DNA of 64,000 nucleotides, taken from positions 25,952,001-26,016,000 of the forward strand of contig CM072337.1 of NCBI GenBank assembly GCA_036874045.1, written 5' to 3'. A program made the position numbers and the translations under genes. The stretch's first letter is position 1, and each line of letters begins with the position of its first letter. This DNA comes from Cymodocea nodosa (Eukaryota > Streptophyta > Magnoliopsida > Alismatales > Cymodoceaceae). Positions 1 to 64,000 of the stretch are shown piece by piece. The notes beneath the pieces are model-generated. The model had not been told where the DNA came from and searched no databases. It saw nothing but the letters and a program-made list of their open reading frames with translations.

Positions 1-720
1 AACCATCCAATCCCTGGAGAGAAACCCAGATATCCCAAAATCTATCCCCTGGATACAAAGATCCGTCATTTAATTGGATATCTTAACCAAAAAAAGCTGA
101 ATATAGACAGGTTCCTACAGGAGGAGGAGACAAAACAGGCTCAGAAAAACCACGAAAATTCTTTGCTGCAACTGAAGATTAGATTTTCAAAACACAGTTA
201 CTATGGTCCAACCACAACAAGATTAAGAGTGAAACCCACAAGAAAGGTGGGGCTGGACTGAACTACCCGAACAGGAGAACTTCTGTAAGAAAATATGGAA
301 GTGCAAAAAGCACAATATTTGCAATATAACGATATTATTCTATACAGAAAAATATAATGATATTATTATATTAGTACTCTGGTAAATATCAAAAGAAAAA
401 GCTCCAAGATCGGAACTTTGCTGCACCCTAAGAACAAACGAACGAACGGATCGATCGGAATCGAAGAGCACCTACGGTAGCAATAAACTGACGACGGAGG
501 AGGAGGAGGAAGAGGCGGTACCTTGTTGCAGCAAAGAAGAAAAAAAACCCCTAGGTTTGGAACGAAACGGAGAGACGCCTAGTTGATGGAACGAGAGTTC
601 GTGGGAAAACGAGCAGAGTCTGACGATACCGTGGCGGCGGCGACGAGATGACACTTCATCATCAACGGGATGGGAGAGGGCAGCGGCAGCTTTCGGTCCA
701 CCACACCTTGACAGAGCAAG
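1..720 (-). other. Probable 5' leader of a minus-strand gene running off the left edge
   Basis: Read on the minus strand, 522 to about 700 looks like a first, non-coding exon. It is GC-richer than its surroundings and ends in a good donor (AACAAG then GTACCG) at 522/521. A possible acceptor (TTTTCTTACAG) lies at 283, so a second exon may begin at 282 and continue left. I see no convincing coding sequence in either piece, so the product is unknown and the coding part would lie outside the window. The CCTAGG/pyrimidine-rich leader is typical of housekeeping plant genes, but this is inference. Confidence 0.35.
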
Positions 721-1044
721 ACGAACAAGGCCCAGAGCCGAAACACATCACCTTATTACCAAAAAAAAAAACTCATCGCCTCGATAATAAAAGCACAAGT
801 GGAAATTTAAAAGGGGAAATAAATATGATTCCCCGCTGTGCAACAATCCAAAAGGCTTCGGGTAGATTCCACACGTAGAGAACGTCCGCCGTCGGATCTG
901 GATCCCATGCTCCACCCGACCGTTTCGTAGGTTGTGTCGGGTACGGCACGGCCCGTTACGCTTGGACTTTGAATACTGTTTTGTGTTGGAAGGTACCGTC
1001 TCATCGGCGAAGTAATCTAAATACGATTTATTGTCTACTGTCAT

Positions 1045-2900
1045 GTAAATTAATAATATGACTTGACCAATAATTTTTTTTTTAGTCTTAGTTTATTATC
1101 TGTCGATCTAGAAATCAAACCACCAAATAGAAGTTTCGATATTTGTTCTATCTTAGAGTAAAAAATTTTACAAAAAAGTCGCTCGATGAAGAAAACTTTT
1201 AGGTACCTATTCTATCTTTTAGGGTAAAATTTTAAAAGATTTAAATCCAGTAAATCACAAATAAATGAGAAGCGAATCACTTATTTTAGAATGTCGATAT
1301 ATTGTTCGAGAACGGATCAATGTTCCAGAGATCATCAGATCATTGTTTTTAAGAATAATAACTCGATACTACAGTAGTTATGTAAATATCACCCTTTCCA
1401 TAGAAAAAATTCAACTGACGAAAACTTTGCATCATACATCAATACGCCATAAAATGTTATATTTGAAGGATAAGTTACATTTAAAAAAAAAAAAATACAT
1501 TGCATTCGTACTTTTTTATCTTTAATTTTACCCTCCTTCAATATTTACATTAGTAAATTCATTCATTCAATTATTATATTGTTATTGCACACGATGTCTA
1601 AGTAAGTTCTCAATTTTTCATGTACATAATAGTTTTTAAAATATTAACTTTTAACTTAAAAATTCCTTCATTTAAAATGTTTTCACTAATACTAAAATTT
1701 TATTTATAAGTTATAAAACATATTAAAGTTGTTGACAAATGGAAACGTCAAACTTTACTTTTTCCACTAATCTATTATATTGAATTTATTTATATTAGAA
1801 TATTCATTCCATAAATATTGATGAGTAATTGAATTAAGAATATTTAATAAATATTCCATAATTCTTCATCTTCTAATAATTTCCAAAATGTTGTCATTAA
1901 TGATGATGATGATGATGACTTAAAAGATAAAACTTATGTTGTTTGCATTTCATATTTTATAACATATAAATCAAATATTTTATATAAATTATTTTCTACC
2001 ATTTAATGAGTCAAACAAAATTGAATACCTAAACATTTTTTAATCTTATCTATTACTTTATCAACTAATTTTAATTCATCAAAATAGACTACTGAAATAC
2101 CAAAATGAGCATTTAATTTCCCTATTCTCAATTCTCAAAACTAGTTGTATGATACAATTTGAAAATCTATATTAAGTTAGTCAACGATATGGTTTTGACC
2201 ATATCAGATTAGGAATTTAATATAATTAAGTCTGACTCCATTGGGAGGGTGGTGGTTTGTGGGGTCCATGCCTTTGCCGTCACAACTTTATGGTTTTTGT
2301 TTTCAAGTATTTGTTTTTTTCTCTAACGAATATTTTTTTATTTTTGAGAGTAAAAAGTTTGCACTGGTACTTTGAACACATAATTTAATTTACGAAGTAA
2401 AATTCATCATCCGCTAGAATGAACCTTGATATGCTTTTTCAAGTATTTGTCGGCACCTTCTTCTTTTACACAAAAAAAAAAAAAAAAAACCTTCACTCTT
2501 TTGCGATTTTCTTGCAACGGTGAATTATCGTTTGGAATACCGAATACCTACTCGATATTTTTTAAAGTTTTAAACTTAATTATTTTTTAATTAGAAAACT
2601 TATCTTCGTGTGTAAGTCTTGATAACCTTAACATTTATCTATTTTATAATAATTATACATGTAGAGAATACTCAAGATGCAAATAGTTAAAAATATTGTA
2701 GGTATTCATTTTACAATTTGCATACATCAATTTATAATTTATCGAAAAAACAGATTTTTCCCCTTTTTTAATATTTATTTTAGATACAATTTTTACTATG
2801 ACAAATTTTAAATCATAAAATAAATGCATATGATATTTTTAACCATGAATATATGCAACGTTAACCTTATTTTCTAGGAAAATATTTTTAACCTTATCTT
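1045..2900. other. AT-rich intergenic stretch
   Basis: No gene is recognisable here. The sequence is strongly AT-rich, with a short (GAT)n run near 1901-1919 and an A tract near 2470-2490. The only longer open frame (1265-1525, plus) has low-complexity composition and resembles no family I know. Confidence 0.6.
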
Positions 2901-2992
2901 CAAGTGAAAGAAATTGTATTCATTGAAAATGCATCGCAATATAGGTTAGACTACCACCTTCCTGGAAACGGGAAAACAAGTGACTCGCGTGT

Positions 2993-3008
2993 TATAATAA
3001 TAATAATA

Positions 3009-3040
<32 letters not shown>
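2993..3040. repeat. (TAA)n/(TTA)n compound palindromic microsatellite
   Basis: A run of TAA units switches to a run of ATT units near 3010, so the left part can pair with the right part. The tract is both a trinucleotide microsatellite and a potential hairpin or cruciform. Confidence 0.9.
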
Positions 3041-3410
3041 CCAGACCATTAATTTAGAAGGGCAAATGCGGGTCAGACTGACATGACATTCGGTTGTTAA
3101 TCCAAAAGGTGCATAAATACATGTCCTAATTGGTGTCTTCTGCTTCGACGGAGAAATAGACAAATTGATATTGAATATTTTAAAAAGCCACATATTTTTC
3201 TGCCTTTTCTTATATCTTTCCTCGTATAAATAAGTGGAGAGAAAATTTAAATAAAGCATAGTAGCATTAAGACATACAGTTAAAATTAAAAACGATAGAC
3301 AAATTCCTTGGCGGCCAAAGTTGGTTGAACTGAACTGAACTTTCACTGTAATAAATAATAATAATAATGAGGATGAAGCCTGATTAAGTGGGTACTACAC
3401 CCGCCAGACG

Positions 3411-3428
3411 TTCTAGAACATTCTAGAA
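3411..3428. promoter_or_regulatory. Perfect four-unit heat-shock element
   Basis: TTCTAGAACATTCTAGAA is four alternating inverted nTTCn/nGAAn pentamers without mismatch, which is the consensus binding site for trimeric heat-shock factors. No heat-shock protein gene is visible within about 1.5 kb on either strand. The DNA from 3430 to 3880 is GC-richer than its flanks, so a short or non-coding transcription unit is possible. Function is inferred from the motif only. Confidence 0.55.
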
Positions 3429-3778
3429 GGTGTTGGCGACTCTTGCGTTCTGTGGCGCGGTGGAAGGATCAACTAATCGGGAGAAGATAAGGAGAGAGGT
3501 GGGAAGTCTACAACTAATTTGGATAAGATATTAGGATTTGGTGGGAGCTGCAGAGTCCTCCTTATCTCCTCCGCATCGACAACAACAAGAACAAGGTTGT
3601 TCCTGTAGTTCAGGATGCTTACAAATCACGTACTACCGCTGTACAGATCATGCCGTGAGTTTGAAGTCCTGAACTCGCGATTTGGAATGGTGAGAATTTT
3701 AGTCTCAGTCTTGGTACAAGGTGGTGTCTTTCTTTGTAAATGCAGTCTTAATTTTCCCTTTCTTTTTGTGAAAAGGGA

Positions 3779-3865
3779 GGCCCATGGGTCGGTCCACTTT
3801 CTTCCGCCCGCTAGGCAAAGGCCCAAGAGGCTTCAGTACTGGGCTGGAATCACAGGGCCCGTTCC
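3779..3865. promoter_or_regulatory. Cluster of GGCCCA/TGGGCT (site II-like) motifs
   Basis: GGCCCATGGG, AGGCCCAAGA, CTGGGCTGG and AGGGCCCG occur within about 85 bases. TGGGCY motifs are bound by TCP factors and are common in promoters of housekeeping plant genes. No gene start next to the cluster can be supported, so this is a promoter-like island of unknown use. Confidence 0.35.
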
Positions 3866-3899
3866 ATCTCTGTTATAGAGGTCTGAGCTCTTTCGAGAA

Positions 3900-4970
3900 A
3901 ACAATTTTATGGCTTCATGTAAATAAATAAGGAAAATGGAAAATAAAAGAACCACGCTTTCCATGGGCTTGAAAAAGGATTTGCTTTGGTTTCCAATGTA
4001 TGACACTAATCAAAGAACCTAATAAAAGTGCTCAGAATGCATCATGAATGCCCTTACAAAAATTTTAAAATATATATATAAGCCTTTATAAAGTCATAAT
4101 ATTCTCAATAGTTGTTTACAACATCTCTTTTCTGGAAAAGTGTTCTTGGTTAGAGATACCTCCAGGAAAGTTTTCTAAAGACAGACCCTTTTTTTTTAAT
4201 TTTTTTTGAAAAACTAAAATGTAATTATACAATTAGTTAAAGTTTTAACTTTATACGAGTTACGATTTTTTTTAATTTAATAAATATTAGTAAATTTTGA
4301 CAATTAGTTAAAATAAAAATTTCATCGTGTATTTTTAAGTGAAGAGATTTCTTTTTTATATTAAATTATGTTTTTTTTTTTTTTGAATTGGGATCAGTTT
4401 AATACTCCCAAAGACGATATCGAGATCCAACGCCGGAGCTCTTTCTCTCTCTCTCTCTCTCTCTCTCTTGACGATCACTAGTTCTATTACATTGAATAAG
4501 CAGACATGCTTGCATGTTAATTCTCTACACTCATCGATCGTCAATTAACTTTTGAGTTAAGGAATTTCGTAATCACGAGCGATGGTACATACAAGAAGAA
4601 GACGGACAAGTGGGAGAGAAACAAAAGACAATACGATGCATGCCTTTGCTGTGTTGCTCAAGTACATGACGATGGAAGAAGTTACAAGTGTACTGGTTTT
4701 GCTTTTCGCGTGCTGTTACATGGTTTCCCTTCAAAGAATCGAATCAATCAATCGATCGATCACCTGTATATATAGATGACGGTAAAAAATCACCGACGGA
4801 GCAATCGTGTCAGCGAGGGAGTGAACAATTAGCAGAGCCGACTTATTCCTGTTTCTGGGCGACGCGCAATGTACAGTGAGAACCAGAGAGTCCTACCTCG
4901 TCGTTGGTCTCCGGTGCAAGAATCTTGGTATCGGTAGGTACGTACCTGTGTGTGTGGGGAGCCAATTAAT
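3900..4970. other. Downstream flank of the telomere-binding protein gene
   Basis: AT-rich sequence with T and A tracts and a (CT)n microsatellite at 4444-4468. The part nearest 4970 probably includes the 3' UTR of the minus-strand gene that ends at 4975. No other gene is visible. Confidence 0.45.
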
Positions 4971-4974
4971 TTAA

Positions 4975-7900
4975 TTAGTGGAGGAACATGGTCTGCTTGG
5001 CCTGGAGATGCTGCTGCGGCTTGGCCTGGAGCTTGGCTTGCTGGTGCGACCAATGCGCATGGGCGGAGAGCACCCTGTCGAGGAGTTCCTGAGGCACCGG
5101 CTCTCCTCTCCTCTGCTGGGGTGAGATCCTGGCCGTGTGCACCAATGTCTTCCACTTGTCCTGACAAACACACGTTAACAAATCCATCATCCACCCACAA
5201 ATAAAAAAAGCTTGCAAGTTCCCGGCCACCTGAGAGAGGAAGGAAGACGAGGAAGCTTGCACTTAACCACACGAGGTTTATGGTTCATTTCTTAAGTAAC
5301 ACTCCAGATGAGGAAGAAAGCTCGGCTTTTTTGCTTCTCGATATCATCATGCATGCTTTGACCACGTGGGTGCTCCTCCAACCAAGAACAGATCTACTAC
5401 GTGCTGACAATCGAAAAGAATGGCAGGAAATTCCCTTTTCTAGGTCGATTATTACCTTCAGGTCAACGTATGTCCGGTGCTTGACGTTTTCAAATGCTCT
5501 CATCTTCACGTCACGCCACCTAAATAGAGAAGAAAATGGAAGCTTCGTTATTTCTCATTATTGCCACTTTTATCATATAGATCGAGAGTTTTTCAAAATA
5601 TATAACAACGGTAACGGGCATTTGACTTGCAAAATATTATTGTACATGGTCAACAACAAGCTCGACTCTTTTGATTGTTTGTATTACCTTCCGGTTCCGA
5701 GATCCTCCACGGCCTGTACGAGTGCTTCCACCTCCGCCACCGTGAAGGGCCTCCTGATGCGACGCTGAACCAGCTCCGAACGCTTCGACTTGCGGTGCGA
5801 CGACGGGACCACAGCAAGCGCTTGGTCGCCCACGCCGGATGGGACAGGGACGAGAGCCTTCGACGGTGGAGTTGGGCCGTTGCCCGACGGCTCAACAACC
5901 GCAAGTGGTCGTGGCGAGTGACAACACCTGCGATGGTCTGGAGGCGGTATGGTGGAAAAATCGTCGGTGCTACTAGCGAGAGCCAACGTCCTGGGCTCCG
6001 AGGTGTTGATTCCTGGAACCCTGAAATGGAAAATGATTTGTGGTTCGACCACTTCAACAGACACTTGAGGATGTCATCATTTGAACGGTTCTATTCGATT
6101 CAGTTCGATGGTTCGCTATAATGCAAAACAGAGACGAAAAAAAGAGAATATAATTTTACTTGAACAAGACAAGATAGATACGGTAAGAAAACCCAAAAAG
6201 GGAATTATTGATCTTACTCTTCTTCTAATAAAGAAGGGATCAAATCTGACACAGTTTTATTATTACCTTGACGATGGGTGAAGCGATTGAGGTGACTCTG
6301 GTAAATGTTGATCTTCAGGGCAAGAAAGCTTCTGCTGCTGTGGAGCTTTGGAGGAGTTGGGCTCAAGGGTGAAGCCTAGACCGTCAAGCTGCTTATCTCC
6401 ATTTGCAATCCCAGCTTGACGTAATGTCTTACTGTCATCCCTAACCTTCTTTCCTTGAAAAATGACTCCCACTCTGAGCCCGTTCACAAGCATGGCACTT
6501 ACTGTCTCCAACACTGTCCTCTGGACAAACCAGATAAAGAGATTTGTAGATCAGAAGTACGAAAAAAAGAGGGGAAAAACCTCTACCAACGCATGCTGTT
6601 CTTCTCATGCTTTTAAATTCACAAAGAATGATAATCTAGAGACAAATTTCATAATGCTATTACAGAAGTGGGATCATTTTACCTTCAGTGAACCAACAGT
6701 CGCCGTTTCGGACATCTCAATAAAGAGCTCCGGCACCTTGAATGACTTAATCCTAAGTTTAACTGTAAAAGAAGAATTAATTGAACTTTTAAAATGGCAC
6801 CATCATGTAATCATCCATAATCCACAAGATGAAAATAAATAACCAATAACAAGATGTTGGTTATCTACTTCATTGTTGCAAGAGATAAGATAAGAAGTTC
6901 AAATCCAAATAGAAACACCACCATTAACCAAAAGAAAAGAAAAATGAGAAAGGAAAAGTAATCACGTTCCCTGTACAAACCTTTATAATCTTCCGACTTC
7001 GAAGAGAACTTCGGATTTGCCAGGGATGGTCGTGCCTCATGAGCTGCCACAAAAGAAAGAAAAAATGGGATCAAATACACAGAAGGTATCTCAGAAAAAG
7101 ACGAAAGGGAAACCAAATAAAATGTAGAATGCCAAATAACCTCACCATGTAAATGAGCACGTGGACCATCGGCGCCTGCTTCAAGAATACCCTTTCCAAG
7201 CGTCTTGTACACAACTTCTTCGCTTCTACCACACAACCCACCTGAAACAGAGCTTCTCATGAACAGTTGCCTCCTCTTGAAAGAAGAGCGTTGGGTCCTC
7301 CGACGCGTGCAACACATCTTCCTGTTCCTGAATAAAGGTTTCGGTTCTGCGTCTGAAGGAATAAGAACGGAGAACAATATCTGAGCAACAACTAGAAAAC
7401 GTAGACGCCAATGGAAGGAGAGAAAGAACGCACAAAATCTGGACTAGTTACTTACCATTGTTGTAGAATTCGCCATCTTTCAGCAACGTCGGTCCAACCT
7501 TCCAGAACTTGGCGGCAGTGATCTTTTTGATCCTCCTGTCTCCAATCTTCTGTGTCTTGAAGTGTTTGGAGGGTAAGCCACTAGGCTGAGTGCAGGCAGA
7601 AGAGTTTTCTTCATCGTTGTAGTCCGCATTAATCATCTGCGCATCGCTCTTGTATTTCGGGGACAAGCTGTAATTGACGTGATTCCTGTGCTGAGGCACC
7701 TCCACACTGCTGTCGGAGCTGACAAGGGGAGGAGGTTTACTGGCATCAAAATCCATGGGATTTTCGATGCAGAGCAAGCCTGGCACGGTTCCAACCCAAC
7801 CATCTCCACCACTTTCCTTTTTGACCTGCGAAGGGAACCCAATCGGAAATTCAACCTTTTTCCCGCGGAACTCGGCGGAATTCTGCAACTTTGAGTCTTT

Positions 7901-8390
7901 GTCTAACACCGCTGTCTTGCCGGAAACATCCGACTTGACAATGATGGTTGTAGAAGGATGTCTTCCCCCTGAAGTAGAAAGCCGAGGCGATTCCTTCCAG
8001 GTCAACGTGCCTTCATCACAGCTTCCTTGGTCGAAAGTCTCGAGTTTGAATGGCTTCTTCTCGTCGCCGAGTTGCTGCTCCTTTTTGACCATGTCCTTGG
8101 CAGGTGGAGATCTAGGAATCGACGCGGGAGAGTTTTCCTGCTCCAGCAGGAGACTTCCGGCCACGGTGGCCAGCAATTCGAACGCGTACATTTGGTTCTC
8201 TTCAACACTTTTCGTGCCCCATCTCCTCCTCCCCTGAAGCACCCAATGCGACCCACGATAAGATTGTCGTCTAATCGCAGAAATCAACAGCAAATGTGGG
8301 ATTACTTACCCTTGCCGATCTCGATCCCCGGGGCATGGCCGGGATCTGGTAGCCATTGAAACCATAATTCGATCTTTTCTGCAACACCAT
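4975..8390 (-). CDS. TRP: Telomere repeat-binding protein, TRP/RTBP1 family
   Basis: Nuclear protein that binds double-stranded TTTAGGG telomere repeats. Nine coding exons: 8390-8310, 8233-7456, 7352-7146, 7043-6981, 6762-6683, 6520-6267, 6020-5688, 5519-5456, 5160-4975. All junctions are GT-AG and in frame, giving 681 residues, normal for the family. It opens with the family N-terminus (MVLQKR...YGFNGYQ). A basic, NLS-like stretch lies near residues 295-313. A ubiquitin-like domain covers about 377-455 (VKLRIKSFKVPELFIE, FQGKKVRDD). The C-terminal Myb/telobox domain runs from about 577 to 640: RRPFTVAEVEALVQAVE, then VDLKDKWKTLVHTARI formed across the last splice junction. The start at 8390 is fixed by the conserved N-terminus. 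A 5' UTR exon probably ends at 9576 (CAG then GTAAGT) and splices to about 8417 (CATAG acceptor). I see no damage to the gene. Confidence 0.93.
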
Positions 8391-8677
8391 GTCCTCGTCG
8401 TCTCCTTCTTCCCCCTACCTATGGATCCAATAACCAATCCATTGGTTCGATCATCAATTTTGAAAAATCTGAACTTAATTCCAAAAATAAAACGCTGGTA
8501 TAAAGTATAAACCCAGGATTCAGGAGGAGCAGAAGCTTCTAAAAAACAAGTGTCCCATAGGAAGAAAATGTCAAGTGGGTCCTTCCATTCAACCATTGTG
8601 GATTTCACGCAGAGTCAAGAAAACCACCAAAATTACGCATCAAAAGAAAACTAATGCTTTCTAAAAATACGATAACC

Positions 8678-8697
8678 TATATATATATATATATATT
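8678..8697. repeat. (TA)n microsatellite
   Basis: Ten TA units lie in the presumed 5' UTR intron of the telomere-binding protein gene. Confidence 0.85.
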
Positions 8698-9575
8698 ATT
8701 GAAAGAAAAAAAACCGTTTCAATAAGGTCTTCTTATCGATGAGGACCGTTTAATGTGCGGCGAAAATAGCAAGCGGGGAAAGACCGAAATACAAGGAAAT
8801 GGATAAATAGCGGACAAATTGAAAATTTTAAAAGAAAAAAAAAGACGGCGAGGAGAAGTTTCGGTGATTAAAAAATTTGAAAAGACACAGAGAAAAAGAA
8901 TTCGCGGAAAAAATTGTGCAGAGAATTGTTTTAAAAATCACGAATGCAAAAATTAAATAGAATAGAATCATTCACGAGTTTCAACCAAAACCCAGAACCC
9001 CCATCGGGACGCAATACCTGCAACAGGAACAATAATTGGACATCAAGGGAAGGAAATACAAAGACAAGGGAGGGAGTTTGCTTGTGAATGCTTCGGTTGG
9101 ATCTGCTGAGAACAGGTTTTCGTTGCAGGGAAGGAGCTTCGGATCGAGGTAGATGCAACACATCTCTCCGAAGGAAAGAAGGGAATGCCAGAACTGCAGG
9201 CCAGGAATTGAATTGGGAAAAAAGAAGAAGAGGCGGCACAAAGACGTCGTAAACAGAAAAGGTGAGAAGAAGATGATGAAAAATGCGTAAAGAAGTCCAT
9301 TCAATGACAAACGCAGGAGAATTGCGTGAATGCGAAGTAAACAGACAATTGACCGGGAAAAAAGAGCTTCGTCAGATCCAAATTTCTGGGGCAATCGGGA
9401 TACCCAGATGACACGATGATCCGATCCACGACCAACTTGTCAAATCCCCAGCGATCCCGAACAATTCAGAACCCGGCCGGAAGACGCATAATTCCGAGTT
9501 CCACACGGAATAGGAAGAAGAAACCCATGAATCGATGGAAAGGCAAGACAAAGCACGCGAACCCTACCAACTTAC

Positions 9576-9780
9576 CTGAAACGTTGATAGATCAAGCGAA
9601 AGATCCGGGCCACCACGGATCAAATCCACCGGAATTCTTCACCAAGCAAGACGAGAGCGTCCGTCTTTACAAAACCCGAGAACGGAAGCGCAAAAAACTC
9701 GCAGATTGGGGTCTCAGGCCCCGGGAATTTCCGGCACCAATTCTCCACCAACAAATCAAAGGAAGGTGGTAAAGGAAGAA
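9576..9780 (-). other. Probable non-coding first exon of the telomere-binding protein gene
   Basis: Minus-strand sequence ending at 9576 carries a strong donor (TTTCAG then GTAAGTTGG). It is GC-richer than the intron that follows, and no coding frame starts in it. It would join about 8417, just ahead of the ATG at 8390, across a 1.15-kb leader intron. The upstream border is estimated. Confidence 0.45.
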
Positions 9781-10290
9781 CGAAAGAAACAAAGAAAGAA
9801 AGAGTGTTCCTTTTTTTTTCATCCCTTATCTTCTAAACCCCGTTAAAAACCATCACGTCCTTCATCTTCCTTTCTGCCTTTGCTTAAACCCCCTTCTCTT
9901 CTCCAGGTTTCTTATACCTTTGACCCCATTCCCCCCGGTCACCCCCAACCGGCCACACCCGGTGAACCCCGCCTCCCGACTGGCTATAGCCGGTGGCACC
10001 GGGGACCAGCCTTGCACGGATGTTCAAAACGTGGCGAAATTCTCCAATCGACGGCCGAAGTCGCGATTACATGACCGGTTGTTGGGTGGAGAGACGATCT
10101 CGACCGTCCAGCCCATGTCCGGACGGAGAGCTCTCAGCCTTCAGTTTTCGGTGTGGGGTTTTGATGGTTGGGGTTTTAACGGTTTCTTTTCTTTATTTAT
10201 TTATTTATTTATTTTTCGATTTTCCGACATCATGACGAGAGAAATCGATAGATGGATAGATAGATAAAATTTTCTGGAGTCGTAGTTCAT
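9780..10290 (-). promoter_or_regulatory. GC-rich probable promoter of the telomere-binding protein gene
   Basis: A GC-rich block (9900-10150) with CCGG-containing short repeats lies directly upstream of the presumed first exon. Its GC content contrasts with the AT-rich DNA beyond 10700. No clear TATA box was found. It ends at (TTTA)n and (GATA)n microsatellites at 10191-10215 and 10243-10266. Confidence 0.35.
10191..10266. repeat. (TTTA)n and (GATA)n microsatellites
   Basis: Two tetranucleotide tracts: TTTA units at 10191-10215 and GATA/GATG units at 10243-10266, separated by a short unique spacer. Confidence 0.85.
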
Positions 10291-10299
10291 TTGTGTGGT

Positions 10300-13200
10300 T
10301 GCGAATTTTAGCCATGTCTACTTGTCGTAACGAGAGGAATCGTAGGGAGCAACGGATGATGGTAATGATCAGGCACGAGCAAACGCAACGCAAGTCATTC
10401 GTTCCTTCCTTCGTATTCATTCATTCGTCCATTCCTCAATCGATGTTGGTCTTTTTTAAAAAAAAATTATTTTCCTTTCTTGTGGTTATGGTAATGTCGT
10501 CTCGATTTCATGGTGGAGGTGTGGAGTCGATCGATGGGGTCGATTGGGTCCGTCGAGGGAAGGAGATAAAAAGCGATGGATAACAATATTCCAAATGGTG
10601 GTCAGATCCGCACACACCGATGCTAATTACTTGTTGGTTCGCGTTTAACCTTATTATTGCCTCTTGGCGAATTTGCGTAATGGTCCCCCAACTTGTCAAC
10701 AAGTAACGGGACGTAAGATGACTTCCTTCAAGGTATTTTCATGTGAAGAATAACCAGATCGTAGATTTTTAAAAATTGTGATTTCCATACTTTATTTCAT
10801 CAGAATAAGTCCTAATATATATATTTTTTTGTATTGGTAGTGATTTTCTAATGAGAATATTCTCTCCTTGTAGTTTTTACTGAGAGAATAAAAGTTCGAC
10901 CGTACAATCTGATATTTGTATATTAACTACTTCTGGTATTCGATTTATTGTACGGGCCATTTTGCTTATATTCCCTTCCAGGTTAAAAAGTAATAAAAAA
11001 TCAAAACTAACTTAATGGTATTAAATAATAACTACAATCAAAATATACTCAACAATTCAAATATAATAAATTGAAAAAATATCACATCTGAAAAATTATG
11101 TGCATATATAATATATATAGATAAATAGGGAGAGAGACGTACTAATAAAGAAATTATAGGTGACCTATATGTATTAGGAGACTAAAGCATTGAGTTTTTT
11201 CGGTTAAGATGATTAACTTTAAAAATGAGTTATGCAATGTACATAATGTTCAAATTCCATGTTATAAAACCAAGGTAGGGGGTACAAAAACTATTATTTC
11301 GAGATGAATACCATTTGTTTGATCAACCATGTGTGCATCATGAATTTCAAAAATATATAAATATATATATATGTTTGTATAATGAAATATTAATATTGAA
11401 GACAAATCTCAGAGCCATCACACAAATATTTAGTTTCAGAGACTAATTAGACAGGCTTATTAGTTTTTGATCGTGTCATCAACCACTGTTCTTAGATAGA
11501 ATTAATTATCAGTTTTTGATTGTTTTAAGTATATATATACTTCTTTTAATTTTTTCTATTCTAATTAAATGCCCACCAAGGAATTGTAAAAAAAAAAAAA
11601 AAATTGTTTGATTCACGGAAGATTATGAAGATATGTAAAATGCCTAGGAATTAACAAAAAATAACTTTTACGTAGAATTGAAATTGAAATTTCCACTAAA
11701 CTTTAAATAATAGCACATATATACTAGAAACAAAGGCATTAAACAACAATATTTTAGCTTCATTTATAAGTTAAATGTTTCTTTTTTTTTTAATTTGCTG
11801 GATCCCTTCGGTCTTAGCCATACATTTTGCAAGGTGCGATTGAATTTTAATTGACAAGAGACATTTTTCAACCAAAAATGAATAAAATGATTTTACAAAT
11901 GTAGTTGCAGCAGGAAATTTTTTCACTTAAAATTTATATCATTCATCTTACATTTACAAAAGCAATAAAAGAATTAACCCTTTTAATAAAAAATTCTCTG
12001 GAGCATCATTGCTGTTGGAGTGTTGGTTCTTTCAATCAAGGCCCAAGCAATATCAGCCGCTCATTTGGTTGTTGGGTGTTATCTTATCCATTTTGTAACC
12101 GAAATTTATGTAAAAGCTCTCTCGTACCGTCACTTTTGTCGGCTTGAATGGTCAACCAAAAAATAAGAAAAGGATTGTCAGTCCAAAAATAGATTAACAA
12201 TATAAATAGTTAATAAACGGAGCAATCAACTTATTTTAAAGTATTTGTGTAGAAAAAGAGTAAAAAAAATATCTCTTTAAAAAATCACAAAATCAGTTGT
12301 AAATTTGTTACCAGTAATACAACATTTCTGTGAAATAATTTTAAAAAACAAAATTTTGCTATTTACGTACGGTTAGATAAATTCCACTATTTTATATACC
12401 AAGAATCTTGCATGGCCCTCGGCCACGTGAGATCCAGCAGGTGTTACAGTTTTAAACTATAGATATAAAAAAAAACTAAATAAAAATTACACCTACCGGA
12501 TAAATTGAAGTCACTTGTTGTGTAGCCCTCTATTTTCTACGGGTTTTTTTTTTAATATAAAACGGCCGATTTTGTCGAACATTCAGATCTGGTCATTTTT
12601 CATTAACTGTATATTTATACAATGGGAAGAAGAAAAAAAAATCATATACGTAACGTTGTAAATCATCATTGTTCAGTCGTTTTATATTATTTTAACATAT
12701 ACGAAAATCGTAAGTGATAAAAGACAGAAATGAGGATGACGTCGGAAAAATATATTACAAAACTTTCCTTCTCTATTTTTTCAATTATTTTGGCGGCCAC
12801 TGCAGCCGTAACAATTAAAATAAAATAAAATAAAACCACGATTAGAAAAATGGACAAAAGGCAACAAAAGACCGCATATGCACGTTGGAATAAAGTACAG
12901 ATATGCGAAGAAAACAGGTGGCAAGACGACTTGCGGATAAAGATGGAGGTCACGTGCATTGCATCTCCTCCCGTCTCGTCGTTACATTGCCAGATGAAAG
13001 GACGCGAGAGTCTATTTTTGTTATAAACACGTGAAATGACATATCTTGATTTTAATATATGAATTGATGGGACGAAATGGTGTGATATATAAGAAAAATA
13101 GAAACAGTAAAACGTATTTACGTAATTTAAAAGAGAAGAAAAATGCAGACAAAAGTGACGAGTTGAAACACATTTATGAGCAAAAAGAGATTATATGATT

Positions 13201-13900
13201 TATGATATTCACAAACATTAAATGAGAGTAAGTAAAAATAAATCATATCATTTATAACGGCTGCAGATGATGGATAAAAGTAAGAGTGAACAATTGCAAT
13301 AACTAGAAAATATAATCAGCGACAGATAAGAACAAAAGAGAATAATTATATGATTTGCGGTGAAAAAAAGGATAGAGATTAGACATAGCATTATAAATAA
13401 ATAATTTGGAAATACTTGACTTATACCTGTTAGACATGACAATTAATTATTTTGGTAGAAAAGTAACTAACTCCAAAAATGATGTGATTACATTCAATTT
13501 GGTAATTAATGCTCTTGGGCCCTACTTGACAACTTCAAGTCAATCAAAAAGTTAATTTTGAGCTAAAATTTAAGTAATTTCACAAATTTGTCAGTCTTCA
13601 TGTTTTTAGTATCACTTACCATCTCTGTAAATTAATATTTCTATTTCATAAAAAATATAATTTTAATGTTCTTCAATATGGTATCGTAAAAATATGTCTT
13701 TAAATATATCAACACACTGATATTATAATAGGTTGTTATTAGAAAATACATCTGTACCGTCTGAGTAATAATCTTACCACGTGGAATCAACTACACGGAG
13801 TTTTTTGTTCTTCAAATATCTCTATCTATGATTAAATCTTCGGTTGCATAACTTTAAATTAGACCCACTTGTACTTCTTTTAATTTTATTGTCAATATTT
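10300..13900. other. AT-rich intergenic stretch without recognisable genes
   Basis: Mostly A and T, with several short TA runs (near 11108, 11354 and 11530) and an A tract at 11589-11602. A less AT-rich patch at 11990-12150 has a short open frame (11905-12147, plus) that I do not recognise. A G-box-like GCCACGTGAG lies near 12421. No transposon protein fragments were identified. Confidence 0.5.
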
Positions 13901-14500
13901 TCTTTTATCTTTGTGGTCTTTTGGTTTGAGCCTCCTCCATCAATCCTGATTGGAACAAACGTATGTGAACGATTGGACGATGTGCTTCGTTTTCCCTTCT
14001 TGCTCGGGGCCTGGACAGCATGTGTTTGAACTTCTCCTTAGGCTGATGGTTTATTTATCAACAAAGACAGAAACGCCTAAAGAAGCCAGCAAGCCATCCC
14101 ATCTGCAATCAACCGGACGGAGGAGGAGAGCACATGCTGTTCAATGGGACACACATATGCTTACATACATAAAAGGCTAATTAACCAGGAGAGAAGTGAC
14201 GGTGGCGTTGCTAGGGTTTGATTTGCTTCACATGAGCTGAACTGTTGGAATAATGCTTGCTTGCTTGCTTGCTGCTGCAGTATTGATTGATTGCATGTGG
14301 GGGGGTGGGTGGCACATGAGTGTTGAGTGTGGGCCGTGTGGCCAACGGTATTTCAAAGGCAGAAGCAGCCACAAGAACTTAAAGATTCCCATGCATGAAG
14401 GGTGTACATACATGATGGATCTGAGCTTGCCTGCAGATCAATCTATGCTTGGTTGTTTGATTTTCAATGATCTACATTTGTACATTGTATCTGAGTGAGT
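13900..14500. other. Moderately GC-rich island of unknown nature
   Basis: This 600-bp island has near-normal GC in an AT-rich region, with a (TTGC)n run at about 14256-14273. Short open frames occur on both strands (13950-14180 plus, 14253-14498 plus), but none shows a known domain. I looked for conserved plant microRNA sequences and hairpins by eye and found none. It could be a non-coding transcript or a promoter fragment. Confidence 0.3.
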
Positions 14501-16970
14501 TGGAAGAATTTTCTGAACCTATCCTTGTACATCCATTCAATACAAATATTCGCATGATCTAATTAAAACGTCGCAAGTTACAAAGAGTACGTACAATTAA
14601 AATAATCTCTCATATTACAAATTAACGAGAAGGGAACTTGTACGCTTGTATGATAAGCAAGTACTTTCATCACGATCATCAATTGATTTTGAATCAAATG
14701 TCTACTGTTTATACACAGAAAGATGAGCTAACGCATGTTGGACTGTTCGTAGCATACACGAGAATAGATCACCGGACACCCACATGGTTTGGTGGTTTAT
14801 TACAATTGAAATTTGTTTCCACTCGACAAGGTTAAGAATCCTGATTAACACCCTTCCATGCTTATTACTTACAGATTGATGTTATAGGATTAATTATCCG
14901 GTTCTGATGGAACATGATTGATGATTCTCCAACTCTATCAATCTATTATTACGCGTATATTATGAAACAGAAACGATCCCTTCACCAAACATGTTTGCAT
15001 ATTCATGAAAAGAAATAAAGGTAATGCACGTTAAAACGTAATATTATCTTTTACGGTAAATAATAAAATATGCTTCTGAAAACAATTATTAAACTTAATT
15101 TTGAAATTATTCAAAAAATATTTGTATTTTATATAAATACATGGAATGAATTCGATAGTAGTACTCTTATACTAATTTTCCATTAGACTTAGATTTGAGC
15201 AAATTGGGATTTCTTATGCTCTTCAAAACAAAAACAAAAAAATCATTTTTTTTCTTTCTAATGTGTTAAAAACTAAATGTCTTCACTACAAAATTCTTCC
15301 AAGAATATTATTTCTTTTCAAAAAATGATAATGGTTGTTCATACCATTACATCATATGATCTTCAGTCATAGAGTCCCATGCCATAATGATCAATTGGAC
15401 AGATTCCATAAGTAAGCTTTAATACCTAGTAACGTGATAAAATTAATACTTAGGATATATAGATAATAATTTAGTCATTTCAAACAATCCAGTTTATCAG
15501 AATCAAGCTAAAAATCTCAAAATTATAATCTAACCGCAAGGAGGGTTTCCGAAGAAAAGATTGGTTTGACAACGACATCGGACTTATTAAAAACATGTAC
15601 ATATGGACGTGAATAACCCTTTCTTTGCGTGTGAAGTGCAATTTTGTTGAACAGTCATATTCCACAGGCCGTCGTCTTGAGCAATTCTTTACTTCAAAGC
15701 AATCGTTGCTTTTCAAGAGAAGTTATTCCTGTTTGTAAATATTTTTTTTTAAAGCAAGCATAATTTCTTTATCTGAATTTAATTCCAATTGGATATATAG
15801 CAACACCACCAAATATTCAGATCGACAGAACAACCATCGAACCAATTCATCAAGACCACATCTTCGGTGAAAGATTTACCGCCGAAATGGATTTCAACGC
15901 TCAATTTCGGGCCGACGTGAGATAATACAAAACTGACGAAGAGTTGGAACATGTGTTCCCTCTTGGAAGCACGCGAAAGCCACGTGACGATGCCCTTCAA
16001 TGTTTTTTTTTTTTAATCCTTACGGAGTTTCGGAGGACGCCACGAGCCGCACTAACGGTGAATATCAATCCAGCGAAGGTAAGGTCTGAAAGTTGTTGAA
16101 ATTCAATTTCAAAATTAATTAAAGAGATTCATTATATATTAATCTAAATTTAATTTTCTTATTGAAAGTTGTTAATATAAGACTATCCTAACATTTTTCC
16201 TTATTTTTTATTTATTTTATGACCATAAGTATCTTCCAGGCAGATATAAATAAATCTACTTTGATATAATGTTAAAATTTTATTTTAAAACAAATTGATA
16301 ATAAATAAATAAAATCATCTTATATTAACCTAAATTCAATCCTTATATCAATACGAGACTATTCCAACAAACGTTCAAAAGTTTGACAGATGTAGTCTAC
16401 CCGTCGAGCAGCACATTGCCACTCCTGCTTGAAGTGTCATCTTAAGTACCTGAAATTCATGTCTACAAGTTTTCTCTGACAAACAATGCAAATATTTTTG
16501 CGGGGAAAAATATTTACAAATTGTCAAATTCAATACCAACACGTGTAGATTCCTCTCCCAACCGTACATTTCTGTGATTCTAAGCTCCAGACAGACATGT
16601 AAATCAGTAGCCTCAATCTTTCGAACATCAACATCGGAGAAGGCAGGTAAAGTAAATTTTCAGGCACTATTGATGGAACAAAATGGAAGACAAAAATTTC
16701 AAAACTGAGCCATACGCAGCTTTTATTAAATTGCTCGTGTAAGGATCTCCTTGGCACAATCGTTACTTAACGTCCGTAATCATATACAAGAACGCTATGT
16801 ATTTGGTGTAATAAACGGCGGATTTAAAACAAAGTAAGAATCCTAAAACAAAGAATTATACTATATCTAGATTTTATGAAATGAACTTCTATGCTGACAG
16901 AACTGATGGATTTGGATAGAAAAACTCCATCTTCAAAGGCGAATATACTGAATCCATTCCTTACCTTTAT
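14500..16970. other. Intergenic region and 3' flank of the GT47 gene
   Basis: AT-rich with no convincing gene. The last few hundred bases before 16982 are probably 3' UTR of the minus-strand GT47 gene. A short open frame at 15779-16000 (minus) is too weak to name. Confidence 0.4.
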
Positions 16971-16981
16971 TTCACACTTTA

Positions 16982-18502
16982 TCAGCAAGGCCTGCATTGC
17001 TTAGGTTTGAAAAAGTAGTGATCCCATTCATGGGGTCCTTCATGCCCAACAAGAGCATATTTCCAGCTATTTTTCTCCTGAAACTTGCTGAAGTTTCCAG
17101 TGCCACTCATCTCCCTTCTAAGCCCATCCACCCTTGCAAGCAACCCATCAATGGACACATCAAATGCATCCCTCACAACCTGCAGCTTAGATCTAGGGTC
17201 AGCATACAACAGCCTAGGAATCATCCTTATGACCTCATCCCTCATTGCTCTCACTTTCTTTACCTTGATCTCAGATAATACCTTCTCTATACTAGTGTTT
17301 CCAGCCCTTATTCCATCTTCAGATATAAAAACAGAATATCGAGTATAATCCCTTGGCAGGTGCCAGAGGTACTGTACATATGCTGTCCCAGGGTGGAAGA
17401 ACACCGGTATGCAACCAGCTATCATAGAATCAAATACAGACCGCCGAGTGTAAGAGTCACCCTGTGGTTGCAGACAAAAAATTGAACTCTGAAACATTTT
17501 GGTAACACTACTTGGCGAGTGGCACTTGCTTTCCCCAAAGTCACACTCTAAAAGGTTGCACCTTGGAGATGAGCGGCACTGATTCATGATGCGGTCACGT
17601 ATAGACACTGTAAGATTGGGGCGGGGGGCACCAGCAAAAGAAAATAGCCAGGGTCTCTTTAGTCTTCTCATCCTGTCCTGCCATTGGAACACCTCACTAT
17701 CCTTGGAGGGATGAAAATACGTCGGGTAAGGGATGCCATGATCATTGCTGTTCCATGGGCTAGCTTCTATCACCAGTGCAGTCATGTTTAGAGCTTCTGG
17801 TAGGACAAGAAGCTTGTTGCCCCAATCACCTTCCTTATCAGTAAGCCTTCTGAAGTCCCAGGTGATTCTACCAGCCACAAAGAAGTGGTCTTTTCCACCC
17901 ATCACTTTCCACTCTGGTCTAGATTTCAGCCATCTAAGCAGATCAAATGATCCAGAGTCGCGTGTGGATGTGTTATGTTCCCATAGGTAACGAGCAACAT
18001 CAAGGCCCGCATAGTATGGCACAAAGACTGCAGACGCAATAGATGAGTCATTTGTGAGGCACTTGTATTGCTTCATGCGGTTGTGGAAGATGACCTCAAC
18101 AGTGAATTGATTGGTGGAATACCATCCAGAATCAGAGAAAACCTGCTCAGAGTTACCAAGTGGTGGACCAAGGCCGGCATTAGCAGTAAAAACACACATA
18201 TTGGTCCATGGGTTCAATTTTCGGCAGTCCTGGAGGATATCTAAGTTGAACCTTCCAGGGAGCTTATGGATGTATATGTACTTGCCATAGCATGGGTCTG
18301 AACTAGTTTCCACACTGGTAGTGGTCAAACGATTATAGCCCAAACTACTTTCCACATTGGTAGTTGTCAAATGATTATCATTGGTTCTGACATTCAGGTC
18401 AATAGGACGTGCAAGTAACAGAATGACCCAGAACATGCATGCAGCAGGGATGACATACCAATACATGCTACGACCACGCTTTGGGCGGTTAAATTTATCC
18501 AT
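16982..18502 (-). CDS. GT47 exostosin-family glycosyltransferase, xyloglucan galactosyltransferase (MUR3/KATAMARI1)-like
   Basis: Probably a Golgi type II membrane enzyme adding a sugar to xyloglucan side chains in cell-wall synthesis. A single uninterrupted coding exon encodes 506 residues, a usual size for the family. A basic N-terminus is followed by one membrane anchor (about 14-31), a Ser/Thr-rich stem (about 33-68), then the exostosin domain from about 70 ([16 protein letters not shown]). Family blocks seen are [28 protein letters not shown]-like [32 protein letters not shown] and [14 protein letters not shown]. The ATG at 18502 was preferred over the in-frame ATG at 18607, because a good acceptor (CATTCCCCAG) at 18531 suggests that the intervening sequence is leader intron. 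The stem contains a short internal repeat ([16 protein letters not shown]). Exact sugar specificity within the clade cannot be read from the sequence. Confidence 0.9.
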
Positions 18503-18530
18503 GGTTTTTCTATGGAAGCGGTGATTGAGC

Positions 18531-20841
18531 CTGGGGAATGGAACTACATCAGACAGGATAAACAAAGCAAAACAGGAGTAAAACGATACAAAAAAAATAG
18601 AATTCATGCAAATATTAGTCCCTGAATTTTTCTTACATCAAATTATCAATGGAATAGAATGTTATTAGTTGTTACTAGCCATGAAATACAATAAAGATAA
18701 TGAATTTTATACATCATAAAAAAAGAACAAAGCCACACAATAAACAAAATTTCCGTTGAAAATTCAAAGGTCTTGCTCGTGTAGTGGAGGAAATCTCAAA
18801 TGCAAGTTGGAAAACCTTGAAATTGTTAGGATATCTTTGAATATCTCACACTTAAAGTGCTATTTGGCCTGCACAGTACGGCAGATCTTCAACCAAATCA
18901 TTCCAAATTACTAATGAAGAAGGCAGCCACCTGCACATCCAATCTGCCTCAAAAGAAACCTCACCAATAAGTGACAAACCACCTCTTCTTAAGTGAAAAT
19001 TTTGAGCTTTCCTTCATCTTAAAGGGTAAGAGCCACAATAACCCTCTTTCTCTTCTCAATAGAATGAAATTTGCACCCTGTTCCTTTCTCCAAGCAATTA
19101 CTTATTAATCTACATCAAAACATCCAAGATTGTTTTAATGTGGAGAGAATGTGGTGAATTAAGATAGGCAAATTATCAAAGGACTTCATAAAACAAATTC
19201 AAAATTGCTAGATCTGCATGGCAATTATCACAAACCAGATGTCTACCCAAAAATCCAATATAGGTTGCTAGACATTCTATGGGTTTCCAAATCCCTGACC
19301 CAGATGTCTACCTGAACATTTGATCATGCCCTTTGAGTTTTAGAGGCCATAGGCGTACATCTGCCTAAATGTCCGTTTCTGGTCTCTACAAACTCTAATT
19401 TTGGAGCCATCTTCTAGGCATCTGCCCAAACGTTCAAATAGATCTTAGACCCAAATATAAACATGAGATCCTTCTTAATTAAAAGGTATTTTGAATTACT
19501 AACTGGAATCTAACTCTAATAATATCCCACTAATTCAAAATAGCACTCCGAGCAAATATATGCTCAATGTTTAGGATGCCCTTGGGACTTGAATCCAACC
19601 TTTGTGACACTGCTTTCATGCAAAGGAGAGTGGATCAAACCTTAAACTCACCACACTTACAATCAAGTGACTCACACATGGCCCCTTGGTTTCTTAATTT
19701 AATGACACTTTAAAGGACACTTAATTTTTGCAAGTGCTATTGAGACATTCCTCGTGTCACACAAGATGTTGATTGACTAAGGGTTGACCTTAATTCTAAG
19801 GAGAAAAGTGCATCCTGTCTCCAAGTGTTGTAGTAAAAGCCATCAAACTTCTCAAGTTTAACGATAATTGTTGCTACAAGCCATAAAATACCACAAAGAT
19901 AATGTATTTTATACATCATGATAAGAGAAACTAAGGTCATGCTCTCTGAGTTCTAGAAGCCTTGCATGGACGTCCACCAAACGTGTGATTCTGGTCTTTG
20001 TAAACTCTAATTTTAGAGCCATCTTTCAGGCTTCTGCCCAAACATCCAAATAAGTGTTAGACCTGACTCTAAGCATGAGCGTCTTCTTATTTAATTGATA
20101 TTTTGAATTACCAGTTGGAGTTTAACTCTAACATAGAAAACACTGAAGAATTCAAGATTGACACGTCCCACACATCTATCAAATCTATTGCCTGTTAGCT
20201 TTTACAAAAGAAAGCCATGATCGAAAGAATGAGATACAGCACGTAAGCAACAATAAATTCAAAACTACAAAATTCTATAAAATAATAGTTAGAATGCAAG
20301 AAGACCTTGAGACATGATGAAGAGCTTACATTTGACCTCCACTTAATAGATGAAACTTAACTTCCCCCGGGAAAAAGGAACACCCATTCCCATGAAAACA
20401 CCACCTGCAAAATGTTATGTAAAAATGAGTTAGATTTCATTCCAAAAACAGAGACTTCGGAATAAATTGTCCCTGCAACGGTGCGAAAGAGGGTTATTGT
20501 ACTTCGGAGAATAAACAAGAAAACGAAGCAAAAACCCTATAGAAGATCTCAATCGTCGACACGAAAATTTGTTCACCCTGTTGATGGTACATCCGACATC
20601 TGTTGTAAAAATAAGAAACACCAAAGGAAAAAAGGAAAGAAAAAAGAAAAAAAACAAGACGGCCCTTCACCAATGAATCCTTACGCATTAAACACAGATA
20701 AATCAGTGCATCGAGCCTCGGCACAGAAGAACAGCCAGACTCAACCTTGTTCGCCCGAGCACCTAACTTCCACAAATCTACTTAAAATACTTAAAGTCTG
20801 AAATATTCAAAGAAATCACAATCGTCACCCGAACCACTCAC
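18531..20841 (-). other. Probable 2.3-kb 5' UTR intron of the GT47 gene
   Basis: A donor at 20841 (ATAGAG then GTGAGTGG) and an acceptor at 18531 bracket this stretch on the minus strand. It has no coding potential. It contains two diverged direct repeats of about 200 bp (19324-19520 and 19935-20132). It also contains a shorter repeated block (about 18680-18730 and 19880-19930). This suggests old transposon sequence inserted in the leader intron. Whether a further small leader exon lies inside is unknown. Confidence 0.45.
19324..20132. repeat. Pair of imperfect direct repeats of about 200 bp
   Basis: Units 19324-19520 and 19935-20132 share blocks such as AAACTCTAATTTT, AGAGCCATCTT/GGAGCCATCTT, TCTGCCCAAAC and TATTTTGAATTAC in the same order and spacing. 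The 400 bp between them are unrelated to the units. They could be terminal or internal repeats of a decayed retroelement; no protein fragment remains. Confidence 0.6.
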
Positions 20842-21090
20842 CTCTATGAGATTCGTCACAGGAATCAAGATAAATTCGAAGGGGATAGAAATCGCACGGA
20901 ACGCGAGTGGAAGCCTCAAGGTGGCGCTCAGATCCGAGGAAGAGAAGATCTCGCCGACGCAACTCTGGAAAGAACTCCTAAATCTTCACGCAAATCCCCC
21001 CATCGATTTTCCCTCCTACGCACAACCGTCTTCTGACTTCCCCGCCTGTCTTTGTTCCTCCTCCCGATCGACCCCAGCAAACCACTGGCA
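20842..21090 (-). other. Probable non-coding first exon of the GT47 gene
   Basis: The GC-rich leader-like segment ends at a consensus donor at 20842/20841. It starts about 25-30 bp downstream, on the minus strand, of a TATA-like sequence at 21113-21120. No coding frame in it joins the GT47 protein. Confidence 0.45.
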
Positions 21091-21110
21091 AGTAAACTCA
21101 TCAGGGCCGG

Positions 21111-21121
21111 TTCTTATATGG
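21111..21121 (-). promoter_or_regulatory. TATA-like box for the GT47 gene
   Basis: Minus-strand CCATATAAGAA sits at a suitable distance ahead of the GC-rich leader exon that ends at 20842. Assignment rests on motif and spacing only. Confidence 0.4.
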
Positions 21122-21229
21122 CCGAGGTGAACCCGGTTCCGTCTGTCGGTGAGAACAAATCCGTGAGATTTGTGGTTTATCAATCTAACGATCGTACTTT
21201 TTACGGTAGAATAAGAATTCAATTGTAAA

Positions 21230-23460
21230 TAAAAGTTTAAAAATTGAAATTTATGTTAATAATATGATTTTTTATTATTACCGTTATTAATATATATCTT
21301 CAAATATATCAACACATTTTAATCTCCATGCAGATAACAACATAGGAAAATAGTTACCTTGTGCTTATATGGAGTTCCTCGCAAGAAAACATTGTGCTAG
21401 GTTGCTCAACGTCATGCAGGCTTAAAGCAAAGGTTTTTTTGGTCTACATGTGATTAAATGAAAATATTTATAATGCCGAAGGGAATTGAGTGCATTGAAC
21501 GTGGAGGTTCTTGTTCGACCACGTTTAGAGAGCATTATTTTAATCACGGATGGTATCGTACGAGATTTCTCTACCCGTCGAGCCGACGGTTCCAGGGATC
21601 ACACGAGGAAGATCCGACGGTCGTCAAACGCCAAACGGTAATGAAACCATCGTTCAGTCCTTTCCATCCATTAATTAATACGACATTAGGTGAGATTTGT
21701 GTGATTGAAAAATAGGAAAAACTAGGAGGAAAGGAAATAATAAGAAAGTTTTTCCTTTGTATCAATAGAAACGAAGAAAAATGATATTTTGTTATTTTCT
21801 TACGTATTATGATAGAAAATGATATTTAACTTATAATATAATAATAATATATAATTATTATAATAATAAATAACATATTATAGTTATAATATATTAAAAT
21901 AGATAATAATGTTAACATAATAACAAGAAGTATGATTATAATAATAAATAAATAATAATGTATTATAATTATAATAAATTAAAATAAAAAATAATATGGA
22001 AGAACGATACATAGATTATAATACATTAAAGTATAATAATGTTAACGTTATAAGAATAAATAATACATTAATATATTCAACTCAACTTAATAATACATTA
22101 AATAAGTAATGTTAATTCCAACACAACTTAATAACATGAAATGATATATTACTTTCAAATAAATTAAAAATTTTCAATTTATTTATTATTTATTATTTAA
22201 CTTTTTAAATATTATTAACTTTTTACTTTCCTATAATTACACAAATAATTTATTTTTTGACTTTCTATTATTTCTTTTAACGTATAAACAACATTGTATT
22301 TTCTATTATGTCCTAGCATCTCTATTTCTCGTTATTTTTATCAATTCTCGTTGTTTCATTTCTTGATAAAAAATGTATATGACAAGATTTAGTTGTACAA
22401 CAAATAAATCATCTATTAATTCCATTTTCATTCACTGGTTGGCTTGCAGACAACTTCTTTTTTCTTTTTTTTAATGTGTTTATAGATTGCATGAGAAAAC
22501 TGTAATGTTCTTGTATCATCTGTAGCTTAAAATAATGATAGCATGTGTATTTTGTATGTTTGATGTTATTTTTGCGTGAGTTATCACTGAATGTGTTTTT
22601 GGTACGTGAAAAATTCAAAGCTTAAGTACGTTATATTTACATTTTTTTTCGTTGCTGTCCGTTGATACGTTTATTTTTTAGATTATTTTATGCACTAGTT
22701 GCAGAAACAATATGCGGCGAAAGATGAAAACATTTAATTTAGTATTATTGTAAAAATTAACTACAAGTTGAATTTTTTAAAAAAAAATAATAAGTTGAAT
22801 ATAATGTATTTTTCGTTACTTTCTATTATTTTTCAAAAAAAAATTTATAAGAAAAAGTAAAATTATCTTCTTTCTCTAGTTAAATAGTTTGAAAGTGACG
22901 GGAAAAAAAGAAAAAAAGAAAAGAAAAGAAAAAAAAAATAATATAATTTGTTAAATTTATATGTTAAAAGAAAGATGAAATAATAATAATAATTAATGAA
23001 TAATTATAATAATAATAAAATTTTATAATATGTTAAATTTATATTAATCTTATAATGTATTCTTACAAAGAATATAAAAAATTTTATTTTTTTCATAAAC
23101 TTGAGATGTTTAAAAATATTTTTATGTTATTCATTTATATTTTATTATATTTTGTTATTTTTGAACTTTTCTGTCAATTATAATTTTTTTGACAACTTTC
23201 TGTAATTTTGTTTTCCATCACTTTTTAAATTTTTTGACACTGTTACTTTCTAAATGTACAAATAGATCCTAAAGTAGTTAATTACGAGTAATTATCTCCT
23301 TTGAGAGACCCATATGCAATAATCAAGGTAAATCTGTTAAAGACAATAATCATATAACAGGTAATTTTGATATTTTACGTAGTTGTAGAAATAATGTTGA
23401 TGTGTAATTCTTGCCGATGGATCTAAAGTGCCTAATAAATCTATAGGTGAAAGTAATATA

Positions 23461-23492
<32 letters not shown>

Positions 23493-23640
23493 CGATTACT
23501 CTATTTAGCATAGACGTCTGGGACATACTTAATTTGCAAAACATAGACATTTTACATGAAAGAAACGCAATAGATGTTTGCTCAATGATTCAAGTTTGCC
23601 TAAGAGAATTCTAGGATGAAAGTTTTGTTATAATTTGTAT
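21230..23640. other. Very AT-rich intergenic block
   Basis: 21780-22150 and 22970-23160 are almost pure A/T, built of ATAATA and TTATAA-type short motifs. A purine-only tract lies at about 22898-22940, and a (TA)n microsatellite at 23464-23492. No gene is seen; the block precedes the copia remnant. Confidence 0.6.
23464..23492. repeat. (TA)n microsatellite
   Basis: An uninterrupted TA run of about 14 units. Confidence 0.9.
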
Positions 23641-23659
23641 CTTCTCAATAGAATAATAC

Positions 23660-25140
23660 TAAGCAAAAGTAAAGTTTTTGTTTAAAAAAAACCTGATTAT
23701 TCTTTTTGGATGTAGATGTTTCCCATACCTTCATGATTATGGTAAAAATAAGCTAAGCAATAAACCTTTGTCATGTATCTTCGTAAGATGTAGCAGTAAA
23801 CATGAAGGATATAAATGCTTGCATTTTAAAACTAAAAAGATTTTCATTAGTCATCATGTTATTTTTTGTGAAACCTTTTTTTCCTTGTAAAGGTTCTGAT
23901 AATGTGAATGTTACAGTTAATGAAAATATAGAGTTTGGTATATAGAATGAATTGTTAAACTTTGACTATAGGAGAAAATATCAAAAATACACAAACAGAA
24001 GTTGCAATTTAACGTGATATAGATGTTGAACAAGACAATGATATAAGAGTAGAAGAAAATATTGATGAATTTTCAACTCATGAACAGCAAAATATTGTTG
24101 CTTCTAATAATATTGTAATAACAGGTACACTAGAGGTACAAATTCAAAGGGGTAGTTTTGAAAGAATGAATGCAAGATCATAATCAATCAGATATTTTAA
24201 ATTAAAACCAAAGTATGCACTTTTTGTTCAACTAATTGATATACCATTGGTATCAAAAAATTTAAAGGATGCTCTATCTCACCTAGGGTGGGAACATGCT
24301 CTTATCAGAAACAACACTTTAAGACTTTAATTCCAAAAACCAATGATTTACATGTTATTCAATCACAATGGGATTTTCAAAACTAAGTTAAACATCATAA
24401 ATGGCGCTTTAGATAAATTAAAAACAAGATTGGTGACTGATGGTTGCAACCAAGAAGAGAGAAACATATTCCCTTGTTATCAGACAAAATACTATTAGGA
24501 CTGTTGTTAGCATTGTTGTCGTTAAATAGTGGGAAATTAAACAATTAGATGTTAAAAATGTTTTCCTTCGTAAGAAATTAAATAAGAAAGTATATATAAT
24601 TCAACTAATGGAACTTAAAAGTACAAAATATCCTAATCATGCTTGTGCTCTTAAGAAGGCTTTGTATGACCTCAAAAAAGCACCAAGGTTTGATAAATCT
24701 AGTGCGTTTCTCGTTGAATTTGATTTTGCATGCAATAAAGCAGATTCCTCACTTTTCATTCATTCTAATAAGTTTTATACATAGATGATATGATATACCT
24801 TTTATGGAAAATAATAAAATTTTAACGACCACTTTTGTTCATGTTGTTGGAAATAAATTTGTTACGAACGATCTTGGGACTTTACATCATTTTTTAGGTG
24901 TTTAAGTTAATTATAATAAAGATTATCTACCTGTTTTTAACACAGAAATCTACTCTACGTAAAGTTTGCATTGGAAAATTGCAAACCAACTTCTACGCCA
25001 CTACCATCTAAATTGTCCAAAATTGTTAATACTAAAAGTAGCTGATGTTAAATTTTCTAAGTCGATTCAAGAATAATCCTTTAGATACACATTATGCTTT
25101 TTGATGAATCTTTCTGTTAAAATTCTTGGATTAACAATTA
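23660..25140 (+). mobile_element. Degenerate Ty1/copia retrotransposon pol remnant
   Basis: Fragments of copia polyprotein occur in the expected order on the plus strand. First is the integrase C-terminal region (FGCRCFPYLHDYG...NKLS, then GYKCLHFKTKKIFISHHVIF, 23690-23870). Next come reverse transcriptase pieces: KNLKDALSHLGWEHAL near 24260; EIKQLDVKNVFLRKKLNKKV near 24530; and CALKKALYDLKKAPR near 24650 followed by KADSSLFIHSNK. A FLGV block lies near 24890. Stops and frameshifts are frequent, and deletions remove the connecting sequence, so the element cannot be active. No long terminal repeats could be paired by eye. The family is recognised; lineage is not. Confidence 0.8.
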
Positions 25141-25149
25141 TATCGTATG

Positions 25150-26500
25150 TAAGGGTATAATTTAATTTTACTTCTTCCTTTTTTACATATCACGAATATA
25201 ATGAATAAAATATTCCATTATTTACAATAACACATTTTCTTCCTTATCCTTCTTTTTTTTTCTCTCACATGTTATTTTTCACTTCTAATTTCTCATGCTA
25301 TTTTCCAGGGAAACTATACATGGAAGTTTTTTCCTCGCTTTCTTAAAAACGTTGTAAAATTCAATTCGACTAGTCTAACTTGAGGAACATCGACGTCTAC
25401 CTTTACTTTTTCAATCATATTGTATATTAAAAAAAAGAAGAAAACTCATATACATACGTCTCAACGCATATATTATGGTTTAATAAACATCATAAGAGAG
25501 AGAGAGAGATAATAAAATTGTGGAAATTTAAAATGATAGTGTAGATATTAAAAATTTAAAATAAGAAGTGGACATTCAAAATGAATAATAGATATAGTGA
25601 AAATTCAAAAAGATACTGAAAATCGTGAATAATTTAAATTTAAAATTAGTACGTGAGATTATGGATTATGGATTAAATAGATAAACATGTTAAATGTAAA
25701 GTAATAATTCAACTACTATAAAAAGAAAGTACAAGCTACATTACGATCATCCCAATCTTAAATATCAAGTCTAAATATTTAATCACATTCTAATCCAAAT
25801 CTCAAACACCAAATTTAAGTATTCAAATACAGAAAAATTCTCTAACATTAGAAGAAGTTCAAAATTCTAAGTAATTTTAGAAAAAGAATTGTAATATAAG
25901 AAGTTTAGAAATTCGATAACTAAAGAAGAATATATATAGAAGTTGAGTAAAAAGAAGTAAAATAAATTACATACGTAAATATCAGATTTTATATAATTTA
26001 AAAATATTTTAAAATAAGAATTTTATTTTTTATTTAAATTGTATATTAAATTTTATTGTATCAGAATCGACAATAAAAGAATTAAGGTAAGAAGAGATTA
26101 TAAATTCTGTTTTTAAAGTTTATAAAGATTAAAATTTTATTTATAAATATTTTTATACTTTTATTTTATTTATTAATAATTTTAAATTATTAAAAATACA
26201 ATTCACTCGTCTTCTCATGTGATACTACAATCTACACTCTACGAGAACTGTTTTTATAATTTTAAATTATAATATCGTTCATAATCATAACTGTCGCATC
26301 TACGATTTAAATAAACAATATCTATGATTCATCAAACGAGCGCATGGGCACACCATCTACGGACATCGATCGAACAGAACGTACACTTATGATTTTGTCA
26401 AAAGCAATAGTTAAATCGATTTGAAATGCAAGAATTTATTTCTACTGTTCAGAACCGTACGCTTTCGGCGGTAGAGACGTAAATTTTCGTGCTCTTGGGA
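25150..26500. other. AT-rich intergenic stretch
   Basis: No gene is recognised. It contains a short (GA)n run near 25495-25510 and many AT-rich words. Its left part may be the rest of the decayed copia element. Confidence 0.5.
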
Positions 26501-26514
26501 TGGCCAGGCCCGAT

Positions 26515-26579
26515 CACGTGAGAAAAAACGACGCGTACGAAGGCGGAAAGTAGTGGACCCACCACGTGTCAACACGTGG
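26515..26579. promoter_or_regulatory. Three G-boxes, two forming a near-perfect palindrome
   Basis: CACGTG occurs at 26515-26520 and twice in CCACGTGTCAACACGTGG (26562-26579). The latter two are inverted copies of CCACGTGT around a 2-base spacer. G-boxes and ABREs bind bZIP and bHLH factors. The site lies 300 bp beyond the stop codon of the GT8 gene, so it is not that gene's promoter, and no gene start follows it. Confidence 0.5.
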
Positions 26580-26879
26580 GATCGCTGAATATGCTAAAAA
26601 TATAGGGTTTGAAAAAAATGATCTTGACTTTATCATTGAATTTTGTGTCGAAAAGGAGATTTTAAATTTTAAGAATATGCTGTGTGTCATGTAAACATGC
26701 GTGTCACAGATACAAGAGTTTGCGTATTGCATGTATTAATATTTCACAGAAATAGTTTGATGTACATCATATACATGGTAATGCTTATTATTGAAGGTTT
26801 TTATTATTTTTTTTCAAGAGGAACAGAAGCTAAAAAAAAGAAACATATTTTTCTCTCAAGGCAGTTTCTGTTATCATCG

Positions 26880-28295
26880 TCAATACAGCTTGCTGTAAGG
26901 AGGCTGTGGTGACTCTCCAAGCCTCGGGAAATAGGCCTCTCGTTCTGTCAACAGCTGTAGCGAGGATGTCACCTTGGTCAGGGAAACCCAGAGGAAAGGA
27001 GAGGCCAGGAAGGTGTAGGCTAATAGAACCAAAGCCCTGACGACACCATCCAAGTACCAAGGGTACGACAGCACGAACAGCGCACCTAGAAATCCCATCC
27101 AGGGGGTGAGGACCGCCAGCGTTGGCAGCAGGAACACGCTGATGACGATGTAGGAGACTGCCGCAGAGCCGACGAGGTAGAGAGACCAACCTAACAGGGG
27201 ATGCACCGTCCGGGGAACGAGGAGAAAGGGGACGGTGTAGGCCACCACGATGAACCATAACACCACCGCCTTCAGTACGCCGTGTAGCAAGCCGAAGCTC
27301 TTCTCCGCCCGTCGATTGTAACATAGCTTCGACAAGTTGGGTCGCGCCAGCCTTGTAAGTCCCATGAATAACAGGTACATCGCAGCTTGAAGTAGCACCA
27401 CCGGCAGCTCTGCACCGTACCCAAGAGTATTGCGGCGTTGCTCGTGCCAAGACAGACCAAGGGGGAGTACGGGCCAAGACCACCAATACCAAGGTTTAAA
27501 CCACGGTGCGCTTGGGAAAGTTATTACACTGTTTGGGCCGCAGGGTATGCTCCAACGAAGTTTCAGATAGTAGTATGAGGCGTCCATTTGATAGCCGAGA
27601 GGCAATCGGAAGGTGCCGTCAAGTTTAGAACCATTTGCGGGAGGATGAAACATTGGGCGATCGAGCAAGTCGGAGAAGTAGCCACAAAGGAAGCCCTGGT
27701 CGGCACCATCAGGATTCGGCCTCGCAATGTCCAGTTCGTGAACCATGTCTTGGAACACCGCCCTTGACGGCTTGAGGACAAAGAGACCGGTGTGGAAGAT
27801 ACAAGGGTTGATGAAGACAGCGCAAAATGTGCCACAATGGAAGAGCTCGTCCGTCTTTTGGAGAAAGATGTTGTCAGAATCGATCATGATAACACGATCG
27901 TATTCCACCAGGCACCAAGCGTACAGCTTGTTCAGTGTCAGCGAAAACCTCGGGTTGAAATTGCCCTGGTACAGATATGGGTTCTTCAAATTTTGAACCG
28001 TCACCACTTTGAGGCCATCCTCCTCTTCCATGGCCCTCTGCCAGCGGATCGGGACGTCGACGGACGCAATGACGACGAGATCGGCGTCCACCTTGAGCCT
28101 GGCAAGCGATCTCATCATGACTCTCATGGCCACATAGAATTCGTAATCCCTCGGCGTGCCCATGTACATCATCGCCGCGTACGCGTGCTTGTGCCCAGCC
28201 GTCGCCCTCACTTCCACCTCCGCCTTCACTTCCACCTCCGCCTTCACTACCCCGATCACCAACACCATCCATATGACACCTACCTTTCCCCACCC

Positions 28296-28298
<3 letters not shown>
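26880..28298 (-). CDS. PGSIP8: GT8 glycogenin-like glucuronosyltransferase, PGSIP7/8 type
   Basis: Putative membrane-bound, nucleotide-sugar-dependent glycosyltransferase of the secretory pathway. A relative (IPUT1/PGSIP6) glucuronosylates inositol phosphorylceramide; the acceptor of the PGSIP7/8 branch is less clear. A single exon encodes 472 residues. It has a signal peptide or anchor (1-20), then the GT8 domain: HAYAAMMYMGTPRDYEFYV (38-56), the metal-binding DSD at 140-142 (VIMIDSDNIFLQ), FHTGLFVL (168-175) and DGADQGFL (197-204). The C-terminal third holds about five membrane segments (about 299-440), and the protein ends FPRLGES...SKLY as in PGSIP7/8. The ATG at 28298 starts at the signal peptide. 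The in-frame ATG at 28349 would translate a GA microsatellite into an Arg-Glu run and is rejected. The coding sequence is clearly GC-richer than the intergenic DNA. Residues 21-30 are an 18-bp tandem duplication (AEVEVK). Confidence 0.92.

Positions 28299-28299
<1 letters not shown>

Positions 28300-28329
<30 letters not shown>
28300..28329. repeat. (CT)n microsatellite, GA in the sense of the GT8 gene's 5' UTR
   Basis: A 30-bp uninterrupted dinucleotide run ends two bases before the minus-strand ATG at 28298. GA tracts in plant leaders can bind BPC/GAGA factors, which is only a possibility here. Confidence 0.9.
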
Positions 28330-28330
<1 letters not shown>

Positions 28331-28409
28331 CCCCCAAAACCCAAATCACAACAAAGAGTCGAGATCTTCTTCGTCCTTGTCGGGTCGAGTTGGGTTGGGT
28401 CCTCTAGCA

Positions 28410-28417
28410 TATATATG
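28410..28417 (-). promoter_or_regulatory. TATA box of the GT8 gene
   Basis: Minus-strand CCATATATATG lies 112 bp upstream of the ATG. It predicts a start of transcription near 28380 and a leader of about 80 nt made largely of the GA microsatellite. Confidence 0.5.
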
Positions 28418-28677
28418 GACCAGATCCAGGAGATGTACTTCTCCCCATTACAGGCGCCTCCCAGAAGCTTCCCTCCCTCCGCCCGTGGAAGAGTTTCGGA
28501 GAGAGAAAATGGGGGAGGGTTTGGGGAGATCCTTGTGATCTCGTCGTCGCCCACACCAACTGACCAAGGGGAAGATAGAATGGGACGGGGGAATATATAA
28601 ATCCATTTTTATTTATTTGTTAACTTAAATAATGTTCGTTTATCTATAACTATTTATTGATATTACATGTTTGATGT

Positions 28678-28749
28678 AAAATTAGGCTCACTAAGCTAGA
28701 CACTTCTCTATTAAAATTAGGCTCACTGAGCTAGACACTCCTCTATTAA
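28678..28749. repeat. Two tandem 35-bp units
   Basis: Two adjacent copies of a unit containing TTAGGCTCACTAAGCTAGAC differ at only about two positions, indicating a recent local duplication in intergenic DNA. Confidence 0.8.
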
Positions 28750-29284
28750 AATTTATTTAGAATTGCACCTTCGTTCATCTACAAATTAAAATTTGCATAT
28801 ATAAAAGACGTACATAAGAAGAAAGCATTCTTCATAATACAATCTTTTTTTGTTCAAAAGTTTGGACAACCACAAACATCAATACAAATAAATAAAGTTG
28901 TTAAAATTTATTAAAGTTAATAGGAGAGAATATTCAATTAAAACAGTAAAATTCAAAAGATAAGAATTTTTTTTTGGTTGTTTTATAATGTCTATGAAAA
29001 ATTTTTAAAAGATTCATTTGATCAACCTTACCTTAAGAAAATGTCTCACCAATACTTGAGAAACTTTTATTGCCTGTCTTGTGATGTTATGATATTTTTA
29101 TCATGAATATTGTCGTCGCATTTATGTCACTATTTAGTTTTCATGAGAATTGACGAAGGAATTAATATTACGATGAGAGAATCAATGACAATAATTGAAA
29201 ATACTAAAACCAATTAAAGGTAATAGAAGAGAAGATTATAACTAAAAGAGTAATCAAAGATAAGAGGAAGACAATGTGTATCTC

Positions 29285-29320
<36 letters not shown>

Positions 29321-29321
29321 A
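29285..29321. repeat. (GT)n(AT)n compound microsatellite
   Basis: About nine GT units run directly into about nine TA units. Confidence 0.9.
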
Positions 29322-30132
29322 TAAGAATTTACATAAATATTTTGATGAGGTAGTTTTTTTTACCTGTCATCAATAAGATACTAATGATATTTACGTTATT
29401 ATTTATTGTTAATGATTGCCGAGGAACGCAAATTATATATATGTGTGTGTGTATGTATGTGTGTTAGTAACATTGTATTTGACATCGATGTGGATAAATG
29501 TTGATAATTATCACGGTTCTTTTCAATGAAACTTGTATATATATTTTTTGATATCAAGTAAAATTCAACGACAAGTATAAACTTAAAAATTCGATTCTAC
29601 TTTAATGACCTAGTAAAATTTCATTATCATTATTAAAATATGCTTCGAGTCGGATGTTAAATTTTAAAATTTAAGCTCGCCGCATGATTTGGTTGGGTCG
29701 GTATACCTCAAAGGCTTGCGGTGTTGGTGCCTTTTGGGTTCGAGACTTTTCGCAAACGTGACGGCATCGACTTGGGTTATTTGACGACGCAGCGTGTGGT
29801 ACGCGTCTACCTACTTTGCTTGACGACAGCAAGCCGCCGTCCAACCTAACGCACCTCTCTTCTCCGTGTCATCCAACAAATTATTAAACTCCGCGGTCGA
29901 CCTAAACTATCGATCACCCTCTTTCAATGTCCACGAATCATTTGGACCAGGTGCTTGGGTGACATTACCCTAAACTCACCTGTCAGTGATCTTCCCAAAT
30001 CGACGCGTTCTCAAATATCCCGTTCGTCGTTCTTCGGCTCTTCCCTCCTTCCCGGGCCCTAGATTTCGCACCAGATTAGATTCTCGGCTTCCTTCGATCT
30101 ACTTTGGTGGTTTCTTCTCGCTTTGGCGTCGG

Positions 30133-33100
30133 ATGAAGAACGGAGGCTCATCGGAGGTCGTCGTCCACCCAATGCCGCCGCCTACCTCGGCGCAGCAGCA
30201 GCAGGAGCCGTACCCGTCGGAAGAGTTCCGGCCCCGCAAGAAGTGGTTCCCGTTCCTGGTGCCGACGGTCATCTTGGCCAACGTCGTGATGTTTGTCGTC
30301 ACTATGTACGTCAACAACTGCCCCGAGAACTCCGTAGGCTGCGTCGTCACGTCCCTTGGGAGGTTCTCGTTCCAGTCGCTCAAGGAGAACCCTCTCCTCG
30401 GACCGTCGTCCTCGACGTGAGTTGCCTAGCCTTCCGACGATTGAATTTGAAATATAGGATTAGTCGTACGCTTGAAGTATGAGTTCGCGAACGACGATTT
30501 GAAATTTTGATTTTGAGCGGAATGGTATTAAGGTTTTTTCTTCAATTGGCGTTTGCATCACATCATAAGCCCTTGGATTGTTTTCAGAAAATTAGTGTGA
30601 CATAATTTACATAAACATTTGGTCATTGCTGATTTTGGTATATTTGTGAAAAAACTCGTAATCCAACTTGAGTTTATTACAGGATTTCAAAAATTTTCAG
30701 GTTTTGTGATATTTACATGAAATTTAATATCTTATTGCATAATTATATTAATTTTTTATTATCAAAAATTAAAAATCCATAAAACAAACATATCCAAATT
30801 TATTGAATTTTCAAATATACTGGAAAACTCTGCTTATGTAGGATAACCCTTAACTGAGTAATTTTCATAGAAAAGTTATAGATTCACTTTTAAGAAAAGG
30901 AGAGTCAATAATTTTAGGTGGAACTAAAAGAGGTAGAGAAAGGAAAAAAAATTACTTGGTTACAAAACATTGAAAAAATATATCTTAGGAAAGGGGCAGG
31001 ACTGATGTTGTCGATCCCATATAGTGAGATTAGATATTTATGAATGTTGTTCTGGACTGCCAAGAAAGACCATGAAAGAACATCTAATGTTCTTCCTTGA
31101 TGTCCTTGTTTAACAGGGTGAGATACTGATGACCATGGTAATATTAGTGGTGATGGTGGTAGTCGTATGATGCAATATGCATGATGATCGATGTTTTATT
31201 TTTGTTATTTATAATTGCAAAAAGCCTAGAGTCAACCTTCGTGTATTATTCTGCTTATTATTGCAGTTTGTTGAAGATGGGGGCTCTTGAAGTGACTAAA
31301 GTTGTTGATGAACATCAAAGATGGAGACTGATCACTTGTATATGGTTACATGCTGGAGTTTTCCATATACTTGCAAATATGCTTAGTCTCTTACTTATTG
31401 GAATTCGACTTGAACAAGAGTTTGGATTTGGTGTGTACAAGGATTCAATCTCAGCATCATTTCATCTAATTATATCAATTGCTCTCGCATCAGTGTTTAT
31501 TGCTCACACAAGTTATTGTGCATGCTTGAATCCTGTCAAATCTGGTTTTTTATTTATTTTTAATAGAATCCAACTAACAATTATTAAGTGAAGCCTGAAT
31601 CCACAGATTCTTTTTACCTTTTTTTTTGCTGTTTGCACAATTATTACCATTCCATTTCTCAAGGAAAAGGCTTATCCTCAAAATTAATAAATCTTTAGAT
31701 ACCTTAATAATCGTCTATGCCACTGTAATTCAACTTGGCTTAATCATATCCACTACCTTTTCTCCCTGAATCATTTGTCTATATCATGAATTTATATTTA
31801 AAGCACTAGCATGAGATTTAGAATTACAGACAACTAAAAATGGATCAGTTAATTTTTTTTGATAGTATGATTAACTATTGCTAGGGTCCATTTATGTGGT
31901 TCCTTTTTTGCCTCAAATATGGTTAATTTTATCAACAAGTGCTATGTCTTTGTTGATTTCAGTTAGAGTTGGTCTACTTTACCTCATTTCTGGGATCGGT
32001 GGGAGTTTGCTATCAGCTCTCTTTATCCAGTCAAGCATCTCTGTTGGTGCATCTGGGGCTCTCTTTGGGTTACTAGGAGCAATGCTTTCAGAGCTTATCA
32101 CTAATTGGACAATCTATGAAAACAAGGTATACTTGTGTTTAACTTTTAATGCATGAAAAAATCTAATGTGAATTTTCTATTCTTTTAATTAATACAAATT
32201 GCTTATATTTTATTTCAGTTTGCAGCATTAATAACTCTGGTCTTTATCATTGCGGTGAATTTAGCTGTTGGAATCCTCCCACATGTAGATAATTTTGCTC
32301 ACATTGGAGGATTCATATCAGGGTTTCTTCTTGGATTCATCTTCTTGATTCAACCTCAATATAGATGGATTCATCGTAAAAGACATCTACATGCATATCA
32401 CTCTCTTCCAAATGTGAAAAAGCATAAGATGTATCAGCATATACTGTGGATAATTTCCGCCATTCTGCTAATCACTGGGTGAGTACTCTATCCATTTTCT
32501 TTATTCTTTGTATTCAGGAGTAGTGGACTAGTGGTCTTTTGCTTCTTCCTCCATTGACTTTTAGGTTTTTTTATAGTCATCTGCGGGACATTTTATTTGC
32601 CATAGAATTGTTTTTGCTTGATGTGATCTATCTATGCATATTTAATGAAATTCGTAGTGAAACTCAAACATTTCAGCAATCACATCACACTCACTTTTCG
32701 TTGGATACTTTGATAATCCTATTTTCTTGCATGCCTATTATCCTGTGGTTTTTGTTAATTAGAACTTCCACTTTCCAAAGCCCACATGTTGGAAAAATAT
32801 TGGGTTATACTATATAACTAAGTATGCTTTTCTCAGTAATTGTGTAACTGTCCTTTAATTTAATTTAATTTTATTTGAATAATATCTGACCTGCCTTCTT
32901 TTCCAGATTTACCGTTGGCTTTGTTTTGCTTTTTCGTGGTTATGATGCAAATGATCACTGTTCTTGGTGCCACTATTTGAGTTGCATTCCAACTTCTAAC
33001 TGGAACTGTAAGCAGACATCCGAATATTGTGAGGTAAGTCTCCATCTTGCAGCACTTATTAATTTCAAACTCAGCAACCGGAAATATATAGATGAAAAGC

Positions 33101-34768
33101 CAAAAAGTGTGTGAGGCAATTACCAGAGTAAAAGAAAAATCAAATGGAACAAGGATTCCAAGAAAGAACCCAACAAACCACATGAGAAAAACTCCCTATT
33201 CTCTTCCTTCGCAATTCTTACAGATCCACAAGATCCAATCAACAATCATCTGAAAACTTCCTATTTTCCATCTGAAAGACTTATCTATCTGAGCATAAAA
33301 ATTCTGGTTTCTTTCCATCCATCTGGCCCGCCAAATTCCTAATGGTACCATTGTCCAAAATTCCCTGTGACGATCATCCACTAGTCTGATAGTCATCAAT
33401 ACCTCCCAGAAAATTTTTGTCAAAGTTATTTATCTCCAATTATGGTCCAGCATGTCATACCCTATAACCCAATAATACCACGTTTGAGTAGGAGGTGTCA
33501 CACATTGAGTCTACATTTCCAACAAGATGCCAATGCCTCCTCCAGAGAGACATTTGATCACAAGCCAGCCAAAAATTTGGATTTTTCCATAAGGACCAAA
33601 TTGTTCCATATCTGTCTGTGCCATGAGACAAACACCCAATAGTACACCACTTTCGAGTAGGAGGTGCCACACATTGACTCTACGTCCAAGTAAAAAACCC
33701 TACTAACAAGATGCCAGCCTCTCCTCTGGAGAGACGATTCACCACAAGCCAGCCGAAAAATTGGATTTTTGCATGTGGACCAAATTGTTCCATTTCTGTC
33801 TGTGCCATCTATGTGAAAAACTTGGTTGAAGCCCATAATCTCCTCCGGTAAATCCCAAAATTTTTGTACTATGATTAGAAAATCATTTGGGCCTTGGGTT
33901 TTGCCTTCTTTTGTCGAAAAAACCACTCTCTTGATTTCTTCTAAAAACTCTTTCTTCATTGACAGCTTGTGTATCTCTCTATCTATTTATCTGTCTGTGT
34001 GCATACAAGATCATCTCCTCCCTCATATCTAATTAATTTTAAGTTAAATATCTACTTCTATTAGAATCAAGAATGTTGTGTCCAATTTTCCACACACCTA
34101 CGCGTTAATTTTGCTAACCTGGAATTTTAGTGCGTATTTGACCATGTGAAGCTGCCCCTATGAATCTGTAAATTTATTCATTTCAACTCCGATTATCTCA
34201 TTGAATTCCAGTATACCAGCCGAAAATCTAGCACTGCTGGTGTTTGTCTTCCAGACTTTGTGTTACATTGAAATCTTTCATTGGCCACCAACTTCTGTGC
34301 ACCATTATTATGGCAAAATCTTAACATATCCCAAAGGACGTGTTTCCTGAATTGTTCTAGAAATCGTCTTGCATCATTTATGGCTTTCATTGATGGGAAT
34401 GCTAGGTTGCTAACAGATTTCACCCGACATGCCCCGAGTCATGAACAAATCAACCATGCCTCATCTGGCTGCTGCTTCCATCACCAATGAAAAAGGAATT
34501 TGTATCTTTGTAATTATGTGGGGCTTTTTTGAATGCGAGCGAACGGAGCACCACTTGAAAATTGTTAGCTTGGCGCAACATTGGATCATAGCGGTCGTGT
34601 TATGGTTTCTGTAATGTAAATAAGTTTTCTTTTCTTGTTTTGCAGGCAATATCTAATGGGGTTCAGACCAACCTTACATGTCAGGGAAGTGGGAAAACCC
34701 GAAGCTACTCGCTCTCAGATCCATCTAGCGGGAAGATAAACTCACTATGTGCTCAGCAGTGCCTATGA
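30133..34768 (+). CDS. RBL: Rhomboid-like intramembrane serine protease (plant RBL1/RBL2 type)
   Basis: Polytopic protease that cleaves membrane-anchored substrates, probably in Golgi or endomembranes as for Arabidopsis RBL1/RBL2. Six exons: 30133-30416, 31267-31430, 31963-32126, 32219-32478, 32907-33033, 34646-34768. All junctions are GT-AG and frame-consistent, giving 373 residues. A cytosolic Pro/Gln-rich N-terminus precedes the first membrane segment (about 40-60). Then come [20 protein letters not shown] and [14 protein letters not shown], with the conserved His128 and Asn132. The active-site GASG has Ser180 ([10 protein letters not shown]), and the partner His232 lies in NFAHIGG. The full catalytic set is therefore present, so an active protease is likely. 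A Cys-rich tail follows ([10 protein letters not shown]). The ATG at 30133 gives the usual N-terminus. An in-frame ATG at 29986 would add a 49-residue Arg/Ser-rich extension. The last intron (1.6 kb) holds a LINE fragment. Confidence 0.93.
33190..33960 (-). mobile_element. LINE (non-LTR retrotransposon) fragment inside rhomboid intron 5
   Basis: On the minus strand, a reverse-transcriptase-like block ([16 protein letters not shown], then a PNDF and FWDLPEEI stretch) lies near 33820-33959. Further along are zinc-knuckle RT tail pieces ([23 protein letters not shown]). The terminal [12 protein letters not shown] segment is near 33320. Most of the RT core is missing. The tail piece is repeated: sequence near 33486-33625 recurs about 170-180 bp further on (33655-33810), with high similarity. 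The fragment opposes the host gene and is flanked by normal splice sites, so it is likely tolerated as intron sequence. Confidence 0.7.
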
Positions 34769-34769
34769 T

Positions 34770-36250
34770 ACACTCATTTTTAGTCTTCGCTCGAGACGTT
34801 CGGTTCTATTATACACAGTTTGGATGCATATTTTTAATGATTTTTTTTTTGTATAAATATCTTTTTTGACAATGGCAGTGTTTATGGTTTGCTCGAACCC
34901 ATCATTTAAATATTGAAAATTGTTATAAGTTTTTCAGCATAATATCACATTGAATTCATTAATAATTTTTTTATTTCTTTTTGCTAACATGGAGTGCACG
35001 ATTCTTCGTGATGCGTGAACTGGGAATGATTTTCGCATAGAGTTAGTTACTCACGTTTGCTGACATTGTTGGGTGAAGGAACGCTATTTGATCTGATTTT
35101 TTTAACGAGTTATAATCTATTAAAGGCACAAAATAGGAGTTATGCAGTCACAATTTCGATGGTTGAGAATTTTTTAGAATATTTTTTATTACATATTTGA
35201 GTATATATATATATATATATTTTTTTTTTTTTTAAATATAAATTGTAATTATAATATGAATAAATAATTATCAATATATAATTAATATATATGAATAACT
35301 TGAATATAAATGATTTACGTTATTTATAATTATAATAATACGTTACCTTATTTATAATTATGATATAAATAATTAAATGTATTAATGTTATAAATAATTT
35401 AGCGTATTAACATTACGTTATAAATAATATTAACATTATTTAGCTTATTACATATAATTATAAAATTCATACATTATTTATTCATAGATAAATGTTAACG
35501 TTATGGATAATTATAATATAAATAATTTAATCAACTTATATTAATATTAACGTCATGTTATTTATTCAACATATGCAAATAAATTATCAATAGGAAATAA
35601 CTTAACGTAAGGGTGTTCAAGTCATTTACCACCAGCTCCTAAGAAGGGCTACAAAAAATCGGCTTCTCGCTAACTCCCCCATGAATGTAACGTTAGTGAA
35701 TTAATTCACCAACGCACTTTTCAAAACCACGGGAGCTGTGCCTGTGTGTTTAATACAGGTTTTCGGTTCTCAGCTTTTATCTCTCGAAACAGACAAAGGT
35801 TAAAGAGTTAGTATGCCAAATGCACCGTAAGTAACAATATAGAACAAATTTAACAATTAAATAAGACCAAAAACGAAATAGAAGTTGAACAAAAAAAAAA
35901 AATGGAGAAGTCCAGTACAAAAATGAAACGAAGATCAATTATTGTCCTCTACTCAACAGTATCATATCTGAAAGCTGAACCTTTAAGGAGAGAAATTTAT
36001 ACCATAGTATTGACCTTTTTAACATCTGCAATGACACCAAAGTTACTCACTATAAGATACTTATAAATTGATTTTACTTTTTTTAATAATCTTTACTCGT
36101 AAAAAGAGAATTCAACCAAAAATAAATAACAAAACCGTGTTATCAAATATTAAGATAATATTCTTAACAAGTTTGTCAAAAATTAATTTATTCCTGGCAT
36201 TCCACGCATTCCAAATCAAGAAGGAATATCAGGCCATTGTGATGAAAGGG
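34770..36250. other. 3' flank of the rhomboid gene and AT-rich intergenic DNA
   Basis: About 100-300 bases after 34768 are probably 3' UTR. 35200-35560 is extremely AT-rich, beginning with a (TA)n run and T tract at 35203-35234, and resembles the block at 21.8-22.1 kb in composition. No gene is seen. Confidence 0.5.
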
Positions 36251-36329
36251 TATTTTTGGATTAAAAAAATAACAATAAATAAAATAAAACGAAATTGGAG
36301 AAGAAAAAGAAAATAAGAGAGAAACGGTG

Positions 36330-37760
36330 AGTGAAAGACGGTTGTGATAAGTATTTTTGTAGGTTTAGTTTTTCCCATGTTCCACGACCGATCATGTGTG
36401 CTTTGGGGGACCTCGTCCAGCGATCGTCGGGTGCGAGTGCGTGGAGTCCGGCCGTTGACTGCAGGGGGCGCGCACGTTCGAGGAGGAAGGCGTCGAATGC
36501 CAGGTTGTTGCAGCCACCGGTCGACGAGGTGGTGGTGTCGTCCGCGCGCAAGGAGGAGGGGTTGCACGACGAGCGTCTTTGCACCGGTGGAGGAAACACG
36601 CGTGGAGAAGAAGAGGCGTCGCCTGGGCCGAGTCCGAGACGGTTTTTGGCGTGTCGTCCGTCGATCGTCGGTGGGTTACTGGTTACAGTAAGAGGAGGTG
36701 TTGGGTTACCGTGAAGAAGAAGAAGAAGAAGAAAGTGGATTTTGCGTTTTTGTGAAAATTACATTAGGCTCCAACAGTAAGTTTATCTACCAATCAGTCC
36801 AGAAATAGTATAGTTATTGTTTATACACATTCGTTGTTGAATATTGTACTTCGTTTTGATTATTCTCTCATGTATATATATTATTAGTGTTAGAGCTGAT
36901 GACATTATTAGTATTTGATGTATAATTAGCATTTCTTACGTTTGGACCATATGAGATTGTGCATTATCGAACATCTTATCTATTGTGTATATTCTCGAGA
37001 GATTTATTGCATCTAAATTATTGGCAAGACTTCATTATATTTGTAAGAAAATGCATGTAGTTGAGGTTATATAATTATAGTGACTTGATTCTTTATTGTT
37101 TATACATGAGAAAATAACGTGGTATTGTTATGTAATAATCTAACCACCCCGGAGGTTAAATTATGATATTATGTGCAGGATTAAGATTACTTACTTTATA
37201 GACTACATCTTAAGGTTGGGAGTGACTCTTGAACTCATTTACAAGGTTAAATGTGATTTTTAGACTTTGTTCTAGGGAATGAAATATGATCGTAGTTAGA
37301 TACCATCGATTATTGAGATGTGTGTAAAATAATTACAGTCTGAAATTACGATTTAGCATGCATAGCATACACTTAACGGTAGTTATTGCATTTCTCTTCT
37401 TTTCCATACATGCATGTTGACTAGTTTGTCTTTCTACATCATGTACCACATATTTTAGTTGTTCGTAAACTACTAGTGGATTTGCTTATTGAGTGAGTTG
37501 TGGCTTACGTAGTTGATTTATTCTTTTTCAGGTATTCAGGTGTTTTCTCAGGTGGATGTGAGCAGGAAAGGACTTGTTGGCTTGTATCATCCAATTGTGA
37601 TGGCAACCATTTGTGTGCTGTGGATCGAAGTAGACTTTTGGAGATATTGTATTGTTTTGTTAGATGGATACATGATTCGAACTTGTGAACTTATGGAATT
37701 ATTTGTGAAGTAGCGTTTGTAGTTTGATATAGATAACTCCATTCTGATTTAGTCTTATAA
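36330..37760 (+). other. GC-rich island and possible LTR-like or non-coding transcript region
   Basis: 36400-36715 is GC-rich on a background of AT. Overlapping open frames occur on both strands, none with a known domain, followed by a (GAA)n run at 36714-36732. About 800 bp on, TTATTGAGTGAGTTGTGGCT (37488-37507) and TATTCTTTTTCAG (37522-37534) precede a moderately GC-rich stretch. That arrangement recalls the 3' part of some plant Ty3/gypsy LTRs. A solo LTR or non-coding gene are both possible; no second LTR or primer-binding site was found. Confidence 0.25.
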
Positions 37761-37769
37761 TATTAAAAA

Positions 37770-40000
37770 AAAAAGTTTTCACGTTTCATTTTTAATTATA
37801 CGTGAGTTTATCTTTCTAATCTTACAATGATTATCATTTTCTAATTTCCAAGGCATGACAATTATGAAGTTGTTAGATAAAGAGCTGTGAAACTTATTTT
37901 CAAAGGCCTCCTCCCTCAAAAAATTTTCATCAAGAAAGAATTGACCATTTTCGATAATAAAAAACCACAAGTCATTTGCAGCATGGTAGACTAATGCCAC
38001 AGGAGAAAGTAATTGAACCCTTACAAATCTTTCTTAGCTAAATTTTATGTTATTAGTAGCCTGTCTTGAAGATAGAACCAAGTAAACAATAAAACTATTG
38101 CTTTCTAAATCTACTTATAATAATCATTTTTGTAGAAGGAGCAAGTAATTGAACCTTATAATCTATTTTAGGCAAATTTTCTTTTATTAAGAGTCTATTT
38201 TGAACATAAAACCTAGTGATTATCTTTGCTTTAAGTGAGGTTTTTGCTTTCTAAATCTGCTTATAAAGATTAAAGCGAAGGCCACCATTCATAAAAATGC
38301 GATTGAACGGTGAAGGCACCATTGGAGTTGAGATTCCAAAAAACTCTATCAGGTTATGCTGATAGATTAATTGAGTTAATAAAACTTGTAAATCTAGAGA
38401 AGAATATCTATAATTGGTGGATCATAGGTTTTCTAATTTTCTTCTAAACTAATGAAATCTACCACTCAAACGCATGTACATACATTGAAATGCTATAGAA
38501 TGAAATTTGCAAGGTACATTAATCATACCTTTGTGTACTCCGATCTGAATATTTCTTCCCACCATCAAAAGAACTTAGTAAATATTTCGGAGAGTGTTTG
38601 CCTAGGAATCAATTTAAACTAATGGGCAAGAACAAATTTAATATCTGTTTGTTAAATGATTGTTTTAGTCTAATGTATGAAAGAAAAAAAAAGCTAACAT
38701 TTTTGAAAAGCAGGTTTTTTCTCATTCAGTATTTAGTTCGAATTATATATTTGTTTAAGTTGATGTATAAATAAATTAACCTATGAATAACATGTTTAAT
38801 AACGATTTTTGAATAATGTAAACGTATTTTAATAAAAAGTTTATTGAAATACTTTCATCAAACGCCTCTTTAGTGTATTTTACTGTCATGGGGTTTAAAG
38901 AAAGTCTGATAATCGTAAATTGTGTAACTTGTATTGGCGAACTATTTTAACGAACTATTAATTGATCTCAGTTAATATTCGATCCAATTAAATTCCGATA
39001 AGAACGGGTGGGCTTGGGTTGATAATATTCGTTATGCCCGTTTGTGTGGGTGACGTCCCCTTGAGATTGATTTGAGGATTGAACTGACCTTGTAAATAAA
39101 TCCATGATGATTAGACTTCGGTTTGCGCGTAAATGGAGTGACCTTGACATGCATGTTGCATGACGATTAGGTTAAAATTTTACGTGATATTAGAATACAT
39201 TTATGTACATCTATTTATAGATGATACTTGTAAATATATAAATAAAATATAAGAAAATAATCATACATTAGAATTAAATATAAACTTGTATGTGTTAATT
39301 TTCTTTGTCTGTTACTAAATAGTCTTTGAATTAGAATTTCACGGTCCTCGCTGCAATACCCCTTAATCAGAGGGAAATAATCATAGACATTAAAAAATTA
39401 AAAAAAGAATGAATGCTTGTCTGTAATCTTAAATCGCTATTGGGTTGACTCATTAATTCGAAAAGACGAGCCGGCCCATTTGCCCGTCACCCATTCGTCT
39501 TTATTGCCTGAAACTTTTAGGACGTGTTACTGGTACTTAATTTATTTGAATTGACGGTTAATTTATTTGAACGATCAGTTAAATTTTGTTTAATATAATA
39601 AATTACAGTTGGTCCCAACACCTTCGGTGATTGCACCATCATATCGTGACGTATTGCAAAAGAAATATGAGTTTAATGTTATCTAGACGTTTCCAGATAA
39701 GAATACCGTAAACATTTATCTTATAATTTAAATATATTAATTTTTTTTTTTAAAAAAAATTTACGTATTTATTTTATATATAATCATATTTTAAGTTGGT
39801 ATATTTTAACTGTATCATAAATACTAATTAAAACACGTACATGGGCCTTGAATACTTGGTCCCTTCCTGCCACGAATGAGACCACAGGACAAGTCAACTA
39901 CTGAAACCTGACGGTCAAAACCAATAATAGTTTTCTCCGTCTCATTCACTGAATCAAACAGCGAACCCGTAAAAACCCAACAGTCTGCACCGTACGACGC
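37770..40000. other. AT-rich intergenic stretch with a diverged tandem repeat
   Basis: Roughly 38000-38115 and 38135-38270 resemble each other. Both contain AAGTAATTGAACC, then an AAACCTAGT- or AACCAAGT-like block, then GCTTTCTAAATCT followed by CTTATAA. This suggests an old duplication. No coding sequence or named element was recognised. Confidence 0.45.
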
Positions 40001-43000
40001 AGTTAATTTTTCTTTGAAAAACTTAAATTTAAATCAACCGTAAATTAATATTACAGTGGAAACACTTTGTTTGAGCAGGAAGAAGCGAAGCGTCCATCGA
40101 CTGCGAGATCTCGCCAACTGCCGCCATTATTTAGCGAATAATGCTGGCATCCATCAATCCACCTACGCTATTATTATTATCAATCACTGGGGTCTCGGAT
40201 CAAATGCACCTACCCATGGACATCATGTTCCACCGAAGCAATGAATGAGTTGGTGATCCATCAACCTCGGCTTCAATGAGCCATCAATTCCTCAGACCCT
40301 GAGAACGAAAAAATACACTACCGATGCAGGAAAAAAAAAACGCAGAACTGTACCAATATCGAGCAAAGAAATGGTTATAATAATGGTATCGAGGAAACGA
40401 AACTACTACAGAATGGCAGGTCGACGACTGGTGTGTGTGTGTGTATGTCCCCTGCAGATAAATTATTGGCAGTCTTGTGATACTGTGGACACTTATTGTG
40501 AGGTTTGTTTGAAGGCTGGAGAAATTGATTCTACGGTGTTCTCAATCTTGTCCTCCTGCGCAAAACGGACCAATGACGATAGGACATGATCAGCTCGGTG
40601 AGATTCCGAATCCCATCTCCTCCGGTGCCTTGTTTTATATTTCTTTAATAACCATTTTGCTTATGGAATTAAGACCGTCATGAAGAACTGCAAAAGATCA
40701 AAACTTGGAGGGTGCAATCGTCCACAGTGAAGTCCAGTCCGTCTCACTGTTTTTGTATATTGATCATGACATGTAAGAAAGAATTTAGGTCAACATACGA
40801 TAAACCCCTTCCTAATTTTGAGATAAGGATTTGATCACTTAGATTAATAATGGGTTGTGTTGATCTACTTGTTTTGAAAAATATGTCTAAACCATATTAA
40901 TTGAACCAGTAAACAGCACAAAGCAGAAGGCTTGGTCTCTAATGCCATCAAAATGCATAAGTACGTATAATCAACCCATTCCTTTCTTTGGCTTTGGACG
41001 TTCACTTCGATGACCAGGCAGGACGGAAGCGTAAAGAATGCCCATGACGAGAAAAGAACAAGAGCGCAGTAGAGTGCTCATGTGCCACCGCAACCCCAAT
41101 GTGAAAACCCTAACGATGAAGCAGCCAATATGTTTGAAAAAATTCCCCAAAGATCGTAAGTTTGTCTGCAGCCGTTGTTGGTTTCACCGATGGGTTCTGA
41201 CCTGCATGGGCCACGGCACACTGTGGCCGTATATAACAAAAACAAGTGACAACGGCACCGATCCAAAATACTTCCTCCGAATCCCATGCCTGCTTATTGA
41301 TTGGATTTGATGTAAAATTACGGATGAAATCATATAAACATATTTAAATATTTTTTGAACGAATTAAGCTGTTTGAGTCTTGAAATCCAACCATTAAAAG
41401 TCAGTTTTATTTGGTTTACTTCATAGTTCGACAATTTTATAAATACATATATACGTATTTGGTAATGGTATACTAATATTATATTCACCAATCACTATAA
41501 ATCAATCGAATAGACTGATTTAATTATATACCCGCCATTAACTGTGCCAGGTGTTAACGAAAGTCTTGCTTACAACTGTTAAGTACGTCCGTCCGGAAGA
41601 AAACATGCATTGATCATTGACGGCATGTGCCAAAAGGAAATGGATACCCATAAGCTGACAGGACCAAACATTGTTCTTTCAAACATGAATGACATGAAAA
41701 AGAGAACAAAATAAGCCAAGTTGCAAATATGATATAGGAGGAAAGCGGTGATCCCCATCTTGTTTTGTAGCCATTGCTGTGGGCACGGCAACATGTTGCG
41801 AGGACGCAGACCTTTCAGATAAAGAAAGATTTGAAGACTAACATTGGATGAACTCGTCTTTCAATGGTGTGCTACAGAGTTACCCACATAAATAGCTAGA
41901 AGACTTGCACGCTCATGTGGACTCAGCATGGCAAAGCCGCCGTCCTACCACCTTATGCCGCCACACATGGAGGATGATAGACTGATAGAGTTCTTCCAAT
42001 GTGCGTGAGGAGTCAATGAACCGCGCGCTGACGGGGTGGGTAGTCGATTGGTTGTCGTCGTCAACATCGACCACACGGCATTATCCGGCCTTTCCATGTT
42101 GGAGAAACGCTCGTAGGCATTCTCTCAAACACATACATGTAGTAATGCATTCCAAGTGCATGTGCCGATGTGCGTGCCTGGAGCAGACCCACACCAGATA
42201 CACACGTACATAGGTTCGATCTTGCCACTGGTAGCGATGGGCGAGAGGGCAGTCATGAGACGAGCGTTTCCTTAAAACGACGAGTAAAAGAAGTTGTCGA
42301 CGACAAGTCTCGAACCAAAGGAATTCCGGCTGGAAGAGACGGACGACATGGCGTGAAAGCAAAGGTTTGGCGTGCACGTCCGTTGCCGCTGGGGCGTCGT
42401 TTCTTCGACATCCTCGGAATGGGTGCGGTCGCGGATCCTCTCGCATGCCCCGGGACCCGGCCCGCCACCCGAGACCGGCGATTGACCGTTTTTTATTTAT
42501 CTATAAAAGATAACGAATATTTTCTTCTTTATTTTCTAAATTATCACATTTGCCTAAGTTCGTAATTTGCTGTTGTCATTTAGATTAAACTTTTTTAACA
42601 GAATCATTTACAGCATCGATAATAAGATTTTCTATTTAAAAAGCAGTGGAAGGAAAGATGCAAAAGGAATATTAAATTGATGTTTGTTTTAACATGACAA
42701 AATACAATATTATTTCTACTAATCCATAAAATTCAAAAAATGGAGAAAATTTTAGTTTTAATAGAACAAGAGAATACGTAACAGAAGAAATCATCTCTTA
42801 ACATATCTAACTCACTATAAAAAAGGACGAACTAAATCTCTATTGGAAAATGACAATCAATAAAAATATATTAATATTTTTGGAAAAATAGTTGCTGGCT
42901 CGGACCTACAAACTTACAAGCAGTGAGAAAATCATCACTTGACACCCAAATACAGAAGGTTGTGTAAATTAATTGAGAGTTTAAATTTAAAATTCAAATA

Positions 43001-43855
43001 ACATATTTTCCAAATCTATATTTTATGTTGAAGACCACTTTACCTTTAAGTAATTTATCTTCCCCAATTAATTATCCAATTCTCGTTCTCTAATCATGCA
43101 TGTTGGGTTCTCGTGGTTTGGCGAAGTGGCGTTGGGTCGTAGTATTGGAACACAAATGTCAACTTTTCGGTTCAGGAAATAAATGTGGTTGAATGGAACT
43201 TCAATTTTTGGTTGCTATTTATTTTCGTTGATTTTTCTTGAACACAGATATCTTGTTTTCTAGTGTATTAATGCCACCACCGTATTAATTACCGATCGTT
43301 ACGAAATTCTTTTATTCGAAACAATCTAATAATCGGATTGATATAAACAGCATAAAAATTTCAAGTATAATCGAACTTAGTAAAATTTACCAAAATTCTT
43401 CAAAACGTGTATGTTAACATTAAGAAATTTTTACTCAATATCTTATAAAATGGTTTATGTCTAACGGAAAATAAAAGAATTTAAAGTTAAAAAATAAAAG
43501 GAAATTTTTAAATTGTTTGTATCTCGCGAAATCTTAAGAAAAAATGTTTAACCTTTTCAATAATAAAAAAATGCATTTCTCAAAAATCCTACCTCTCTCG
43601 TTAAGAAAGCTGGAAATTATTTAACACTTTATGAAAAATAACGAGAGGATAAATAAAAATAAGATAATAATAATAAATAAGTAATCTTATAATCTTTTTC
43701 CTAATATCCTATTAAGTATAAACCAATTTTCTCAATTTTAACTTTTTTGACTTCTCATTACATGTATAAGTACTTTTTTAAAACTTTTTAGACTTTCTGT
43801 TATTTTTGATCATTTTGAATATTTCATATCCTATCTTTTTTAATATTTCGTTATG
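40000..43855. other. Intergenic region with scattered GC-richer patches
   Basis: Patches at 40050-40600, 40980-41300 and 41930-42480 have higher GC and short open frames on both strands, but I recognise no protein or RNA family. A TATA-like GTATATAACA lies at 41228. The 42000-42480 patch is the most GC-rich and could be a promoter or first exon. From 42500 to 43855 the sequence is AT-rich without features. Confidence 0.35.
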
Positions 43856-43860
43856 TACAA

Positions 43861-44168
43861 ATGGACTTTACAATTTATTATCTAAAAATTCAAGGGTTTG
43901 TTGCTAATAAATGTACACTTTTTATTAGCATTCATTATTATCAATACAACAATTGATTTCTTAATTATGTATCAAATGTTAGGTCTTTTAAATTCGATTG
44001 TATTTCAATTTGTATAGATTCATTCTCTGCCAAATATGCAACATTTGATACATATTGTCATGATCAAGGAATCAATTGATGTATTGATAATATTCAATGC
44101 TAATAAAAAGTGTAAAATTTATTACCAACAAACCCTTGACTTTTTGGATAATAATTTGTAAAGTCCAT
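43861..44168. mobile_element. Foldback MITE with terminal inverted repeats of about 120 bp
   Basis: The left arm (43861-43980) and the reverse complement of the right arm (44041-44168) match almost throughout. Both begin ATGGACTTTACAA, share TTCAAGGGTTTGTT/GTCAAGGGTTTGTT-type blocks, and end at AACATTTGATACAT. A 60-bp loop separates them. CAA directly precedes the left end and follows the right end, a possible 3-bp target duplication. The element has no coding capacity and would depend on an unrelated DNA transposase. The superfamily cannot be fixed from the termini alone. Confidence 0.85.
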
Positions 44169-44174
44169 CAATTG

Positions 44175-45700
44175 TTGGAATCCAACATTTATGGAATTTA
44201 TCAAATGTAAAATCCAACATCTATGGAATCAAAGCAATCCTAACACTTGTATACAAACTAGAATCCTTCCTCAATTGTGTTGTTCTTTCAATTAAAACCA
44301 ATTTGAGGAAAAGAATTATAAATATCTGGGAATCCATTGTCTAGAGAGAGACCTATGATCATGAAAGATTCGTTAAGAAAAATTAATTTGCTTTAACGAT
44401 CCATATAGAAGAATGGCCATCTATGCTTCTTATACATGACATATAGGAGAGAAATTCTTAGTTTTTTTTTTTTTCGTACGCATTATTCATTATATAGTTA
44501 TATAATTATTTATAAATCCATCTTAGTTATTCAAAGCTATTTGTGGTGAACCTGCATCTCATAACTTAACAACTATCCCCTTCAATTTGTTTGGAATCAC
44601 AACAAATCCTAATTTAATCTTTATGGATCCTTTCCAGATTCTTTAGAAATGTCTCAAAAAGGCAAAGGAAGGAAGAAGAAGAAGAGCAAGTAGCAAAAAG
44701 AACAGTCAACGTAGATCTGTAAATAAGATAAAAATGATGCTTAAATACTTCTTGGAGACCTGAACATAACGTAGAATAGTCAAAATCCTTAAAAAAGAGG
44801 ATCCTTGGGTTCCAATTAAGTTCTCGCTTTTTTATAATAATAATATTTTTACATCCTTCTTTCAAAATAGAATATAAGAAAGGACTGCAAATATTGTCGT
44901 TTCTGATAAATTAAGTTATCGCAATTTCTTATCTGATATCTAACAGTAATGTCTGATCAATTTAATCCGTGCATCAAACTTCTCTTGTGTTTTTCTAAGT
45001 CTTTTATTTTTCGTAATATTTATTTTAAGATACGTCGAACAAGAATTATAATGATTATTATTATTACGTGCTTGTACGACAAAAGATGTGAAAAGGAAGG
45101 AAATCCACGAAAGGCGAAGAGATCCGAACAGGGGCCCAGTACCTGGGTAATGGGCCGATTGATAGAGTGGTTGAGGGGCCCGAGGAACCGGTACTGCCGG
45201 CCCGTGTGCATCGAACATATGCCCTCCAGTCACCCTATAATTACTAGACGTGCCAACACAGGTAGGCACCTTTTTCTCTCCTTTCCCACCCTAATAAGTG
45301 TCGTTAACGTCCAATCATCATTAGTTTAATTTAAAAAACCACGATAAAATGACATGTACGTCGAATCACCACCGCCAGGGAAAACATTCTCCCGCCACCG
45401 GTTCCCTCGTTTTTTTTTTTTTTTTTTTTTTCTTCCGTTTTGCCGTTTCGCACCTCATCTAAGTTCCTTCTGCAAGGAAGGCGGTGTGGCGTGGTGCGAA
45501 ACAAAGGAAATATGTAGGGGTGAATGTGCAAAAGAGTCGAGAAAAGATGGATAAAATTACAGGAATGCCACTGTGTCAGTGGACAAGGGTGGGTGGTCAG
45601 TGGTCTCTGGCTCCGCTCCATGACCGTCCTCACCTCACCCGCCCACGCCTTTGCCCAACCATAAGTATCCCTTCCACTCCTCTCCTCCACTCCCACTCCG
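44175..45700. other. Intergenic region and expansin promoter side
   Basis: AT-rich to about 45070, then GC-richer up to the expansin gene. It holds a T tract at 45410-45431. No additional gene is recognised. The expansin promoter is expected in the last few hundred bases; CCATAAGTATCC near 45659 is a weak TATA candidate. Confidence 0.4.
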
Positions 45701-45729
45701 CCATTGTTGTTCCTCCTCTGTCTCTCTTC

Positions 45730-45733
<4 letters not shown>

Positions 45734-45760
<27 letters not shown>

Positions 45761-45761
45761 C
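45734..45761. repeat. (CT)n microsatellite in the expansin 5' UTR
   Basis: A pure CT run ends five bases before the expansin ATG. Confidence 0.9.
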
Positions 45762-45765
45762 TTCA

Positions 45766-47787
45766 ATGGCATCTTTTCTGCCATATACTCTTCTGGTAGC
45801 CATTCTCCTTCTCGCCGCTTCTTCTCCGGTAGACGCCAGGATCCCCGGGGTATACACTGGCGGGACATGGCACAAAGCCCACGCTACATTCTACGGCGGC
45901 AGCGACGCCTCTGGCACGATGGGTGTGTAGTACTCCTTTCATTCCTATTTTCCCCTCCCTAAATGCACCGAAATACCAAGACCAAACTGGTGTATGTAAC
46001 CATCTTCTCTGTATATCTGTTATCTTCCCTTTTAACTCTTCCTCAGGTGGGGCTTGTGGTTATGGCAACCTGTACAGCCAGGGATACGGGGTGCACACGG
46101 CGGCGCTGAGCACGGCCTTGTTCCACGACGGCCTGAGATGCGGGTCTTGCTACGAGATCAAGTGCGTGGACGACCCGCAGTGGTGTCATAAAGGGAGGCA
46201 TTCCATCATCATCACCGCCACCAACTTCTGCCCGCCCAACTACGCCCTGCCGTCCAACAATGGTGGCTGGTGCAACCCCCCTCGCCCCCACTTCGACCTC
46301 GCCATGCCCATGTTCCTGAAGCTCGCCAAGTACCACGCTGGTATCGTCCCCGTCGGTTACCGAAGGTAATGAACCGTAAGCTATCATATATCTTTCTCGT
46401 CGCCTCTCTCCGCCACTTGACCGGCGGTTTTGTCCGCTAGGTTTGGCACTTCTCGTTGGTCTTCACCACCGATTTTATTTGCACAAATGCCCTTCTTTCT
46501 TCGCAACGGTCAAGCCAAACGAACCGAGTTTGAGTGTTTTACGTTGCTAATATTTGCGTTTTTTCACATTGTTAGTATTTTTATTCGGATTTAAAACGTG
46601 AGGTTTCCTTTTCTAATTAGATTTTTGCAGGAGACTACCAGTACTAATAAGTTTGCTCTTTTTGTCTTTACGTTAAAAATATTTACATTTGAATTTACAC
46701 GAAAACCCTTTAATTATCAAAAATATAACTTTTTCCCTTAAGTTGAATTGTCAGAAATGCCATTGTCAACAGTTATTTTAATTTTTTTTTAAGCATGACC
46801 TAATTTAACATTAGTTGAGTTGGAGGCGTGTGATTAATATCTTTTACCCAAATTTAACTAAGTATTATTACATGAGATGGTGTTTATTTTTCTCCCTAAA
46901 TTATAAAAAGAAAAAGATTCTTATCGAGAAACCCCACTTTAACAGAGTATTTAAAAACAGCTATAAAGGGTATCTTCCAGTAATATAGGAAAAGAATAGA
47001 GGGTATTCAGATGAGAAAACTCATATAAACTTGTTTTTTTTAATAAAAAACCATATCATTTTACCACCATTTTCGATGCCGGGCCTTGCTTGACCAATGA
47101 TGAAAAAGTGCCAGAGCCCGTGATCTTCCTCTACGTCGAAGCAGGCCCCACTTTTCCGCGTACGCCATCCCACTCACGTGCTCTGCCGCGAATCTCGATG
47201 CGATCTATTCCTGTACTCCACTGGAGGATATTTCGGCATTCCGGGCTCGAGACTGTTTTCTTTTATCGGTTCTCGTTCTCGGATCTTGTCCTTAAGGAGC
47301 AAGACGACTGTCGGTTAAAAAAAAAAGCGGAGAAACCGCGTGACCGCGGGAACAACGTGTGTTCCGGATCACGGGTCTTGTCGAGTTGGATTTTTTGTTT
47401 TTATGATTTTGTTTTCTCTTTTACATGGCGTGAAATTTCGGGTAATACGGTATTCTCGATTTGTTGGATCCGTGCAGGGTGGCGTGTAGAAAGACGGGCG
47501 GGATCCGGTTCACGATAAACGGATTCAGATACTTCAACCTGGTACTCATCACCAACGTCGCCGGCGCCGGGGACATCGTGCGGGCCTACGTTAAGGGGTC
47601 GAGGACGGGGTGGATGAGGATGAGCAGGAACTGGGGTCAGAACTGGCAGTCCAACGCGGTGCTCGTGGGGCAGTCCCTGTCATTCCGCGTCACCGGGAGC
47701 GACCACCGTACATCCACCTCTCGTAATATCGTCCCCGCGAACTGGCAGTTCGGACAAACCTTCACCGGCAAGAACTTCAGGGTCTGA
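45766..47787 (+). CDS. EXPA: Alpha-expansin
   Basis: Secreted cell-wall loosening protein that acts non-enzymatically on cellulose-hemicellulose contacts during growth. Exons 45766-45922, 46047-46365 and 47478-47787 are GT-AG and in frame, giving 261 residues. A signal peptide covers about 1-24 (ends SSPVDA). Domain 1 (GH45-like) contains [20 protein letters not shown], paired cysteines (CGSCYEIKC), [12 protein letters not shown] and the HFD signature (RPHFDLAMP). Domain 2 (CBM63-like) begins near the CRKTGGIRF block and includes [23 protein letters not shown] and the terminal [15 protein letters not shown]. Length and intron positions fit the EXPA subfamily, as does the alpha-type spacing. 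A usually conserved Trp after TSTS is Arg here (TSTSRN). The second intron is 1.1 kb. Confidence 0.95.
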
Positions 47788-47789
47788 TT

Positions 47790-50700
47790 GTTTTCGGGTC
47801 ATATTCGTGTTTCGGGTTTGAATCGAGTCGAGTTCGAGAGTTGTCCCGGGTTTTTTTTGCGGGTGGTGGTGTCGTCTGGCCTGTTGTAATCGGGTATTTG
47901 ATCGGGTCGGGTTGAATGGTAGCGGTCGGTGGCTGAAGTGGCTACAAAGGCAAAGCTTGGGCGTGGCCCGCAGCTGCTTATGATGTGTTCTTACCTGGAT
48001 GATGACCAAGAGCTGTCATTTTATCATATTATATTATTATATATATGTGTATGTGAAGAGTAGTTCTAGCTGTTTATTTTATTATATATTTATCGGACAA
48101 TTTTCATTTTATTTCTCCAAACCCATAGGACTTCGATATCATGTGGGTATGGAAGCTACTTTTTATGGAAGGGGCCATGTTTTGTCTTGATCTTGCTTTT
48201 GCATGTTTTCTTTTTTTAAATAATTGTCCGCCTTTTTATTTTAGATTGGCGTTGGCTGCCATCACGTCTTTTAATGCGCTGTAAATGTGGGTCTATCGTT
48301 TTGCTTTTGGACGAAGAGGTACGTTCGGTTTGTTTGATACGTCGTCCGCAGAATCATAAAATAAGTATATATTTCAAAGGAGCAAAGATGAATTCATTCT
48401 CGACACAAGCAAAAAACATTGAAATTCTATTTTTTTATTTAAACTTCAACCGTTTTCTTTACGAAAGCCCCTTTTATTCCTCTTCTTTCCCGACCTTTTT
48501 TTGTTAGGTAAAAAACAATCACATGCTGGCTCTTTTCCCATCCATGCATGCTGCTCCTTTTCTCTTTCTTCCTTTGTCTCTCTCTCCCCCCTCTGCCACA
48601 CCCACCATTCTCTCCCTTCTCCCCTCACGCGCAGGTTTTGCAGGCCCCGCTCTCCTGCGTAGCTTGCCCAAGCAAGAAGGGAATGATGCGTGCATGGGCT
48701 ATGGTTGCAAGGGCATGGTCCTTCTTTCTCTTCTTTACGTACGCAAGGTAAACGTCTCCTTTCGGCGATCTGTTGGGGGGATGGATGTGGACGGAAATGA
48801 AAGCCGCGCAGAGGGCGAAGCTGGAGACGTTACCAGAGGCTGATGTTCTTCCTGTCAGCGACGGGGGAGCTTTGGGCATTGGTAGTGGTGATCTGGATGT
48901 CGAGGAAGGAATTTACACACAAAGAAGAATAATTCAAGATGAACAGTGTGAGATTAAATCTACGCCTAACTCTACTTAGATTTCATATACTAAATCTATT
49001 TATTACACTTTAATAGTACTTAATTTGAGATTGTGTGAAAAATTGCTAATCATCTAAAATTAAGCAAAAGTCAAACTGACAACTTGTGGAGGAAAGGAAT
49101 CCCGACAGTACTGGCGACCGAATGATGAATGAGCTCGTAATCCTGGAACAAAGAGTGAAGACTTCCGGTACATGAATGATGGGTTGACGACGTAGAGCCA
49201 TATAGCAGGAAATAATACTGTCGATCACGTAATTGCACAGGAGAAGCATCTTCCTTCTGGCGGCAATGTTAGTTCCTTTTTGGATAAACATAGCTCACTT
49301 TGCGTGTATTACCCAAGACTGGGTACAAAATAGAAGCAACCAAGAACTTCTGAATTCCAAAGAGAACATTTCCTTTTGATTACTGCGCAAAATAAACCAC
49401 CTTGAATGATTTTAAGCTTCTTTACAAATGTACTGCATGTGCGTGCTCCCTTGCATATTTCTTTATTCAATAATCGAAACTACAAGAACAGCTTCTGGTC
49501 CAGTGATATCCTGATCCACAAAACATACGTAACTGGGATTTTACCAATTCTTTTGTTAGTTAAACCACCCATTTATCTAAAATTTAAGATGAACCATAAA
49601 ATCAAGAAATACAAGTCCAAATATATCAAGATGCGTTGGAATAAACTCATATCAAGATGCCCTCTTGTCCACCGAAGCAGTAAAATACAGAGTACCCAAG
49701 TCCAAATGTAGCATCTAGTCGTTTTACAACCTCAATATTTGTGGTACAAGGCATACCCATCACTTGCGGCATTTAACTGCAAAAATGATAAAATTACAAG
49801 CGTCCACCAAAAGTGCTCTTACTAAAAACTATCACCAAACTCACTCTCAAGTCAGTTTCAAAAACATACCCTTCTGTGATCATCTGTTCCATAAAAAAAT
49901 CAATCGTCAGAATCGTAGTGTGGTGGTTACAAAAGAGATCGAATAAGACAATGTTCTAACAAAGTTTTATGAATGAAAATTGAAATATGCCAAATGCAAA
50001 AGAAAGCTGAAGGAAAAGTCCCGTTAACTAAGATCACTGATAGACTAAGCACAAGATATCAGGTCTGTACAGATTTAGACTACGACAGGTTCAGTATAGG
50101 GGCAGCACGTACAAATAGAAAGTATTGGAAAATTACTCCCACAAAAGAAAGCATCAAACCACTACATTTGTAATGTAACCATTTCCCCAAGACTAAAGAA
50201 GGAAAATGATCAACAATATGCTTGAAAGCATAATTTAAAGCGGGCTACAAATTCAAATTGAGCAAACTAATGTTAAATTTTTGTATATAAAAATTCAACA
50301 TATATTAAGCAATTTTTAGTTCTGTCAAATCTACTTTTGAATGACATGTCATGCCATATAAACAATAATAATCCAAGGCATAATTCCACTACATGGGGTC
50401 TACCATAGAAATCCTTTTCTACCAAGTATTTCTATCTATTGTCAAATTTTTTATTAAATTAAATAAATTTAAATATTTTCTTACAATTTCTAATCAATTG
50501 ATTTTAAAGTCTATTTTTTACTTCTTTTAATTTTTTCTATATTAATTAATTCTTCTCTCTTAATCAAACCACCAGAGTTGGTTTTTCAAAGACTATCTTG
50601 AATATTCCCAATAAAATCATTTTTTAGTTTATTCTTCATGCTTTAAGTTTATTATGGTTTGAAAATGATTATGTATACTTTAAATATATGTAAAATACAC

Positions 50701-50990
50701 ACACATGTGTGAAATATTTTGGAAAAATATATTATTAAAATCATACATAGGTAATGCCTAAGCATCTCCCGAACAATGAGGCATCGAGGGCAAACTCTTT
50801 GGTGGGCAAGGCAATCAAAATATGTAAAATTGTTCATCATTGACTAGACAACTTTTTGGTGTGGTAAAGCAATATATCTATGTACAAAGAAGATACAGGT
50901 GTTGCAAGGCAGTTAATTGCTATTTTTTGGTCTCAACAAATATAACTTGAGAACTAACATTGGAGTTTAGGCACTGAGTACTTCCCTTTG
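47790..50990. other. 3' flank of expansin and intergenic region
   Basis: The first 200-300 bases are probably expansin 3' UTR. 48500-48900 is GC-richer, with short open frames on both strands that I do not recognise; no conserved plant microRNA sequence was found by eye. 48960-50990 is AT-rich without clear features, and the part nearest 51000 may be 3' UTR of the first FDM gene. Confidence 0.45.
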
Positions 50991-51005
50991 CTTCCACAAT
51001 TATCT

Positions 51006-54000
51006 TCATCTCTTGCGCTTGTGTGTCTTCCATTGTTTGATTACATATGCAATGGCTTCTTTTAGTGTTGCTTTCCTGTTCTCTTTGAAATTCCATAGTT
51101 CCGAAATGGGATATCTACCACTTCCGTTGTACTCAATAAGTTCCAACAGGGCTCTAACTACACTATCATACACTTCTTCTCCCCATTCATCTTTCAGCTT
51201 GGTTAGCTTGTCATCGTCTTCAACTACCGACTGCAACCAAAACATCAATTCAATATATTTGTGTCATGACACCAAGTATCCACAAAACTTCTACAATAAT
51301 AACCCAAAAAATAAGATTCCAATAATATAACATTATTTTGACGATAAAGCTATACACTGGATACATTAAACTGTTAAATTTTACAACAGTTGTACCTGCT
51401 CATTCCCATCCACAATAACAACTTTGCAAGGGTACCAGAAAGGATTTGCCAATTCTTCTTGCCATTTTGAAATCAACTCGGCATATTTAACATCGGCCAT
51501 GTCACCGTCAAATTGTTTCTTGCATGCAATTTGAAATGGTTTATCATCAAGTTCGCCCATTCTCTTTATCCCAATCAAAGACCGCCCACTTAGCATCTCT
51601 TTCAAGCCCTGCATTTTCCAAACTTTGATAATTTGAAATCACATAAAAAAATTATATGATGTCCTAGAAACACTAAAAACACTATTTCAGAAATTGAATC
51701 TTACAGAAATCAATTCATCGTGAGCTTCTTGTAACTCAATATTGCTCTTTCGTTCTTTTACAATGAGAGCTTGATTCAGAGATTCCATGTATTCCATTTC
51801 TTCCATCTTTTCTTTCAATTCACTGCTCATTTCATCTATCTTCTTCATAAATGATGAGTCTTCCTCGCCACCCATGAGCTTCATCACAGATAGCTTCCCC
51901 TTTAATTGTTCTATTTCCAACTCCAACTTTTGTTTTGCATCTAACTGTCTTTCAAGCTTGATTATTTTATCCAAAGCTGCCTCCTTCTCCCTCTATGAAG
52001 TGTTAATAATAAAAATACAGAAATATATCATACAGGACAATAACTAAATTGGATGGATACAATGTGATGCAAAGTCTGCAGTAAAAACCTTCTGCTCTTC
52101 AACAAGTTTCAGCACATTTTCATCTGCTCTTTGTTGCTCCAAAGTAGCTTGTTCAAGTGATGTGTTCCTCTTTGCATTCTGCAAAGACATTAGCATCACA
52201 TTAGCAACTATGTTGAAAACTTGCAAGAATCTTCATTTTGACAGTTCAAAGACAAAAATCAAACAGCTATTATTAAATTCGGCCAAAATTTAAAAGGGAT
52301 ATGGGAGAACACCAAAATTTTGTTGCTTAAAAAAGTGAAAAACATTTAAAATGACATAATATAACAGATACGACAGTGATGGATATGCATACTAATTGAT
52401 TTCTTATTGTAGATGTTATGGTTCAAGGGAAAAACCAAAAAACAATGTGGCCGCAATTTCATATCAATGATAAGATTCATGTTCAAAATAATATAGCAGA
52501 AAGGCGAACACAAAAAAAACCGTGAGACAATATACCATCTTATCAATCAAGTCATTAAAAGGTTTGGTTTCAAGGTGATTCTATCATGAATCGTGCAAGA
52601 AATAAACATGAACACTACAGTCATGTTTTTGCAGGAACAGCTTTGCTAATACAAGTAAAAATTAAATTTGCTAAAAACAATTTTTTATCATAACCGAATT
52701 TTCATGAAGAAATTAGTCAAATAATGAGATAAACATCTGAAACATCAGACCCATGTCAAACAGAAGTATTTTATATTTTCAACCAAAAAACATACTTGAC
52801 ACAATGAACAGAAGATCACACCACTGATCAATTGCTATAACAATACCTGTTCTCTCTCTTCTGCAAGTTTCTTTCTATCAGCCTCACTTTGGGCCACAAG
52901 CTCATCCAACTGTCTTTTTCTTCGTTCAAGTTCGTGTCTCTTGGAATCCAATTGCCCCTTCAGTTTAATATTCTCCTCCACAACCCTACGTGTGTGACCA
53001 CGGGCAAGACGTTGCAGTTGCTCCATTTCTAATCAAAGAAAAATATAAGAGATGAATCGATAAAATGCATAGTTGTAAAAAAATGTGCCAAAGTGTGATA
53101 ATAAACCGAACATTGATGAAAGAAGGTCCAGCACCTTTATTATACTTTTGATGAAGTTTTTCATTTTCTTCCATCCTATTTTGAAGAGATATGCTTGTCT
53201 CGTTGTACCTGTTAAAGTAAGGAAAACATTGATGAAAGAAAGACCAGCAACTTTGTTGTATTTTTGGTGAAAATATGTTATTGTCAGATTGTACCTGCAT
53301 TTTAATTCTTGCATACGTTTGTCTTTTTGCTCTATTTGGTTTGCCAAATTCGCAACTAACTTTTCATTTTTTCTGATCTCTTCGTTGGCCTTATCATCAA
53401 TTGACTTCAGATCACCATTCTTCCTCAAATGATGTCCTATGGGACCTTGTGAATTATAATCATCGGCTCGAGCTATCCATCCAAATAAACTTGAACTCCT
53501 GTGGCCTCTTTGTTTCCAATCCTTCTTCCCGCAGCATTGTGCTACAAAATAATTTTCAAATGCCATTGCATCCCTAAAACCAGACCACCCCTTTTCAAAC
53601 TCCACAATGGAATTTCCAGTGTGACCACTACAAATCCACAGTGGAATCACCTTCAAAGGATTGAATTTGGACAACTGTTCCTTCATCTTTGTCCCACTTT
53701 CCCCAACACTTCTTCCATCCTTCTTTACCGTGGGAACATTCACAACAATTCCCATCCATGGCCAGACAAACTGCTCATCATTGTTATGCTTCACAACAGG
53801 CTGCTTATCAATCACCATTGGCTGCAACATTGAGCTTGATGACTCTGATAGAACTTTTGTTAGATACCTTACAAGAGCTTGATGATTTGCCTTCACTTTT
53901 CCTTTCCTACTGGACGATGCCCCTATACCAGTGGCATGTTGAAGCAGATCCTTGTATTGATAAACCTGCTTCTTCTGACCAACACAGAAGGGGCACCGGT

Positions 54001-54121
54001 AGGTTCCATTGGGGTTCTTCACTCTACGATTCCCATCTTTCAGTTCGGAGTAAGATTTTTCCTCATACACCGAAATTTCGGAGTCGCTGACATCAGTGGA
54101 TTCTCCTGAGCTGATGTCCAT
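51006..54121 (-). CDS. FDM1: FDM/IDN2-family RNA-directed DNA methylation factor, copy 1
   Basis: Nuclear double-stranded-RNA-binding factor that works with IDN2 downstream of siRNA production to guide DNA methylation. Seven exons: 54121-53295, 53208-53135, 53028-52847, 52178-52089, 51992-51705, 51608-51396, 51230-51006. They give 632 residues with every phase consistent. A zf-XS zinc finger holds Cys43, Cys46, His62 and His80 (YRCPFC...LLQHATG). The XS domain covers about 117-232 ([40 protein letters not shown]). A long coiled coil spans about 240-490, and the XH domain about 497-632 ([11 protein letters not shown] to the end). The ATG at 54121 opens an acidic Ser-rich N-terminus typical of the family. 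The short intron 53209-53294 appears to be a recent gain, because copy 2 is continuous there. A leader intron may use the acceptor TTTGTTCGTAG near 54155. Confidence 0.93.
53209..53294 (-). repeat. 86-nt intron derived from a local tandem duplication
   Basis: Bases 53225-53271 (inside intron 1) match 53109-53155 (end of exon 2 and start of intron 2) at 40 of 47 positions. The block TTGTACCTG also occurs at both right-hand borders (53203-53211 and 53289-53297). The intron copy lacks about 30 bases of the exonic copy. Donor and acceptor both fall at AG/GT within the repeat borders. Confidence 0.8.
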
Positions 54122-54149
54122 AGAAGAAGGCAGCAGCGGTAACAGCAAG

Positions 54150-54900
54150 AAACCCTACGAACAAACAAAAAAAAGACCCCTTTGTTCACCAAAATTCATC
54201 ACAGCAGTACAGGCACATTCTCTTGGTAGTGCTACTGGAAAATCAACAACAGACAACGATAATGCTAGCAAAGTTTCAACGATGGCAGGAGAATTTTTCA
54301 TAAAAGAAATAAGAAAATATGGAGAGTCAAACAGTACTGAACACGTGCAAGGAAAGAAGTAAAAAAATGATGGGCGCAAAAATCCAACAACTTAGAAATC
54401 TGATGACAGAGAATGAATCGTTAAAACCAAGCAAAGTTGTCTGTGACATAAATTCCATGATCGGCAGCAGATTTCCGCTTTCTCTAGAAGAAAAACGCAA
54501 AAGTGCAAAACCGGCTACCGATGTGTTGAAAACAATAGTAACACGTAAAGGAACGGTGACCACAACGGATTCAAGAACGGAGGTTTAGGGTTTAAGGAAG
54601 GAAAGAGAGTAAAATCCGCGAGGAAGAGGGGAAGAGGAGGAAGAAGATTTCCACTTGCTCAAACGACTGAATGGGTTGTCGAAGGGCGATACGAATGAGA
54701 CGACGGCTCGAGTTGTGGTGGCAGAGGAAACAGAGGAAGAGAGAAAAATGAACACCCTTTTTCTCTTCTCTCCGAGTTGAATGTGGTCAGGGCAACGCCG
54801 CAGGCCACTTCCGCGCTTGGCGGATCAAAGATACGGAGACGAAAAATCGATTTCCATTCACGATTTCCAACGTATTTAGCAGTCTGGTGATTCACAGTAA
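54150..54900 (-). promoter_or_regulatory. Probable leader and promoter region of FDM copy 1, with a telo-box
   Basis: A pyrimidine-rich acceptor near 54155 suggests that 54156 to about 54580 is leader intron. A purine-rich plus strand (pyrimidine-rich in the sense of the gene) at 54595-54660 would be leader exon. TTTAGGGTTT at 54584-54593 reads AAACCCTAAA in the sense of the gene, a telo-box often found near plant transcription starts. Borders are estimates. Confidence 0.35.
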
Positions 54901-54904
54901 CTTC

Positions 54905-56230
54905 TTATTAAAGAAAATTTATACAGAAAGGGTTGATCTTAATATATAGTTGGCTTTTACTGTAATTAGGATTTGAAAATACTAAATATTTTTTTCCTCT
55001 TCTTATTTTGCCGATGACTTTTGGTTTTTCTTTAGTAAAATATAGAAGAGTCATTATTAATGACGATTTTTTTCTGAAGTCTTGTTTTATTCTTTTGGAT
55101 CAAATTTAATTTCCATCTGTACAAGATTGTTTGGTGTAACAGAAATAATATTATTTTTAAAAGTGTTGCTGGAGATATTAATTTGATTTTTTACAAGTCT
55201 ATTTCTTTTACCTTTTTTTATTATAAAATTTTTCTACAAATCTCCTAGTGATAGTGTAAATGAAGCGCTAACATAATCTGCAGTTCCAACATTGAATAAA
55301 ATCTTACACTTATATTAAGGAAAAAAACGTATTTAACCATCAAATATCATAGAATAAAAAGAAAAAGTAGAAATTTAACTTTTTAATTTTCGAACCGTAG
55401 GAAATAAAAAACTATCATTATCAAAAAAGTCCCAACCAATGTACAATATCATCAATAAAGGATTTAAACTAAACTATTTTACATCTTGCCCTCAAATCAA
55501 CATTTATCTAATAATTTACTTTTCAACTTTTATGTCATATATCATACAAATTGTGCATCGTACTGATGTAAAATTATTGATATCATATTTCTGATTACCA
55601 TTATTATATCCAGATGAAAGGTGCAATGAAACACTTCAGACGAATAAAAAAGCTTGAGACTTTGTCTTCTTGTTATACCTGTTACTTCATCATTAGCTAG
55701 CTTGGGTGTAGTAATTTTGCCCTGCAAAGAAATAAAAACCAACCATGCCGCCATTGGTTAGATGGTGCACTGTCTTTCGAAATAGTGTAACATCATTCAA
55801 TACAACTAAAGAGTTACGGCGAGTACACTTATAGATGATTCAAGAAGGGTGTTACATTATCATTAATGTGTTATAGGCTCATGCTGTTGAAAGAAAGCCT
55901 TTGAGCTGTGTTTAGCGTTTCACGGATCGAACACTTGCTCTAAGTTGCCTTGCCCATTCACTTCCTTCTATGCTTCTGAACATGTATCTCCGTGGTTCAA
56001 GCATACAAGGTAGTAAATATCGAACAAAATTTGTTTCAGGCGTCAAATTTAAGTTCAGCAGATCAAAGAGAAGTGTGTGGTATGATAACGCCTCCCTAGA
56101 CCTCTATTTTCCGATATCAACAAAAGGAAATCGTTTTTATAGCTTAAGGTTTTGATTCCATATATACGCTCGTTTCCTACAGGCCAAATAATAACAAAGA
56201 AGAACCTCAAGAGTTCATACCCACATCTTC
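54905..56230. other. Spacer between the two FDM copies
   Basis: AT-rich up to about 55850 and without genes. 55860-56230 is less AT-rich and probably includes 3' UTR of copy 2. It has no recognisable fragment of an additional FDM copy. Confidence 0.5.
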
Positions 56231-56234
56231 CATG

Positions 56235-59200
56235 TTATCTTCTGCGTGCAGTTCTCCACTTATCTATTAGAACGTGGAGTGCTTCATCAAGTGTTGCTTT
56301 CCTCCCGCACTTGTTCCAGATCTCTGGTGATACGTACCGTCCGTCCACGCTATTCACTTCCAGCAAAGCTGTGCAAACGGCTTCATGCACTTCATCACCC
56401 AATTCAGCCCTCAGTTGTTTCAGTTTTGGATCATCTTCATCAATCACATCCTGCAACATAAGGGGGGCAAAAGAGAATTTTTACAAATCACAAGTTGGAA
56501 GATAAATAATTAGTTGAAATGGTGCACAATCAAAATTGTGAACCTGAGACTTTCCATCTACAATCACCACTTTGAAAGGACGCCATTCCACCTTCTTTAT
56601 TTCCTCTTGCCACATCGAATGAATTTTCGCAGCTTCTACATCATGATCCAAGAAAATCTTACTCTCCTTGCATGCATGTAAAAATGGTTTCTTGTCCAGC
56701 GCACCCATCATCTTCACTTGAATCTTAGAATTCACATTTGTCACCATATTGGACAAAACCTAACTCATATAAAAGTAACTTTAATCATTATTGTATTCGC
56801 AGGATTTCCTGCAAACTGAATTCCAATTGTCAGAGGAGAAAATGTTACCAAGGTCAACTCTTTACGAGCTTCCTGCAATTCTTCTCTGCTAGATTTTTCT
56901 TTTATGACTAAAGGTTGATATATTGAATCCAAATATTCCATTTCTTCTATTTTTTCTTGCAGTTCTTCATTAAGCTTAGACACCTTATCCTTAAGCTCAG
57001 CCTCTGATTCCCCTCCCATATGTGCCACTATTTGTACTCTCCCTTTTAACTGTTCAATCTCCAATTCCAGCTGCTGTTTCATATCAAGTTGCCTTTCCAG
57101 CTGAAGGATTTTTTCAAAAGCAGTTTCCTTTTCTCTCTGTATATAAATTCTATAGAGGCTCAGATGTTTGCGAAGTAAGGGGAAAAAAAAATCAATAACT
57201 TGGGGTATTCTGGAAAGAAAGGTGTTATGCATCAGTTAACGGACGAACCTTGTGCACCTTAAGTAGCTCCATCACATTTCCATCAGCCTTTTTCTGCTCC
57301 AAAGCAGCATTCTGAAGTGCAATCATTTTGCTCTGCAATGGGAAAACGTGGATCTGACTTATTCATATAAATCTCGGCTCATTAGTTATTATTACAGTTC
57401 ACGAGTTTGTTTCCAACATATTAGGTATTTGAATCTCAAAGAAGTTTCTACATAGAAACATTTCCAAATGCCATAACAGACGGGAGAAGTTCATACATTG
57501 TGCTGTTGTAGGTAAAGCAAAAAATATATTGCAAGAATCAAAAGAAAGCATGGAATCCTGTTCTTGAAATTTATAAAAAATTGAAGCTAAATGATTAAGA
57601 ATATCTTAAACCAACATTTAATACAGCAGACAAACAAAGATTGCGCTTCCACACGTTCATTTGCATTGTCTACCGTTCTGGAAGAGTTCCAACTTCCTAG
57701 AAACACCAGATCACTGAACTGGTATAACTAAACAAGTGTAACAGTGACAAATGGCTCGTTATTAGTCTTTTAACAGATGACTACACCTCACACAACTACG
57801 ATTGGCTTATATTCCTTATAAGCATTATTATATAAGTAAAATACATATAATTATATAGGCATTATTATTTTCAATGAAGTCACTTTACAACATCAATATT
57901 GGGGGTGGTACTCATTTGTGATGTCACAGATGCACTTGGAATCAAAAAGCCCCAACAAAGGTTCGGTTCTTTGCACTGTACAGTAGACATAAAGGAGTCT
58001 TGGCTGAGATGCTTCTGAAGCACAATGGATGACAATTGGAAAGCTGCCACATTTTCTGTTGCGGTAACGACGGCTTTGGCACCCATTTTTCTGGAGAGGG
58101 CCCAACAAAAGTTCATGGAAAACCTTACTGGAAGACAGCAACATGAACAGGTTTGATGTTGAAGAATTCTTGGAAAGGTGGTGCAGGAAAGGAATGGAGA
58201 GACAAAACGTGTGTAGGCTGTGTGAACAAAGCTAAATGCATGCACTATGCAATGAAATGAGAAAGTTATCTAATCACTATACCCAAAGCCTTGAGGTGGG
58301 TTGGGGGCGGCACACAACGTTCTTTAGCAATGACAGCTGTAATCCGAGAATAACTATTGGAAAGTCTGAATTTAATGATGTATTTTGGGAACTGGAACGG
58401 AAGGAATTGCCAATTTCTGATTGCAATTTCAGACCTCTCCTATAATCAACAGAAGGGAATAGAGGCCCGGACCATTCAGATTTGAAGCAATGTGATTTCT
58501 GACTTTCAGTCCCTTGTCAAAGGTTGGTGAGCAGAGATCTAATGCAAAAAATGTTAAGAATTCTCAAATCCTTTGTTTCCGCACTTCTAATATTCAAAAT
58601 AACATTATAAGTAAAATAAATGAATCAACTGTATTCCTCTACGTTTGAACCTTGAATTTTCAATTAGGTCAAGGGACCTACAAACTATGATGTCCTAACA
58701 CATCAGCAAGAAACCAACAATCCTATCAAAGTTTAAGAAATAAAATGGAATGATCAAATTTCAAGTGGTTTAGGGATTTGGAGAGGATAATTAATTAGTG
58801 CAAAAGACACTAAAAGAAGTAAAGAAACACCTAAAACTACTTGATTAGAAATTATTTGAAAAAATTTAATTTAACAAAAGATATGACCATAAATAGGAAT
58901 ATATAGAATTGCTATTGTTGATCAAATTTCAAGTGATTTTATTTAATAACCACAAGTACCTAATAAGCTAATTGAAGTTCTAGTAATGAACAAAAATTAG
59001 TAACTTGATTAGAAATGTTGAAAAAATGATATCAACTTCACAAAGTACAACAGAAAATCTAGCAATAAATATAAATAGCTAGAGGAAAGGGACTCGTGTT
59101 AAAAAACCCCACATCGTGAGATTAAAATGCTGTTTGGTTGGGCAATTTTGAGGCTTTATGTCAAAAACACCAAGCACTGAGTCAAACGGTCAAAAGACAT

Positions 59201-62200
59201 AACATAAAATGCTCTGATCAAAAGCCACTTTAGAAAGTCTTTGAAAAAATGCTAGTGTTTTTTACATGCTTACCCTTTGTTTAGTCCTAAAATTTCAACG
59301 AAACATTTATCACTTTTTACACATAATCAACACAAATATATTTTCTCTATATTCTCACTAACACAACTCTTGACCAACCTTTCCAAACATAATATTATAT
59401 ACTAATATATATCCTATGGTGAAAAAATATATAGTGATAATATATAATATACTAGATTGTTTTATACATTTTGCTAGTATTATATTTATATAAAATATCT
59501 ATATATAGTACCAACTATAAATGAAAAATATTTATATTTGTAAAATCTATCATACATAAGGTATGCCATATAATAACATAGAGAATGTTATAAGCATTTT
59601 AAAAAAAACACTACTAATAATGCCGCACCAACCAAACACCATCATCCCATACTCAAAAACACTCAAAAAAATTGACTAAAAATGCCACACAAATATGAAA
59701 CTTATCCAAAAACATTGCAAGCAAAATCAAACCAAACACACACTAAGACATTAATTTTTGTTGTTGTAGGAAGCACCAAATATGAAAATAATCTCTCAAA
59801 TTGATCAACTTTTATTAGAAACAAGAGAAGACCTTGGATCTATCATTTTGTATGAGAGCTCTTTCTGAAAGCAAACACAATAGTTGATTTTTCAAAGCAA
59901 TAAGAACTTATTTGAATATGAAAAAAACAAAATATTGTTTAAGCATAACATGTGATGGAACAAAAAAAAAAAAACATGTGACCATTTTGCCTAAATCTAG
60001 AGAAAAAAAGAAGACAAATCGAGTGAATAAGACTCCAACCAATGCAGATTCTAAGGAAGGTCTAATCGTAAACAATTTTACTTCCATGAAAGGATGAGTC
60101 ATTTCCAAGTACTTGGACCTATTACCACCAGGATATAATGGAGTAACCTTACTATTGCACCAAGGCTTGCCCACACTTTGCTTAAAATTAGTCCTCAAAT
60201 AATTCAAAATTTGCTCTATACAACATGTCATGTGTAACCATTTCTCAAACATAGAAGAAAAGAAAGACATAGAAGATTAATGCACCCTATAAAGGAATAT
60301 TTTATTGTATGCAAATTATTCTATCTAATTCAAAATGATGTAAGAGTCTTGAAATGCATAGTCATGCTAGCATAAGCTATACTTTTGATCACAAATGTCT
60401 TAAAATTCAAAAGAAATGTTACCTTTAGCTGACACTGATCATCTAAAGTTTTTCTCTTCATATTGGTTTGCATCACCAATGCATCAAGTTGATTACTCTT
60501 AGTTTCCAGATCTAACCTTAATTTTGCATTATCCTCAATTATCTTACGAGAATGGTTGGATGCAAGATTACGAAGCTTCTGCACTTCTGTCAAAAAAAAA
60601 AATGAAAGCAATGAGACTGAATACAAGACGTGATAAATGTAAAGGGGAACATACATAGCAATGGATGTGTTATTCTGAACTTTGGATTCATTTGTAAATT
60701 AGTGCATGGATTTTTTAGCTCTTGGATATTATCCAAAAATGAAACCAAAAACAAGTGATTTTCTCTAACAAAAAATCCCAAAATATATAATGTGGTAAAC
60801 ACTAGTTTTTGCCTAATTTAAGACCTCATTTCCTACAAGAGAATATGGTGACCACATGAAAAGGATTCTTCTGAAATCATGATTTGAAGTTGCAATCTTA
60901 GTTAGAGGAAATTATCATGGTTTATATTCATATCAAGAACACCATACAAAGAAGTGGATATGCATAACAGAAAAGAAGAAAGATAAGAATGATATCTGGC
61001 ATAAATGTGCGAAAGAGAAGGATCAAATGAAGCCAAGACAATCTAATAGAGGTACAATTTGGAAGAAGCAAGAGATTAAGAAATACTAGTCAGAGTAGCA
61101 GCTTAATAGAGGCAAAATTAAAAAGAACAGGGATATTATCAAAGTTTTGATAATGAAAAGTTACAGTGCATGAGAATTTCGACAGAACAATGACAGTAAT
61201 ACATAGTTTGCAATGATGGTATAGTAAGAATGGGCAACACCACAGGCACATACATCAAGAGGAACTAGACAATCATGTGACTCACCCTGGCACTTCCCTT
61301 TAAATTTTACGGAATGAGCACTACAATTATCTCTATCTAATTAAACTGAATGGTCAATTGTCAAACGAAATGTAGCTTTATCAAAAGCGTCCAGTGATGA
61401 TTATGAGCAAAGCTTCACAGCATATTAACAGATGACTCAATTTCTCAAATAAATGAGGTATGGACTTAACACAGAAATGCAAAAACCTTAGTGGAAGTAA
61501 GAGGCTATGTTATACCAAGATTATAAGCATCAAGCGTCTTCTTCCTCTCCCCCATCATTTTCTCAAGGCAAGAGCTTTGCTCGTCGTACTTAACCTTCAA
61601 GGCCTCCACGTGCCTATCCCTCTCCACGATCTGCTCCTCGAGCTTCGCCACTAGCTGCCCCTTCTTCCTCGTGACGCCGGTCGAGAGTTCATCCACCGTC
61701 AACAGCTCCCCCTTCTTTCTCAACTGCTGTCCCACCGGCCCATCAGAGTTGAAATCATCCGCCCTAGCAATCCACCCGTAGATCACCATCTCATCATCAC
61801 CCTTTCTCGAGCCCTTGCCTTTGAACCACGCGCTCTTCCCAAGCCCACTCACCTCGTAGTGGCGGTGGAACGCCATGGCATCGCGGAAACCCTTCCAGCC
61901 CTTGGTGAACTCTACCAACGCGAAGCTTGAGTGTCCGAGATAAGTCCAGACGGGACGAACATGAACAGGGCAGAATCTCGTGAGTTGATCTCGCAACTTG
62001 GAGCCGCTCCCTCCCACCTGTCTGCCACTTCCCAGCTCAGCTCTGGTTGGGACGTTAGCAAGGACTCCGGCCCACGGGTAAACGAACCGTTCGTCTTCGC
62101 GGTCATTGTCGCCGCCATCCTTTGATGGTGGTGGTTGAATGTCCGTGTTTGGTTCTAGAGGGACTTGGAGGAAGGAACAGAGGGCACGGTGGGAGGCAGA

Positions 62201-62419
62201 CTGGGAAAGCGTGCGGGAGGATGAGGAACCGACGCCGGTGGCGTGCTGGAGGATCTCATTTTTGGGGTAGTTCTGCTTCTTCCTCTGGGGGCAGAACGGG
62301 CAGCGGAACGTGCCGTCGGGGTTTTGCGTGCGGAACTCTTCCCCGCCATTCTTGAGCTGGAGGAAGTACCGGCCCTCGTCGCCGTCGCCGTCGCCGTCTG
62401 TGTTAGCCGTGGCGTCCAT
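56235..62419 (-). CDS. FDM1: FDM/IDN2-family RNA-directed DNA methylation factor, copy 2
   Basis: Tandem paralog of the gene ending at 51006, with the same nuclear role expected. Six exons: 62419-61516, 60586-60423, 57332-57249, 57136-56849, 56759-56544, 56450-56235. They give 623 residues, all in frame. The zf-XS finger holds Cys40, Cys43, His59 and His77. The XS domain covers about 109-232 ([44 protein letters not shown]). The coiled coil runs through exons 2-4, and the XH domain lies in exons 5-6 (KMMGALDKKPF to the end). Exon 4 is 288 bp, exactly the size of its counterpart in copy 1. The ATG at 62419 is the first in frame; the codon at 62455 is GTG and was not used. The first exon is much GC-richer than that of copy 1, with a GAC/GGC repeat coding an Asp-Gly run. 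Intron 2 is 3.1 kb with MITE-like sequence. Confidence 0.92.
58750..59050. repeat. Imperfect direct repeat in FDM copy 2 intron 2
   Basis: Segments near 58750-58880 and 58918-59050 share GATCAAATTTCAAGTG and ACTTGATTAGAAAT in the same order and similar spacing, indicating an old tandem duplication within the intron. Confidence 0.5.
59125..59750. mobile_element. Possible MITE with TGTTTGGTT termini
   Basis: The left side carries GCTGTTTGGTTGGGC at 59130. Candidate right ends are CCAACCAAACACC near 59630 and ATCAAACCAAACACACAC near 59728. TGTTTGGTT-type inverted ends are common in plant Tourist-like and hAT-like MITEs. The exact ends and target duplication could not be settled, and there is no coding content. 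Confidence 0.3.
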
Positions 62420-62639
62420 TCTTCGCGGCAAGGATGGAACGGTCTGATGCTCCACTTTTCTCGTTCTCTTGCTTCAGTCTTTGGACGAGTTTTTCTTCTT
62501 CTTCTTCAAGCAGACAGATTGGCGGGGCGGGTCTTTTCCGTTGCAGTCTTGCGTACAATATGAGATGGGGGGAGGAGGAGTTGGTGTACGTGGCGAGCAT
62601 CGGACGGCGGATTTCAATTGCGATCAAATCTGAAAAAGA

Positions 62640-63555
62640 CAATCAGAACTTCTTTAACAACTATAGTAACAGCAATAAAATTAATTTTTTTATCTTGTTA
62701 ATAAATTTTTTGCTATCTTATCTCTTTTATTTTAGACCTATAAGATTTTTAAATGACTTTTACAAAATCTTAATTAGTTAAATACTGAGCCTTTAGATTA
62801 ATTTTTTTCTAAATAAAGTTACCTCAAATACTTAACATACTTTCTTTAATAAAAGGAATCTTCGTTGAAAGTATATTTTGAGAGAATCTTGCATACAACC
62901 GAGTAGATTACTGTTTAAAATCAATCAAAGATAGCAACATTATAAATAATCTTATCTCAAAAAAAATCCATAATTACATTTAAAAAAACATTAGTCATTT
63001 CTGTTGCAATCGATGCACAAGCATCGGTATCCATTTCATCGATAAATTGTAAGGCCCTCAGTATTAACAATTTGAGTGCTTCACAAATGACCATATATGA
63101 ATTTTATTTACGGTTGCAAAGGGTCACATCTACCATGCAAACGGTGCAAAGTTGCATCATCATTCGATCTTCCGAGCGTATCTCCACACGTGTGGGGCAA
63201 AAATAAAAGTAATCAAAACTAACTTGCCGGGGGAGAGTTACCTCTATCCTCTACTTTTTAAAGTGATGTCATTACATGACGAAAAATTTTGACAAAAAGA
63301 AAATTCTGAGAATGATTTAATGTAGAATGAAAAGTTTTGATAAAAATTTTGATGAAAATTTAGTATATGATGGAAAGTTTTAATAGAAATTTTAACGAAT
63401 GTTTATTACAACTAATATTTGAAAATAAGAAGAAAATCTTAGAAAAAAGGAAATTTAATTATTTATTATAATTAATATTTAAAAAATATAAATACATCTT
63501 AATTGAAATATTACAATACTAAATAATATCAATTAGTTCTTCCATACTATATTGA
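62640..63555. other. Intergenic region upstream of FDM copy 2
   Basis: AT-rich sequence. No gene is seen, and no clear TATA element for copy 2 was identified. 63280-63540 may be flank of the adjacent decayed Harbinger element. Confidence 0.45.
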
Positions 63556-63559
63556 CATC

Positions 63560-64000
63560 ATCATATATTCTCGCATCTTATCTGCTATTTCTTTTCTTTG
63601 TTCTTGAGTCATTCGAACTTGTGCATTACTTTCCATATGTATCTCTCTTATTGGTTATATGTCATCAATAATATTTAACTCTTCCAACTCATCTTGTAGG
63701 TCTTTAAGTAAATCTTCTTTATCAATCTTACAAATAAAATTATGAAGCAAAAAACATGCGATGACAATCTTCACTTGTGTTTTATATGGATATGGCATTT
63801 GACATCATAATATTGAGAATCAATGTTTCACAACTCCAAATGTACACTTAATGACTATTCTAAGTTGTGAATGTATTTAGTTAAAATTTTTTATAGTATT
63901 ACGAGAAACTCTATTATTAATATAATCAAATAGATGATATCTTACACCTCGATATGTATAAATATATTCTGATCGATTTGGATATCTAACATCAACGAAG
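63560..64000 (-). pseudogene. Broken PIF/Harbinger (ALP1-like) transposase, cut by the right edge
   Basis: Minus-strand translation from the right edge gives the C-terminal part of a DDE_Tnp_4 nuclease. Blocks seen are YTYRGVRYHLFDY, then LRIVIKCTFGVVKH, then YPYKTQVKIVIACFLLHNFI, and an acidic end followed by QVRMTQEQRKEIADKM. These follow family order (PYRGTRYHL, RNVIERAFGVLK, KTQVKIVLACCALHNFI). In-frame stops fall after the first and second blocks, so the copy is inactive. The N-terminal part would lie beyond 64000. Confidence 0.8.

Follow-up and report, generated by a model that had tools for sequence, protein, structure and literature searches.

A predicted intron most likely gained by tandem duplication in one of two adjacent FDM/IDN2-type genes of Cymodocea nodosa

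Two tandem genes and an extra predicted intron

The window analysed here, a stretch of 64,000 nucleotides, is part of contig C5 of the Cymodocea nodosa genome (374.6 Mb in 28 contigs). On its minus strand lie two tandem genes, each with zf-XS, XS and XH domains as detected with Pfam. The occurrence of these three domains in a single protein is what defines the FDM/IDN2 family, and both copy 1 and copy 2 have all of them; the naming of the two genes as FDM or IDN2 beyond this domain content is our assumption, and we take genes of this kind to encode factors of RNA-directed DNA methylation. The exon-intron models (Table 1) were predicted from homology and splice signals alone, giving seven coding exons and 632 amino acids for copy 1, and six coding exons and 623 amino acids for copy 2. 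In copy 1, exons 1 and 2 together match zf-XS (4.2e-20) and XS (6.1e-41), while exons 3-7 (51006-53028) encode a coiled coil and the XH domain (2.6e-51). The first exons differ strongly in composition, with an A+T content of 42.0% in copy 2 (61516-62419) vs 57.8% in copy 1 (53295-54121). At the end of the window, 63541-64000 on the minus strand resembles the worn remains of a transposase, which were recognised by eye and which we presume, from the motif, to be of the PIF/Harbinger type.

Table 1. Positions of the predicted genes, the repeat copies and related features (numbered within the window unless a contig is given; a slash marks the splice junction)
Feature	Position	Strand	Remarks
FDM copy 1 exon 1 (zf-XS and XS domains)	53295-54121	-	827 nt; open frame from ATG
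Copy A, predicted new intron 1 of FDM copy 1	53209-53294	-	86 nt; phase 2
Ends of predicted intron 1	53294-53209	-	CAG/GTACAA ... TTTAACAG/G
5' proto-splice site	53289-53297	-	CAG/GTACAA; donor of predicted intron 1
3' proto-splice site	53203-53211	-	second CAG/GTACAA; acceptor of predicted intron 1 and possible donor 53208
Relic of old exon 2 donor in copy A	53247-53252	-	placed by alignment; U1 duplex -2.3 vs -5.3
Copy B	53093-53208	-	116 nt; exon 2 (74 nt) and 42 nt of intron 2
FDM copy 1 exon 2 (exonic part of copy B)	53135-53208	-	74 nt
FDM copy 1 intron 2	53029-53134	-	AAG/GTGCTG ... TTAG; position and phase as copy 2 intron 1
FDM copy 1 exons 3-7	53028-52847, 52178-52089, 51992-51705, 51608-51396, 51230-51006	-	
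FDM copy 2, tandem paralog	56235-62419	-	zf-XS, XS, XH
FDM copy 2 exons 1-3	62419-61516, 60586-60423, 57332-57249	-	
FDM copy 2 exons 4-6	57136-56849, 56759-56544, 56450-56235	-	
C6 locus	C6:24812810-24813217 (L018 5802-6542, 2282-2556)		decayed relative of copy 2, several stops

By phase (1, 0, 0, 0, 0) and protein alignment, the five introns of copy 2 pair with introns 2-6 of copy 1, with intron 3 and its counterpart agreeing to within one residue. The predicted intron 1 of copy 1 is extra and has no counterpart in copy 2. A first-pass annotation of this DNA had proposed that the intron arose by local tandem duplication, and its description of the paralog stands: the first exon of copy 2 runs through the site without interruption. 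That exon measures 904 nt, or 301 codons plus one nucleotide; exons 1 and 2 of copy 1 sum to 901 nt (827 + 74), or 300 codons plus one. The 25 codons reported between the site and the next junction are also found, as 24 whole codons and one split codon, in copy 1, in copy 2 and in a further paralog on contig C1. The gain thus costs no residues, as had been claimed, since the codon count of copy 1 equals that of both paralogs.

Exons 1 and 2 of copy 1, searched against the whole genome, gave five matches: copy 1 twice, copy 2, the C1 gene and a locus on contig C6. The first exon of the C1 gene is open through the site, and pieces of an XH domain, presumably part of this gene as well, lie 12-14 kb beyond it. 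The C6 locus is a pseudogene whose pieces reach 76% protein identity to copy 2; the intact paralogs, copy 2 and the C1 gene, are 41-43% identical to copy 1. Intron 1 is absent from all three of these other family loci covering the site in the genome. The gain is polarised by these paralogs only. Candidate outgroups were sought as plant contamination in viral contigs, where exon 1 of copy 1 found one stretch and a three-sequence alignment found 51, and in bacterial and archaeal genomes, where 101 stretches were found; no relative was among them. Places with an XS domain on contigs C9, C11 and C13 were set aside as outgroups, as two of the four compared were weak XS-only matches and two were unmatched. 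At C18:1085740-1085835, an isolated piece of an XH domain covers 32 of its 131 positions. For grape, the available text of PMC9780290 gives 6-7 exons in the IDN subfamily, without positions, which is compatible with a six-exon base, and no intron positions for the gene family are given in the available text of PMC6631971 and PMC3342958.

The repeat spanning intron 1 and its predicted splice sites

Over its full length, predicted intron 1 (copy A) is a diverged duplicate of the 116 nt that come after it (53208-53093; copy B), with 30 nt of exon 2 absent. Allowing one 30-nt gap, the copies are identical at 63 of 86 positions, as compared with at best 42 matches among 5,000 dinucleotide shuffles. 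The alignment comprises a 62-nt block at a spacing of 116 nt (48/62 identical) and a 30-nt block at a spacing of 86 nt (22/30), levels reached in none and in one of 20,000 dinucleotide shuffles, respectively; it is less certain in its left block (17/25) than in its right block (46/61). We confirm the 40/47 match of 53225-53271 to 53109-53155 from which the duplication was first proposed. It had been read as a repeat of the exon 2/intron 2 junction, and that junction is indeed copied, but the repeat is larger and spans all 86 nt of the intron. Apart from these two segments, the next best match to the 47-nt repeat in the window reaches 28/47 on the plus strand and 26/47 on the minus strand. Ungapped direct repeats of at least 40/47 at offsets of 48-300 occur at two places in the whole window, one of which is intron 1; the other is 33554-33600/33738-33784, at an offset of 184. 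Separately, a 35-nt unit is repeated 2.2 times with 95% match at 28677-28753 and is unexplained. The ends of the duplicated unit share a possible microhomology of two bases (CA), read by eye.

Searching the genome with the 86-nt intron gave no match other than itself (E <= 1, very common words skipped). An origin from a transposon, an introner or another mobile element was rejected, because this search showed no repetition of the sequence elsewhere in the genome. Alternatively, intron 1 could be an old intron that was lost from the paralogs and whose sequence was later overwritten by duplication of its neighbour. Intron losses are generally common, but the duplicated unit covers the intron from border to border and leaves no older sequence, and losses would be needed in both the copy 2/C6 and the C1 lineages, though under some rootings a single loss might suffice; we regard this history as highly improbable.

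At each border of the intron the motif TTGTACCTG is present (53203-53211 and 53289-53297), so that both predicted splice sites fall on a duplicated AG/GT within CAG/GTACAA, as the first-pass annotation had noted. The mechanism it invoked, duplication of an AGGT-containing segment, needs revising as to the copied unit, which consists of an exon together with the start of an intron rather than of exon alone. The strict Rogers model, with a wholly exonic unit, does not describe this case, as intron 2 contributes 42 of the 116 nt.

The donor 9-mer of intron 1 is identical to that of intron 6 of copy 1 (51395). In duplex energies computed with the U1 5' end, this donor scores -7.3 kcal/mol, a value that intron 6 shares and that only intron 3 (-7.7) exceeds within the set of 11 FDM introns. 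Position 53208, taken as a donor, scores -7.6, the strongest of 12 listed GT sites between 53029 and 53400, and the predicted exon 2 donor at 53134 (AAG/GTGCTG) scores -5.3. An AG/GT within an exon can thus match U1 better than the exon's own donor, which here lies 74 nt further on. With a weak site at 53134 and a stronger AG/GT (-7.3 to -7.6) at the start of exon 2, skipping of exon 2 or recursive splicing is a possible by-product. At the acceptor end of intron 1, 14 of the 20 nucleotides before the NAG of AACAG are pyrimidines (range across the 11 introns, 8-16), and YTNAY motifs place an A at 25, 10 and 4 nt. Composition counts against splicing: intron 1 is not enriched in A+T (69.8% vs 70.3% in exon 2), and its T content of 36% is the lowest of the six introns of copy 1, the others having 43-48%. 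There is no support for copy A having been selected for a pyrimidine tract, with 29 pyrimidines in its last 41 positions vs 27 in copy B. We infer that the predicted intron is probably spliced.

A conserved copy, a worn copy and their reading frames

The piece of protein encoded by copy B (24 residues) aligns without gaps to both copy 2 and the C1 gene, with BLOSUM62 scores of 38 and 57 that none of 20,000 shuffles reach. Aligned without gaps, copy A scores -17 and -20 against the same two sequences; when a gap of 10 residues is allowed and the same columns are compared, it scores 8 and 24, vs 24 and 37 for copy B. Because copy A scores below copy B against both paralogs, the copy inside the intron is the worn one. 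Copy A has also lost the old donor of exon 2, which reads AAAG/TTGCTG as compared with AAAG/GTGCTG in copy B, a change of the donor GT to TT.

The two copies differ at 23 of 86 sites (73% identity; Jukes-Cantor distance 0.33). These differences are spread over the exon-derived part (12/44) and the intron-derived part (11/42), and this similar divergence fits a single event followed by drift. Between copy A and copy B, 7.7 of 22 changes are synonymous and 14.3 nonsynonymous; in an unconstrained simulation the 5-95% range is 3-9 synonymous changes with a mean of 5.7, such that the observed value lies inside the range and above the mean. All four differences in the segment HQKYNK, which was picked after the fact, are synonymous. 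The frame of copy A has stayed open, an outcome with a chance of 54% under neutral simulation, and the 30 nt that it lacks amount to a whole number of codons (10).

The suggestion that the gain is recent is not borne out. With copies that are only 73% identical, the event need not be recent. Substitution rates in plants are 1e-9 to 1.5e-8 per site and year, so the duplication may be roughly 10 to 165 million years old, a range too wide for use. As the duplication is not fresh, the intron is likely common to relatives of the species. The same divergence bears on the origin of the repeat as an artefact of assembly or sequencing. Short local duplications can be assembly errors, but no such error would introduce 23 differences over 86 sites along with a 30-nt gap, and we reject this explanation as next to impossible.

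Retention of intron 1 had been expected to shift the frame. This is correct if exon 2 ends at its predicted donor (53134), in which case the first stop comes after 351 amino acids, but with 53208 as donor the frame stays open to the normal stop and gives 636 amino acids. Two other forms were rejected: skipping from 53294 to 53028 as the normal form, with a stop after 289 amino acids, and use of the GT at 53251 in copy A, with a stop after 312. The early stop upon retention with the normal exon 2 donor would be in keeping with a duplication that broke the gene, the apparent intron never being spliced. However, the 632-amino-acid model stays open across its seven exons, its zf-XS, XS and XH matches each exceed the Pfam cut-offs, and a divergence of 0.33 per site represents time enough for decay of the kind seen in the C6 pseudogene. 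We therefore find it very unlikely that copy 1 is not correctly expressed.

The open frame of copy A, the gap of whole codons and the 636-amino-acid retention form together leave room for a coding role of copy A. In one version, no new intron would be used at all: copy A would lie within a longer first exon (53209-54121) spliced from 53208 to 53028, copy B would be an intronic relic, and the main product would be the 636-residue protein with a replaced segment. Consistent with this are the open frame to the normal stop, the strength of 53208 among the 12 listed donors relative to the weaker 53134, and the synonymous differences in HQKYNK. Against it, the length and sequence of the paralogs are kept by copy B and not by copy A, 10 codons would be lost and a hydrophobic, intron-derived stretch added to the coiled-coil region, and the substitutions in copy A look unconstrained overall. 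As the main form, this transcript seems to us quite unlikely. In a second version, which we consider unlikely as well if somewhat easier to entertain, both copies would be used: copy A (retention with donor 53208) and copy B (intron 1 removed, donor 53134) would be mutually exclusive, frame-compatible versions of the coiled coil (636 or 632 amino acids). The duplication would then have left a splicing switch, in which CAG/GTACAAC serves as acceptor in one route and as donor in the other, with the potential for recursive splicing once intron 1 is removed, and the gain would have been neutral from the first generation through several routes that keep the frame.

A proposed birth of the intron and its relation to known gains

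Judged from the DNA itself, predicted intron 1 of FDM copy 1 is most likely a new example of a known mechanism, intron gain by tandem duplication. We think it probable that a 116-bp tandem duplication occurred in the lineage of copy 1, after which the upstream copy became the new intron and the downstream copy stayed coding. The duplicated unit would have run from the CAG/GTACAA inside the original first exon, past the end of that exon and 42 nt into the next intron. The donor of the new intron would be the exonic GT at the left edge of the upstream copy and its acceptor the copied AG where the two copies join, with the coding role kept by the downstream copy.

At birth, the unit presumably measured 116 nt, which is not a multiple of three, and three splicing routes would have kept the frame. 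First, the old donor of the first copy, which probably still worked at that stage, could be joined to the old acceptor, giving the same mRNA as before. Second, the new intron could be removed, again giving the same mRNA. Third, the whole first copy could be read, with the AG/GT at the junction serving as donor, which would add 42 nt, or 14 codons; the 116-nt unit contains no stop when read in frame. Since the first two routes give the same mRNA, the duplication would have been silent at once, with no need for a broken intermediate. Later, the first copy would have lost its donor and 30 nt by drift, leaving the new intron as the route to the ancestral protein. This order of events after the duplication is our reconstruction.

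Gains by this mechanism have been described before. In the model of Rogers (1989), taken up by Hellsten et al. (2011) with the vertebrate gene ATP2A1, an exonic AGGT is duplicated (as related in PMC4974935 and PMC3443670), and according to papers citing Hellsten et al., one gain by tandem duplication has been reproduced in vivo. As described there, donor GT and acceptor AG come from two copies of one AGGT and the protein is unchanged, as we propose for FDM copy 1; unlike in that model, the unit of copy 1 is partly intronic, taking 42 of 116 nt from the neighbouring intron. Internal gene duplication with creation of introns was treated by Gao and Lynch (2009; cited in PMC3443670), and Table 1 of PMC3443670 lists 188 gains by tandem duplication in Arabidopsis, Oryza and others, such that the event in copy 1 would belong to a class already counted in plants. 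In Drosophila, introns among near intron pairs have been attributed to tandem duplication (Lehmann et al., 2010; PMC2891723). There, as proposed here, a proto-splice site was duplicated and one copy intronized, with NMD put forward as a backstop for retained forms; the Drosophila cases were inferred from proto-splice sites after similarity had gone, whereas the source of the intron in FDM copy 1 is still legible.

The second intron of the potato RdRp gene PGSC0003DMG402000361, gained by tandem duplication (Ma et al., 2016; PMC4974935), offers a likeness in that it concerns a plant gene, a unit that crosses an intron-exon boundary and a donor from formerly exonic sequence. The boundary crossed is on the acceptor side in potato and on the donor side in FDM copy 1. 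As reported there, the potato unit took in the last part of an intron along with the beginning of the exon that follows, and the new intron thereby inherited its acceptor, pyrimidine tract and branch site. The unit in FDM copy 1 runs from the last part of an exon into the 5' beginning of an intron; only the proto-splice site AG/GT was copied, and the new intron would have formed its 3' half out of sequence that was once the 5' part of intron 2. RNA-seq and an outgroup phylogeny back the potato case, whereas ours is read from sequence. PMC4974935, which stresses that gained introns with a source still readable are uncommon, quotes two conditions for strong evidence of a gain, a source element and a clear phylogeny; for FDM copy 1 the source element is present and the phylogeny is clear only in part. 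No earlier report of this intron, or of any gain in an FDM/IDN2 gene, was found in a limited survey of the literature.

FDM copy 1 is thus a clear, though not unprecedented, example of an established mechanism, with an unusual unit. Because the old donor of the exon lies within that unit, silent splicing through either copy could have been available initially. A unit that spans an exon-intron boundary and brings its own donor is a route left out by the exonic model, and the idea of a silent birth would make it testable how an intron can arise without being harmful at the outset.
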